Of a stretch of 64,000 nucleotides of DNA, positions 1-64,000 are shown piece after piece (positions within the stretch are counted from its first letter, which is position 1; each line of letters opens with the position of its first letter). A program made the translations under genes and the position numbers. Source of the DNA: Diospyros lotus (taxonomy: Eukaryota > Streptophyta > Magnoliopsida > Ericales > Ebenaceae); contig NC_068344.1 in assembly GCF_014633365.1 (NCBI RefSeq), positions 9,749,669-9,813,668 of the forward strand. The letters are read 5' to 3'. The notes beneath the pieces were generated by a model. That model was given only the letters and a program-made list of their open reading frames with translations. It was not told where the DNA came from and did no database searches.

Positions 1-165
1 TTTCTTATGTACTACTTGACTTTTTTGAAGGTTTCGTTGTCTTTTCGAAAGCCCCATACGCCAATTTAATTTTTCAGCTTGATCCTAAGCTATACCAAAA
101 ATTATTTCTGATCCAATTTTTTTTAGTGTCACAAATCATATCTCGAGGCGTTCCTAAGGGATATA
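1..165 (-). repeat. Decayed gypsy LTR fragment
   Basis: The stretch around positions 60-150 (motifs 'tttttcagct', 'ctataccaaaaat', 'tctgatccaat') follows the same order as a segment of the long LTRs at about 47150-47260, 40000-40110 and 60735-60830. It is therefore probably the U3 side of a related LTR in minus orientation, cut by the window edge. Divergence is high and no terminus or target duplication is visible. Confidence 0.45.
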
Positions 166-905
166 CCTATTTCCTTAGGTATCTAAGCTCTCGGGTATTC
201 CCTCTGGCTGGTTCGATCATTTTCTTGGGCTATTTTGATACTGATTTCTTTAAAGCTTCGTGTTTCCTTCCTTGTTCTTATTTTAAAAATACCCCCATAA
301 GTTTTGGGTATTACAATATGAGTGTTGTCTCCAATGGAGGTTCTCTCTAGTGGAGCCCTCCACTTGAGCCAGGCAATGATTGAGCCAACCCTGGATGAAT
401 CTGAGAAGGGGGAGCCTTAATAAGTCAAGTCAGACTTGTTACATTGATGTAACAGTTTATTGCCACATGCCAGGCATGGAGGTTTACCCACAGTTATCAA
501 GGCAGGCTCTTTGTAGGATGGCAACATTTGAGATAGTTTCATTTTCTCTTGCTTGTGTGTTCTTGTTCTTGAGTTTGTATTGACTAGCAGCTTGCTGGCA
601 CTATTAGCATCAATTGTGACTGGGTTGGCCTTCATCTAGGAATCAGTACAAGTCGAAGAACTTGATATGAATTGTGTAGATTGCTTTGCCCATTGTTGGC
701 ATTATGAGAATAAGAATTCAACTTTGAAATAAATGATTATTTAGTTTGGTGATCAATTAGTCCCATATTCATTAGAATGACAAAAATGTGAATGTGATGT
801 TATTGATTTAAGTGAAGGATGACAAAAATGTGTGGAAATGTTATTGATTTAAATATTTTTATTTTTTTATCAAGTTTTTTATAAAATTATAGTTGTATTA
901 GTTAT
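166..905. other. Unassigned AT-rich intergenic DNA
   Basis: No convincing gene, terminal repeat or conserved domain was found. Short open frames at 126-350 and 380-583 encode peptides without recognisable motifs and are taken as chance. The composition becomes strongly AT-rich after about 700. Confidence 0.4.
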
Positions 906-1250
906 AGTTGTTATTGTGTATAGAATATGTGATGTTTTGTATAGAAGTATTCAGGCTTGGGATGCCCTCGAACCTCAGAGTTTGGGACTTCCCAAATCCT
1001 CGAATGTTGGGGTTCGGGACTTCCCCAAATCCCCAAACCCCGGGATTCAAGGGATTGGGGATACCTCAAACCCTGGAGTTTGGGCTTCTCCAAATCCCCG
1101 AATCTTGAGATTCAGGGACCCCCGAACCCTGTAGTTTAGGGCTTGGGAGATGCCCCAAATCCTGGGGTTCGAGGCATCCCAACTCCTGAACCCAGAGATT
1201 CGAGGATTTGAGGGAATCCCGAACTCTGAGGTTCGGGGGTAAGCGCCCAA
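906..1250. repeat. GC-rich array of short inverted motifs
   Basis: Within very AT-rich surroundings this block contains many degenerate, alternately oriented copies of motifs such as 'ggttcggga', 'cttccccaaat', 'cccgaac' and 'cctcgaa'. Reading frames remain open on both strands only because of the repeats, so no protein is called. The texture resembles the palindromic arrays inside the Mutator element further right, but the motif is different. No flanking terminal repeats were identified. Confidence 0.6.
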
Positions 1251-1664
1251 TATCTTTTTATTTTTTTAAAATAATAATGTAACGTGAGGTTTTTTATTAA
1301 GTTACATTAAAATTTATATTTATTTAGTTTTAATTTTTTTTTCAGTTGCTTTAATTTTAGTATTGTTTAAAGTTACATCAAAATTTATTTTTCCTTAGTT
1401 TTATTTTTTTTCAGTTGCTTTAATTTTAGTTTTTTTTTTAAATTACATCAAAATTTATATTTCTTTTGTTTTAATTTTTCTTCAATTGCTTTAATTTTTA
1501 TTTTTTTAGTTAAATGTAAATTGTACATAAATTAAATTAAAACTAACAATAATATATTATTACAAATAACTTAAATAACTTAATCCACCTTGGAAATACA
1601 ACAAATAAAACCTACTAATAAGAATAAGTAAATCATTCGATGCTCCATGCTCCTTGTGGTTGAA
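1251..1664. other. T-rich tract with local repeats
   Basis: Between about 1270 and 1500 a degenerate unit of about 70-80 bases recurs three or more times ('aagttacat', 'aaaatttatat', 'agttttaattttt', 'cagttgctttaatttta'). The rest is low-complexity AT-rich DNA. No gene is seen. Confidence 0.5.
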
Positions 1665-1838
1665 TTAGTCTTGCTCATCTTGAACTTGATTCAGGGGTTG
1701 AGATGTACTAGATATGGAGGCTCTGACAGTATCATACGGTGGGGATGGATTGAAGCCCGTAAGAGAAGATAGAATAGCATATATGGCGATACACGTCGCT
1801 TTCCATGTATCGAGAGATACGGGCTCTGCACTTGACAT
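1665..1838 (-). CDS. Small open frame, 57 residues, doubtful
   Basis: A minus-strand frame of 57 codons starts at an ATG at 1836-1838 and ends in TAA at 1665-1667. The codon pattern looks protein-like, with a central hydrophobic stretch and a C-terminus rich in Ser, Gln and Asp. I do not recognise the protein. Its place beside a motif array and a microsatellite suggests a surviving exon of a captured or element-encoded gene. It could equally be a chance frame; no splice partner was established. Confidence 0.2.
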   Translation of the reverse strand: MSSAEPVSLDTWKATCIAIYAILSSLTGFNPSPPYDTVRASISSTSQPLNQVQDEQD

Positions 1839-2063
1839 GGTACGACCGAGAGAATATAATGTGAGTCGATTACGTTGAAAAAAATAATTATATTAATTTT
1901 TTCTCAATTTAAATAAACTATATTCAATAATAATTTAAACATAAATGAAATTACTTACCTGGTTCTGCAATTTCGAGGGACTCAAACGAAGAGGGTGGGC
2001 GAGGCAAGTGACTTTGGCGAAGAGGGCGATGACGAGAGGTCGGTGGTCTGTGACGAGTGGTCA

Positions 2064-2125
2064 GAAGAAGAAGAAGAAGAAGAAGAAGAAGAAGAAGAAG
2101 AATAAGAAGAAGAAGAAGAAGAAGA
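2064..2125. repeat. (GAA)n microsatellite
   Basis: About twenty GAA/AAG trinucleotides run almost without interruption, broken once by 'aataag' near 2100. Poly-Lys and poly-Ser/Leu frames crossing it are artefacts of the repeat. Confidence 0.9.
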
Positions 2126-2552
2126 TGGTTTGATGCACATAGGGTGTCTTTTTTTAGGGATGAATGTTTGGAGGGTATGTTTAGAATATAAATGGTTGCA
2201 CAAAGTAATAAATGTGGTTGCAAATAGTAAAATCTAATATTTTAGTTATAGTGGTTGCGAAGAACAAAAAGTATGGTTGCAAATAGAATTTCCCTCAAGG
2301 AAGGGGAAATTCTATCCCTAATAATTGGGCTTTGATTGAGTGCTGCAATGACTGGAATACCCTTTTCCATAACCAAGTATCCAACCCTACTACAAGAGGT
2401 ATAACAAGCAACTGGACCAATATAGAACCAAAATATCCGATCACGCTAGGGTTCCAAAATGGGAAAGATTTTCTAAGTGTCCTATTTTTCCAAAGTTTAG
2501 TACTGAAGGTCCTATTTTTCTAAATATCCGATCCAAGCTAGGTTTCCAAAAT

Positions 2553-2701
2553 GGCAACCACATTGGGGATGAGGCTCGTGGGGGAGCTGAGAATTTGTGG
2601 AGGTTGTTGCCCCTCTCCATAGATGCTGATCTCTACCTTCGCAGATTGATCGATTGCCTGAGAGTCGATGATTCATATCTTGAACTCAACAGCCCCACTC
2701 G
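2553..2701 (+). pseudogene. Exon-like stretch in copy A
   Basis: This 149-base stretch is open in the same frame in copy A and in copy B (51825-51973). In both copies it ends at a good donor-like sequence (CGG|TAAGAATC context, GTAAGA). In copy B the frame reads through DEARWGAGNLWRLL and LRRSIGRLRADDSY. Copy A shows mostly single-residue changes. No upstream ATG was found in that frame, and the protein was not recognised. It may be an internal exon of a gene fragment carried in the duplicated segment. Confidence 0.3.
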
Positions 2702-3802
2702 GTAAGAATCTCACGAACTGTATCATTTGATTGCTACTTTTGTTGTTAATATCTGGTTTCTAAATCAAAAAATAGATAGATCAGTCGTTGCTTACCATTC
2801 CATTTCATGCCATGAATCCTAGTCCTGAATGGCAATAAGGCTTTGTTTGGGAGATATTTAGCAATGGAAAGGAACATGAAAGAGTGTTATGGAAGGTAAT
2901 CTCAATTCCATCTCCCACTCCCGTACACTCTGTAAATGTTGAGTCCCAGAAAATGAATAGATTAAGGCTTCGTTGTTCATGCAGAGAGGCGGGGTGTTCT
3001 AAGGGTGGTTGCCCCTTTTTGTACCGAAATCGATGCCGATGATTTCAGATCCATCACCAAAATGAACCGTCCTTTGTGTGTGTGTGTTTGTGCACGTTGC
3101 CTTGTCTTTTGGGATTACTGTGCTTGGGTGGTCCTCTGCCACTCATGTCTTCTTTAATTTCGACAGATGAGATAATTTGTTAAGTGAAGATTTTACCTTA
3201 CTATGCAGGGCAATGAATTGAACCCACGACTTACTGGTGTGAATTTTAGCTTATCGTGACCCAACCACTTGACTTGTGTCCTAGAGACATGTTGTCTTAT
3301 CTTTTTTTATTTGTGATAGTGTTTGTTAAAATGAGGAATATATCATGGTAAGATCAACTCCAAAGGAAGTTACCATTTTGGGGTGTTAAATTACTCATTT
3401 GCAACTTTGAATAGTGTTATGGCATTCATGAATTATAAATTTGCTCTAATGACAGGTGTCAAAATAAAGGTGTTATTTTAACATTTTTTATTAAAAATAT
3501 AATTAAACCTAACGGTTATATTTTAACATATATAATTTTTATAATGGTCATAATTTAACGGATATATTTTTATAGTCAAAATTTCAAATTTGGTTTGTCG
3601 AAATTCAAATTTCAAATTCAACCATCGAAATTAAAATTTTAAAATTTAATCACCAAATAAAAAATGTAAAAAGTAAAATTCATCTATAAATATTATCATT
3701 TTCCTCATGTTTTCATCCATTTATATTACATTCTCTCCATAAATTCAATATTCCCTTTCTTTTTGACTATTTATTTCCTCATATTTTCATTCATCCATCT
3801 AT

Positions 3803-4460
3803 ATGAATCGTTATTCTAATATTTTAGGAGTGATCCTTAATATTGAGGAAGAAAATGATGATGAATTGGATATGTTATATACTATAACTAGAAGGTCAGA
3901 AACGTCTAGTCATGGATAGAGAAGAAGGTATCATGGTTCCGTTTTAGGCCACAGAATAGTTAATCGTGGTAGAGTTGAAGGCCAAGAAATACTTTACCAC
4001 GACTATTTTGCTACTCCTTGTGTATATGAATGTTTTTTTTTTTCTGAAGAAGCTTACAAATGAGTCGTCATTTTTTTCTTCGAATTGCAAATAAGGTTGA
4101 ATAATACGATCCATACTTTATCCAAATAACAAATGTCGTTGGAGTTCACGGTTTGTCATCCCTTCAGAAAATAACAGTTGTTTATAAAATTCTTGCTTAC
4201 AGAACACCAACATATTCTGTGAATGAATACATAAGAATTGGAGAAAGCATTGTCATATAGAGTCTGAGAATATTTGTGAAAGTTGTTATTCAAGTGTTTG
4301 GCGACCATTACCTGAGGCCACCAAACAATAGAGATATTGCTCGATTGCTACAGACGGGGAACAACTTGGCTTTCTCAGCATGTCAAGGAGTATTGATTGT
4401 ATGCATTGGAAGTGGAAAAATTGTCTAACTGCATGGCAATGTATGTATACTACAAGGTAT
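3803..4460 (+). pseudogene. PIF/Harbinger transposase fragment, left arm
   Basis: Conceptual translation from the ATG at 3803, across several stops and shifts, gives a Harbinger transposase N-terminus. It has an acidic EEENDDELD stretch, then an RRYHGSVLG-like basic motif, then SSLQKITVVYKILAY, NEYIRIGES and VFGDHYLRPPNN. It ends at SIDCMHWKWKNC, which carries the first catalytic Asp of the DDE nuclease (codon 4395-4397). Stops interrupt it after residues such as VE and IVI. The rest of the nuclease is missing because the element is duplicated in inverted orientation here instead of continuing. It is non-functional as a transposase. Confidence 0.75.
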
Positions 4461-4474
4461 GTATACTGGGAAAA

Positions 4475-5077
4475 ATTACAATGCGTGCAATCAATACTCC
4501 CTAATATGCTGGGAAAGTCATGTTGTTCCCCCGTCTATAGCGATTGAGTAATATCGGTATTGTTTGGTGGCCTCAAGTAATGGTCGCCAAACACTACAAT
4601 AACAACTTTCACAAATCTTCTCAAACTTTGTATGGTAGTGTTTTCTCCAATTCTGATGTATTCATCCACAGAATTTGTCGGTATTTCGTAAGCAAGAATT
4701 CTATAAGCAGTTGTTATCTTTTGAAGGGATGACAAACTAAGAACTCCAACGACATCTGTTATTTGGATGAAGTATAGATTATATTGTTCAACCTCATTTA
4801 TAATTTGGAGAAAAAGATGACAACTCATTCGGAACTCCTTTGAAAAAAACATTCATATACACAAGGTGTAGCAAAATAGTTGTGGTAGTCTTTCGTGGCC
4901 TTCAACTCTACCACGACTAATTGTTATGTGGCCTGGAACGGAACCGCGATGCCTTCTTATCTATCCATGATTAAACCTTTCTGACCTTCTGATTATAACA
5001 TACAACATATCCAATTCATCATCATTTTCTTCCTCAATATTGAGGATCCCTCCTAAAATATTAGGATAACGATTCAT
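4475..5077 (-). pseudogene. PIF/Harbinger transposase fragment, right arm
   Basis: This is the mirror copy of the left-arm fragment, reading from an ATG at 5075-5077 down to about 4475. It preserves NRYPNILGGILNIEEEND, LSSLQKITTAYRILAYEIP, VDEYIRIGENTTIQSLRRF and VFGDHYLRPPNN. It is less broken than the left arm: an uninterrupted frame covers 4535-4852. The match to the family ends just after SIDC, at the arm boundary. The two arms differ at many positions, so the duplication is not recent or gene conversion has been weak. Confidence 0.72.
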
Positions 5078-5821
5078 ATAGATGAATGAAAATATGAGAC
5101 AATAAATAGTCAAAGAGAAATGGGATATTGAATTTATAGAGAGAATATAATATAGATGGATGAAAACATGAAAAAAAATTATCATATTTTTAGAAGAATT
5201 TTACTTTTTTTAATTTTTATTTTGGTAGTTAAATTTTGAAATTTCAATTTTGATGGCTAAATTTTGAAATTTGAATTTCAGCGAACAAAATTTAAGATTT
5301 AAAATTTTAACTATAAAAATATATCTAATAAATTACGACTGTTATGAAAATTATATTTGTTAAAATATAACCATTAAGTTTAGTTATATTTTTTAATCAA
5401 AAATATTAAAATAACACTCCTATTTTGGCATCTGTCGTGGGAATAGATTTATAATTCAAGGATGTCATAATAGTGTTCAAAATTGCAAATGAGTGATTTA
5501 GTATCCCAAAATGATAACTCCCTTTAGAGTTGCTCTAGGGTTGAAATCATAAATAAAAATGTAGAATAGTTATAATAAAGTTGAGAAGTATTTAAAATTT
5601 TTTATTAAAGTGTTTGTTAATTTTTTTTTAAATGTATTAGAAATACATGCATTATTATTTTTATTTATAAAGATTAAAATAAATTTATAGATAAATTTAT
5701 TTGAAAAATTTAAATAAAAATTTATTTTATTTTTATCGGTAAATTTAAAAAATATAATAAAAAATATTTTTTATATTTTATTTTTCAATTTTTATCTTAA
5801 ATAACAAATGCTACTTCTTGG

Positions 5822-6185
5822 CTAACAAACAAACACCATCATTAGGAGGGGCTGAGATGATAAGTTTTCTAGGTCCAGATCGGTGTTGGTTTGGTAGATG
5901 CGACCCCTTTCTTGGCGGGGCGACCCGGATGGCCAGCGGCCCGATAAATTATTCGGGTTAGAGGGAGAGAGAGAGAAAGAAACTGCCATGCAACCGGAGT
6001 CTGCAGCCATGGTGGGGTCACCCCTCTCCTCGGTCTGCTACTGTGATCGGTCCAGATCTGAGCCTCAAACCGTCACATGCATATGATATATGTATATATA
6101 TACATATATATTGCTGGGTGCAATTTAATATGTTGATGTGATTATAAGTATGGGAAAGCCTATGTGGTAAGTTATTATATAAAAT
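5822..6185. other. Right part of copy A
   Basis: This GC-richer block (5880-6080) corresponds to 52915-53130 in copy B. It includes a GA-rich stretch near 5960 and the shared string 'ggagtctgcagccatgg'. A 62-codon frame on each strand is not preserved in copy B and is taken as chance. Confidence 0.5.
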
Positions 6186-6658
6186 TATGTGATAAATTGT
6201 TGAAAGAAATGGGACTATAAAAATATGAAATATAGCTCTACGATTGTAATTATATCATAAACTTCTACTTTTCAACATGAAAGCATAGCATTCAAAAATT
6301 TTCAGGAACAAATTTACAAATATAATATTTAAAATTGTTGATATATATGGACTAACATAGAAACAATCGTTTTCATGCTATATATATATATATGTATAAA
6401 TAAATGTCATATGAGTTCATATTGAATGAATTTAACTGTCTTAAGTTGAAGAATGGATTTAGATTCATCATAAAGAGATAAATTTAATTTTGTTTGGGTT
6501 CCTAGCAATGGTTGACAATTGTTAGTTTGTGTTTTTTAATTATTTTTATTATATGGAGGAGGTTTATGTCATTTTGTTAAATTGCAAAGGTGTTTTAGGT
6601 GGGTAATGTACGCATTTATAAAAGTTGATTTTGAGTTATAACTTGTAACATGGGAGAC
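6186..6658. other. Unassigned AT-rich DNA
   Basis: Low-complexity AT-rich sequence including short (TA)n runs near 6370-6395. No coding potential or terminal repeats were recognised. Confidence 0.4.
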
Positions 6659-7175
6659 GGGTAATAGCTTGATTTTTTTTTTTTAATTTTTGATAATTTT
6701 TTAATTTTATTTTATTTTAAGAATTATTTTAATTTAATTTTTATACTTTAAGATTGATATTAATTTTATTATAAATTAACTTGATGTGTGGTTCATCTAA
6801 CGTGACGGTGGAGGTGCTGTATTAATTTATCCAATAACTAACACGCTAGCAATTAAATTAAGGGGGTAATAACTTGATTTATTTTAAACTTAAGAGTTAT
6901 TTTTTAATTTTATTTCATTTTAAAAATTATTTTAATTTGGATCTCGTTTTACTTTATGATTTACAGTAAAAGTAAGGCAAAATGACGTCATTTTGTTGAT
7001 GTGTTAATTATTAGATAAATCAGCATGTCATCTCAGTTGAGCCATACGCTAGATTAATCGATGATAAAATTGATATTAATCTTAAAGTATTAGGATTAAA
7101 TTGAAATAATTTTTAAAATTAGATAAAATTAAAAAATAATTCAAAGTTGAGAATAAATTAGGTTATTAACCTTAT
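6659..7175. mobile_element. Foldback MITE-like repeat
   Basis: The left block (about 6660-6790, 'gggtaatagcttgattt' onward) is repeated inverted at about 7040-7175, whose reverse complement begins 'ggttaataacctaattta'. A third copy in left orientation starts near 6864 ('gggggtaataacttgattt'). The A/T-rich arms with TTTTAATTTTAT tracts, and the internal GC-containing block around 6790-6840, are typical of plant foldback MITEs. A target duplication was not identified, so the ends are approximate and the superfamily is open. Confidence 0.55.
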
Positions 7176-7925
7176 GGAAGAAAGATTTGGAGGGCAAGTC
7201 TGAAATTAATTAGTTTATTTTATTTGAGTTTCTACAGAGATCGACAAGTGTTAATTTTATCAAGCCCATGATTTATAAAATACTACTTTACTCAAACTTA
7301 TTTAATCAAACATAGGTTTAACTGATTTAGATTAACTAAGTTCGAAGTTTAAATATTTCTTTTTTTATTGCACCTGAAGTTATTTGGTTAGAACTCCATA
7401 TTTAGACTAGAGTAAGAAAGCAAAAGCGAATGAAAGAAATATTACATTGTAGGATCTTGCACAATTATCACCCATACATTGAGAAAATATGCAAGACAAG
7501 TAAATTTGATTACTCAAAGTTCTTTCTAATGTATATTTATTTATTTATATTCATCTGATGTACAATTTATTGATATATAAATTAAAAAAATAACCTCTTA
7601 AAAAATTGTTAATTTAGATGTAAGTTTACACTAATTTCACGAAAGATGATTCAACATGCAAGAACTTGTCGTGTGAACTTATTTTGCGAAAGATACTTCA
7701 AATCGATTGAATAAACCCTAAAACTATTCTGTGAACAAAACTGTGTTACCCTTTGAGCTTAAAGTTTTTGATATTTTTTGGTAGCTAATAGTATGAGTTC
7801 AACCATTTTTATAGACTACATATTTTCACAACAATGATTTTCACAATAAAAGTTCAATCATCTAGCACTAACATACATATGAAAAAATAAGCACCAGGGT
7901 TAGTAGATTCATCAGTTTACAATCA
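7176..7925. other. Unassigned AT-rich DNA
   Basis: No domain, terminal repeat or long frame was found. A few short tracts (7540-7600) are very A/T-rich. Confidence 0.35.
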
Positions 7926-8569
7926 CTCATATCTAGGGTTGGCAATGGTTGAATTTCATTTTAATTTTTGTCAAAATCATAATCAAATCAAATTTAAATT
8001 ACTAAAAACAAAATCAAACCATTATCCATTGGTTTTAAAAATTAAGAACCACAATCAAATTATTTGATTTCGGTTCAGTTTCGATTTTAACCATGATTTT
8101 TTTAATTTGATTCATATCAACAAATAAAAATAAGTGGAAATTGCAAAAAATAACAACCCCTCAAATACAAAGTTCCTTTTTAGTCACATTTCTGAAAAAA
8201 AACCTTTTTAACATTTTAAACAAACTAATAGTATCATATAGCCACTTGACCAGATTTGACCATAATTCTCTTTAAAAAATAAAAAAAAATTAAAAAAAGT
8301 TAAATACCAAAATATCCTCACAATTTTAAACCCACAAAACTCGGAATATACTAGAATACCCTTACCGTACCCAACCCTCACAACTACAACCAGTTGACCT
8401 CTCTCTCACTACAACTGCCTGACCGCCGCCTGACAACTGCCGTTACCGCCGCCATGACCGACCGCCATCGTTACCAACGACGTCGATCTCATCATCGCTA
8501 AACAAGGTATGCTTTTTTGTGTGATTTTGGTGAAGATTTGTTGACGCTGGGGCTGGTGGACATGGTCGT

Positions 8570-9240
8570 CGGTTCGCCTGTGTTGCCAGCAACGAAGACT
8601 GGTCATCGGGCTTCGTCTCGAACAAAGCCCGACAGTAGGCTTCGTTTGCGACGAAGCCCGACGGTGGGCTTCGTCGCAAACAACCAAGCCCCACTGTCGG
8701 GCTTTGTTGGGGAATCTCGCCGGACAAGGGCGACGAAGCCCGACATCGGGCTTGGTTGTCTGCGACGAAGCCCACCGTCGGGCTTCGTCGGGGCGTCACT
8801 CCCGACGTCGGGTAACACGGCCGACATTGGGCGCCGCCACCGTCTTCTACGAGGAAGACGGTGGCTTCCGCCCTAAGCCCTATCGGGCCATTTTCAATTA
8901 TAAGCCCGATAGGGCTCGGTCGAGCCCTATATCGGGCCATATAGTGCCCGATAGGCCGATCCCTATCAGGCCATATCGTCGAGCAGAGCCCGATAGGGCT
9001 TGGAGATATGTCCCGATAGGGATCTCTTCGAGCCCTATCGGGCCTAATCGGGCAAAATGGCTCGATAAGGCTCGGAGATATGGCCCGATCGGGCCATATC
9101 CGAGCCGAGCCGCCCGATAGGGCCGAATATGGCCCGATAGGGCTCTGATATGGCCCGATTGGGCCATATCCGAGCCGCCCGATAGGGTCGAATATGGCCC
9201 GATAAGGCTCGGATATGGCCCGATAGGGCCATATATGTCA
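8570..9240. repeat. Left subterminal palindromic motif array
   Basis: This is a dense array of GC-rich near-palindromes in an AT-rich element. The outer half (8600-8800) uses GAAGCCCGAC-type arms, for example GAAGCCC-6-GGGCTTC at 8654-8673. The inner half (8870-9235) uses GCCCGATAGGGC and TATGGCCCGATAGGGCCATA. All translations through this block are repeat artefacts. The same GCCCGAT core recurs between the genes (13430-15065) and at the other end (18480-18865). Confidence 0.85.
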
Positions 9241-9704
9241 AAAATTTAATATTCAGAAGAAAATTAAAAAAAAATTATTAATTGGATAAAATACAGCTAA
9301 CTTATAATTCATACAAGTACAAATAACTTGTAAGAATTATACAAATACAGAAGAAAAATAGAAAAAAATTAAAATACATGTTAGAATACAAAAATAAATA
9401 AATACAAATACAAGTTTGAATACAAAAGAAAAAGTGTCATACAAATATAGGAAAATAACCGGAAAAAAAATCTAATTCCAAGTTTTAATTTCTTTGTCTT
9501 GTCATACAAATATTTGAATTTATTTTGCTAATTCCAAAAAAGGATCTCCACAAATAATTAATAAAACTAACGGCATCAATGATTGGTTTACGTATGTTTT
9601 AGTTTATTATTTTTTTTTCTTATATTAGTTTTAGCTTTTTTCAAATTCTTTATTTGATTCTTTGTTAATTTATTTTAATTTTTTATGTTTTTTTTTTCCT
9701 ACAG
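9241..9704. other. 5' flank of the ULP-like gene
   Basis: AT-rich non-coding sequence lies between the left motif array and the first ATG of the DUF1985 gene. It probably holds the promoter or leader, but no defined TATA position can be supported among the many A/T runs. Confidence 0.35.
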
Positions 9705-12700
9705 ATGGTTTATCAACAGACTAGAGAATTTACTTATGTTCACACTCACCGAGTAATACCACAGGGAACGCGACTCACTACTCATTGTGGGATCAAGCAT
9801 CTCGTGGCAGTTTGTGAGGCTCTCAACCAATATGCATTGTTGGATAGATTCGTGCAGGGCCCATTAGGTCACTTCTTGCAGATGCCTCTATCACAAATGA
9901 TGACTGCACCACAACTGCTACTTCAAGTTCTGGTTAGGGAGGTAACACTTGTTGGTGCCCGCCACGATGAAATGTGGTTTGAGATTGGCGGCGCACCATA
10001 TAGGTATGGGAGACAGGAGTTCATCCTTATTAGTGGACTTCGGTTTGGCCGCATTGATAAAGAAAGCATTAAAGCAGGACTGTGTGAGGCAAATAGTTTA
10101 CAGGCACGCCTATTTCCACGAGAGCGATTTGTGTCTGGGCACAACATAAAACTACAACTTACAAGAAATGACTTGGGAACAGAGGATGTCCTGAAACTAA
10201 CTTACATCGTTATGATCAATATACTATTGTTGGGCCATGATGAGCGCGCATATGTTGAGGATTTCATGTGGACTCTGATCGAGGATTTACCTGCATTTGA
10301 GGCGTTCCCTTGGGGGACGTACATCTATAGTCAAAGTCTACATTACATTCGTTTGGCCACAAAGAAGGAGAAGCTGACTAGTGAGGTTGGGAAGAAAATC
10401 AACATTTATGGTTTTGTGTGGGCATTTCAGGTACAATCACTAATAGGTCTCTTTGTATTGTATTACATTACATTATACATTGTATATAATTTGAATTTAC
10501 TAACGTTTGTTTAATTTATTTTATTTTATATTTTTTTATTATAATTTTTTTTGCTCTTTTTACAGTGGTGGTTGATCGAGACATTCCCATATATTGAAAA
10601 TAAATGGGCCGTCAGATTACCCGAATCAGTCACCATTCCTAGGTGCAGGAAATGGTTGTGCAATAAAAGGCCAAAAATAAAAAATTACGAGGAATGTTTG
10701 ATGAATGTAAGTGTAAATGTGACCTAGAATGTGTCATTTCTTTTTATTTATGTAATATCTATCTAAAAAATACAATTTTGTAGGCACGAGGATCGTTTAC
10801 GACATTAGATCCCATCGATGCTGAGTGAGAGATTGATTTTTAGAGGTCATATAACCCTCGACACTCAGTTGGAGTCGATGTCTACAAAATAGGGAGTGGG
10901 GAGGAGGAGGAAGAGGGGGGGTGGAAGTAGGCAGGGCGGGGATGAGGAAGATGAGGAGGGTAGAGGTAGGGAGGGTGGAGATAGGGAAGGTGGGCATGAG
11001 GAGGAGGAGGAGGGTGGAAGTAGGCAGGGCAGGGATGAGGAGGAGGAGGGTAGAGGTAGGAAGGGAGGGCATGAGAAGGAGGAGGGTGGAGGTAGATAGG
11101 GTGGGCATGAGGAGGAGGAGGGTAGAGGTAGGGAGGGCGAGCATGAGGAGGAGGGGGGTAGGATACATAGAGATGATGAGAGAGAGGAAGAGGTTGTACA
11201 TGAAGAGAGGAGGCCAAGATTTGGGCAGCACGGTCCGCATCACGCACAGTATGAGGATGGGGTATATTTATTATAATAATGTTTTTTTTTTTTTGTAATT
11301 GTTTGTAGTAAGTTTTTTATTTTTTATTTATTTTTTTTGCCTTTTGTAGTTAACCGAGAGGCTTGATCTAACGTTGGAAACGCTGCGGAGGATAGATGGG
11401 GAAATCTGCCAGTTGAGGCCATGGATGCAACATGAAATCTATCAGTTGAGGACATGGATGCAACAAGAAATCAGTCAGGTGAGGACACAATTTGATAAGG
11501 AAATGGGTCAAATGAGAGAACAGATTACAACACTATCCACTCATTTACGTGTCCCGTCTATTAAGGATTCCCCATCTCACAATGATGATGGCGATGAGCA
11601 GCACTTGGGTGCTCATCAGATAGATCTTGATCATCACGATTTCCAGGGCCAGACATCTACATCTGTGGTAAGTTCTTAATTCACTTTTATTTATACGTTT
11701 TACATATCATTCTAAAAATGCATGTTGTAATAACTAGTTATTTATATGGAATCACATATCGTACAGTTAAAAGATGAAACGGTTCGAGTCAGCAAACGTA
11801 CTATGCGAGAGAAACAACCATCGCAGTTTTTAAAATCTTCTTACACTGATCCGATCCGACCGAAGAAGAGAAAGAAAGATGTCCTAGCGAATGAGGCAGA
11901 CCTGGAGGCAGTGTCATCAGTTCCTGACCAAGTGGGGGATGATGGTCTTAACCCCCCTAAGGGCTATATTGAGTTCATAACCTCTAAAGAAGATATTTGG
12001 TAAGTAACTTGTATTATTTTTCTATTTACAACAACAATACGTTATTAACTTTAGAAATTCTAATTCTTGGTTATTGTAGTCATGACACTGGTTACGTGCT
12101 CAATCTATCCCCGGTCGACTTCTAGCGCATAGAGAAGGAAACCGAATGGTTAGGGGAGGAACACATTGATAGTTACATGTGTTGCTTAAGACGTGCACAA
12201 TCTCATCCACAATACGATAAGAATTATGCTATCATGTCGACCGGGCTATTTGTGAGCTCTCCAAGCATATTAAATTACTCTTGTATTTTTTGTTTTGTTG
12301 CATTTCAATTTAGTGTGTCGACCGGGTTATTGTTCTATTTTCTTTTTGTTTGGTTGCAGGTGTCTATAGCAGATTTTTGGAAAAAAACATACGGGGACAC
12401 TAGGACAGTTTTTGTGCCTTCTACGGGGATTGTCCCGAAAGAGTGGGCACGTTTCGTTGATGGGAGCATTGACGGAAACCTTCCTTGGTGGACGGTCGAC
12501 TACGTACGTGTTAATAATGTTATCATTGATGTATTTATTTCCGTATGACTAACACATCTTTAAAAATGCAAGTTTTGGTCCCGTGTAATTACATGAATTA
12601 TCATTGGTTTCTGGTCAAGATTTGTTTGAAGGATAGAAAAGTTGTGATATATGACTCCAACGCCACTAACAAAGACAGCCGGACGATCCGAGTAGAATCT

Positions 12701-13075
12701 GTACAACCATTGGCAAGCCTCCTACCTATTATGCTGAAGAGCAGTGCATATTACTCCCAAGCAATCGAAACTGCCACTTCAGATAGTGAATGGGAGGTGG
12801 AGAGTATTCATCCTCAGAAGGTGCCTCAACAACAGGACGAGTAAATTAATTAATTAAAATCTTATTATAGAGTCAATTGAATTTTTCAATATGATTATTT
12901 TTCAATTGATTATTATATCTAATACAAGGATAGTTGTGGGTGCCTTATTTTAAAATACGCCCATGACATCTTGACGCATAATGAGGATCAGTGGCAGATG
13001 CAACCAACTCCGGATATTCGTACCCTTCGTAGGCAGATAGGAATTTTTTTATATAGACATAGCACTGTTGTATAG
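9705..13075 (+). pseudogene. DUF1985 / ULP-like C48 protease gene of KI-MULE
   Basis: This is a multi-exon gene captured by the transposon. Exon 1 (9705-10430, ending CAG|GTACAA) encodes a DUF1985 domain with YRYGRQEFILISGLRFG. Exon 2 is 10566-10706 (in frame, starts WWLIETFPY, donor GTAAGT). Exon 3 starts at 10784 and meets TGA at 10826 and another stop soon after. A Glu/Gly-rich linker, a coiled-coil-like exon (about 11349-11667) and further exons follow. The C-terminal ULP1 (C48) fold retains NYHWFLVKI (His codon 12602-12604), VIYDSN (Asp 12653-12655) and DSCGCLILKYAHD (Cys 12935-12937), ending in TAG at 13073. The family cleaves SUMO-like modifiers. The catalytic triad survives here, but internal stops make an intact product unlikely. 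Exon limits in the middle are approximate. Confidence 0.8.
10890..11170 (+). repeat. Purine-only GGA minisatellite in the ULP-like gene
   Basis: Degenerate units of about 25-45 bases built from 'gaggaggagggtagagg' and 'tagggagggcg' form an almost pure purine strand. In the gene's frame it encodes a Gly/Glu/Arg-rich linker between the DUF1985 and coiled-coil parts. Long open frames on the opposite strand (Pro/Leu-rich) are composition artefacts. Confidence 0.8.
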
Positions 13076-13357
13076 ATATATCAATGTATTCTTTTGTAAA
13101 GTGGTGTGATTTGAACTAGATAGAAGTAGTTAGTGTATACCTAGGATGTGGCTATTTTTCTTGATGATATGTGTTTTTGTGTTGTTGGTGAGATAAGTGG
13201 TTGTGGAGGTAGTTTGTTGTTGGACAGGGAGACTTCTCTAATGCAGGTTTATTGTCAAAAAACAGGGGAGCTTCTGCCTAAATTTTTTAAAAAATTGATT
13301 AACTAAATGTAAAGAACGATAAAATGTAGGGCCACGAAACCCGATAGGCTAATTTAT

Positions 13358-15138
13358 TTAATTAACACGAAAAACCTTAGAAGAGCTCATTTTAGTGGTA
13401 ATTGAACCTAAAAAATAATTGAAAAATTAAAAAAAAAAAGTGGGAAGAAATAGCCTATCGGGCTTTGATGATGCCCTATCGGGCTTTGAAAATGCCCTAT
13501 CGGGCTTTGTAGGCGTACAAAGCCCGATAGGCTATTTCTTTTTTTCTTTTTTTTTGTAGTGGTGTTTTTTTCTAGAATAGTTTGAAAACAAGTAAATCAC
13601 TTACTCATTATTCCAAATTTTAATTTATAGAATATGCTAAGATCTCTTTGGTCCAATTTAAACAACACTTGATAGATAGAAGGAGGAACACTTAATCATC
13701 CATCCATTCCACCTTAGTTCCAATGTGATGTATAGAGTTGTTTGATGTGCATTTTGTGTTTAATTAACACGAAAAACCTTAGAAGAGCTCATTTTAGTGG
13801 TAATTGAACCTAAAAAATAATTTAAAAATTTTTAAAAAAAGGGAAAGAAATAGCCTATCGGGCTTTGATGATGCCCTATCGGGCTTTGAAAATGCCCTAT
13901 CGGGCTTTGTAGGCGCACGAAGCCCGATAGGCTATTTCTTTTTTTTTTTTTTTTGTAGTGGTGTTTTTTTCTAGAATAGTTTGAAAACAAGTAAATCACT
14001 TATTCATTATTCCAAATTTTTATTTATAGAATATGCTAAGATCTATTTGGTCCAATTTAAACAACACTTAATAGATTAAGGAGGAACATTTAATCATCCA
14101 TCCATTCCACCTTAGTTCCAATGTGATGTATAGAGTTGTTTGATGTGCATTTTGTGTTTAATTAACACGAAAAACCTTAGAAGAGCTCATTTTAGTGGTA
14201 ATTGAACCTAAAAAATAATTAAAAAATTAAAAAAATGGGAAGAAATAGTCTATCGGGCTTTGATGATGCCCTATCGGGCTTTGTAGGCGCATGAAGCCCG
14301 ATAGGCTATTTCTTTTTCTTTTTTTTTTGTAGTGGTGTTTTTTTCTAGAATAGTTTGAAAACAAGTAAATCACTTACTCATTATTCCAAATTTTAATTTA
14401 TAGAATATGCTAAGTTCTATTTGGTCCAATTTAAATAACACTTGATAGATAGAAGGAGGAACATTTAATCATCCTTCCATTCCACCTTAGTTCCAATGTG
14501 ATGTATAGAGTTGTTTGATGTGCATTTTGTGTTTAATTAACACGAAAAACCTTAGAAGAGCTCATTTTAGTGGTAATTGAACCTAAAAAATAATTGAAAA
14601 ATTAAAAAAAAGGGAAGAAATAGCATATCGGGCTTTGATGATGCCTTATCGAGCTTTGTAGGCGCACGAAGCTCGATAGGCTATTTCTTTTTTTTTTCTT
14701 TTTTTTGTAGTGGTGTTTTTTTCTAGAATAGTTTGAAAACAAGTAAATCACTTACTCATTATTCCAAATTTTAATTTATAGAATATGCTAAGATCTCTTT
14801 GGTCCAATTTAAACAACACTTGATAGATAGAAGGAGGAACACTTAATCATCCATCCATTCCACCTTAGTTCTAATGTGATGTATAGAGTTGTTTGATGTG
14901 CATTTTGTGTTTAATTAACACGAAAAACCTTAGAAGAGCTCATTTTAGTGGTAATTGAACCTAAAAAATAATTGAAAAATTAAAAAAAGAGAGAGGAAGA
15001 AATAGCCTATCGGGCTTTGATGATGCCCTATCGGGCTTTGTAGGCACACGAAGCCCGATAAGCTTTTTTTTTTTTTCTTTTTTTTGTATTGGTGTTTTTT
15101 CCTAGTTTCCCAATAGTTTGAAAACAAGTAAATCACTG
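13358..15138. repeat. Five tandem hairpin units between convergent genes
   Basis: Units begin with TTAATTAACACGAAAAACC at 13358, 13760, 14158, 14533 and 14911, giving spacings of 402, 398, 375 and 378 bases; the fifth is incomplete. Each holds an inverted repeat with outer arms AGAAATAGCCTATCGGGCTTTG and a matching CGAAGCCCGATAGGCTATTTCT, followed by a long T tract. Units 1 and 2 carry three tandem copies of a 'gccctatcgggctttg' module and units 3-5 carry two, which accounts for the size step of about 22-25 bases. The array lies exactly between the 3' ends of the ULP-like gene and the MURA gene. Confidence 0.92.
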
Positions 15139-15564
15139 AATTTTAGAAAATTTTGGCAGAATCTCCTTTGTTTTCAGGCCATTCAACCTACATTAGAGAC
15201 TCAGTCTCTCTCTCTCCATCAACAAACAACCACATTTCAATAATCAATTACAAGTTTAAATTAAGGAAACCGAAAGATTACAATTGCTAAAATATTTTGA
15301 ATTCAAATAATAATGTAAAACACAACATTCATTTCTGGTGGAGAATGACAAAAACTAGTTTTGATTGATGATATCTTAGAAGAAGCCTTTTGGTGATCCT
15401 TTTTCTCTTGTGGAAGTGATTTTTGAGCATTGCTGATACATGAAGGATATGGTCAGTAATAAATCCATTCACACTGTAAATGCAAGTAAGGAATCACATT
15501 ATTCTTCAAACAATCTAACAATTAACATAAGTGACGACATTATCATTCCTGAATGAGTTCATCT

Positions 15565-18064
15565 CTATTGATTGTTTAGATCATTGCCAAAATTATCATC
15601 ACCTTGATTGCTCAACTGTATAGGGCACCGACGACGAGTGTGTCCAGCCTCTTTGCAAATGCTGCATTTTCGACTTGCTCTTGTAGTGGCCACGGCAGCA
15701 TCTCTTGATTCTATAGTAGTAGCGGCTGTGCTCGACTCTCCAATGGAAGAAGACCATTCATTAGGGCAAGATAGATGGTTGTGCCCTTGTGCACTGCATT
15801 TTCCACATTTTTTCCTTCGACGAGCTTCCCCACTAGAAGGAATCCGACCCTCTCTTGGTCTACCCGGTTGTCTTCTTTGTACGGGTGGGTGTACAACCAC
15901 CCTTCTAACATGTGCAACAATAACCCAAGCGGACTTGTTAGGGACCGGATTGATGGGAAGTTCATATGCTTTTTTGACCCAGCTTGCAGTGTAATATGGA
16001 TGATAAAACGAATTATAGTGCACCTGCATGAAACTGTCACGTACGATAAACAAAGCAAGATAGAGTGTTAATATATCACATTAAACAATGAATGTAATAA
16101 GAACAATAAAGTCAAACCATGATACCTGCCAGTAGCAACTGCATGAAGATACGGTAATTGATCAAGATCCCATTTACGATAACTGCATGTTTTTGCATCA
16201 ATGTTAACGATCCCATCGCCTTCCTTTGCATGTTTCATGAGGAACTTGTTTCCGTGTATTATAGGAACTACACTACATCCTCGGTCTAATGTTTTGCTAT
16301 GGGCAAAGTTGACATGTGCCAATGCAGCGGAGGTAAACTCAGTTACAATCCTATCAGCAGTAGCACATCTGTCGCTAAACCATTTTTGAAGCATATGTCT
16401 CAAAAATTCATGTGCACTCATTATAGGCAACCGACGTGCTTTCATCATGCATTTATTGAGAGACTCGGCAATATTGGTGGTCATCATGGAATATCTTCTT
16501 CTCGAACAATATGCACGCGACCACCTTTCCATTCCTGCTTCCACTAATGTTAGATGCGCTTGAGGATGCATCAATTGAATTTCTGCCAAGTGTGTATCAC
16601 ACTCTACTTAGGTGTAGCTGTATGCTGCACAGTAGAATGTCTCCATCACATCCTTTCGTTATCTACATTGTTTCTTTAGGTTTTGCTTAAGGTGGAAGAA
16701 ACAAAATACATGTGGGACATGAGGGAAAACAAGGCTCATCGCGTTCGCAATGCTTTGGTGTCGATCGGATACAATTACCAAATCCTCCGACATGCTAACA
16801 GCTTCTCTCAATTTTCTTAAAAACCAAATCCATGATCTGTCAGACTCACCATCCCCAAATCCAAAAACGATGGGATAAATCATCTCCTCTCCATCTTTGC
16901 AAGTGGCAACAAAAATCATGCCTTTATATTTACCTTTCAAATGGGTGGCATCAACAGCAACAACCGGTCTTATGTAAGATCGAAAACCTTGAAGTAAAGC
17001 TCCAAGAGCAAAAAATGAATACAAGAAACGATTATTTTCATCTGTCTCTATTGCCGTGATAGTGCCGGGATTTGTTTCTTTCAACATGTGAAAATATAAG
17101 GGTAGCTGCTGAAATCACTCATCTGCATTGCCATAAGCAAGTCTCTTTGCATGTTGTAAAGACCTCCAAGATTTAGTGTACATGATCTATACACCATGCT
17201 GCTCAAGCAGCTCTCCCATTAGCATTCCAGGTGTATATTCACTAATTGCCACTCGTTGTGAGAACAAACTCCCGATGACAATAGCCTTCATACTCTGAAA
17301 ATGTGAATCGTAGATGTCCGGACTCATGTGTGACCCGGCATAAACTTCACCACAAGTCAAAACGTACAACCAGGTCTGCATCTTTCACGAAGCAAAAACT
17401 TGCAATTCACATCTTTGCAACCAACCTCAAATCGAACCGTGCATGAACGTCTGATTCGATAGTCTATTTTCACATCAACACAATATTTTCCAAACGCCAA
17501 AATCAATTCTTGTTTACTTTTAAATAGTGCGCCTTGATAAAAAATATCACCCTGGTAAGGAATCAACACTTCGGGTCGCGTTGCCTCAATTGCATAATTT
17601 TCTACACCAGGAACAACCCAATTTCCATGTAAAGGGTTGTCCTCAAATTGAGAACCTGAAAATCTTACTTCTGGATAATCCGGACTGGCTCCTCCTTCAC
17701 CACCACCTCCATTGTCATCACCACTGTTATCATCACCATTATCATCTGTTTCATTATCACCATCATCATCTGTGTGTGAAGCATCATCTGACAAACCAGC
17801 CGTACCATATATACCAAAATCATCATTCCGCAGTGGACTACGTGCTGATGTAAGTGGAACGTCAACACCTGAATCCTGATTACCACCACTATTTGAAGGA
17901 AATTGGTATTGCGGCTCACTATGTATGTTACAAACTCCAGCACCTCTATGAATCATATCAACATAGATCACCTTATATTTACTTCCTTCGTACATAACAA
18001 ACTCAACACCATAATCGTCCTTGATAGGGAGCTTAGTGGCTGGAAGACTGCATGATGGTTCCAT
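15565..18064 (-). pseudogene. mudrA-like: MURA-type Mutator transposase
   Basis: Read from the ATG at 18062-18064 toward lower coordinates. The N-terminus leads through an acidic Asp/Asn/Gly-rich stretch to the MuDR N-terminal domain (GDIFYQGALFKSKQELI, SCTVRFEVGCKDVNCKF). A frameshift near 17370 and stops near 17185 and 17115 follow. The MULE catalytic domain (17087-16659) has RPVVAVDATHLKGKYKG and LVIVSDRHQSI, supplying two of the DDE residues, and FCFFHLKQNLKK. After a gap with stops come NIAESLNKCMMKARRLP and a degenerate SWIM finger (CSYRKWDLDQLPYLHAVA; the second and third Cys of the usual pattern are replaced). The C-terminal exon (15565-about 16027) has two CCHC knuckles, CGKCSAQGHNHLSC and CSICKEAGHTRRRC. 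It is inactive in this copy. Confidence 0.88.
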
Positions 18065-18479
18065 TAAAAAATGAATGTTGATGTCTTACCTTGTTTTATC
18101 AATTCCCGTTACTGTGTAAACAATATCAGTTAATTGAGTAAAAGTCGCATTCTTATTGGCCATCATACACGTTTTATTACCCCCAGTGTACTTATCATCG
18201 TTCCATTCCCCGTTCCACATAATTACCAACGGCACTTTATCCATTGCTACAAGATTCAAAGTAAGAAGTTAGACTATTTAATGGGACGAATTCATAAAGA
18301 GAATTTATACAACATAAATACATGATTTTTTTTACTTACAAAATAACAATTTTATTATTACTATAATCTTCTCTAATTATAACTAAAATAAAGATTATGA
18401 AAATTTTTAAAAAAATTTATAAAAATATTGGAGGATTTTAACATAATTTTTAAAAAATTATTTTATCACATTTTTGCAC

Positions 18480-18865
18480 ACATGAGAGTTCTGTCTGAGG
18501 GCTTCTTATCAGGTTTCATTGGCCAATTAAGCCTGATAAAAAGTCCTGTCGGGCTTTATTGCCAACCCATCAAGTCTCGTGGGGCAGAGGCCAATGGGAA
18601 GCCTATCGGGCTTAGTTGGTCCTATCGGGCTTCATCTCCTGACAAAGCCCGATGGGGTCCCATCGGGCTTTGTATGCTATGAAGCCCGATGGGATATACG
18701 GACTATCGGGCTTCATCACTCTACGGAAGCCCGATGGGACTTGTCCCATCAGGCTTCGTCGACGATGAAGCCTGATGGTAATCGGGCTTTGGGTCAAAGC
18801 CCGATGAATACGAAGCCCGATAGGGATCTCATTGGGCTTTGTGCCCCAACTAAGCCCGATGACTG
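18480..18865. repeat. Right subterminal palindromic motif array
   Basis: This is the counterpart of the left array. It contains repeated inverted pairs of AAGCCCGATGGG and CCCATCGGGCTT, including a long palindrome centred near 18656 (ACAAAGCCCGATGGG with its complement separated by about one base). It lies between the promoter side of the MURA gene and the right terminus. Small frames through it are artefacts. Confidence 0.85.
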
Positions 18866-19537
18866 TGTCTCATTTTTGAAAATTTCGATGGCTGTGTGCC
18901 TTTTCTGAAATTCTTTTTTTTCACATAGATCTGGAATGAATATCTACCAAAAATATTTTATTCACAACTACAACTATTCTACACAACTTAAATAAGCAAT
19001 ATCAACACAAAAAGTACTTTTGAAAAACAAAACAAATATAAATCAAAATCAATACCTTGAATGCTTCTTGGAGAGGAAAACTTCTCGTGAATGTGGCTTC
19101 AATGAGGTCTCTACGATGATTGATGAAGAAGTTAAATGACCCAACAAGCAAAAGATTGAATGTAGGAAGAATGGTTAAGTTTGATGGTTTCGCCAATGGA
19201 GAAGAAAGTCGACAAAATGAAAAGAAGAATGTAGGAGCGTGAATATTGGAAGAGAGGAGAAAGGTAAGTGAAAGAGACAAGGGTATTTTGGTAAATGAGG
19301 CTAAGGGTAATGTGGCCTTTCCATTTTAAAATCTCATTAAGGGTATTTTAGGTATTGTACATAAAAGTGGCTAGATAGTGCAATTAGTTTGTTTAAGAGT
19401 CCAGAAACGTTTTTTTTTCTGTGAAGTGACTAAAAACAAATTTGTTATATTCATTTATATTAATTATGAATTCGTCCTTAAAAATAAACTCTTGCAAATA
19501 ACATTCATAAAATTTTTTGATAACTCCACAACTCTAA

Positions 19538-20301
19538 GAGCAACTTCAATTTGGCGCTGAAGAGCTCTCCAACGAAAACACAATTTTGGTGTTGGGCTTA
19601 ACTTTCAATCACCAAATTTGGTGTTAGTGAATAGTATAACACCAAATTTGGTGTTATACTATTCATCAACACCAAATTTTATTTTTTATTTTATTTTCAA
19701 TTTTACTATTCTTTGTATAACTTCAAAACAACTTATTCCCTTTATATCATTTATCACTTTTATTATATTTGTATATTTTGATTAATAATTAGAAATATAA
19801 ATTAAATTGTTATAGAAAATATATACCGATAAGAAATATTTTATTAAGATCTATAAAATGAGTATAATATTGAATATATTTTATAAATACCATATTAATA
19901 TTAAATAAACTATTTTTGTTTATGTATATGAAAGTTTTTTATTTTAATAATTACTTAATAGAAAGAAAATATTCTTAATGCAAAAACTCAATAATATAAT
20001 AAAAAGTAATAACATTTCGGTTAACTTAAATTAAACATACATGATGAAAATAGAAAAAAAAGTTTAAAATAAAAACAACAACAACATGGCTTAAAAATAA
20101 AATGCTAATAAAATGCTTTCTACTCTTATATTATGCTAAGTTAAATAATATTTATTTATAGAATATTCTTTAATGATTCTCTTTTACACCAATTTGTTGT
20201 TATACATTAGAGAACACCAATTTGGTGTTAAAAATTTTGGTGTAAAATACTGTTGAATACCAAATTAGCGCTGGATTTAGTGTTTAACGTTGGAGTTGCT
20301 C
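19538..20301. mobile_element. PIF/Harbinger MITE
   Basis: It is flanked by TAA at 19535-19537 and 20302-20304. The left end starts GAGCAACTTCAATTTGGCGC. The reverse complement of the right end starts GAGCAACTCCAACGTTAAAC. Internally 'caccaaatttggtgtt' palindromes recur at 19610-19680 and 20205-20240. At 764 bases it has no coding capacity. The TIR resembles that of the Harbinger-derived inverted duplication at 3352-5535, so the two may use related transposases. Confidence 0.82.
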
Positions 20302-20787
20302 TAATAAAGTTATCTTCTTCTTGCATAAAGTTATAAATTAACTTCAAACTTTTTGGATATAATTATTTGATTGATAAAAATAAAATAATTTAAGATTATG
20401 TTTTATTTTTATTTGTTAATTACTTTATAAATGTTAAATATTTTATATATTTGTAATGCATTAGTTAAAATACTTGTAAAAAAATGCATTACTCAATATA
20501 TATATTATGTGTAAATATAATATATTAAATAAATAAATATCTATTATATAAATATATATTCAGTTCGGTTTAGTTTGGTTCGGTTACTCACACATTTGGT
20601 TCGGTTTCGATTCGAATTTTAGTTTGGATTTAGTGAAAACTATAACCAAACCATATCCATTGAAACAATATTCGATTTTTCTCTAAACCAAACCATTATT
20701 CAGTCAAACGATTTTTAACCGTGTTGACCGATTCGATTTTAGTTCGATTCCAACAATTTCGGTGCAATTGTTATTCCTACTCATATC

Positions 20788-21436
20788 CATTTAAGTTTAG
20801 AGCATAAAACTAAAAAATGAGTTATGATTAAGATTCCTTTACTCACAGGATTTGTATATGTATACTAAGCCTAAAAATAAGAAGCGAATGATCACTCAGG
20901 GAGTGATTGAGATTTCATCACTCTCAAAATATATATATATATATATGAATATTAAGCATAAAATTAGAAAACAGATGATCACTCACCATTCAGGGTGAGT
21001 GTTGACTTTTTCGTCATTCAAGGGGTACATACCAGCATAATATAGATAACCCAAATTTAGCTAAAGATGTCTATCTTATTAGTCTTGATTGGTGGCTTGA
21101 TTTACATGAATTCTTTACATCCAGAAGAACATTAAGGTTACTTTAAGTTAGTTCAAAGCAAAATGCAACAACTTCTTATTGTAAGTTGCTTGCAAATTAA
21201 ACACAAAAGATCACTTACCTTAGTCGTGCAATATCGAACCCTTCCAAACAACATGCAATATAATATCTAGTCACAAGGGGTTAGATTCAAACTAAACAAG
21301 CATGAAAAACTATTGAAAAAATTTAAAAAAAATTCGGCCAATAACCTTTCGGTTTAGCTTGACATTTCTTCATATGTTTTAGTTTCAATCTTGTGCTACT
21401 AGACACATACATGCAAAAGAAAAATCAATATATTAA
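20788..21436. other. Unassigned AT-rich DNA
   Basis: No gene or element was recognised. A direct pair 'gatcactca' near 20890 and 20978 and a (TA)n run at 20930-20946 are the only local features. Confidence 0.35.
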
Positions 21437-22156
21437 GGAGGCATTTGGTACCGAAGAAATTTTAAGATTTTTGAAAATGTTAGATTGAGAATCTATACTC
21501 CTATGTTTGGTATAATTTTTTTATAAAAAGAATTCTAGAAAATAGGATTCTTGGGAATGATTTTTAAGCAATTTTTCCATAAAAAGATTTTTATGGGGGT
21601 TGAGAATTTAAGTTTCTCATGGACTAAAGAATGTTTTTAACAAAAAAAAAAAAAACTAAAACACCCCTTATCTTTTTATAATCCTATGCAAACATATTAT
21701 ATATATGTAATATATTTATGTTATTTATTATAAAATATTATATATATTAAAGTATATATTCATACAAACATATATATATATATATTATGTATATATATTA
21801 TATATACACACACGTATATATATACATACATAATGTATAAAAAAATGACATTTTTTTGATTCTCTAATGATGTTGTGGGTCCTAATATTTTATATAGTAG
21901 AAGGAATTTATCTTTTTTAAACAAAAAAATCAATAAGGGTAATTTGGGAAAAAGAACATAATTTTTCAAGAATGTTGTATTTAAACCAAACATAAGAATG
22001 TAAAATTTTTAGAAAAGAATACTCAACATTTTTGAGAATATTTAAACCTAACCAAATATAGAATTGCATAAATCCTACGAGTCAAAGATTTCTAAGAGCA
22101 TTCTCAAAAATTATAAATCCCATGAATTTTAAAATTTCTTTCATACCAAATGCCCC
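21437..22156. mobile_element. Tourist-like MITE
   Basis: TAA lies on both sides (21434-21436 and 22157-22159). The left end GGAGGCATTTGGTACC matches the reverse complement of the right end, GGGGCATTTGGTATG. Both continue into 'gaaatttta'. The 720-base body is AT-rich, contains (TA)n near 21770-21825 and is mirrored around its centre ('ttctagaaaata' and 'aaaaatttt' tracts). A 77-codon minus frame is a low-complexity artefact. A PIF/Harbinger (Tourist) origin is inferred from the target duplication and terminus. Confidence 0.8.
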
Positions 22157-23238
22157 TAATGGTTAAGTGAAACCTATACCACTCAAAAGTTAGAGAGCAA
22201 AGGTAGAAAAGTTACAAGTGATAAGTACCTTTACCTCTTTGAGTTCCATTTTGGATCTCTTCTCACCTCTTCATATTTACCTTCATTTCTCTAAGAGTTC
22301 CATTTTCGATAATAATCTTCTTCTTGATTATTGTCGAATAAGAAGATTGAAGTTCCAACATACCTCTTATTGTAATACCTAAGAATTTTCAAAGGGCTCA
22401 AGAGTAACTTATCTTAGGGTAAAAATGCAATTTTCAAGTAAATTAAGGTTATAAAGTAATTTTAGTACAGTTATGAGCAATTGAATGACTGTAGGGAGTA
22501 CCCTAGAGCCAATATGTCTAAGAAAAATGATATGGTAATGACGAGCATATCAAGTCATGATTTATAGTATCGAAAGAAATTGGGTCAGAGACAATTTTCA
22601 GTACAACTATGATTTGGGCTAAAAATTGAATTGTTGTAGGAGACTTCTAGGAAATCAACAGAACCCCAAGGAAGTTCATATTTAGTATGTAGAATAACCC
22701 TTCAGTGGTTTTAGGTTGACACGAAAAGGTTTACGGTCAAAATATAGATTCAGGCTTAAGTGTAATTTCTTAATTTTGCTCGAGGAAGGTCGAAAAGACA
22801 TTATTCCCAAATCTTCGGGGATGAAATGAAAGGTATAGATCTTGAGGGTCGTAATGGAACTATTAGGAAGATCAAGGGCTTCAAGGAAATGACCAAAGTG
22901 GAAATGAAAATTTGTAGAGGGGTTAAAGTGTAATTTTTGCAACTTGAACAATGAGATGACTGCCATGGCCGACCAGCAACCTTGCTGGTCGCCGATTGTC
23001 GATTTTGGCCATGGGGAATCCAAGAGAGATGGTCGGGGATGTGTCTAGGCTAGGCTTGGGCCAACATTGACCGTGTGGTGGGATTTTGAAGATATTCGAC
23101 CAAACTTTTGGTCGAATTTTGAAAGCAATGCAATCTTGTTTTGTGGTCGGTTTCAGACACGATTGGGTCGATCTAGGAGAGGTAGAATCCTTAGAGGAAT
23201 CGGTTTGAGTAGCCTAGAACATTTGGAAGCTCGGGGCC

Positions 23239-23247
23239 TATAAATAG
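23239..23247 (+). promoter_or_regulatory. TATA box of the solo LTR
   Basis: TATAAATAG followed by 'agaagg' lies about 870 bases from the LTR start. It is at the position and in the context equivalent to the TATAAATAG of the full-length relative (minus strand, 46663-46671). Transcription would run to the right. Confidence 0.6.
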
Positions 23248-24936
23248 AGAAGGCCGAATGCTTTGAAAAATTAGACTCTTAGATCCGAGAGTTTGAGAAG
23301 AAATTGAGGGAAAGGGATAAGGGGCTTTTGGTCCCCATGTTCAAAGGAGCATTTTTGAAAAATTTGAGCAATTTTCGTTGAGAGATGAGGGAGATATGAA
23401 GCTTCGATGGAAAATCGAGTTTCGCCGAAAAACTGATTTGAGCATTCAGAAAATAGCTTTGATCAAGGAATTTGAAGCTATAATCCTATAGAGAATGAAG
23501 AGAAGAAGGCATAAGTTCAAACGGAAGGCAAAACGGAGCTTGAACGAGGGAGAAATCATTGAAAAACCAGGTTGGATGTAGCTGTTGGCGAAGCTAGATG
23601 TTAAAGATGACTGGCACGTGTGATACACGCGCCATCCAACAGTCACAAAAGGGGGCGCGTGGGTAGCATTGTGGTGACGCGTGAAGGCATGTGAGTGGCC
23701 AGAAAAATTGGGAAAAAATCTTAAAATTCTTAAAAAACGGAGATCTAGAGGGCTGTGCAAAAAAATTTGGTATTTGCCTTTCTAGTTTCTTGGTATCAGC
23801 AACGATTAGCCTTGTTATGTGTGCAAATGAAGCATCGAGGTAAGTTCTAGAATTTTCTTTTAAAGTTTTTAGAATATTATGAATTGTTGTGGAAAAAGAT
23901 TGGAGAAAATGCTTAAGAATGTATTTATTTGGAATATTAAGAGAAGAAAATGGGAGAAAAATAGAAGAAATCATGGAAAAATTATGAAAAATAGATATTT
24001 ATGTTCCTTTGAAATAAATATGGTGTTTAGGGATATTGTGGCTCGAGGTTAAGTGATTTTTAAGTTCGGCACAAAAATTGAGGTCGAGCACGCAAATCGA
24101 GGCGATGCACATTTTTTGAGGTGCTCTAAACTTCGTGCAAAAGGTAAGTGGTTCAACCCCAAAACCAGTTTTATGCATATGATTCTATCATATTGACATG
24201 CTATGTTATGTTATGCATCATGTAGAGTGCATTTACATGTATTGATAATGAATTATGCATATGTTCACAATGATATTATTAATCATTCAACGCATAAGGA
24301 TTTAGGATTAGAGACTGGCGTCGCTACTCTTCTAAGGGTGCATCCATACACCTCGACCTAATAATGAGACTGTTAAAATGGAAAGTAACAGTTAGGCGCG
24401 GTTGATTCAAACGAAAGAAATGATGTTATGTTGCATTACATACATGCATGAGATATGAATGATGTATCCTTACTTAGATGATACATCATCTAACTTGGAC
24501 TTTGCCCCTAGAATATTCAAACATTCCAGATGGAGATTGTAACAAAAACGAGGATGAATGAGGCATGATATGGCACTTAGCAAAGTGCAAAATGTAATGA
24601 TTAAGTGTTATGTAGCTCATGTGTTTAAGTTTTTCTATATCAAATTCTGAACGTTTTGAGAAATGATGATGTATAACCTTATTTATGGTTAATGATAAAG
24701 TTAGGGTTCGAGGCACGTGATGACGTGGTCGATGGATTCTACGTGTAGATTCGATGTTCTGCTTATTCATGAAGATTTGGTTATATTATGTTTCAAGTCA
24801 TATAGATTCGATGTATAACCTATGTTTTGTTGATGAAAAGTCTTGTATCATGGGATATGTCCAAAATGATCATGCATTATTAATATGGCTTGATGTATGC
24901 TTAGGTTTGATTCATGCTTCCACTATTGGTGAATAC

Positions 24937-26105
24937 TGTTAGAACAGTAGGTGTTATGGCACACACCAAGAGGGGGGGTGAATTGGATATTTTAAAAATC
25001 TTGATAGAAATTGAAAACTTTTTGACTTAATTGAGGTTTTAGTGATTTAAAACATAGAACATATAAAATGACAAATGTAAAGCAAGAAGAATAAATGAGA
25101 CAAATGATTTATAGTGGTTCGGCTTAAACCAAGCCTAATCCACTACCTTAGCTCTCACTAAGGATTTTAAAACAATTCACTAAAACCTCCTACTTACACA
25201 AGTAGGCCCTCTAGCTACACAAGCTAGGAAATACAACCTCCTACTTAAACCAAGTAGGCCCTCTAGCTACACAAGCTAGGAAAAACAAGAAGTATACAAT
25301 TGGAGAGAATCTAAGAGATGAATCTCTTAGTTACAATGTCTCTCAAAAATGATACAAGGCTTGAAATGAATAATTACAAGTGAAGATCAAAGCCTTGAAG
25401 AGAGAAAATTAAAGCACAGTAAATATAAATACAAATGTGTATATGATGTAAGCTCAAATAATTTTCTTTCCATCCATTAGCCTTCTCTTGATCATCCATG
25501 ACTTGTATTTATAGGCTTCCCAAAAGATTGAAGAGAAATGTAGCCGTTTGTGACCGTTGGAGTTGAAAAACTAGCCGTTGGAAGCTTTCTGTAAAAGATA
25601 TAGTCGACAGAAGAAAATGCATAGTTGACTATTTTTACAAATAAAACAGAACATAGTCGACAGACAAAAACGCATAGTCGACTATCTTATAACACAAAAA
25701 TCCCATAGTCGACAGATCCTTTTACATAGTCGACTATTGTAAAAATGTGAAGAAATTTTTGAATTCTAAGAACAAAAATAGTCGACAGATGAAAAGCCAT
25801 AGTCGACTATCCTTACATGATAGTCGACAGACTGAAAAATAGTCGACAGATGAAAACAGCATAGTCGACTATCCTTAAATATAGTCGACTATCCTTAACA
25901 GCATAGTCGACTATTCTCAGGCATAGTCAACAGAATGAAACACATAGTCGACTATCCTTTTTATAAAAACTGAAACGATAAATGATAACATGAAAAAGAA
26001 TATTTTGAATCATAAAATTCTTTAACATTGAAATCTCATAACTTTATTTCATCATCAAAATACAATTGTTTTTCATCATCAAAATTATATCAAGTGTAAA
26101 ACATC
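24937..26105 (-). mobile_element. SIRE-like Copia LTR nested in the solo LTR
   Basis: Gypsy LTR sequence stops at 24936 and resumes at about 26111 ('tatgatggttctc', 'aaattttgaaaat'), so the intervening 1.17 kb is an insertion. AATAC is present at 24932-24936 and 26106-26110. The left part 'aagagggggggtgaattgg' and 'atttatagtggttcggctt' are landmarks of SIRE/Maximus-type LTRs. Their orientation places the 5' end of this LTR at the right. A minus-strand TATA-like 'cctataaatac' lies near 25506-25516. The terminal dinucleotide on the right is uncertain by one base. Confidence 0.65.
25590..25960. repeat. ATAGTCGACTAT palindromic motif cluster
   Basis: More than a dozen copies of 'atagtcgac' occur within about 370 bases, alternating between the palindromic form ATAGTCGACTAT and the variant ATAGTCGACAG. 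They are spaced by short A-rich or 'ccttaaa' spacers. The cluster lies in the nested SIRE-like LTR, on the upstream side of its TATA-like sequence in the LTR's own orientation. Confidence 0.9.
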
Positions 26106-26267
26106 AATACTAGCCTAGCATTTATGATATATGATGGTTCTCATGCTAGGTAGGTAAATGAGAAATTTTGAAAATTAATATGATGTTAAGATTGTTTTAA
26201 GAAAAAAAAATATATTCAAATTTTTTTATGTTATAACATGGTCGAGAGAGTGGGGTGTTACACTTAT

Positions 26268-27046
26268 GCTCCAATTTAAAGTAAGGTTCAAATCCCTGTT
26301 AATCATGTAATTTTAAGACTATAAATGAAGTGTGATATTGATCAACCACTCATCATTTATTCACGCAATTTAGTATAATTAAATTTGTCCTCAAGTAGTT
26401 ACAATAATCTAAACACGAGTGCTAAAAAAATTGCATGAACCAAATGGCATTTAACATCCTTGCAACATCCATAATCCACTTGTTCAATCATTTAATACAA
26501 TGAAAGACACATATTTAACTGTTTTGTAACAAAATTAGCCTAAGTGTATAACTGATGACTCCTAGAGACCTTCTAAAAATATTAATAATCCACCAAAAGT
26601 CATGATGACCCCATGAATCAATCTACAAGAAATTATATTCTTATTAGATTCTATGTCTTGAATGATTAAATATAACTAATTAGGAAATTTATGGATGAAG
26701 AACAGTTATATCAATGACATTCTATGGCATGCATGGTGGTTTTCTCGACGATAGCTCTATGTCCAAGGATTACCCACTATTCATCTCAACTTGATTGCTT
26801 ATTAAAGCATTTTTGTCACCATAACTGTTATCACCAACATCACTTTGACCATGCCATTGTTTATTTATTAGATCAGACATATACCTTGTAGTGCTTGGGT
26901 TGTAAGTATAAATTAGGATTATTAGTTGATCAATTTTCTTGATACATCAAATAGTTAAAATTAATCAATTGTTACGAAATTGAATTCGTCAACCTCCAAG
27001 CCTAGATCTGTTATTCGTCAACCTTCAAGACATATGCCTTTCTTTA
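26268..27046. other. Unassigned sequence
   Basis: No domain or terminal repeat was recognised between the solo LTR and the Cassandra element. It is moderately AT-rich with no long open frame. Confidence 0.35.
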
Positions 27047-27150
27047 CTTTTTGTAATACCCCGAGAGCCCAGAGAAGTTAGAATATATCGAGGATAATGT
27101 AAGAAAGGAAACAACATCAGCTAGATATCTTTTGGGCTGAATGTTGGCAA

Positions 27151-27217
27151 AGAACTCCCAAGTTAAGCGTGCTTAACCTGGGGTAATCCAGGGATGGGTG
27201 ACCCCCCTGGGAAGTTC
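27151..27217 (+). promoter_or_regulatory. 5S rRNA-derived pol III promoter, LTR 1
   Basis: AGAACTCCCAAGTTAAGCGT closely follows the plant 5S rRNA A-box region. GGATGGGTGACCCCCCTGGG at 27192-27211 follows the C-box. The intermediate part is diverged. In Cassandra these boxes can recruit RNA polymerase III. Here the 5' half of the 5S gene is not recognisable, so this is not a 5S rRNA gene. Confidence 0.85.
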
Positions 27218-27587
27218 GTGTAGGGTCCATCAGGGTAAGTTGTTTCGGTTCTTCCTATCGCTCGAGCGGGATGTTACAAATGGTATCAGAGCCGACCCCC
27301 GAGCCTCTGAGCGCGGTGGTGGGGCAAACCTCAGCGAGGAGGCTGAGTCCCGAGGGGGGTGTGAGGCTCCTATGGGGGGTGCGTGTAGGCACCTTAGGCG
27401 AATCCCACATCGGCCATGCACGGGGGGAGATCTGGGACCAGTTGTAAGGTCGCATGACGAGGACGTCATGTGCTTAAGGGGGGGAGAATGTAATACCCTG
27501 AGAGCCCAGAGAAGTTAGAATATATCGAGGATAGTGTAAGAAAGGAAACAACACCAGTTGGATACCTTTTGGGCTGAATGTTGGCAA

Positions 27588-27654
27588 AGAACTCCCAAGT
27601 TAAGTGTGCTTAACTTGGGGTAATCCAGGGATGGGTGACCCCCCTGGGAAGTTC
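27588..27654 (+). promoter_or_regulatory. 5S rRNA-derived pol III promoter, LTR 2
   Basis: This is the same segment in the second LTR (AGAACTCCCAAGTTAAGTGT, then GGATGGGTGACCCCCCTGGG at 27629-27648). One A-box base differs from LTR 1 (GCGTG to GTGTG). The two LTRs are otherwise very similar, suggesting a fairly young insertion. Confidence 0.85.
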
Positions 27655-27719
27655 GTGTAGGCCCATCAGGGTAAGTTGTTCCGATTTTTCCTATCGCTCG
27701 AGCGGGATGTTACACTTTT

Positions 27720-28859
27720 TGTGTGTGAAAGACTACTGAAGATGGGTGAATTTGATGTTTTGAATATTTTTGTGATTATTAAAATATCTTGAGAAATAAA
27801 TGATATAATAAAGTTATTTAAAAAAAATAACTTTTTTAAACTACAAATAGATGCAGCAGGGGATGGAACATGCATGAATGATTATACATACAACAAACAA
27901 GATCTTTAAAAAATGATTTGAGAAAATTTTATGCATTTGATAAGTTTATATATGAAAATATTAATATAACGATGTATACATTTAAGAAATAACATAAGAG
28001 ACATTTTTGGAAAGATAGAAATTAGTTTGAAATGCATGAAATAAACATATGCAATGAGAAATTACTACCTGGTCAAGTTGTCCCTCTCGTAATAATGCCT
28101 TTACCAACTTATCAATTGGTTTCAATCCCTTATGTTCTTCTAGTCCCTCTAAGATAAAGCTTGTGGCTACTTCATGCTGTTGGCATGTTTCCACTGTTTC
28201 CCCTAACTTGGGGTTCAACCCCCACCTAGGCTCTCTGTTTTCCATTGGTTTCCCTTCTAACTTGGGTTGAAACCTATTCTTGAGCCTAGGGATGGCAATG
28301 AGAGAAGCCAAATAACATTCCCAAGTTGCCTATTGATCCCTCTTACTTATCTAATTTCATTTGGTATGGGAAACTTCATCACCATATGATAAGTGCTTGG
28401 CATGGGAATGCATATAGATTAGACCGCCCTTAATATCATGTTGTATGTTGAGAGGAGGTCAGCCACCAAGAAGTTAAGTACCACATATACCTTTTGGGAG
28501 TTATTTCTATTGTTAAGGGTAATTGGATAAGCCTTTCAACATGAACCACACTTCTCTATCGAGCCCGATTAATAACACTCAACTCAGCTTGAGTTACTTT
28601 TATAGTTATGTCAAGGAAAAGTCTCTTGTACAAGATTTCAGAGGAGTGGTAAAGTCTTCTTAGTTCCTACTTTCCAAACATGATAGAGATGATTAGGGCA
28701 GTGTTGTAGTTGGGATGTGTTGTGTCATGGGTAAAAGCCCATTAAAAGACAAAAAAGCCTGGAAGTCTAAAATAATCTTTTTGGGCTAAAAGGTGTAAAT
28801 TTTTCATATGTGGGGGGTCCCACACAAACGTACAAGCTAGATTATTTACATATCATTGC
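27720..28859. other. Unassigned sequence with one open minus frame
   Basis: A 109-codon minus frame (27982-28311) has a hydrophilic, gag-like or linker-like composition (KPMENREPRWGLNPKL, EGLEEHKGLKP) but no recognisable motif. Its context of retroelement debris suggests a decayed element interior. No other feature is seen to 28859. Confidence 0.25.
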
Positions 28860-29245
28860 CCATGAATATAGGGAGAAAACCTTGGTGTTGTGGTTTCCTA
28901 GAACCCTATGAATCTAGGAGTGTATCTAGTTTCTAATGTGAATTAGGGAGAAAATCTTGGTGAGATTGGTTAGTGAAGCCTCAAGGGTGGTTAGACATTG
29001 GAAGAGTGGAGTAGGTGTGTCTAGAAACACTAAACCACTATAAATTGTCTTTTGCCTCATTTTATTTACTATTGTTATATCTTGTGGCTTGCATAAACTA
29101 TCAATCACGAATACTATTCATATATATTTGTTAAATATATTTTCTAATAAATCATTAATCAAGAATCCTCTTTAAAATTACTAAAAATTTTAATCACTTA
29201 ATTTACCCCCCTCTTGAGTGGCCATACCCTAAGGGACCAATATTT
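28860..29245 (+). repeat. SIRE-like LTR fragment (3' part)
   Basis: The reverse complement of this block aligns collinearly with 47985-48360. Shared strings are 'tatggccactcaagagggg', 'taaatt', 'attcttgattaat', 'cacaagatataa', 'aatttatagtggtt' and the 'tccactct' stretch. It is therefore the same LTR family in plus orientation, ending near 29245. No primer site follows it, so it is a solo or truncated copy. Confidence 0.65.
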
Positions 29246-29987
29246 ACCCCTAAAAGAGATCATTTCACCTTGATGGGGCCTCTTAGAGCTTAGTCAAGGT
29301 GTGCAATAGAGGTTGAAGCTCAACCCAATGCTCCTTTTAGGCATAGATTAAGTAACCCAGAAATGGAAGATTAGTAGCTATTGTAGCTCCAACAATTTCT
29401 TCCATTCTCACCTTGGTGGAGTAGTGATTGGATCATTCTTTAGGAATGATCTTGAATCTTAGAAGGGCTCATTCTCTTTCTTTTTGTCTTTCTGGGGCAA
29501 TCTTCTCCCTTGCCCACAAAATTGCTAAGGAAACCTTAGTTAATCAACTATTGAATCTCTTTTCTAAGTTGTTGACAATCCTCCGTGTTGTGCTTATGGT
29601 CTTATTGGAAGCAACAATACTTATTCCAATTTCTCTTGTGGGTAGGTGTTCTCAATGGATAAGCCCTTCGGACATAGTCCTTATCTTTTATGGCTATCAA
29701 TATATCCATTCAATCATTCTTTAGTAGAGTAAAAGGAATTAAACATTTTTTGACTTTTTCCATACCTAATTGATCTTGAGCTATTACCTTAGATCATTTT
29801 TCGTTTGATCTAAAGGTTGCTTGGGATTTTTTTCTTTCATATGAGGTTGCTCAACCCTCTTTGCCTTCAAATCACCTTCTCAACATTGATGTATTTGTGC
29901 GCTCGACTAAGGATCTTAGCGAAAAGTCTTTAGCGTGCCTTCACTAAGGACTACATAAAAAGACCTGCTCTCAAGTCTCAACCCATT
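29246..29987. other. Decayed retroelement interior
   Basis: This lies between the SIRE-like LTR fragment and the gag remnant. A 98-codon plus frame at 29428-29724 shows no known motif. It is probably the continuation of the same decayed gypsy interior, but nothing specific can be identified. Confidence 0.3.
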
Positions 29988-30140
29988 TTAGAATGCCACT
30001 ATAGTAATCTTCTGAGCAACATCTTCAATGCTCATGACTTCTTTACTGAACTGAGTGAAAAATTCCTTCAATGACTCCACTTAATTCTACTTAATTTTAA
30101 CTAAGGCCATCGAGGAGTTGCAATAATGCTTTAAAGGTGC
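29988..30140 (-). pseudogene. Gypsy gag remnant
   Basis: Minus-strand translation gives VESLKEFFTQFSKEVMSIED followed by VAQKITIVAF and a stop at 29988-29990. The 'SLKEFFTQFSK' pattern matches the retrotransposon Gag core (SFxELxxxFxxQF). Upstream the frame is broken by stops near 30090. It is a short relic of a gypsy element whose ends could not be placed. Confidence 0.5.
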
Positions 30141-31114
30141 AAAGTGGACTGGGAAACAAGTTTTTAATTGCTCAAAGTTGAGGGTTGAGTGATGGGGGAG
30201 GTTTTGCGTGTGGCGCCTCCGATCCAACCTCTGAGCTGCCACAGTAACCCACGATTACAACCACGACCACTACCTGAATTTGAAGGATGGTTATGCCCCA
30301 AATGGTTAGGGTACCTTAGGTGAGATCCAGGTTTCACCGCCTTCGCTAGTCGATAACTCGAGCCCTAAAATAAAATAGGCAAAGAATGACACTCGAATCT
30401 CAATCGAGCTGCACGCTTGGAATCTCAGAGCTATTACAAAGGCATGTTGAGGTCATGGAAACAAACTTACATAAAACCCATTATTTTCCAACAAATAGTA
30501 AAAAATCTTAACCTTTGCTTCTTACTTGTTCACCTCTCACAAACTTATTACAAACAAAAAATACAACTATATAACCCATGTCCCAAATGATAGAATAAGC
30601 AATTATACTGAACTTCAACCATTGGCAACTAGGTTGCTCGGAGCAAGATAACATCTCGGCCCTTCATTAGCATCCAATGGTGATGTATCCACCACCACTG
30701 TCTTTTCCTTACTATGTTCTGGCTATCTATAGGGGGGAGAGTCTTAAGACTCAATAAAGGCATTATGTAACATAGCAAATCACAGTTCGTAACAAACATA
30801 TAAAAACATGAAATGAATCATACATATAGACCTGTCCACCTCATCCATCCTGAACTCTTAGTGGCCCCATATGATTTCCCATGAACCTTAACACGAGCTT
30901 TGTTTGGTCCCCAAAATCCATAGCTTCATGCCTAGACACTCCCCTGTCATCATATGCAAGTCAAAAGAATTATGTAAATAGGTAAACTAAAACTAACTTC
31001 CATCAAATTTTAACCTTCTCGTACTTGTTCTTTAATCACACTTGCTGCTTACTTCTCCCAACTCTCACTTTCACACATCTTGATTTATTCTCCACATCCA
31101 CATATTTATAGACA
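30141..31114. other. Unassigned sequence
   Basis: Mixed-composition sequence without recognisable domains. It may be LTR debris of another family. No terminal repeats were found. Confidence 0.3.
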
Positions 31115-32692
31115 TCTTGTGTAATGCCTCGCTTTTCAAGCGCGTCATAACTTGGGATAATTTTGGGACAATAAATTTTTTTCCTTTCGAACTAATACTA
31201 AACCACATCATTCCTCGTATCCATCCCAAAATTTCCATACATTTATCTCTAAAGAGAATCATCATATACATCTATTGCGGAAGCTAGAATCGAACCTGAC
31301 ATTTTAACATTAATCATAAATCAATTCTTACATCACCGCTTCTCGAACTTAATCCCAATCCAAGGCTATTCATCAATGGAACACAAGTTCCTCAACATGA
31401 CTTAAAACATAACATAAGTTCTCCATTAACATTAATAGATAACATACATCCTCGACTAACATTAATCCTACCAAGAGTTAGACATCATCATCAACCATAA
31501 GGTTATACATCATCATTCCTCAAACGTCAATCATAAATCATATATATCTTACATCATGGACTTTCAAAATGTTCAGATTTCAAAGTAGCAGAACTTAAAC
31601 ACATGGACTACATTACATACATTCATCTCATCATTCATTCATCATACACTTTGCTAAGTGCCATTTCATGCCTCATTCATCATCGTTCCTGCTACAATCT
31701 CTATTTGGAACGTTTGAATATTCCAAGAGCAAAACCCAAGTTAGATGATGAATCATCTAAGTAAGGGTACAAAATCATTTTCATGCATGAATGCAAAATG
31801 TCCTCATTCATTTTCGATTTGAGTCGATCGCACCCAACTACTGCTCCCCATTTTTACAACCCCATTTTCGGGCCGAGGTGTATGGGTGCACCCTTTGGTA
31901 GAGCAGTGGCGCCAATCCATAATCCCAAACCCTTATGCGATGCATGATCAATAATATCATCGTGAATGTATGCACATTTTATCATCAATACATCTAAATA
32001 CAATCTACATGACATATTCACATCAAGACATAACAATATGATAAAATTGTTAACATAAAATTGGGTTTTGGGTTGAACCACTTGCAAACCAAGCATTTTC
32101 CATAAAACTAAATCTATTTGGGAAGTACCACTTACCTCATTCGCATCTCATAACATCTTGATTCTCGTGCCAGGATTCTAACATACTCAATTTGAATCCT
32201 TAACATACCATGGCCATCGCATTTATTCAATAAATCAATATTCTATTTCTTTCCTAATTTCCCTATATTTCTTCATATTTTTCCTCAATAAATCCATTCT
32301 AAATATTTCTCAAATATTTTTCAAATATTTTTCTATAGCAATTCATAAAATAACTTTCCTAATTTTCTAGGGAATTTTACTTACCTTAAATTAGATTCTT
32401 AGGCTTCCTCGGTATGCGTGCCCTGACCTTAAAATGCATGACCGACCTCGATTGCCGCACAAATTCTTGATTCTCGCTCACCACCTCGATTCTCATGCAT
32501 TATCTCAATTTTTGTGCATTACCTCGATACTCGTGCCCAGCCTTGATTTTCGTGCCAAAACCATTTTTCTTGCCAAAATCTATGGAATATTAATAAACCT
32601 CAATTTCCTATTTTTCTAGGATTTTTCTTCATATTTTTCCTATTTTTCCCATTTTTGTTTTTCTCTTTTCTTTTCTTTTTTTGTTCCTTCTC

Positions 32693-33097
32693 CTATTCAT
32701 CTTCTTCTTCACGGCTCCTGCTACCTGCAACGAATAGAGCTTCAACAAGCTCATCCACCATGCCTAGCCACTGCACGCCGCCACTACGTATGCACACACC
32801 GTCGCCGACCGCACCACGACTGCTGTCGCGAGCCGCCATGACCGCAATCTCCCCTACCTCGCTTATCCAACTGTTGGAGTTCACGGCCATGGCCACTACC
32901 TCAGCCTCAGCTACTCCTTTTTGGTGCACAACGTCGCCGAGAGTTGCCTCTCGCGCTGCTGTTGCTGCTTTGCTCGGCTGCTTGCTGCCATCATCCCTGA
33001 AAACGACCGCCATTGCACAGCAGCTTAAAGCTGCTTGCTGCCACTGCCATGGCTGAAATCGACCCAAGCTCTCACGAGCTCTCTCTCTTTCTCTCAT
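32693..33097 (-). CDS. LTR-internal open frame, 134 residues
   Basis: This minus-strand frame begins at 33097, downstream of the LTR TATA box (about 33257-33265, minus strand). It encodes an Ala/Val/Glu-rich, low-complexity-leaning protein (MAVVFRDDGSKQPSKAA, EVVAMAVNSNSWISEVGEI). A shorter version is open in the 5' LTR at 46199-46417 (MAIVLGDDGSKQHSE, AMAVNSSSWIREVGEV). Frame and many residues are shared between the LTRs. LTR pairs share sequence by descent anyway, so this is weak evidence of function. No domain was recognised. It may be a leader-encoded peptide or a by-product of GC-rich R/U5 sequence. Confidence 0.25.
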   Translation of the reverse strand: MRERERARESLGRFQPWQWQQAALSCCAMAVVFRDDGSKQPSKAATAAREATLGDVVHQKGVAEAEVVAMAVNSNSWISEVGEIAVMAARDSSRGAVGDGVCIRSGGVQWLGMVDELVEALFVAGSRSREEEDE

Positions 33098-33325
33098 TCG
33101 ATCTCTCCCAATCCCTCAGCTACTCTTTACATTTACTCTCTTCTCCCACTCTCTGTTATCGGCCACCAACAACAACTCCTAGCTTTCCCTCATCTCTTCA
33201 AGCTCTCTTCTATTTGCTTGCCTCATTTCCTTCTACATTTCTTCTTCATTTCTCTTCTCTATTTATAGAGAAACCACTACCCAAAGCCTTGGCCATCACT
33301 CCATCAAGCCACGCACACACGACAT

Positions 33326-34124
33326 TATTGGAAGTGAGTGTGTGTGGGGGGGGGGGGGGGCTTTCTTTGCAAGCTTTGTTTTCCTTCCTCTAGAAGCTTG
33401 GTGACTTTCCTTCCTAGTTTTTCTTTTCTTCCTCTAAAAGCTTGGTGACTTTCCTAGCAAGTTCTTCTTTTCTTGGTCTCCAAGTTCTAGTCTTACTTGG
33501 TCTCCAAGTTCAAGCTTTTCTTGGTTCCCAAGTTCATCAAGCCTATATATATTTCCCTAAAATTCTTTGAGGTTTGTGAAGAAGAGACTTGATTTTCATT
33601 GAGTTTTGAGACTTGTTTTCTTCTTTGAGCTTTGAAAGAGCTTGTTTTTCCTCGAGTTTTTCATCACTGAGAGCAAGCCCGTCTTGAGTTCTTCTAGCTC
33701 CGGTTGTTCGTGGCCACCGTTTACCGGAGATGTCGTTTCATCCTGCTGAGACAGTTTCCATAGTCTGCTTGCCGCCGGTGCAGGGCGCTAACTGTCTTCA
33801 GGATAGCATAAAGCATGACTCGACCTACTTTTGTTCCTGACTCTTCCACGTTTCAAAAATTTGTTTCTGATTTCTTGCCATTCCAGCTGCAAGCGTTGCT
33901 GTTCAACCGTCTTCTTCGCTTTGTTGTTTTGGTCTGGTAACATTTGTTCCTTTGTTGTTGCTGGTTATAAGCTTCTGCTGCTGTTAATATCAATTGTTAT
34001 AATAGTGGTTAAGTATTGTAGTTTACGTTTCTTATACTGTAGCGGGTTAGAATTGATATATATTCTTATGTCAAGCAAGTTATTTTTGTATAACATCACA
34101 TCTATACTCTCTGTATCCCTAACA
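33326..34124 (+). repeat. Copia 5' LTR
   Basis: It starts TATTGGAAGTGAG (the expected TG has become TA) and ends CCCTAACA. A run of 15 G lies at 33346-33360. A TATATATA sequence at about 33544-33551 is the likely promoter. CTCTAGAAGCTTGGTGACTT and CTCTAAAAGCTTGGTGACTT form a short direct repeat upstream of it. Confidence 0.93.
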
Positions 34125-34126
34125 AT

Positions 34127-34141
34127 CTGAAGACAGTTAGC
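34127..34141 (+). promoter_or_regulatory. Unusual Copia primer-binding site
   Basis: Two bases after the LTR end, where initiator-Met elements carry TGGTATCAGAGC, this element has CTGAAGACAGTTAGC. This is the exact reverse complement of GCTAACTGTCTTCAG inside its own 5' LTR (33787-33801), and the same 15-mer is present in the 3' LTR (about 39237-39251). This suggests intramolecular self-priming of minus-strand DNA. An unusual host tRNA primer is the alternative. Confidence 0.6.
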
Positions 34142-34158
34142 AAGAGAGACTAGAAAAG

Positions 34159-35125
34159 ATGGATGCCCTTACTCCTGCTGATGTTTCTAGTGTTGCTGCT
34201 GGTGGTGTTGCCTCGGGTTCAAACCCGCCCCCTATTGCTGTCTCGGGTCTTTGCTCGCCAACTGCCACTATTTCTGCAATAGCTATTATGCAAGGGCTCG
34301 GTTCAGCCGTGGCCAAGCCAACCCCACATGTGGAGAAGCCACCACTATTTAATGGTGAAGATTTTAAAAGGTGGCAACAGAAGATGTTATTCTATCTGAC
34401 CACGCTGAATCTAGCCCACATCCTCAAAGAGGATTACCCTATTGTCTCGGAAGAGAATATGACCATAGAGACTGTGGCTGCAAGGGAGGCATGGATGCAC
34501 TCAGATTTCCTCTGTAAAAATTATATTCTGAGTGGCTTGGCCGACCCGCTGTACAATGTGTACTGCACTGCGTATGCTACTTCCAAGCAATTGTGGGAGG
34601 CCTTGGAAAAGAAATATAAGCTTGAGGATGCTGGCACTAAGAAATTTCTAGTGGGCAAGTTCTTGGATTACAAGATGGTTGATACCAAATTGGTGGTCAA
34701 CCAAATGGAGGAACTGCAGATCATCGTTAGTGATTTGCATAGCGAGGGATTGGTCATCAATGAGCCATTCCAAGTTGCCGCTGTGATTGAGAAGCTATCG
34801 CCTTCATGGAAGGATTTCAAAAATTATCTCAAGTACAAGCGCAAGGAGCTGTTTTATGGAAGATCTGGCTCTTCGTCTTCGAATTGAAGAAGACAATCGC
34901 AAAGGAGATAAAGTCTCGGATAGATATGAAGCTAAGGCTCACTTAGCTGAGGCTCTCAAATCTCAGCCTAAGAAGCAGCAAGGTAAGAGAGTAAGCGGGT
35001 CACTGGAATCGAAGAAGACCCCTGCCAACAAACGCATTCAAGGCACCTGCTGGGTATGCGGTAAGACAGGCCATAGGGCTATAGATTGCAAACACAAGAA
35101 GGGTCAAAGCTCTGGTAGCAACTAG
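34159..35125 (+). pseudogene. gag: Copia gag
   Basis: It begins at the first ATG after the LTR (MDALTPADVSSVAAGG). It continues with the copia gag core FNGEDFKRWQQKMLFYLTTL, DYKMVDTKLVVNQMEELQ and a KNYLKYKRKEL segment. Near 34850 a one-base shift ends the first frame (stop 34885-34887). The true continuation (MEDLALRLRIEEDNRKGDK) runs in the next frame and carries the CCHC zinc knuckle CWVCGKTGHRAIDC at about 35048-35091, which binds RNA in the particle. A TAG at 35123-35125 separates it from protease in the same frame. Loss of a continuous frame makes it inactive. Confidence 0.9.
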
Positions 35126-36217
35126 CGCAAGTCTAAGCCTTCTTATGCCAATATGGTGGAAGATGATGAGCTCGTTGCAGTCATCATTGAAGTCTGCATG
35201 GTTGATAACGCCAAAGGCTGGTGGATTGATACGGGTGCTTCAAGGCGCATTTGCAAGGATAGATGCTTGTTCTCAATGTATGAGAAGATGGATGGCACCG
35301 AAAAGGTATACATGGAAAATGCCGCAGCCTCGACTATGGAAGGCAAGGGCAAGGTGCTGCTAAAGTGGATATCTGGCAAGATCCTGACCCTCACAGATGT
35401 TTGGCATGTGCCTGAGATTCGTAAGAATTTGGTGTCTGGAATCCTGCTGAACAAAAATGGGTTTAAACTCATTTTTGAGTCTAATAAGTTTACTCTTACC
35501 AAGGGGGGAATGTATGTGGGTTGGGGATATTTAGATTATGGCATGTTCAAGTTGAATTTACATGCCCAAGTGCCTAAGAAAAATAATAAGAATGACTCTT
35601 CTATTTATACTATTGAGTCGTGTGATGTTTGGCATTCAAGATTAGGACATGTCAATTATCGTTCCCTCCAAAGAATGGTTAATCTAGGGTTATTACCTAG
35701 TTTTAACATTGATAAGGGACACAAATGCGAAGATTGTGTTGAATCAAAGTTTACAAGAAAGTCATTTTCATCTGTGGAAAGGAATAGTGAATTACTCGAC
35801 CTAATTCACAGTGATGTTTGTGACATGAAAAGTACTCCCACTAGAGGTGGAAAGAATTATTTTGTCACATTCATTGATGACTGTAGTAAATATTGCTATG
35901 TATATTTACTACGCAGTAAAGATGAGACCTTTGATGTTTTTAAAACATTTAAGGCAGAAGTTGAAAATCAACTGGGAAAGAAAATTAAAGTGCTTAGATC
36001 AGATAGGGGTGGTGAGTATGAATTATCAACTCTGTCTGAGTTTTGTGAATCTCATGGTATAATCCATCAGACGACAACACCTTATACACCACAACAAAAT
36101 GGTGTAGCTGAAAGGAAGAACCGAACTTTGAAGGATATGATAAATTGCATGTTAAATAGTTCGGGTTTACCCCATAATTTGTGGGGGGAAACATTGCTTA
36201 CTGAAATTTTATATTAA
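35126..36217 (+). pseudogene. pol: Copia protease and integrase
   Basis: This stays in frame with the second gag part after the TAG. The aspartic protease active site WWIDTGAS has its Asp at 35228-35230. The integrase zinc-binding region is HSRLGHVNYRSLQRM followed by HKCEDCVESKF. The catalytic core shows IHSDVCDM, FVTFIDDCSKYCYVYLL, RSDRGGEYELS and TPQQNGVAERKNRTL, supplying the DDE triad. The frame closes at 36217 after LLTEILY because of a one-base shift. The correct continuation (ILNRILHKKSGKSPYEVW) is in another frame. Enzyme activity from this copy is not expected. Confidence 0.93.
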
Positions 36218-38208
36218 ATAGAATTCTACATAAGAAGTCGGGCAAGTCGCCTTATGAAGTGTGGAATAGTAAACAACCATCTTACAAAATCTTGAAAGTG
36301 TGGGGGTGTTTAGCCAAGGTGCAGGTTCCTTTACCTAAAAGGACTAAACTTGGTCCAAAAATTATTGATTGCGTCTTTATAGGCTATGCCTCGCATAGTG
36401 ATGCCTATAGGTTCCTGGTAACGAAGTCAGAAATTCCTGACATTAATGTCAATACGATTCTAGAATCTATAGAAGTAGAGTTCTTTGAGAACATCTTCCC
36501 TTTTAAGGGAGATAAACCTAGTGCAAGTGATTCCAAGAGAACTCATGAAGCAACTTCTTCAAAAGGCCAAGATGGGCAGGAAATTGACATCGAGCCTCGA
36601 AGAAGCAAAAGGGCAAGGAAGGCCTCTTCCTTTGGCCCAGATTTTCTAACCTTTGTGTTAGAAGATGAGCCGCAAACCTATGGTGATGCAATGTCATCTC
36701 CTGATGCTCCTTATTGGAAAGAGGCTATTAATAATAAAATGGATTCCATCTTGCAAAACAATACCTGGGTATTAGTCAATTTTCCACCTGGGTGTAAACC
36801 AGTTGGGTGCAAATGAATTTTTAGAAAAAAATTAAAGACCGATGGTACTATTGATAAGTACAAAGCTTGGTTGGTAGCTAAAGGCTATCGTCAAAAAGAA
36901 GGACAAGACTTCTTTGACACATATTCTCCGGTGACAAGAATCACGTTTATCAGAATGATAATTGCTATTGCAGCGTTATACAATTTGGAGATACATTAAA
37001 TGGATGTAAAAACAGCATTCCTGAATGAAGATTTAGAATAAGAAGTCTACATGGAACAACCTGAAGGGTTTGTCATAAAGGGACATGAAAAGAAGGTTTG
37101 TAAACTAGTAAAGTCTCTTTATGGATTGAAACAAGCGCCTAAACAATGGCATAAGAAGTTTTATCACACAATGCTATCGAATGGATTTAAGATAAATGAG
37201 TGCGATAAATGTGTTTATGTGAAAATCATAAACCAAGAATGTGTCATTGTATGCATGTATGTGGATGATATGCTGATAATAGGCACGAATCGAAGTGTTA
37301 TACAATCCACAAAGCAGATCTTGAAATCACATTTTGACATGAAAGACCTCGGTCTTGCTGATGTCATTCTTGGAATTCGAATAATAAGGAATTCTGAAGG
37401 GTATGCTCTTTCTCAGTCGCATTACATAGAGAAAGTGTTGAGAAGATTTGGTCACTTCGAGAGTAAGCCAGCAGTTACTCTGTTTGATCCAAATTCAAAG
37501 TTGAAGAAAAATCATGATGAAGGTGTATCTTCTCTGGAATATGCCAGAGTTATTGGGAGTCTTATGTACATCACGAATTGTATTAGACCTGATATCGCCT
37601 ACTCCGTAGGCAGGCTAGCGAGATACACGAGCAATCCTGGGCATGACCATTGGGGTGCATTGGTTAGGGTACTTAGGTACTTGAAGTACACCCTGAACTA
37701 TGGATTACACTATATAAAATATCCACATGTACTAGAAGGATTTAGTGATGCTAATTGGATCGCCGATAGCTTAGAGACTAAATCAACCAGTGGGTATGTG
37801 TTCACCCTAGGTGGTGCTGCTGTGTTGTGGAAGTCTTCAAAGCAGACGTGTATAGCATGGTCAACCATGGAGTCAGAGTTTATAGCTCTAGACAAAGTAG
37901 GTGAAGAAGCTGAGTGGCTTCGCCATTTCCTCGAAGACATTCCATTATGGCCAAAGCCTGTTAACGCCATTTGCATATACTGTGACAACTTAGCTGCCTC
38001 AATAAGGGCTAAGAATAATGTCTACAATGGAAAGTCAAGACACATTAAGCGCAAGCATAACACTGTCAGAGAGTTGCTCACAAATGGAATAATCTCCATT
38101 GACTATGTGAAGTCGAAAGAAAATCTAGCTGATCCTTTAATGAAAGGAGTGACTCGTGAGCAAGTCAAATTTACATCGAAGGGAATGGGGTTAAAGCCTT
38201 TAAAATGA
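36218..38208 (+). pseudogene. pol: Copia reverse transcriptase and RNase H
   Basis: In one frame except for stops. The integrase C-terminal part has KVWGCLAKVQVPLPKRTKLG and IIDCVFIGYA. RT begins near 36710 (PYWKEAINNKMDSI, NTWVLV). A TGA at 36814 replaces the expected Trp after GCK, and TAA codons sit before MDVKTAFLNEDLE and after it. RT is then open from 37051, with [20 protein letters not shown] and catalytic YVDD at 37258-37269. RNase H shows [34 protein letters not shown] and SRHIKRKHN, and ends naturally at TGA 38206-38208. From 37051 the stretch is 385 codons without a break. Confidence 0.95.
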
Positions 38209-38769
38209 CTTTTTTAGTGGTAACCAAACCTAGTTGACTGGACATCCCAAGATCTAGGCTAAATTGGCCAACTGGCTGGAATAAGTCATAGTTGACACAC
38301 TATGAAACTTTTAGTTTCTCCCCATGTCTCAGAAATTGAAGAGTATGTCCTGTCGACGTTAAAGGGAAGGTTGATATCTTGATATAAGAGGAGTAGTGAC
38401 AGGGTACTCTTAGTCAATGCTTCCCTATATGAGAGTAGAAGTGGGGTCGCTTCTATGAGAACTATTCAATGGCTTGGGTTCTCTAGAGCTCTCATGAAAC
38501 CCAGGATGCTGTCTAGGACCAAAATTGACACAATCGTATAGAACTAAATGGGCCAAGACATGTTGTGTGTGATGTCTAATATCTCGATTTACCTTTAGAA
38601 GGATAGTTCAAGAGCTAGTCTTACTATTTCTTCGATAAATTCGATAGACATTCACTAAGGAAGGTTCAGGTCCAAAAGACACCTTGTTGATGCATAACTT
38701 GTCTATTTGCTCTCAGTGACTCTATGTCGTTTTGTATAATTTTTGAGCACACACACTCATGTGGGGGAT
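38209..38769 (+). other. Copia 3' untranslated region and purine tract
   Basis: A non-coding stretch between RNase H and the 3' LTR. It ends in GTGGGGGAT (38761-38769), which serves as the polypurine tract directly before TGTTGGAAG. No extra gene is seen here. Confidence 0.75.
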
Positions 38770-39569
38770 TGTTGGAAGTGAGTGTGTGTGTGTGGGGGGG
38801 GGGGGGGGGGCTTTCCTTGTAAGCTTTGTTTTCCTTCCTCTAGAAGCTTGGTGACTTTCCTTCCAGGTTTTGCTTTTCTTCCTCTAAAAGCTTGGTGACT
38901 TTCCTAGCAAGTTCTTCTTTGCTTAGTCTCCAAGTTCTAGTCTTACTTAGTCTCCAAGTTCAAGCTTTTCTTGGTTCCCAAGTTCATCAAGCCTATATAT
39001 ATTTCCCTAAACTTCTTTGAGGTTTGTGAAGAAGAGACTTGATTTTCATTGAGTTTTGAGACTTGTTTTCTTCTTTGAGCTTTGAAAGAGCTTGTTTTTC
39101 CTCAAGTTTTTCATCACTGAGAGTAAGCCTGTCTTGAGTTCTGCTAGCTCCAGTTGTTCGTGGTTGCCGTTCACCGGAGAGGTTGTTTCATCCTACTGAG
39201 ATAGTCACCGTAGTCTGCTTGCCGCCGGTGCAGGGCGCTAACTGTCTTCAGGACAACGCAAAGCACGACTCAACCTACTTTTGTTACTAACTCTTCCACG
39301 TTTTAGAAATTTGTTTCTGATTTCTTACCATTCTAGCTGCGAGCGTTGCTGTTCAATCGTATTCTTCACTTTGCTGTTCTGGTCTGGTAACATTTGTTCC
39401 TTTGTTGTTGCTGGTTATAAGCTTTTGCTGCTATTAATATCAATTGTTATAATAGTGGTTAAGTACTGTAGTTTACGTTTCTTATACTGTAGCGGGTTAG
39501 AAGTGATATATATTCTTGTATCAAGTAAGTTATTTCTATATCGCATCTATACTCTCTGTATCCCTAACA
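38770..39569 (+). repeat. Copia 3' LTR
   Basis: It starts TGTTGGAAGTGAG and ends CCCTAACA. It is collinear with the 5' LTR, including the doubled AAGCTTGGTGACTT stretch, TATATATA near 38994-39001 and the GCTAACTGTCTTCAG segment near 39237. The G run is 17 bases (38794-38810). Confidence 0.93.
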
Positions 39570-40272
39570 GACATTCCCCTCAATCTCTCTACAAAACTCT
39601 TAGCCTAATTCCATCGTGCTACAGCTTGCCTCCATCATGCGTACAGACAAAAATCTAGGGCTCCTCCCTACTCCTCACTCCTTACGCGCATGCACAAATA
39701 TATGTATAATATATATATATATATTACACATTTAAAACCCCACCAATTCTCCTTAATTGCACTTAGGGTTTTTCTTTAATTGCATTTCAACCCTTTAATG
39801 CCATAATTTATTTATCATCAAGCCACTCGATATCTTGATTTCTCTAAAATTAATAATCGACCATTACTCGATAAAATCGATTTCGCCCCGATATCCTCAC
39901 TGGCTATTGATTCATCCTGAAATCACCTCAGGGTTGATCGTTACAAAAAAATAGGAGCTCCTCAGGGTTCCGTTGACTTCCCAAAAGTCCCCTATGATAA
40001 TTTAATATTTCAGCCCAAATTATAGCTACAATTTATATGTACCAAAAATCGTCTCAATTCTGATTTCTTTTAATTCCATAAATTCTATCTCGGAATGCTC
40101 ATCGAGACCATGTCATTTTTCAAGGACATTTACACTTCGAGGCATTCCTTGCAGTCAATTCGGTACTTATAACTGCTAGAAATTATACTTAAGACCCTAA
40201 TCCTTTGATAATTTAATCTATAACCCAAATTAAAATTACTCTTGAGCCTTTTAGAAAATTTGAGGTTTTACA

Positions 40273-40284
40273 TTCTCCCCTCAC
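40273..40284 (-). promoter_or_regulatory. Polypurine tract of the gypsy element
   Basis: On the minus strand GTGAGGGGAGAA directly precedes the LTR start TGTAAAACCTC. This is the expected plus-strand priming site and confirms the minus orientation. Confidence 0.85.
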
Positions 40285-43200
40285 AAAAATTTTGTTATTG
40301 AAATTTGTCATATATTATAAACCTCAAAATTCCATCATCGAAGTTAACACTTGATTGGCCAAATAGCTAGGGAAGATCCTATCTCATTACCTTATTTCAA
40401 ATAATCATGTGCAGCTCTTCACAGGCAATCACATATCCCAACGGAGACTATACCAGATATAATCATCACTTAATTACAAGATCTCTAGCACGTATATCCC
40501 ATTCAAAACTTGGGACTATCATCGCGCATCTCAAAATTAGAACCTTTGGGTTGACCATACTCATCAATCCCTAGACAGTACACTTGTCAACCATGCATGC
40601 CTTTCAAATTTCCTTGTCAAAACTCATAACCACATAACTCAGGTCCTAGGGTCACGAGTCTCAACCTGAGCTCCCATCCAAGCCAATACACATATCATTG
40701 TAATGAGACCGCGACTCTCATATCCACATCATCAATTTTTAATTTGCTTAATCATCCAATCTATATCCTTATACATATCACTTCTCTATTACCGATTTCC
40801 CACGACGTCATTACCATGCTTTGATATTTTTCCAATCTTAACACAAGAGTTCATGATCTAGATATATCTTGACTTTTATCGAATTGATCCCCTAAGAATT
40901 ATTTTTATGTCGTCAAACTATTTTATGTATCCTTGGATCCTCAAACATCACATATCTTGTCATCACTAGATTGTTTCATAGGCTTCTAGACTGCCACAAT
41001 AAATCAATGGTCCTATTATCTTAGTTATTACATGTCCTTGAATGACTTTTGTCGTCGAAACTAGCTATGCCTCGCCTTAAGTCATCTCAAACTTTAATCA
41101 TTGCTTGATCTAATCTATTCGAGTTTTCATATAAACTGTTATTTCCTCATTCTTGTAGGGATTCATCACCTGATATAACCTCAAGTTTCTATCAGTTGAC
41201 CACAAACTATCTCATCAAGAAATCTTTATTAATAGATTATATCTGTCTCTAACTCTTCACTTCCGTAATCTAACTTTTCATATCAATTGAAATCTATCAA
41301 TGTCTTCCAAATCGAACAATACTAATATCCTTGCATCGTTGGCTCATAACACTTGTTACTTAGTAGACATCCATATACCCATAACTTAGCTAAGTCCTCA
41401 TATTTTTCAAAGTGATCCTCAAATAACATTTTATATCAACTGACTCCAACCATGCTCGATCTTTAAGGCACAATCTCATGCCAATCATACTTTATCCTGT
41501 GGAAATCATCTCATCTCTTTCGTCGCATTTGATCGTACCTCACAAGATCTATTATCCTAATCTTAATTGATAGATGCATACTTCATAGCTATATTATACA
41601 TGTGACCATCAACTCTCTTAACTTCCAGTCAATCGTAACACAAGTTTATTTACCAACTCACAATCTTCTAATTACTCATCCAGATTTGTTCCTTGACTCC
41701 AAGTATCTAATCGTCTTGATAATAGTGCTACTAACTTTATCTGTACTATTCTAGCCTCTTAGTCCACACAATCTGTGACATTATTATTATCTAAACAAAA
41801 TTTCCAAACCTCACAGGTCCTCGATCCTTTCCAAAGTTACTTACTCAGGTTACCGATCTTTTCCTTTTCCAATCCTAACTTAGTAGCTAGATCATTCTGA
41901 CATTTATCCATGTCTTCGCCAAACATTCTCGACTCATAATTCTAACAATCGTTCTATCACAACCTTGAACCAATAGTTCCCAAGTTTTCTTTCATCGATC
42001 CCCACCCGTCTCCCTATCTGAGGAGTACACCAATATGTCATCAATTCCTAGATCCTTATCTCAATCTCCTTATCATCAAAATGTTGATTTCAGAATATCT
42101 TATTTCCTTATCTTACCCTCGATCGAGCCACACATATATCAGCATTCAATAATCTCAAGCTATCAGCAGAAATTTCAAACTCATCATTAAGAAATAATCT
42201 AAATAAATCTTCCGATAATACATCCTGCTATTTTCTCTCACTACCTCAACTTTCTCACGGCTTTTCACTGACCGCGAGTGCCTGTACCACATATCAACAG
42301 GCTTCTTATTTTCATAATTTGCTGACATCACTTTAGTGATCTTCTAGCTACACATCCCTCGATTTGCCCACTAGGGCTACTTATAGTAACCGTCTAGTCC
42401 AACAAGAGTTCCATTCTCTATAATTGAAAATCTTAGATTTCCAAATTGATTTCAATCTATTTAGAACACGGCTTTTCCTACTGCGATCTGACATCCTATC
42501 ACATCTGCCATTACTTGTCTCTCTCAAGCACGTCAAAGATTTACATAGTCGCAATGACAACCCTCCATAACCACTCCACTTAACTAGAGCGAGTAGGTAC
42601 TTACGTCATCCATGATACTCCAATCCTTGCTAGATCATAGCTTTCATAGCTTAAGAGATTCAATCTCTATTTCCTTAATGACATTACCCAAAGACCTTCT
42701 AGATCTTTTCTTGAAAGACTTTAAAGTTTCATCATGAATCTTTAGATTCTCTATGGCCTTTAAAACATCATTCCTTTAAGGAAACTCATCGAAAATCCCA
42801 AATCAATTTATCTCTGAAGATCTCGAATCAAATCAATATCTAGTTCCAATCATTTTCTATAAATAACCGAACCTTAAAACTTCCAAGGACTCTTTATCAA
42901 TGATACCTTAAACCTCAAATAACAATTCAAGTTTCCATGCCATGCACAAGGCACAACTTCTTCACGAGTCCCTTCTTACAGGCTTTCGAAACCCAAGCCC
43001 ACTTGGCACACTGAACCGTAGTCACAACCTCTGTTGACTAGGTCTCTCATCATCCTCCCTTAGGGTAGATACGACTTTCCAGGAACTCTTGCCTTTTAGG
43101 TACCCGATCTCTTTCTCAAACTGAGATTGCCACCTCATAACTCTTTGTCAAGGCCTTGAATTGGCCATGCTTTATTTCTCGAAATCTCATTTATCGAGAA

Positions 43201-44486
43201 TCCACTACTTCTCGCTTTTCGTTCTTTAGATCTAGCTGACTATCAGCATACGACTATTAAATTAGTTTTTCCTTGGCATTACGCTTACTGTCAGCCAACA
43301 CACAAGCTATTACCATCCACCTAATCCCATAGGCTTATTCCTACACCATACATCGACCCTCATGCGACCGGTGATTACGTCACCACATAAGTAGTGCCTA
43401 TACAGCTCGTGAGCATGCATCACATCTACCATGCCATTTCACATGTTAGGTAGCTTTTCCTTTGTGCCACCCAAAACACGACCACCTCATGATCCCATTG
43501 CCATCTTAGATACCGAGGTATTCTACCCCTCGAGCCCCACAATGCTCGTCTCATAACCAACTCACAAAATGACCATAAACCTAGATGCAATAGGACACAC
43601 CATCCATATTCAAGACATTTTGCTTGTCTTTCCTTAGATCGTGTCTCCATAACGCGATTCATCTTATTCTGGGTTAATTCCCAAGGCTTCCAGCCTCACT
43701 CAACAAGTTAGTGGCACGCCTCGCACCCTAGACCATTGGGACTTGGACCCCATCATCTTAGCCAATGCTATTTTCCTATCCTTAGAATAGAAATATCTAA
43801 GTCTGACATCATATCTATTTGCCTTGACCTAAATCCTAGGGTCCTTGATCCACGCATCTCTTCCTCAGAGTCACTAAATGATAATTGAAAATACTTATCA
43901 TTTAATTCTAACTCAATAGCTAGGCTATGTAAATCAGGCTAATCATCCATGACTCAATCATTCTTGATAACTACTAGTTATTCTATTATTCATCGCAAGT
44001 ATTTCGACTAATGACCTCAAATAAACCAATCATTTCCTTCCTCAATATTTGATCAAAATCAACAATCTCTAAATCTATCGGATCCATAATCATGGTTACC
44101 GAGTCAACCTTACATCCAAATCATATCATTGGACCCTAACTTCACTAGCTAGGTTATTTCAACTAGTCGTTCTATCGCTTAACCTGGTTAGATCCTTCAA
44201 TCAGTAACCCCTAAGATCTTAATTGACAATCCCCGAGCCTGTTGGTAGGGACTTCATTCTACGAACCATCAATGATTCGATCATTTTTGATAACTATCAG
44301 TTACCCTATCATTTATCTAATAACCTTAAATCGATAGATTAATCCTCAAATTCCTATCATTTCCTTCCTCGACATTTGTTTTAAATTAACAATCTCTAAA
44401 CCATCAGCAATCCCTAAGTCGCTAATTAGGGTTAAGCTTTGATACCAACTATATCAGAGCCACTTATGGCTCCCAAATAAACTTAA
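40285..44486 (-). pseudogene. pol: Decayed gypsy gag-pol interior
   Basis: The 4.2-kb interior has the length and direction for gag-pol, but no frame of more than about 80 codons remains. A clear relic is the reverse-transcriptase catalytic motif IDDILVYSSDRE, encoded on the minus strand at 42010-42045 with both Asp present (compare F-I/V-DDILVYS in gypsy RT). Its distance from the primer site (about 2.45 kb) and from the purine tract (about 1.73 kb) fits the usual gag-protease-RT-RNaseH-integrase order. Other domains could not be read by eye. Heavy substitution makes this an old copy. Confidence 0.75.
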
Positions 44487-44498
44487 GCTCTGATACCA
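44487..44498 (-). promoter_or_regulatory. tRNA-Met primer-binding site of the gypsy element
   Basis: The minus strand reads TGGTATCAGAGC two bases inside the 5' LTR, complementary to the 3' end of initiator-Met tRNA. A degenerate second copy ('gctttgataccaactat') lies about 30-40 bases further in, at 44452-44468, hinting at a short duplication of the priming region. Confidence 0.92.
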
Positions 44499-44500
44499 AC

Positions 44501-47428
44501 TATAACGTCCCATTTTTCGAGTACGTCATAACTTGGGACAATAACTTTTTTTCCTTTCGAACTAATACGAAACCACATCATTCTTCGTATCCATCCCATA
44601 ATTTTCATACATTTATTTCTAAAGAGAATCATCATATACATCTATTGCGGAAACTAGAATTAAACTTGACATTTTAACATTAATCATAAATCAATTCTTA
44701 CATCACTGCTTCTCGAACTTAATCCCAATCCAAGGCTATTCATCAATGGAACACAAGTTCCTCAACATGACTTAAAACATAACATAAGTTCTCCATTAAC
44801 ATTAATACATAACATACATCCTCGACTAACATTAACCCTAGCAAGAGTTATACATCATCATTAACTATAAGGTTATACATCATCATTCCTTAAACGTCAA
44901 TCATAAATCATATCTTACATCATGGACTTTCAAAACATTCAAATTTCAAAGTAGTAGAACTTAAACACATGGGCTACATTACATACATTCATCTTATCAT
45001 TCATTCATCATACACTTTGCTAAGTGTCATTTCATGCCTCATTCATCATCGTTCCTGCTACAATCTTTATCTGGAACGTTTGAATATTCCAGGGGCAAAG
45101 CCCAAGTTAGATGATGAATCATCTAAGTAAGGGTACAAAATCATTTTCATGCATGAATGAAAAATGCAAAATGTTCTCATTCGTTTTCGATTTGAGTTGA
45201 CCACACCCAATTGTTGCTTTCTATTTTTACAGCCCCATTTCCGGGCCGAGATGTATGGGTGCACCCTTGGTAGAGTAGCGGCGCCAATCCATAATCCCAA
45301 ACTTTTATGCGATGCATGATCAATAATATCATAGTGAATGTATGCACATTTCATCATCAATACATCTAAATACAATCTACATGACATATTCACATCAAGA
45401 CATGACAACATGATAAAATCGTTCACATAAAATCGGGTTTTGGGTTGAACCACTTGCAAACCAAGCATTTTCTATAAAACTAAATCTATTTAGGAAGTAC
45501 CACTTACCTCATTTGCATATCAAAATATCTTGATTCTCGTGCCAGGTTTCTAACGTACTCAATTTGAATCGTCAACATACCCTGGCCATCGCATTTATTC
45601 AATAAATCAATATTCTATTTTTTTCCTAATTTCCCTCTATTTCTTCCTATTTTTCCTTAATAAATCCATAGTAAATATTCCTCAAATATTTTCCAAATAT
45701 TCCTCCATAGCAATTCATAAAATAACTTTCCTAATTTTCTAGAATTTTTTAGGGAATTTTACTTACCTTAAATTAGCTTCTTAGGCTTACTCGGTATGTG
45801 TGCTATGACCTCAAAATGCATGACCGACCTCGATTGTCTCACAAATCCTCGATTCTCAGTCACCACCTCGATTCTCATGCATTATCTCGATTTTTGTACG
45901 ATATCTCAATTTTCTTGCATTACCTCGATACTCATGCCCAACCTCGATTTTCGTGCTAAAAACATTTTTCTTGCCAAAATCTCCAGAATATTAATAAACC
46001 TCAATTTCCTATTTTTCTAGGATTTCTCTTCATCTTTTTCCTTTTTTTTTCATTTTCCTTTTTCTCTTTTCTTTTCTTTCTTCTTCTTTTTTTTTTTTTT
46101 CCTTCTCCTATTCATCTTCTTATTTGCGGCTCCTGCTACCTGCAACGAACAAAGCTTTAACCAGCTCATCCGCCATGCCCAGCCATAGCACGCCGCCACT
46201 ACTTATGCACGCACCGCTGCCGACCGCTATTGCGAGTTGCCATCGCGGCAACCTCCCCTACCTCGCGTATCCAGCTGCTGGAGTTCACGGCCATAGCCGC
46301 TGCCTCGGCCTCAGCCGCTCCTGCTTCACACACAACGCCGCCAAGAGCCGTCTCTCGCGTTGTTGTTGCTGCTTCGCTATGTTGCTTGCTGCCATCATCC
46401 CCTAAAACGATCGCCATTGCACAACAGCTTAAAGCTGCCCGCTGCCACTACCATGGCCGAAATCGGCCCAAGCTCTCACTAGCTCTCTCTTTTTCTCTCA
46501 TTCGATCTCTCTCAATCCCTCGGCTACTCTCTACATTTGCTCTTTTTTCACACTCTCTGTTTTCGGCCACCACCAACAACTCCTAACTTTCCCTCATCTC
46601 TTCAAGCTCTTAGCTATTTGCTTGCCTCATTTCCTTCTGCATTTCTTCTTCATTTATCTTCTCTATTTATAGAGAAACCACTGACCAAAGCCTTGGCCAT
46701 CACTACATGAAGTCACGCACACACGACATTCCCCTCAATCTTTCTACAAAACTCTTAGCCCAATTCCATCGTGCTACAGCTTGCCTCTATCACGTGTGCA
46801 GACAGAAATCTGGGGCTCCTCCCTACTCCTCACGCCTTACGCGTATGCACAAATATATGTATAATATATATATATATATTACACATTTAAGACCCCACCA
46901 ATTCTCTTTAATTGCACTTAGGGTTTTTCTTTAATTTCATTTCAACCCTCCAACACCATAATTTATTTATCATCAAGCCACTCGATATCCTGATTTCTCT
47001 AAAATTAAAAACTGACCATTATTCGATAAAGTCAATTTTACCCCGGTATCCTCACCGGCTATTGATTCATCTTGAAATCGCCTCATGGTTGATCGTTACA
47101 AAAAAATTGGAGCCCCTTCAAGGTTCTGTTGACTTCCCGAAGGTCCTCTACGATAATTTGATTTTTCAGCCTAAATTATAGCTGCAATTTAGCTATACCA
47201 AAAATCGTCTCAATTCTGATTTCTTTTAATTCCATAAATCCTATCTCAGAACGCTCATCGAGACCATGTCATTTTCTAAGGACATTTACACTCCGGGGCA
47301 TTCTCTATAGTCGATTCGGCACTTATAACTGCTAGAAATTATATTTAAACCCCTAATCCTTTGATAATTTAACCTATGACCCAAATTAAAATTACTCTTA
47401 AGCCTTTTAAAAAAATTGAAATTTTACA
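44501..47428 (-). repeat. 5' LTR of the gypsy element
   Basis: On the plus strand it starts TATAACGTCCC (a degenerate TGTAATGCCTC) and ends AAATTTTACA-like at 47428. It matches the 3' LTR throughout, but without the Copia insert. Its GC-rich block (46120-46480) and the AT microsatellite near 46863-46880 have equivalents at 32700-33060 and 39705-39722. Confidence 0.92.
46663..46671 (-). promoter_or_regulatory. TATA box of the gypsy 5' LTR
   Basis: The minus strand reads TATAAATAG followed by 'agaag', about 760 bases from the LTR start. The same sequence is present at the corresponding point in the 3' LTR (33257-33265) and in the solo LTR (23239-23247). Confidence 0.6.
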
Positions 47429-47433
47429 TCTTG

Positions 47434-47981
47434 AACTTCCTATCTCAAAATTTCTTGTGGAGACTCCACGTGCTGAGATCACTAACTCTACAAAGCCATC
47501 TAATCAAATAAATTCCTAACCTATTCTATATTCAATTCATCATGCATGCTCTCTACCCAAATTAATCTTCTGTGTTTTTGCAGATCCACATGTGCTCCCA
47601 ATTCACCACAAATTTTTACATAGCAATCCTAATTACAATTCCATTGTGTGTGTTGTTATAATTACCTATATTCTCATTAATGTTTTGGCATAATTTCCTA
47701 CATTTTCAATCCCATCTCAATAATTGTCACTGCTCTCACATCTCAATTAATGCTATATTAGTCATCACATGGCCTCACGTGGAGTGGCAGGAACATCCCA
47801 ATCAACTAACACATGGCATGTCAAGAAGCATCTCATAGTCGCCCCCATAGCACTTTAAACAATGCCATTTTACCCTTGGGAACCAGCAAAATCAACCTTC
47901 GCGCCTGCCTGGACTCAAAATCGCAACCTCTTGCTTAAGCCCCCATACACGCATGCATATACGACCACTTAAGTTGTAAGC
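47434..47981. other. Probable LTR debris
   Basis: No terminal repeat or coding relic could be fixed. Phrases such as 'tgccattttaccctt' and 'aagcccccatacacgc' resemble gypsy LTR U3 text. A terminus-like 'tgttaca' at about 49965-49971 could be the far end of the same LTR with the SIRE-like LTR nested inside, but this was not proven. Confidence 0.3.
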
Positions 47982-49740
47982 TGTTGGTCCTTTAGAGTAT
48001 GGCCACTCAAGAGGGGGGTAAATTGAGTAATTAAATTTTTTCTCAATTTTAATAAATATTCTTGATTAATAATTTTATTAAAAAATATATATTAAATAAA
48101 TATAATAAATTATATTTGAGATTAATAATAAATGTAAGTCACAAGATATAATAAAAATAAATATAATGAGGTACAACACAATTTATAGTGGTTCGGGGTC
48201 TTCACACACACCTAGTCCACTCTCCCAAGGTCGAATCACCCTTGGGGTTCCACTAAAATAATTTCATCAAGATTTCCACACTAACTCACCTTAGAAAGTA
48301 GATACACACCTAGATTACAACGGGTTCTAGGCAACCACTACACAAAGGTTTTTTTTCCTATCTTATCTTGGAAAGTAGATTCACTTTGATTTTAATGGTT
48401 TTAGGAAACCTATACAATCTATAATAGTAATTTAAATGTTACAAGTAATTTGTCCACACTTGGACACAAATAAGCAATTAAGAACAAATTATACAAGGTA
48501 ATAATATTTAAATAAATAAATAAATTTATAACTTCAAATGGAAAAGTTTAGATTTGTCATAGAAAACTTGAAAAACTTTTCTCATCTTGCCTTGTGGCTC
48601 TTTGGTGGATGTGCAATAATATTTTGAGAGTCTCAGATTGTTTGGATGCTTTGCTTGAGAGTGTTTGAGAGCTTTCGAGTGCTTTGAATATGAAATGAAA
48701 GCACTTGTATACTCAAAAAATGAGTTTGGAGGGATAGTTATAAGCATTTTAGTCACTAAAGAAAGAGTTAATATGAAGTTTAAAATTCAAAAAATATTTA
48801 GACTTTCTCAAATAAAAAGTAAACATGTCTCACCTTTAATTCAAAATAAATTTACTTTTTGCATGAGAAATCAAGATTTAAAAATTTAAATATAAGCTTT
48901 TGATACATAAATGATTAAAACAAGAAAATATGTCTAAACACAATCTCCTTTAATTTAAAATAAATTTACTTTTTGTATGAGTAAGAGAAAAGATGTCTAC
49001 AAATAATTCTCCTTTAATTCAAAATTTGAAAATTCAAATATAAGGTTGCGTTCTCTTTATTGTTTTAAAGTCATTTTTAGTTTTTAATTTTCTAAAATAA
49101 TGAAAACGCATTCTCTTTACTGTTTTTAAAAATACATTTTTGAAAACAAAAAAAAAATATGAAGAAAACTCAAAACAACAAAAAGTTGTTTTGAGTGTTT
49201 TCATCCAAAATAAACTCAAAACTCAAAACACAAAACACATTTATTTATTTATTTATTCATATTTTATTATTATAATAAAAAAAATATTACAAAATTCATT
49301 AACTTTAAAATGTAGATATTTTTTTAATAATGTATAAATATTAAATATTTTTAATTTACTGAATAATCAAATTTATTGAACAAAATATCATTAAAAATTA
49401 TTTTCAAAATTTCAAAGAGAACGCGTTTTCTAATTTTCTGTTTTGATAAATAGTTTTTTAAAATGACAAAGAGAACGCGTTTTTAATTTTCTAAAAACAG
49501 ACTACCAAAACAGAAAACTGAAAATGAATTCAAAATTCAAAACTGAAAATTGAAAAGTAAAGATAACGCAACCTAAGCTTTTTGAGACAAATGATTAAAA
49601 CAAGAAAATGTGTCTAAAAATAATTTTCTTTTAATTCAAAATAAATTTACTTTTTGTATGAGTAAGAGAAAACATTTATATCATAAAAATATTTTTGTTA
49701 ATTATCAGAACTTAATTAATATGAGTAAGTTGGCTCAACA
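47982..49740 (-). repeat. SIRE-like LTR with nested MITE
   Basis: The left end TGTTGGTCCTTTAGAGTATG and 'ccactcaagaggggggtaaa' are the inverted 3' end of the family seen in plus orientation at 28860-29245. 'aatttatagtggttcgggg' at 48179-48197 is another family landmark. A block of about 100 bases ('aagctttt.gata', 'gattaaaacaagaaaa', 'aaataaatttactttttgta') is repeated at about 48890, 48955 and 49575. The right end near 49740 ('ggctcaaca') is tentative and no matching target duplication was found. Confidence 0.5.
49044..49573. mobile_element. MITE with GGTTGCGTT termini
   Basis: TAA flanks both sides (49041-49043 and 49574-49576). The left end GGTTGCGTTCTCTTTATTG is matched by the reverse complement of the right end, GGTTGCGTTATCTTTACTT. 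Internal 'aaagagaacgcgttttcta' and 'aaaacgcattctcttta' repeats extend the inverted structure. It has no coding capacity. A PIF/Harbinger-like origin is suggested only by the 3-bp TAA. Confidence 0.78.
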
Positions 49741-51584
49741 CAAGTCTTCTCACTTTTATACATGCAACATTAAATTTATACTAATCTAAATTCCTAATTT
49801 TTGAAATTTCACTTGAACCCCAAAAATTTTTAAAAACTCTCGATCATCTCCCTATTCCAAAACAAAAAAAAAAAAATATTAATTTCACCCATTAAATTCC
49901 TCAAATCCACAAATTACCAATAAAAATAAATAATCTCAATTAAATTTTTCCAAAATACAAGAATGTTACATTGAGTACCACATCCTCGCATACCCTTCCA
50001 AGGTGGGCAAGAAAACCTAGCAGCACATAGTGTTGATGAAAGCTTGAATGAGAATATGAGAGAAGAAAAGGTCCACATGATTGATCAGGTCAATAGTGTT
50101 ATCATAGAGCTTGATGGTTGGGATATGAAACATTTTTAGGGAAACTCAATCATAATTGCACGATTAGGGGTTGATTTGGGCCCCAAAGTCAAGGCTATCA
50201 TTTTCTCCTCATCACACTTGTAGTTTCGTTCTCCATTAGTCATAATTGTTTTTCTTGAGGGCTCTTTCCTTCTAAGGTAGTGAGCAAACAAAATCCTCTT
50301 TCTTTTTTGAGTACTGTCACTTTTAGTCATTATAATGAGAGTAAGCTTCTCTCTTATTCCATTGGGATATGCAATCTTCTTGGCGAGATTGTTTTGGCTA
50401 GAGGTGGTTCCCATCTTGCTAGCGGATATAAGTCGTTAATAGTTTGGTGAGATGTTGAACTTGGCTCTCCAATTAGGTAAATTGGTTTGGTGAAGGGGGA
50501 TATTTTTTGAGTCATTTTGACTTTGGTTTGGATCACATTGTTACTCCTATTTCGGATGGTTTCCACCTTGATAGCTACAAGTAAGGTCGTGTCTTAAGGC
50601 CATGGTAGCGAGCTACTTGAATAGTATGAAGGCTCTGTAATATCAAGTAGAGTAGAGAAATAATAAAGGCCATATTAGGTGCTAAATAATGATATTATGG
50701 GACTAATCACCAAAATTTTCCTTGATAAGAGTATTTGTAAAAAAAAAAATGAGGTTAGATCTCCAAATTTAGCCTCAAATGCTCAAGTTAATAAGGAATA
50801 TTAGTGAAATGATATGTAAAAAGATAAGTTAGTATTTTCTACTTGTAGGGGTTAGGGTCCTTATATAGGTTGAACTAGGCAGGATAGTTGGCATTATCTT
50901 TGAGATTCCTAGGCTTGATAGGTACGAGGTGATGTAGATTTTCTTAGGTTAAATCAACATAATAGTGAATCTCCCCAATCCATTTTGAATCTTCTAGGAT
51001 TGAGATCTAGGAATTAAATCTATTGATTTATCTCTCAGGTCAAAGTTGGGTAGAAAGACATAGGGTCACAATTCATCGTTTCCAAGGGTGGTTTAGTAGT
51101 TTCACCCCTTTGGACGATCTCTTATTAGGTAGGTCATGAGAAGAAATTCTTTGATCTTAATTGGAATTTTTTCAAGAAATTAAAAAATTAACAATTAGAA
51201 AGAATACGTAATGATCTCTAAAGAAAGAACCCAAGATAGTTTTTTCCATTACTGGCTTTGTAGTTACTAGTTCAGTCAATGACTATCGTTACTTTAAGGT
51301 TTCATATTTTTTTATTTTATATATTTATTACATTATAATTTTTAATAAAATTTTGAATGTGAGATTAATTATAACAAAATAAAAATATTTAATATTTACT
51401 ATAAACAATTTAACTCAAAAAATAATTTATTGAAAACATAAACATAAAAGCAATATTATTTATTCCTAGAAATTTTGCATAAACTTTTTATGTATATATC
51501 ATTATTATTTATACATTGTTATTATTTATTTATTTTTTCGTTCCCTCTATAAATTCTTTAACCAAAATATGGCACAAGAAATAG
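49741..51584. other. Unassigned sequence
   Basis: Minus frames of 92 codons (50136-50414) and 70 codons (50354-50566) are Lys/Thr-rich and show no known motif. A retroelement interior is possible from the context. 51300-51540 is very AT-rich. No terminal repeats were identified. Confidence 0.3.
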
Positions 51585-53268
51585 TTGGGCTCTGATTCAG
51601 TGCTGTAATGACTGGAATACCCTTTTCCATAACCAAGTACCAACCCTACTATACCAGGGGTATAACAGGCAACTGGACCAATATAAAACCAAAATATCCG
51701 ATCCAAGCTAGGGTTCCAAAATGGCAAAGATTTTCAAGGTGACTTATTTTTCCAAGGTTTAGTACCGAGAGTCCTATTTTTTCCAAATTTCTCAAATATC
51801 CGATCCAAGCTAGGGTTCCAAAATGGCAACCAAATTGGGGATGAGGCTCGTTGGGGAGCTGGGAATTTGTGGAGGCTGTTGCCCCTCTCCATAGATGCTG
51901 ATCTCTGCCTTCGCAGATCGATCGGTCGCCTGAGAGCCGATGATTCATATCCTAAACTCAACAGCTCCACTCGGTAAGAATCTTGCGAACTGTATCGTTT
52001 GATTGCGGCTTCTGTTCCTAAGATCTGGTTTCCGAATCAGAAAATAGACACATCGACCGTTGCTTTCCATTCCATTTCATTCCATGAATCCTAGTCCCAA
52101 ATGGCATTAAGGCTTTGTTTGGGAGAGATTTAGCAACGGAAAGGAACAGGAAAGAGTGTAATGGAAGGTAATCTCAATTCCATCTCCCACTCCCGTACGC
52201 TCTGTAAATGTTGAGTCCCAGAAAACGAATAGATTGAGGCTTCGCTGTTCGCGCAGAGAGGCGGGGTGTTCTGAGGGTGGTTGCCCCTCTCTGTACCAAA
52301 ACGATGCCGATGATTTCAGATCCATCACCAAAATGAACCGCCCTTTGTGTGTGTGTGTTTGCGCACGTTGGTTTGTCTTTTTGTTTGTAGTAGCATTTGT
52401 TAAAATGAGTAAGATAACACGATAAGCTTAAAATATTTCTCGAATCAAAATATAAAATGATCAAGATAATGTTGTCTATTCAAAGATTTTTATTAAAGTG
52501 TTTGTCAAATTTTTTAGTATGTTCTAGAGAACTTATACGTCATTTTATTTTTATGTGTAAGGATTAAGATAAATTTATTTAGAGAGATAACTTTAGGAGA
52601 GACATTAAAGTTTAATATGAAGTGTATGAATTTAAATAAAGATATGATAAAAGACAGAAATATATGGAAGTCTAGAATTCATGTAATCGACCTTATATAG
52701 TGGGATAAAAATCGGATATGTTGTTGCTGTTGTTGTTTATTCAGAGAGATAAATTTCTTTAGAAAAACTTAAATAAGAAGTTATTTAATTTTTTATTTGA
52801 TTGTCAGATAAATTTAAAAAATATAATAAAAAATATTTTTATTTCTTATATTTTATTTTTTCAATTTCTATTTTGACTAACAAACACTATCTTTGTGGCT
52901 AATAAACACTACCTTAGGGCTGTGATGATAAGTTTTCTTGGTCCAGATCGGTGTTAGCTGGGGGAGATGTGACCCTTTTCTTGGCGGGGTGACTCAGATG
53001 GCCAGCGACCCGATAAATTATTCGGGTTAGAGAGAGAGAGAGAAATTGCTAGGCAATCGGAGTCTGCAGCCATGGTGGGGTCACCCCTCTTCAACCTGCT
53101 ACTGTGATCAATCTAGATCTGAGCCTCAAACCTTAATATGTTTATAATATATGTATTTATATACGTATATATTGCTTGGTGCAATTTAATTTAATTGACT
53201 TATTTGTTTCTAAGTTGATGTGATTATAAGTATGGGAAAGCCTATGTGGTAAGTTATTATATAAAATG
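51585..53268. repeat. Low-copy segment, copy B (uninterrupted)
   Basis: Collinear with copy A (2325-6185) but without the 2.2-kb inverted-duplication element; the empty site is TAA at 52423-52425. Copy B shows an internal direct repeat of about 85 bases ('atccgatccaagctagggtt' starting near 51698 and 51799). The match to copy A ends at about 53268, where the FAR1-type sequence block begins. Confidence 0.8.
51825..51973 (+). pseudogene. Exon-like stretch in copy B
   Basis: Counterpart of 2553-2701: 149 bases open in the same frame and ending at GTAAGA. The peptide includes GDEARWGAGNLWRLLPLS and RRSIGRLRADDSYPKLN. The product is not recognised. Conservation of the frame in both copies is the reason for listing it. 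Confidence 0.3.
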
Positions 53269-53394
53269 AATAATGTTACACTTACCATCTGGGTTACCCT
53301 TTTGGCTACCCAATAATTTACATTTTCTTTATTAATTTTTTTTTCCTTTGCAATCCCCAATGGCATGTGTTTCTCGCCCAGTGTTATCCCTGCC

Positions 53395-53433
<39 letters not shown>

Positions 53434-53457
53434 ACTGTCACTTCTTCTCACGACCCA

Positions 53458-53493
<36 letters not shown>

Positions 53494-53900
53494 TCGCCGG
53501 CGACCATCACTCCCTCACATGATCGTCCTTCCTTTCGGCTCTCCCTCTCATGACTCGTGTCTCTCTCTCTCTTTCTCTTGCCAGCCACCCTCAGTCGGCC
53601 GTCTCTCCCTCTTGACTCTCTCTTTCACGACCTGTCTCTCTCTCTCGCTCCCGCTGCCCACGAACATCACTCCCACTCGCCGTTTCTGTCTCTCTGTAGC
53701 AAAGCTCCTCTCGGCTCTCCCTCTCACGACTGTCTCTCTCTCCTATTGGTTGCGAACGCAGCCCCCACCCGTCAGCCACGAAACTTGCCGTCGCACTGCC
53801 GGCAGTTGCACCTATTGTTACCCCCACCTACTGTCCAGCCACTACACTCGCCATCGTTAGGCAACGCTCCTTTACGAAGAGAGAATCATTTGGAGCAAAA
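53269..53900. repeat. GC/CT-rich flank of the FAR1-type element
   Basis: After an AT-rich start, a pyrimidine-rich block has (CT)n tracts at 53401-53430 and 53459-53480. It then has degenerate tandem 'ggctctccctctcacgactg' units and a GC-rich end with 'ccccacccgtcagccacg'. Part of it (about 53660-53790) is repeated inverted at about 59285-59400. It may be the left subterminal region of a Mutator-type element carrying the FAR1-like gene. Open frames here are low-complexity artefacts. Confidence 0.5.
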
Positions 53901-54125
53901 TGATTGGTTTGCCAGGTAATTTCATTGATTTATGACATTACATTGATTTCTATCCTGCTTGATTTATGTTTGGCATTTTCAAATTTCATGTTACAAAAGT
54001 TGATTAGACAATAGAAATGAATGTACAAGTAGTGGATGATAGAAGTTTGGGAAACGATGATGATATTTCAAGGGAGAATTGGGATGGTTTGGATGATGAA
54101 ATCTTAGGGGAAAACAGTGAGGTAA

Positions 54126-56130
54126 TTGTATGCCAATGAAATATTTGAGTTTTACAATAGAGATGCATATAACGTAAGTTTTCTAGTTAGGAAAAGAAAT
54201 TCAAGAAAGGGTGAGGATGGGGTAAGAAATTTTGTGAAATTTTCATGTAATCAAGAAGGCCAAAGATATAGGGCTACAAATACTTCTTCGAGGCCACAAC
54301 CAACCATTCAAACAGGGTGTAAAGCTAGGCTGACTACAAGTTCTAATATTCTTGGAACATGGCAAATTAACATAGTCCATCTTGAGCATAATCATAAGAC
54401 AAGTCCATCCAAATCCCTATTGTTTCGATGTAACCAACAATTGAGTGCACACGTAAAATGATAGCTTGAAGTGAAAATGATATGGCTGGAATTTCGTTAC
54501 ATAAAAGCTATGACTCAGTGGTTGTCAAAGCAGGTGGATATGAGAAGATGACATACATCGAAACGGATTGTAGAAATTATGTTGAAAAGGTTAGGCGGTT
54601 ACAACTAGGAAAAGGAGATGCGACTGCAATACAATTTTATTTTTCAAAAATGCAAGCAAATTGTCTTGGTTTTTTTCTTCAATATCAATTTGGATGAAGA
54701 GTCTCGATTGAGAAATGTGTTTTGCACTGATAATAGACGTAGACAAACATATAAGGAGTTCGGTGATGTTGTGACCTTTGACACCACGTAGCTCACAAAT
54801 AAGTATGACATGCCATTCGCCCCTTTTGTTAAGGTGAATCATCACGGACAATCTACGTTGCTCAGATGTGGGTTAGTGTTGAATGAGGATACAAAGACAT
54901 TTGTTTGGCTATTTAGGACATGACTTCAATGTATACAAGGCCAGACTCTTAACGGAATGATTACAGACCAAGACAAGGCTATGGGAAATGCAATCCAATT
55001 AGTATTTCTGAATACCAAACATAGTTGGTGCTTGTGGCATATATTGAAAAAGCTCCTTGAAAAATTTGGCAACCACACTCAAAAGGGTGCGATATTTTTG
55101 GCTATACACAGGCTAGTCTATGATTCACAAACTTCACAAGAATTCGAACAAGGTTGGATTGGGATGGTTGAACAACTTGAATTGCATGAGAATGATTGGT
55201 TGATTGAATTTTACATTGATAGAGGCCGCTAGGTTCCTTGTTTCTTGAAAATATTGTTTTGGGCAAGCATGTCAACAATCCAATCCAGTGAGAGTATGAA
55301 CGCATTTTTCGATGAGTTTGTCCATTCAAAGACAACGTTGAAGCAGTTTGTTGAACAATATGAGCAAGCACTGAAGAATAAGCTTGAAAATGAGTTTCAA
55401 GCAGATTTCTAGTCCTTCTCGCAAACGGTTCCATGCATTACACTATATGAAATTGAAAAACAGTTTCAGTCGGTTTACACTATATCAAAATTTAGGGAAT
55501 TTTAGGAAGAAATCACCAGAAAGATGTATTGTGACCTTATATCTATTGATGAGGGGTCTTTAGGAATGACGTTCGAGGTAGAAGAGGATGTCGTCGTTGG
55601 TGAGGGTGTCAAGAGAAAAAAAATTATTGTTTTATTTCAGAGGGAAAGCTGCAAATTTGTTTGTAGCTGCCACCTATTCAAGTTTAAGGGAATTATTTGT
55701 AGGTATGTTCTCTTAGTACTGATTCGTTGTAAGGCAAAATCACTTCCCGATAGGTATATATTGAGGAGGTGGAGGAGAGATGTGACTAGATGTTACACGA
55801 GGGTCACAATCAACTATGATGGGTGGATCAATAGTCATGGGCAATTGAGATATGACCAATTGTGCAAAACTTTTATCGAGGTAGCTGATCTCGCAACATA
55901 TGATGAAGGCCGTACCATTGAGCTTATGGAGTGGATTCAATTAAAAAAAATGAGCTTTCCACGTCGAAGTCAAGTAGCGGAACTAATCTTCTTTCTCAAT
56001 CCACTGTTCAAGTAGGCTCCGTCCATAGAGCGACGGAGAATGCTTTAAGCTAGAATATATTGGACCTGAATTGCTTGAGCAGTAAGGGAAGGCCCAAGAA
56101 GCTTTGCAAGAAGGGCTTGTTGGAAATGAC
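54126..56130 (+). pseudogene. FAR1/FRS-type transposase pseudogene
   Basis: Translation across stops and shifts gives the full domain order of FAR1-RELATED SEQUENCE / FAR1-type MULE transposases. The FAR1 zinc-ligand domain is at 54126-54460 (YNVSFLVRKRNSRKGEDGV, TGCKARL, VHLEHNHKTSPSKS). The transposase core follows: YKEFGDVVTFDTT near 54750, KYDMPFAPFVKVNHHGQS, MITDQDKAMGNAIQLVF, and HSWCLWHILKKL, and SSESMNAFFDEFVHSKTTL near 55290. The SWIM finger CKFVCSCHLFKFKGIICRYVL (55650-55712) has the usual final His changed to Tyr. A basic SKGRPKK tail lies near 56080. At least eight in-frame stops (for example 54701, 54789, 55230 and 55410) make it a pseudogene. Whether it was a transposon gene or a host FRS gene is open. 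Confidence 0.85.
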
Positions 56131-59100
56131 ATTGAAAAGGGTTAAGATAAGCACTAGTTTGTAGTGTTCAAGTAACCTACTAGGCGGAATATATATTAAT
56201 TGGAGTTCGATGATGCGCAAGTGTCTTCGGTTACAAAGAAAGTCAATAAAATGCCACAAAAGAATCTACAGTATGGTGCAATCGTTGTTCAGACTAATGG
56301 TATGTAACTTTATAACATATTCATTTTATCACTTTTTTCTATTTTGTATTTTTTAAATTCTACTTGGGTGTAGGTTCACTATGAAACATAGGTAGTTATA
56401 CATCCCAAATTTCAAGTCAATGAATTGGTAAGCATCCCGCAAAATGTTCCATATATTTAACTGTTGCCATTTCCCACCTTGAGGCCTTCGTCTCTACCAA
56501 TTAATACATTTAATTTTCAAGGTAAGTTCATTGTTCAATTTTTAAAAATACCAAAAAGGTTATGTTCTACATATGTTTATTAATGTCAATACTTTGCAGG
56601 AGGTCTTGCTACACATTACTACATTCCGTATATGCAACACAAGGATGGAATTGGGTTGTAATGGATGATCCTGAGAAGGCTGACTGTTTACATGTTTCTT
56701 GGTATTGTCATTGAAGTGCTGTCCAAGTAGAGTAGGTACATTATCAGTTGGGTAAGATATTTCTGATATTTAAATTGAAAGAATCTGACGAAGATTAAGA
56801 TGTTACAATATGTGAAATTGCTACAAGTGGGATACAACCCCATGAAAGGGCACCTTTGAATTTGTAGAAATCTTAATTAGTATTTTGTGTTTAAGGATGT
56901 GAATGCAGTTTCAGCTGTTGCAGCAGCAACTGGACAATCTGAAGAGAACTGTATGTTGTTCACAACTCTCTCTCTCTCTCTCTCTCTGATTAAGTATTTA
57001 ATTTATGGTACAAAATTATGTGGAAATGTATCTGTTTCACTGCTAAATGTAAACAATTTTATGTCTTTGCTTAGAGAACCAAGAGATGTACAGTTGGGTG
57101 AGTACAGTGTTTGTTCATGGGCATGTAAAACAATTTCATTAACGTGCAAATTTTACTTTGTAATTTTGATTCAATTCTTCAATTAAATGGTTCACTTCTC
57201 CATTACAAAGGTCTGACTCTTGCTCGGAACGGAAATTTAGAGCTTAACCCATAAACATTTTTGGTGCAGTTGATGAGTAACCACATTCAGAAGCAGCAAG
57301 AACAACTGGACCATCATCAAGAAGCCATGACTGAACTAAAGCTAGTAGGGCAGCAGCAAGTGCTGGACCAGTACACTTTCTTTGGGGAGGAGCAGCCTAG
57401 TGACATTCTTCACCATGCAAGTATCCATTTAAAAAGATCATTAGTAGGAGATTCATTTTTATATCAGTTAGGTAATATGTATGACACCAGCTCAAGAATG
57501 AAGATCATTGGGTTCATGTATCAAGTGTTTTTTAGTTGTGGGTTGTTTCTTCCATAGTCCCATTGATTCAATTTGAGGAAGTATACAAAATTTCATTCTT
57601 AAGGGTACATTTGTAGCCAACATCAGAAAACAACACTGACCTTTCACGTTTGAACATCAATTGCAAAAATCACTCAATTTTGTGTGTATTTCATTTGATG
57701 AACCTGTCCACCAAACTGATCTTGTCCAGCAAAAAGAATTAAAAAATTCATTCCACGAGCACTTCATTTCATTTTCAAATACTCTAATCTGTACCATTCC
57801 ACACTAGTCCACAACAAAAATTTGATACCACTGATAAGAAAATGCACCACAAACACATTCATATCTTTATAAAATTGTGTTCTAATTTTACTACTACAAA
57901 CACATATACAACTACAATTTTCACGATATACAATTTTACTCAATTTACCATTATATATGCATATACAACTACAGTTTTCAAGACTTAACCACATTTATGC
58001 CGGCTCCTTTCTTTTACCATTGTCATTCACATTTCTTTTTTTCTTGGACACTATTATGTTCATTGAAATCTCCACGTCATTTTCTTTATATATCCAAGCT
58101 AAAGTTTAGAACATGCGAGAGAATTCTTCTACTGGAAAATTGGCTATAGATTTAGTTGAAGCACTACCACAGGATTCACCTTGACCAAACGATCCGCTTG
58201 ATTCATCTTCTTTGATCCATTTCCAAAATTCACATTTGATACTATAAATATTGAACAGTTTCCTTTTATTTACAGACTTTTTTTTATCTCGAAACATTGT
58301 ACAATGTCTCGTCTATACAATGAACATGGGCGCTTTGTTAGACATGCTACAAAGTAGTGTCCCCACTGTCTATAACTATGATATACTTCTACATTTTGTA
58401 TCGTTATTGTAACAATGTGAAATAGAAATTGCACTCCACTTCCCAACAACACAAGTTAAAGAAAATTTATAGTAACAAGGCTTCTATATAAACAGAATGT
58501 TACACAATTCATAGTAACAGATTGATTAGAGAAATCATACTTCTATTATGTTTTGGGTTAGGTTATCCAAATGCAAATTTAAGACAATTTCAACAATTCT
58601 TCAGCTGGGCTTGAAGTCCTCAAACAGTGAAGTAAACAAAATCTCCACATCCTTCAATGTGCTCAAAACATGGTATCTCATCTAGTGAAATTTCAAGTTT
58701 TGACAACTTAACTAAGTTGGATCAAATGAGCTCTTACAAAATCAAATGTCGACGGCTCAAATCAAACCGAAACTATGTTAGAACTAGATCAGATCAACAA
58801 TTCAAATTTGGTTAGCAAACCAAAACTGATTTAGGTAGCTAATGCCTATAACAAAATCAAAAGATTCCGGATAATTGGGATAAATCCCAATTATTAAACT
58901 GCCTAATAAACTAGACCTATCTAGACCAAAACGCCACATTGGGTAGCCATACCCATCCAAATCAAATCTTTATATCAGGAACAGCCCAATCGTGAGCCAA
59001 ATCGCCCAAATTAGGAGCTAACTAATAAAAAAAATTCTCAACTCAGAAGAATCGAAGACTTAAGGAAATGTCTATTCCTTTTACATTTTCTTAATCTCAA

Positions 59101-59200
59101 CCAAATGAGTCCCCCAAATTTAGATTTATAACATTTTTCTTTTCACTTGGCAAATCTGAGAAGCATGGTGTCACGAAGAAGAGAGAATAAAGAAAGCTGC
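56131..59200. other. Unassigned sequence downstream of the FAR1-like pseudogene
   Basis: It contains frames at 56887-57186 (with a (CT)n run) and 57261-57557 (Gln/His-rich start, MSNHIQKQQEQLDHHQEA) and several minus frames. None was recognised. A coiled-coil-like exon of a host or element gene is possible at 57261-57430. A perfect short palindrome 'ataattgggataaatcccaattat' occurs near 58872-58895 (arms of ten bases). The rest is unremarkable AT-rich DNA. Confidence 0.3.
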
Positions 59201-59399
59201 GTACCAATTGCGTATGAACAGAAACCTTTTATTGCAGCTCTGACCGGCGAGACCACCAAACCCTTATACTAGCTAGATCTGGCCGGCGGGTGGGGGAGAC
59301 GTTCGTGGCTGACGGGAGAGAGAGATGGTTGTGAGAGGGAGAGCAGAGAAGGGTTTTGCTACAAATAGAGATAGATACGGCGGGTGGGGGCGACGTTCG

Positions 59400-60959
59400 T
59401 AGCCGACTGCCGGCCACCTCCTCCCGCCACCGTGCGCCACCACCAGCCACCCGCGTGCCACCGCGGCCATCATCGCAGCCGCTGCCGGCCACCGCCGCTC
59501 GCCGTCTAGCCGCAACAGCAGCTTCGTTGTTGCCACACCAACCGCCGGCCACAATCGCACCCGTTGCTGTTGCTCCTACCGCCGTCCGAACCACCGCGCG
59601 CGCGTAACAGCCTTCCCCTGCCGCTGTTCGCTACCTGCCTTACGCACAACCATAGCCGCCGTTTGCTTCCTCTGCCATTCTTCCATTTCACTCATCTCTC
59701 TCTCAATCTTTCCATCCCATTTGCCTCTCAAGATCCATCCAATTTATAGCCTCTCCACCTTGGCTATCACTCTTGTATATAAATATTATATCTGCTATCT
59801 TCCTTCACCAAGAAGCTTGGATTAGGGGTGACAATTCGTGTTGGCGAGTCCTAGACATGTCATATCGAGACACACATATAACACGTATCAGCCTAATCCG
59901 AACACGACTTATTTAATAATTGTGTCAAATTCCTTAAACTCAAACACGACACATTTATTAAACGTGTAACACAACACGACCCGCTTAACTAAACGTGTCA
60001 TGTCACATGTTAACATGTTTAATCTGTTTAATTTAAACGAGTCGTGTTGTGTTACCTGTTAAACGTGTTATTTAGTTTTAAACGTGTTATTTCGTGTATA
60101 ATCTTGTTAACATGTTCAGATTAACCCACTAACCCTTTTAATTAAACATGTCATTTTGTATATAATCGTGTTAACGTGTTCGGGTTAACCCATTAACACG
60201 TTTAATTAAACATGTCATTTTGTGTCTAAACGAGTTAGATGAGTTGACCTGCCTAAGACACGAAAATAATCGTGTCATAAACAAGTTGACCCGTTTATGA
60301 CCCGAACCCGATTAACCCCAACCTTAACCCGTTTAACTCCATGTCGTGTCGTGTCGTGTAATCGGGTCATGTCCAAAATTGCCAGCCCTAGCTTGGATGC
60401 AACAGCTTGGCCACCATGCATGTATATACATATATATATATATATCTTTATATATTATATATTATGTAATATGATAATTACACATTAAACTCCAAATTTC
60501 TTCTTTATTTTGTTTGAGTTTTTTCTCTAATTGCAATTACACTCTCAAACATTAAATTAATTTGGATTACAATACTTAAAATTCAAAATTAATAACTCTA
60601 AGTTACTTGATAAGTACAGTTTTGTCTTTACGTCATAACAAGACCTTTGTTTTATCTTGAAATCAGTTCAGGGTTGATCCTTACATAAAATTGGAGCCCT
60701 CTTAGGGTCTCGTTGACTTTTCAAAGGTCTCTTATGACCATTCGATTTTTCAGGCTGTATCTTAGTTGTACCGAAAACTGTTCCCGTTTTGATTGCTTTC
60801 AGCGTCATAAATCTTGTCTTGAAACGTTCGCTAGTCTAATATCATTTTTCTTAAACATCTAAACTCAAGAGCATTATCTGTAATTGATTCGGTCACCCAT
60901 ATTTTTGAGAAATTTCACTTTATCCCCAAATCTTCTAAAAATTTCATTTACGCCCCAAC
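59400..60959 (-). repeat. Diverged gypsy LTR, minus orientation
   Basis: It follows the same order as the LTRs of 31120-47428: a GC-rich block (59400-59660), a CT-rich stretch, a minus-strand TATA (GGCTATAAATTGG near 59735-59748), 'ccttggctatcac', an AT microsatellite (60420-60470), 'agggttgatccttaca' and 'gttgacttttcaaag' (60670-60725), and a TGT-like end near 60959. A hAT MITE at 59823-60390 interrupts it. The low-coordinate end could not be placed. Confidence 0.65.
59823..60390. mobile_element. hAT MITE rich in CGTGTT motifs
   Basis: A perfect 8-bp duplication GCTTGGAT lies at 59815-59822 and 60391-60398. The left end TAGGGGTGACAATTCG matches the reverse complement of the right end, TAGGGCTGGCAATTTT. 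The 568-base interior is filled with alternating 'aacacg', 'cgtgtt' and 'gtttaa' motifs and a CGTGT tandem at 60343-60358. It has no coding capacity; a 63-codon frame near 60297 is chance. Confidence 0.92.
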
Positions 60960-62240
60960 ACATACCTATGTCAAATGGTGGATTACATGGTTACAACTTA
61001 CTCCAACCTATGCATGAAATCAAAATTTCATCACCCCCTTCTCACAATTACTAAATCCCCAGACCCACTCACCACGCTAAGTAGTAGTCATAACTTTGAC
61101 ACCCTAGTTAACCAAATCAGGCTACATGGTTCTTTCCAACCATTTTCTATAAGCTCCATTTTTTTGTAACCATGGATCTTAATCCACCATTCGACATGGT
61201 GCTGACAAGTCCTTCTCATTGGGTCATTCACTAACAACTTTGCTTGATTCTGTAAGCCAGAAATAGACTATAGGTTGAGCTTAATCATCTTTTAATAATT
61301 TGACTAACATTGCTCTTTCCATGAGCTCGTAAATAGCCCAACTTTAAGGACCTCAACTCTCTTATGATTATATGAGTTATGAGTCTCGATTAGCCTAAGT
61401 TGATCTTCCAAGATCCTCTTCTCGAGTTCTCCTCACGCTTTGAGTTTTTGACTAGGTATACTAGTTTAATCAGTCCCCATTCCCAATCATTGTTGAACTT
61501 CCAAGAAACTTTTTACCTACGCAAACCCTAAATCTCAATAATGATTCGGGTCCCATATGTCTCTTCTCATAGACCGCAACCCAAACTATGATACGGGCAT
61601 ATCCTCTTGAGACAAGTGTGTGCCTCATTCGCACGTACACCATCATTCCAAATATACAAATTAACTTGTTAGTTTCATCGAAACTCTTGGCCTCAACCTC
61701 AAGATTTACAATGGCTTCCCACAACAAGCCATTCTTATTTTCTATGCCATTTGGCAAGTTCTCTTAGCAATCTCAACCTCTTACTTATTTCGTCAAGGCA
61801 TGGCATAATCGTCATAATTTATCAACACATACCAACTGGGAAACAACTTAGACAATTCACTTAAAACTCATTCCAAAAGAGATTACACTATGATCCAATT
61901 CTTACATACCTCAAAATCACAAAATATTCATCTCTTCAGCATTGCGTTAATCATATAACTATGTTATCCCAAAAATCCTCGATCACTGGTTCTCTCACCT
62001 CTAACTGGTATGTCCAGTGTCACTCAAAATTGTTCGTGATAATTTCTTGCCATTTTGACATTCAAAATGATCTTCTCGGTTAGCATCCGTAACCGATAAT
62101 TTCTAAATCTCAAAATTAATAATCCCTAGGTCTCCAAATCATTATTCCCTAAACCTCCAAGTAGAGTTTTTAGGTTCTGAATCAATTCCTATGTAAATTG
62201 TTGTATCATATTTTTTTATATATGAGAAAATGTATTTGAT
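60960..62240 (-). repeat. Probable decayed gypsy interior
   Basis: It directly follows the LTR boundary near 60959, on the side where the interior of a minus-oriented element is expected only if this is its 5' LTR flank; polarity is therefore uncertain. The text is C/T-rich on the plus strand, like 40285-44486, and shares short phrases with it ('aatccctaggtc', 'ctaaacctcc'). A 95-codon minus frame at 61470-61757 has no recognisable motif. Confidence 0.3.
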
Positions 62241-62249
62241 GAAAAACCT

Positions 62250-63790
62250 ATCTTAAAATGAAAAATCTTTATGTGAAATTCATATTTCAAAATAAGATTT
62301 TCATATTTCGAAACATGCATGAATATTGTTTGGCGCGAATGTTCAAATGTTTGAAAAATCCAAAGTTCATGCATCATGTTTCAAAATTTAGTTTCTATGT
62401 TTCAAAACATCATTCTGCTATGTTTTTATACCTGTTTCGAAATGCCTTTTGATAAGGTTTAAATGTTTGTTAAGCTTACATGGTATATTTCAAAACCTAT
62501 TTGATATATAAGCATATGTTTCGAAACCTCTAACAATTCTGTCAGCGGAGCATTTAAAATTTGAGTTGCATATGTTTTGAAATAAGTTTTTGAAGTATGT
62601 TTCAAAACATCCGACTCTGTCAATAGAATATTTCAAAACCTGAGATGCTTTTGCTTTTCATTCTCTTTATATTCAAAAGTTTTTTAAAAAAGCTTACTTT
62701 TTATTTAATCTTCATACTCCATAATTTCAAATTCAAATTTTGTAAGTGGAGAACAAAACAAAATCATAAGTGGGTATAAAGCATTGTCTCCTATTCATTC
62801 TGTCTGTAAGTGCATAAGCAGCTATAAAGGCTAGATGTTTTGAAACATGTGATGTATATTTCGAAACCTTAGTGTAAAAGTGTGTTGTTTCGAAATCAAT
62901 AAAGTGTGTTTCGAAACCTACTTTAACATCTTGTCTCTAATGATTATAATTACCCAAAATTCTATTTCTTAGTATATATATCAGTTCTTTGAAGACAAGA
63001 AGCATCACTTACAAGCACATACACGAGAACACACATACAAGAGACACAAGCTACATACTCAAGCACTTGTGAACGAAATCTTTTTGACAAGCTCTCAAAG
63101 AAGATCCATTCAATCAATCCTTGATATGCATTGTGGTGTGAGAAGGAGAAATAAATTGAAACTGACGTCTCATCCTTCTAAGCTCTTCTCACCTCAAACC
63201 AAGAGATTTGTACAGCCATTTGGTAAGGTATCTCATTACATTAAATCAATTGGACTGTAAAAGATAGGTTTTATTTATCTTGTTATTGGCTGTAAGGTTT
63301 GAGTTTAGCCTTAAAACTCATTGTGGTGTAAGGTTTGAGTTGAGCCATAAAAATTCATCATGTACAAGGTTTTAGGGTGAACCGTGGTAAAACCCTTATT
63401 GTGCTTGATCACTAGTGAAAGTGATTGTGTTTGAAAATCCTTCAAGTAGGTAAGCTTGAAGGTAGTGGACTAGGCGGGGTGCCGAATCACTATAAATCTC
63501 GTGTGCATTTGCTTTACTATTTTACTTCCTTATTCTCATTGTTCATGCTTTCAAAGGAAACGTTTTCAAAAGTTAAAAGTTTCAAAATAAGCAAAATAGA
63601 GAGGAAGATTTTGAAACATATCATAATAGGTTTCGAAACATACTTAACAGAAAGGTTGATTTCGAAACATACTTAACGAAAGGTTGATTTAAAAACAAAC
63701 TCCTTGATATTTTGAAACATAGTGTTCTGCAAACAATAGGTCTTTAATCTATCCAAGAATTTACCCTTAATCCCAATTCACCCTCCTCTT
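62250..63790 (+). repeat. SIRE-like LTR with TTTCGAAA motifs
   Basis: The right part has SIRE/Maximus R-U5 landmarks: 'gtgccgaatcactataaat' near 63480, 'gtaaggtttgagtt' twice, and 'cccaattcaccctcctcttg' at 63773-63792 (the inverse of the 'caagaggggggtgaattgg' at the opposite end of such LTRs). The left and far-right parts hold many 'tttcgaaac' and 'gtttcaaaaca' motifs. The 5' terminus was not found. The 3' end is cut by the next insertion. Confidence 0.55.
62280..63720. repeat. TTTCGAAA / TTTCAAAA motif cluster
   Basis: At least fifteen copies of 'atttcgaaac', 'gtttcgaaacct', 'gtttcaaaacat' and close variants occur at 62280-62950 and 63570-63720, in both orientations because the core TTTCGAAA is palindromic. 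The interval 62960-63560 lacks them. The arrangement parallels the ATAGTCGACTAT cluster in the other SIRE-like LTR. Confidence 0.85.
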
Positions 63791-63795
63791 GGGAT

Positions 63796-64000
63796 TAGGG
63801 GTGAGCAGTATTTCGGTTTAATTGAACCGATCGAACCGATCGGTTCGGTTCGGTTATTTATGTTGGAAGTGACCGGTTCGATTTAAAGGAGCGAAATCGA
63901 GCGGTTCGGTTTAGAGGTTCGATTTTCTCGGCCGTTTACCCGAAGAAACCGAACCGACCGATATATTAAACGACGTCGTTTTGTATATTTAGAAACGACG
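63796..64000. mobile_element. hAT-type element, left end only
   Basis: It starts TAGGGGTGAGCAGTATTTCG, the hAT terminus type seen at 7934 and 59823. The body has 'ggttcggttcggtt', 'aaccgaaccgaccg' and 'cgaccgatc' motifs alternating in both orientations. The right end and the second copy of the presumed duplication (CTTGGGAT at 63788-63795) lie outside the window. Confidence 0.65.

What the first reader, a model, noticed from the sequence alone, without database searches (positions are those of the whole stretch)
34125..34141. Copia element whose primer site pairs with its own LTR instead of a tRNA
Seen: starting three bases after the 5' LTR end is a 15-mer exactly complementary to GCTAACTGTCTTCAG within the same LTR (33787-33801), also present in the 3' LTR. 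The canonical TGGTATCAGAGC is absent. Known: most plant copia and gypsy elements use initiator-Met tRNA, while self-priming from the transcript itself is documented for the Tf1 group in yeast. Inference: this element may self-prime from a site about 240 bases downstream of its TATA box, which would differ from Tf1, where the 5' end of the RNA is used.
Basis: partly seen in the sequence, partly recalled or inferred. Interest (0 to 1): 0.8.

Follow-up and report, generated by a model that had tools for sequence, protein, structure and literature searches.

The report
Plant jumping gene primes itself
This plant retrotransposon appears to start copying its RNA into DNA with a short piece of its own transcript instead of a borrowed tRNA, a habit already predicted for one lineage of plant copia elements, and the two matching pieces differ together between related elements.

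Summary
In detail: the 15-mer 2 nt after the 5' LTR (34127-34141) is the exact complement of 33787-33801 and 39237-39251. None of 20,000 simulated LTRs reached 15 nt. No tRNA 3' end fits, and no exact tRNA-like host site was found.
In the element's own family the core is 14 nt; base 15 is usually G·U. Of 18 related RT-motif loci examined (of 90), 15 have a readable LTR-PBS junction: 10 pair with a segment of their own LTR, 5 do not. With the window they show seven primer types; no other of 5,040 PBS-to-LTR assignments scores as well as the true one (with alternative copies, one other does).
The segment lies 163-357 nt below the nearest TATA box, so it appears internal, unlike Tf1.
Self-priming is the best reading but not new in kind: Neumann et al. 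2019 predicted it for the plant copia TAR lineage (passages). Covariation, internal position and the flanked variable segment go beyond the passages I read. No RNA or cDNA ends were seen.

The parts
33321..33325 (+). target site duplication GACAT, left copy
   Evidence: right copy 39570-39574; a single copy in the empty site within 46690-46770
33326..34124 (+). 5' LTR (799 bp; starts TATTGG where the 3' LTR starts TGTTGG; ends CCCTAACA)
33543..33553 (+). TATA box (TATATAT at 33544 and 33546), the presumed promoter; transcription start inferred about 30 nt further on, not mapped
   Evidence: mean minor-allele fraction 0.052 against about 0.155 in flanking LTR sequence among family copies
33740..33804 (+). 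local hairpin with the primer segment on its 3' arm (alternative fold to the PBS helix)
   Evidence: little mutated in family copies but not a consistent feature of the other primer types
33787..33801 (+). primer segment GCTAACTGTCTTCAG (family core 33788-33801), complement of the PBS
33802..33806 (+). bases after the inferred cleavage point: GATAG here; GAYAG in 6 of 11 paired copies, near variants in the other 5
34125..34126 (+). 2-nt spacer between LTR and PBS (AT or TT in the 11 paired copies)
34127..34141 (+). primer binding site CTGAAGACAGTTAGC (core 34127-34140)
34159..34887 (+). gag reading frame (Retrotran_gag_2)
35042..35095 (+). CCHC zinc knuckle
   Evidence: residues 86-103 of the ORF starting at 34787
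35153..36217 (+). Pol_BBD, GAG-pre-integrase and integrase core (rve)
36259..36816 (+). retroviral polymerase SH3-like domain
37051..38208 (+). reverse transcriptase piece (RVT_2 matches residues 1-141); the rest has no Pfam match, RNase H by position (recalled layout)
38761..38769 (+). polypurine tract GTGGGGGAT next to the 3' LTR
   Evidence: read from sequence
38770..39569 (+). 3' LTR (800 bp); K2P to the 5' LTR 0.072
39237..39251 (+). copy of the primer segment in the 3' LTR, unchanged
39570..39574 (+). target site duplication GACAT, right copy

Best explanation
This is an old, frame-broken copy of a plant Ty1/copia element, most likely of the TAR lineage, whose kind primes reverse transcription with its own RNA. 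The transcript starts near 33575 (inferred from the TATA box). Its segment 33788-33801, CUAACUGUCUUCAG, pairs with the PBS at 34127-34140. The RNA is cut after ...UUCAG|GAUAG (inferred; by analogy with Tf1 the element's own RNase H would do it). The freed 3'-OH is extended across the 2-nt spacer into the LTR (inferred). If the cut is made in the template molecule itself, first-strand cDNA stops at 33802, about 325 nt long; if the primer comes from a second RNA molecule, cDNA runs on to the RNA 5' end. Shown: complementarity, spacing, covariation, position below the TATA box. Inferred: start site, cleavage, extension, enzyme, cis or trans.
For: Exact 15-nt complement at the PBS position, beyond chance. 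No TGG for a tRNA 3' end, and no exact host tRNA-like site with the primer. Within the family, 13 of 26 copies (window included) keep the 14-nt core perfectly and 14 of 26 have no non-pair if G·U counts, although the other copies are 81-86% identical to the window over this region. The primer region varies less than the rest of the LTR. Other loci carry different PBSs, each matched in its own LTR by AATATCCTTAAG, AAAATACTCTTAAG, ATACTCTTTTAAG, ATCTTGCTTTCAG, AACAAAGTCTTAAG or ATCTGTCTTCAG (some copies with 1-3 mismatches). Permutation: true assignment 90, no other of 5,040 as good; alternative copies 87, one other as good. The base after the segment, not used in the matching, is G in 11 of 11 paired copies, and the segment ends AG in 10 of 11, reading AG|G. 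The module GCAGGGC-N9-15-AGGACAGYG occurs 80 times against 4 for the reversed control. Prior prediction for the TAR lineage: PMC6317226 passages.
Against: Five of 15 readable RT-motif junctions (L066, L071, L073, L076, L080) have no good own-LTR partner (8-10 of 14). Of six module sites used as a forward test, three had no recognisable junction, one matched 12 of 14, and two had a junction in register but matched only 10 and 9 of 14. Primer sites were picked as best own-LTR match, so single scores are biased; the permutation test repeats that choice for every pairing, but types 4 and 5 have LTRs 79% alike and are not independent. The type-2 copies pair at only 11 of 14, no better than some internal 14-mers of the same copies (7 of 119, 4 of 139), and the L075 PBS matches type-1 LTRs better (12-13) than its own (11). 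The leader is no more stable than shuffles (z -0.05), and with 235 nt of gag added the helix probability falls to 0.27. The PBS core is not unusually conserved compared with gag. No RNA, cDNA end or cleavage was observed.
Confidence: 0.8

Rival explanations
1. The pairing is only structural: LTR and leader form a helix for packaging, dimerisation or end-to-end contact, and another RNA primes at or near this site.
For: The helix is predicted in the leader; the 3' LTR copy could also pair with the PBS region. Tf1 needs extra LTR-leader helices (PMC10085805 passages).
Against: The pairing starts where a primer's 3' end must sit, 2 nt after the LTR, in the 11 paired copies. No tRNA 3' end complement (TGG) is present in the window copy.
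Confidence: 0.12
2. Tf1-like: the primer is the 5' end of the RNA because transcription starts at the primer segment.
For: [quoted passage not shown]
Against: No TATAWA lies 15-60 nt upstream of the primer in 11 of 11 paired copies; the nearest is 163-357 nt upstream, and in the window's family it is conserved. Start sites are not mapped, so TATA-less starts remain possible.
Confidence: 0.08
3. A host tRNA half or other small host RNA is the primer, and the LTR match is secondary.
For: Half-tRNA primers are reported for Osser, Bryco, Gymco-II and Bianca elements (PMC6317226 passages).
Against: The exact pattern AACTGTCTTCAG with a tRNA B box 4-34 nt later occurs 0 times in the host genome. A host RNA does not explain different PBSs each matched by its own LTR. 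Not covered: inexact or intron-bearing tRNAs, other small RNAs.
Confidence: 0.03
4. Chance or inverted duplication without function.
For: Five junctions lack a partner.
Against: 0 of 20,000 simulated LTRs reach 15 nt; no other of 5,040 assignments is as good as the true one.
Confidence: 0.01

Closest known systems
TAR lineage of plant Ty1/copia elements (including Houba and Osr-1; Fourf is listed in its row), Neumann et al. 2019, PMC6317226 (passages read)
   Same: Ty1/copia, PBS complementary to its own 5' LTR, self primer said to be released by cleavage of the 5' LTR of the transcript
   Different: No difference established. Position of the primer in the LTR, its flanks and covariation between families are not in the passages I read; the supplements could not be opened. 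Lineage not tested by tree.
Tf1/sushi group (Tf1, Tf2, Tj1, Tosmo; Ty3/gypsy chromoviruses), PMC7175516, PMC4600332, PMC10085805 (passages read)
   Same: PBS next to the 5' LTR pairs with the element's own RNA; freeing the primer needs a cut
   Different: Ty3/gypsy with chromodomain; [quoted passage not shown] Here it is copia and the segment lies well below the TATA box.
Half-tRNA primed copia elements (Osser, Bryco, Gymco-II, Bianca), PMC6317226 passages
   Same: copia elements without a whole-tRNA PBS
   Different: no exact tRNA-like partner found in the host

Membership tests
TAR lineage of plant Ty1/copia | Ty1/copia domain order (integrase before reverse transcriptase) | tested here: met
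   Pfam order gag, CCHC, Pol_BBD, gag_pre-integrs, rve, SH3, RVT_2; no protease or RNase H model matched the five pieces
TAR lineage of plant Ty1/copia | PBS complementary to its own 5' LTR, at least 10 bp starting 0-5 bp after the LTR (the criterion in PMC6317226) | tested here: met
   15 bp starting 2 nt after the LTR
TAR lineage of plant Ty1/copia | RT-RH-INT tree placement with named TAR elements | not testable with these tools
   no named TAR reference sequence at hand; the 120 listed homologues carry generic or no names
Tf1/sushi self-primed elements | Ty3/gypsy type with chromodomain | tested here: not met
   copia-type RVT_2 and integrase-first order; no chromodomain among Pfam matches of the five reading-frame pieces
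Tf1/sushi self-primed elements | primer is the extreme 5' end of the RNA | tested here: inconclusive
   TATA positions argue against it; no transcript ends available
Self-primed LTR elements in general (works like) | PBS and LTR segment change together between families | tested here: met
   exceptions
Self-primed LTR elements in general (works like) | first-strand cDNA primed by the LTR RNA | not testable with these tools
   needs cDNA end mapping

The most novel reading that the evidence does not exclude
These plant copia elements use an internal, exchangeable primer segment. A variable 12-15-nt stretch, set in one group of types between fixed flanks (CAGGGC ... AG|G, often GACAGYG), is cut out of the middle of the transcribed LTR, and the PBS follows it as it changes. 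This is a geometry distinct from Tf1, and it requires either that the poly(A) site lies in the short LTR stretch after the cut (67-78 nt in four types) or that one RNA of a pair donates the primer in trans.
Probability: 0.5. Interest if true: 0.6.

Novelty: new member of a known kind. Interest (0 to 1): 0.42.

Why it matters
Priming by a piece of the element's own RNA frees it from host tRNA. If the primer is internal, the cut separates the 5' part of the template from the rest, so strand transfer must work differently from tRNA-primed and Tf1-type elements. Covarying primer/PBS pairs in one plant genome make that directly testable from cDNA ends, and give a simple way to recognise self-primed families.

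Tried and rejected
Relatives were sought in IMG/VR (5 and 41 pattern matches, none confirmed), GTDB genomes (two contigs, no LTR repeat found in either), plasmids (three distant matches) and phages (none). ARAGORN found no tRNA in the window. Rfam: no match at or above a gathering score in 33300-34200. A local hairpin holding the primer (33740-33804) looked promising (z -2.4 for the 5' LTR copy, -1.1 for the 3' copy; -1.6 and -0.4 for 81-nt versions; arm pairing matched by 16 of 5,000 simulated and 3 of 3,108 window 60-mers), but z is only -0.9 to -1.7 in five family copies and the upstream arm is not consistent in the other types; I keep it only as a feature of this family. A splice-site reading of CTAAC...CAG|G was dropped because other types lack that context. 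A paper search for an RT peptide motif found nothing. McCarthy 2002 and Lin and Levin 1997 are not held. Searches on self-priming in plant elements: I read passages of 11 papers, and among them only PMC6317226 treats self-priming in plant copia; other listed papers were not opened. The whole-genome search machine often did not answer; the iMet-PBS control count was never obtained, nor were the pattern searches for predicted PBSs.

Full report
Observation. The 5' LTR ends at 34124 and is followed by AT and then CTGAAGACAGTTAGC (34127-34141). The exact reverse complement occurs at 33787-33801 and 39237-39251 and nowhere else in the window; with up to 3 mismatches one more site appears at 6431. 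The element has LTRs 33326-34124 and 38770-39569, TSD GACAT on both sides, and an empty site in a diverged duplicate of its flanks around 46725. LTR divergence (K2P 0.072) is smaller than flank divergence (0.093 and 0.108), so insertion probably followed the duplication. The frames are broken into pieces with copia-type Pfam order. The host is an unnamed assembly of 630 Mb in 43 contigs; that it is a plant is inferred from the homologues.

Chance. With the match required to start 0-5 nt after the LTR, 0 of 20,000 Markov-resampled LTRs gave 15 nt (largest 14, in 2), and 0 of 115,348 25-mers from the rest of the window, both strands, did (largest 13). There is no TGG in the first 25 nt, so no CCA-ended tRNA can pair there. 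In the whole host genome no AACTGTCTTCAG stands 4-34 nt before a tRNA B box (0 matches); this tests exact, uninterrupted tRNA genes only.

Own family. A genome search with 33700-34200 gave 40 scored matches of 172 candidates; 30 became loci, two of them the window's own LTRs. Both sites were readable at 15 letters in 26, one of them the window itself. Watson-Crick mismatches were 0 in 2, 1 in 11, 2 in 6, 3 in 6 and 4 in 1; counting G·U as pairs, 14 have no non-pair, 10 have one, 2 have two. The 14-nt core is perfect in 13 of 26. In all 25 other copies PBS base 15 is not C; it is T in 23. LTR base 15 is G in 29 of the 30 loci. So that base does not seem to be rewritten from the LTR, which suggests a templated primer of at most 14 nt (inference). 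Over the 28 loci L005-L032 (20-27 readable per site) the primer core has mean minor-allele fraction 0.029 and the PBS core 0.047, against 0.155 in U3, 0.153 in 33554-33739, 0.089 in 33817-34100 and 0.051 in gag. The primer region is thus an island within the LTR, but neither site is the most conserved stretch overall (primer core rank 178, PBS core rank 400 of 1,192 windows). An 83-base stretch around the primer has no indel in the 30 loci.

Other loci. The RT peptide motif QAPKQWH, searched as DNA, gave 90 places (control 0). I obtained 8 as 10-kb loci and 10, chosen for codon variety, as 801-base pieces. L033, one more place fetched earlier, belongs to the window's family and is not counted. 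Ten of the 18 show own-LTR pairing: L064, L065, L068, L069, L070, L072, L074, L075, L078, L081 (L069 is of the window's family). Five have a junction but no good partner: L066, L071, L073, L076, L080. Three have no recognisable junction: L067, L077 and L079 (L079 reaches 15 of 20 letters with one probe, which I judged not to be a junction; a reversed control reaches 15 in 1 of 13 pieces). So the count is 10 of 15 readable junctions; the probes for finding junctions came from the paired copies and L071.

Covariation. With the window the paired copies show seven primer types. Segments (5'-3') are CTAACTGTCTTCAG, ATCTGTCTTCAG, AATATCCTTAAG, AAAATACTCTTAAG, ATACTCTTTTAAG, ATCTTGCTTTCAG and AACAAAGTCTTAAG, each with a matching PBS, some copies with mismatches; the 4th and 5th differ by a two-base insertion present on both sides. 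Types are defined by this segment, not by LTR similarity: LTRs of types 4 and 5 are 79% alike, about as much as two type-1 copies (80%), while the two type-2 copies are 68% alike. Scanning every PBS against every LTR and permuting, the true assignment scores 90 (mean 69.9) and no other of 5,040 does as well; with alternative copies it scores 87 and one other does as well. Own-LTR scores are 11-14 of 14 in the 11 paired copies and 8 in L071; off-family scores average 9.4 with maximum 13 (124 pairs). As a second control, 14-mers further into each element never matched their own LTR as well as the PBS did in 8 of the 10 paired copies where this could be run; in the two type-2 copies 7 of 119 and 4 of 139 did. 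RT identity to the window is 86-92% for the same family (by stretches), 74-84% for types 2 and 6 and 48-72% for types 3, 4, 5 and 7.

Geometry. In the 11 paired copies the PBS begins 2 nt (AT or TT) after the LTR end; the terminal CA is intact in 8 and mutated in 3 (L065, L068, L072). In 10 of 11 the primer ends AG|G (L072 reads ATG|G), and 6 of 11 continue GAYAG. The nearest upstream TATAWA is 163-357 nt away, and none lies 15-60 nt upstream. The distance from primer end to LTR end is 67-78 nt in types 3, 4, 5 and 7 and 256-357 nt in 1, 2 and 6. In types 1, 2 and 6 the variable segment stands between CAGGGC and AGG (6 of 6 copies). The stricter pattern GCAGGGCN{9,15}AGGACAGYG occurs 80 times, reversed control 4; by my count of the list about 62 carry the window family's segment or near variants, 7 the type-6 segment and 11 others.

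Forward test. From six of those other sites I predicted the PBS and fetched 501 bases. L082, L083 and L086 have no recognisable junction (best probe match 12-13 of 20); L084 matched 12 of 14 right after an LTR end (0 of 2,000 shuffles as good); L087 matched 10 of 14 (9 contiguous, 339 of 2,000) and L085 9 of 14 (1,759 of 2,000), both in register. This is a weak result: one clear success of three testable.

Structure. In the leader 33576-34165 the PBS helix is in the minimum-energy fold with mean probability 0.65, against about 0.33 for a local hairpin; adding gag sequence to 34400 lowers the helix to 0.27. The leader as a whole is not more stable than shuffles (z -0.05).

Known work. [quoted passage not shown] For Tf1, the first 11 bases pair with the PBS and RNase H cuts between 11 and 12 (PMC7175516 passage), and a three-duplex structure is needed (PMC10085805 passage). 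The present element is therefore a further case of a predicted kind. Its lineage was not tested by a tree.

Verdict. Self-priming is the best reading (0.8). The internal position is well supported by sequence but not by RNA data. The covariation and flanked variable segment are the parts I would follow up.

Noticed in passing
31163-33325 and 39570-40273 versus 44533-47429: A duplicated stretch about 89-90% identical lies 13 kb away in the same orientation; the second copy holds the empty site of this element.
   Followed up: yes
3351-5536: A 2.2-kb palindrome (82% in the self-comparison) lies in a stretch whose other copy at 51580-53267 lacks it; it looks like a fold-back insertion.
   Followed up: partly
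13357-15137: Tandem repeat of roughly 400-bp units, 84-93% alike.
   Followed up: no
L001 1-4351: Contig of a Robertmurraya kyonggiensis assembly (coverage 0.3 in its name) encodes a copia pol 53% identical to the window's RT; probably contamination.
   Followed up: partly
plasmid records NZ_CP115454.1 and NZ_CP115302.1: Two small 'plasmids' (4.6 and 5.2 kb) of Kitasatospora cathayae and Streptomyces camelliae each encode a copia-type RT, 43% identical to the query over 95% of it.
   Followed up: no
L066, L073, L076, L080 near the LTR end: Junctions CAACAAT followed by CTTAAG- or CTGAAG-like PBSs (TTTAAG in L073) but no good partner in their own upstream 600-770 nt; decayed copies or a different primer source.
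   Followed up: partly
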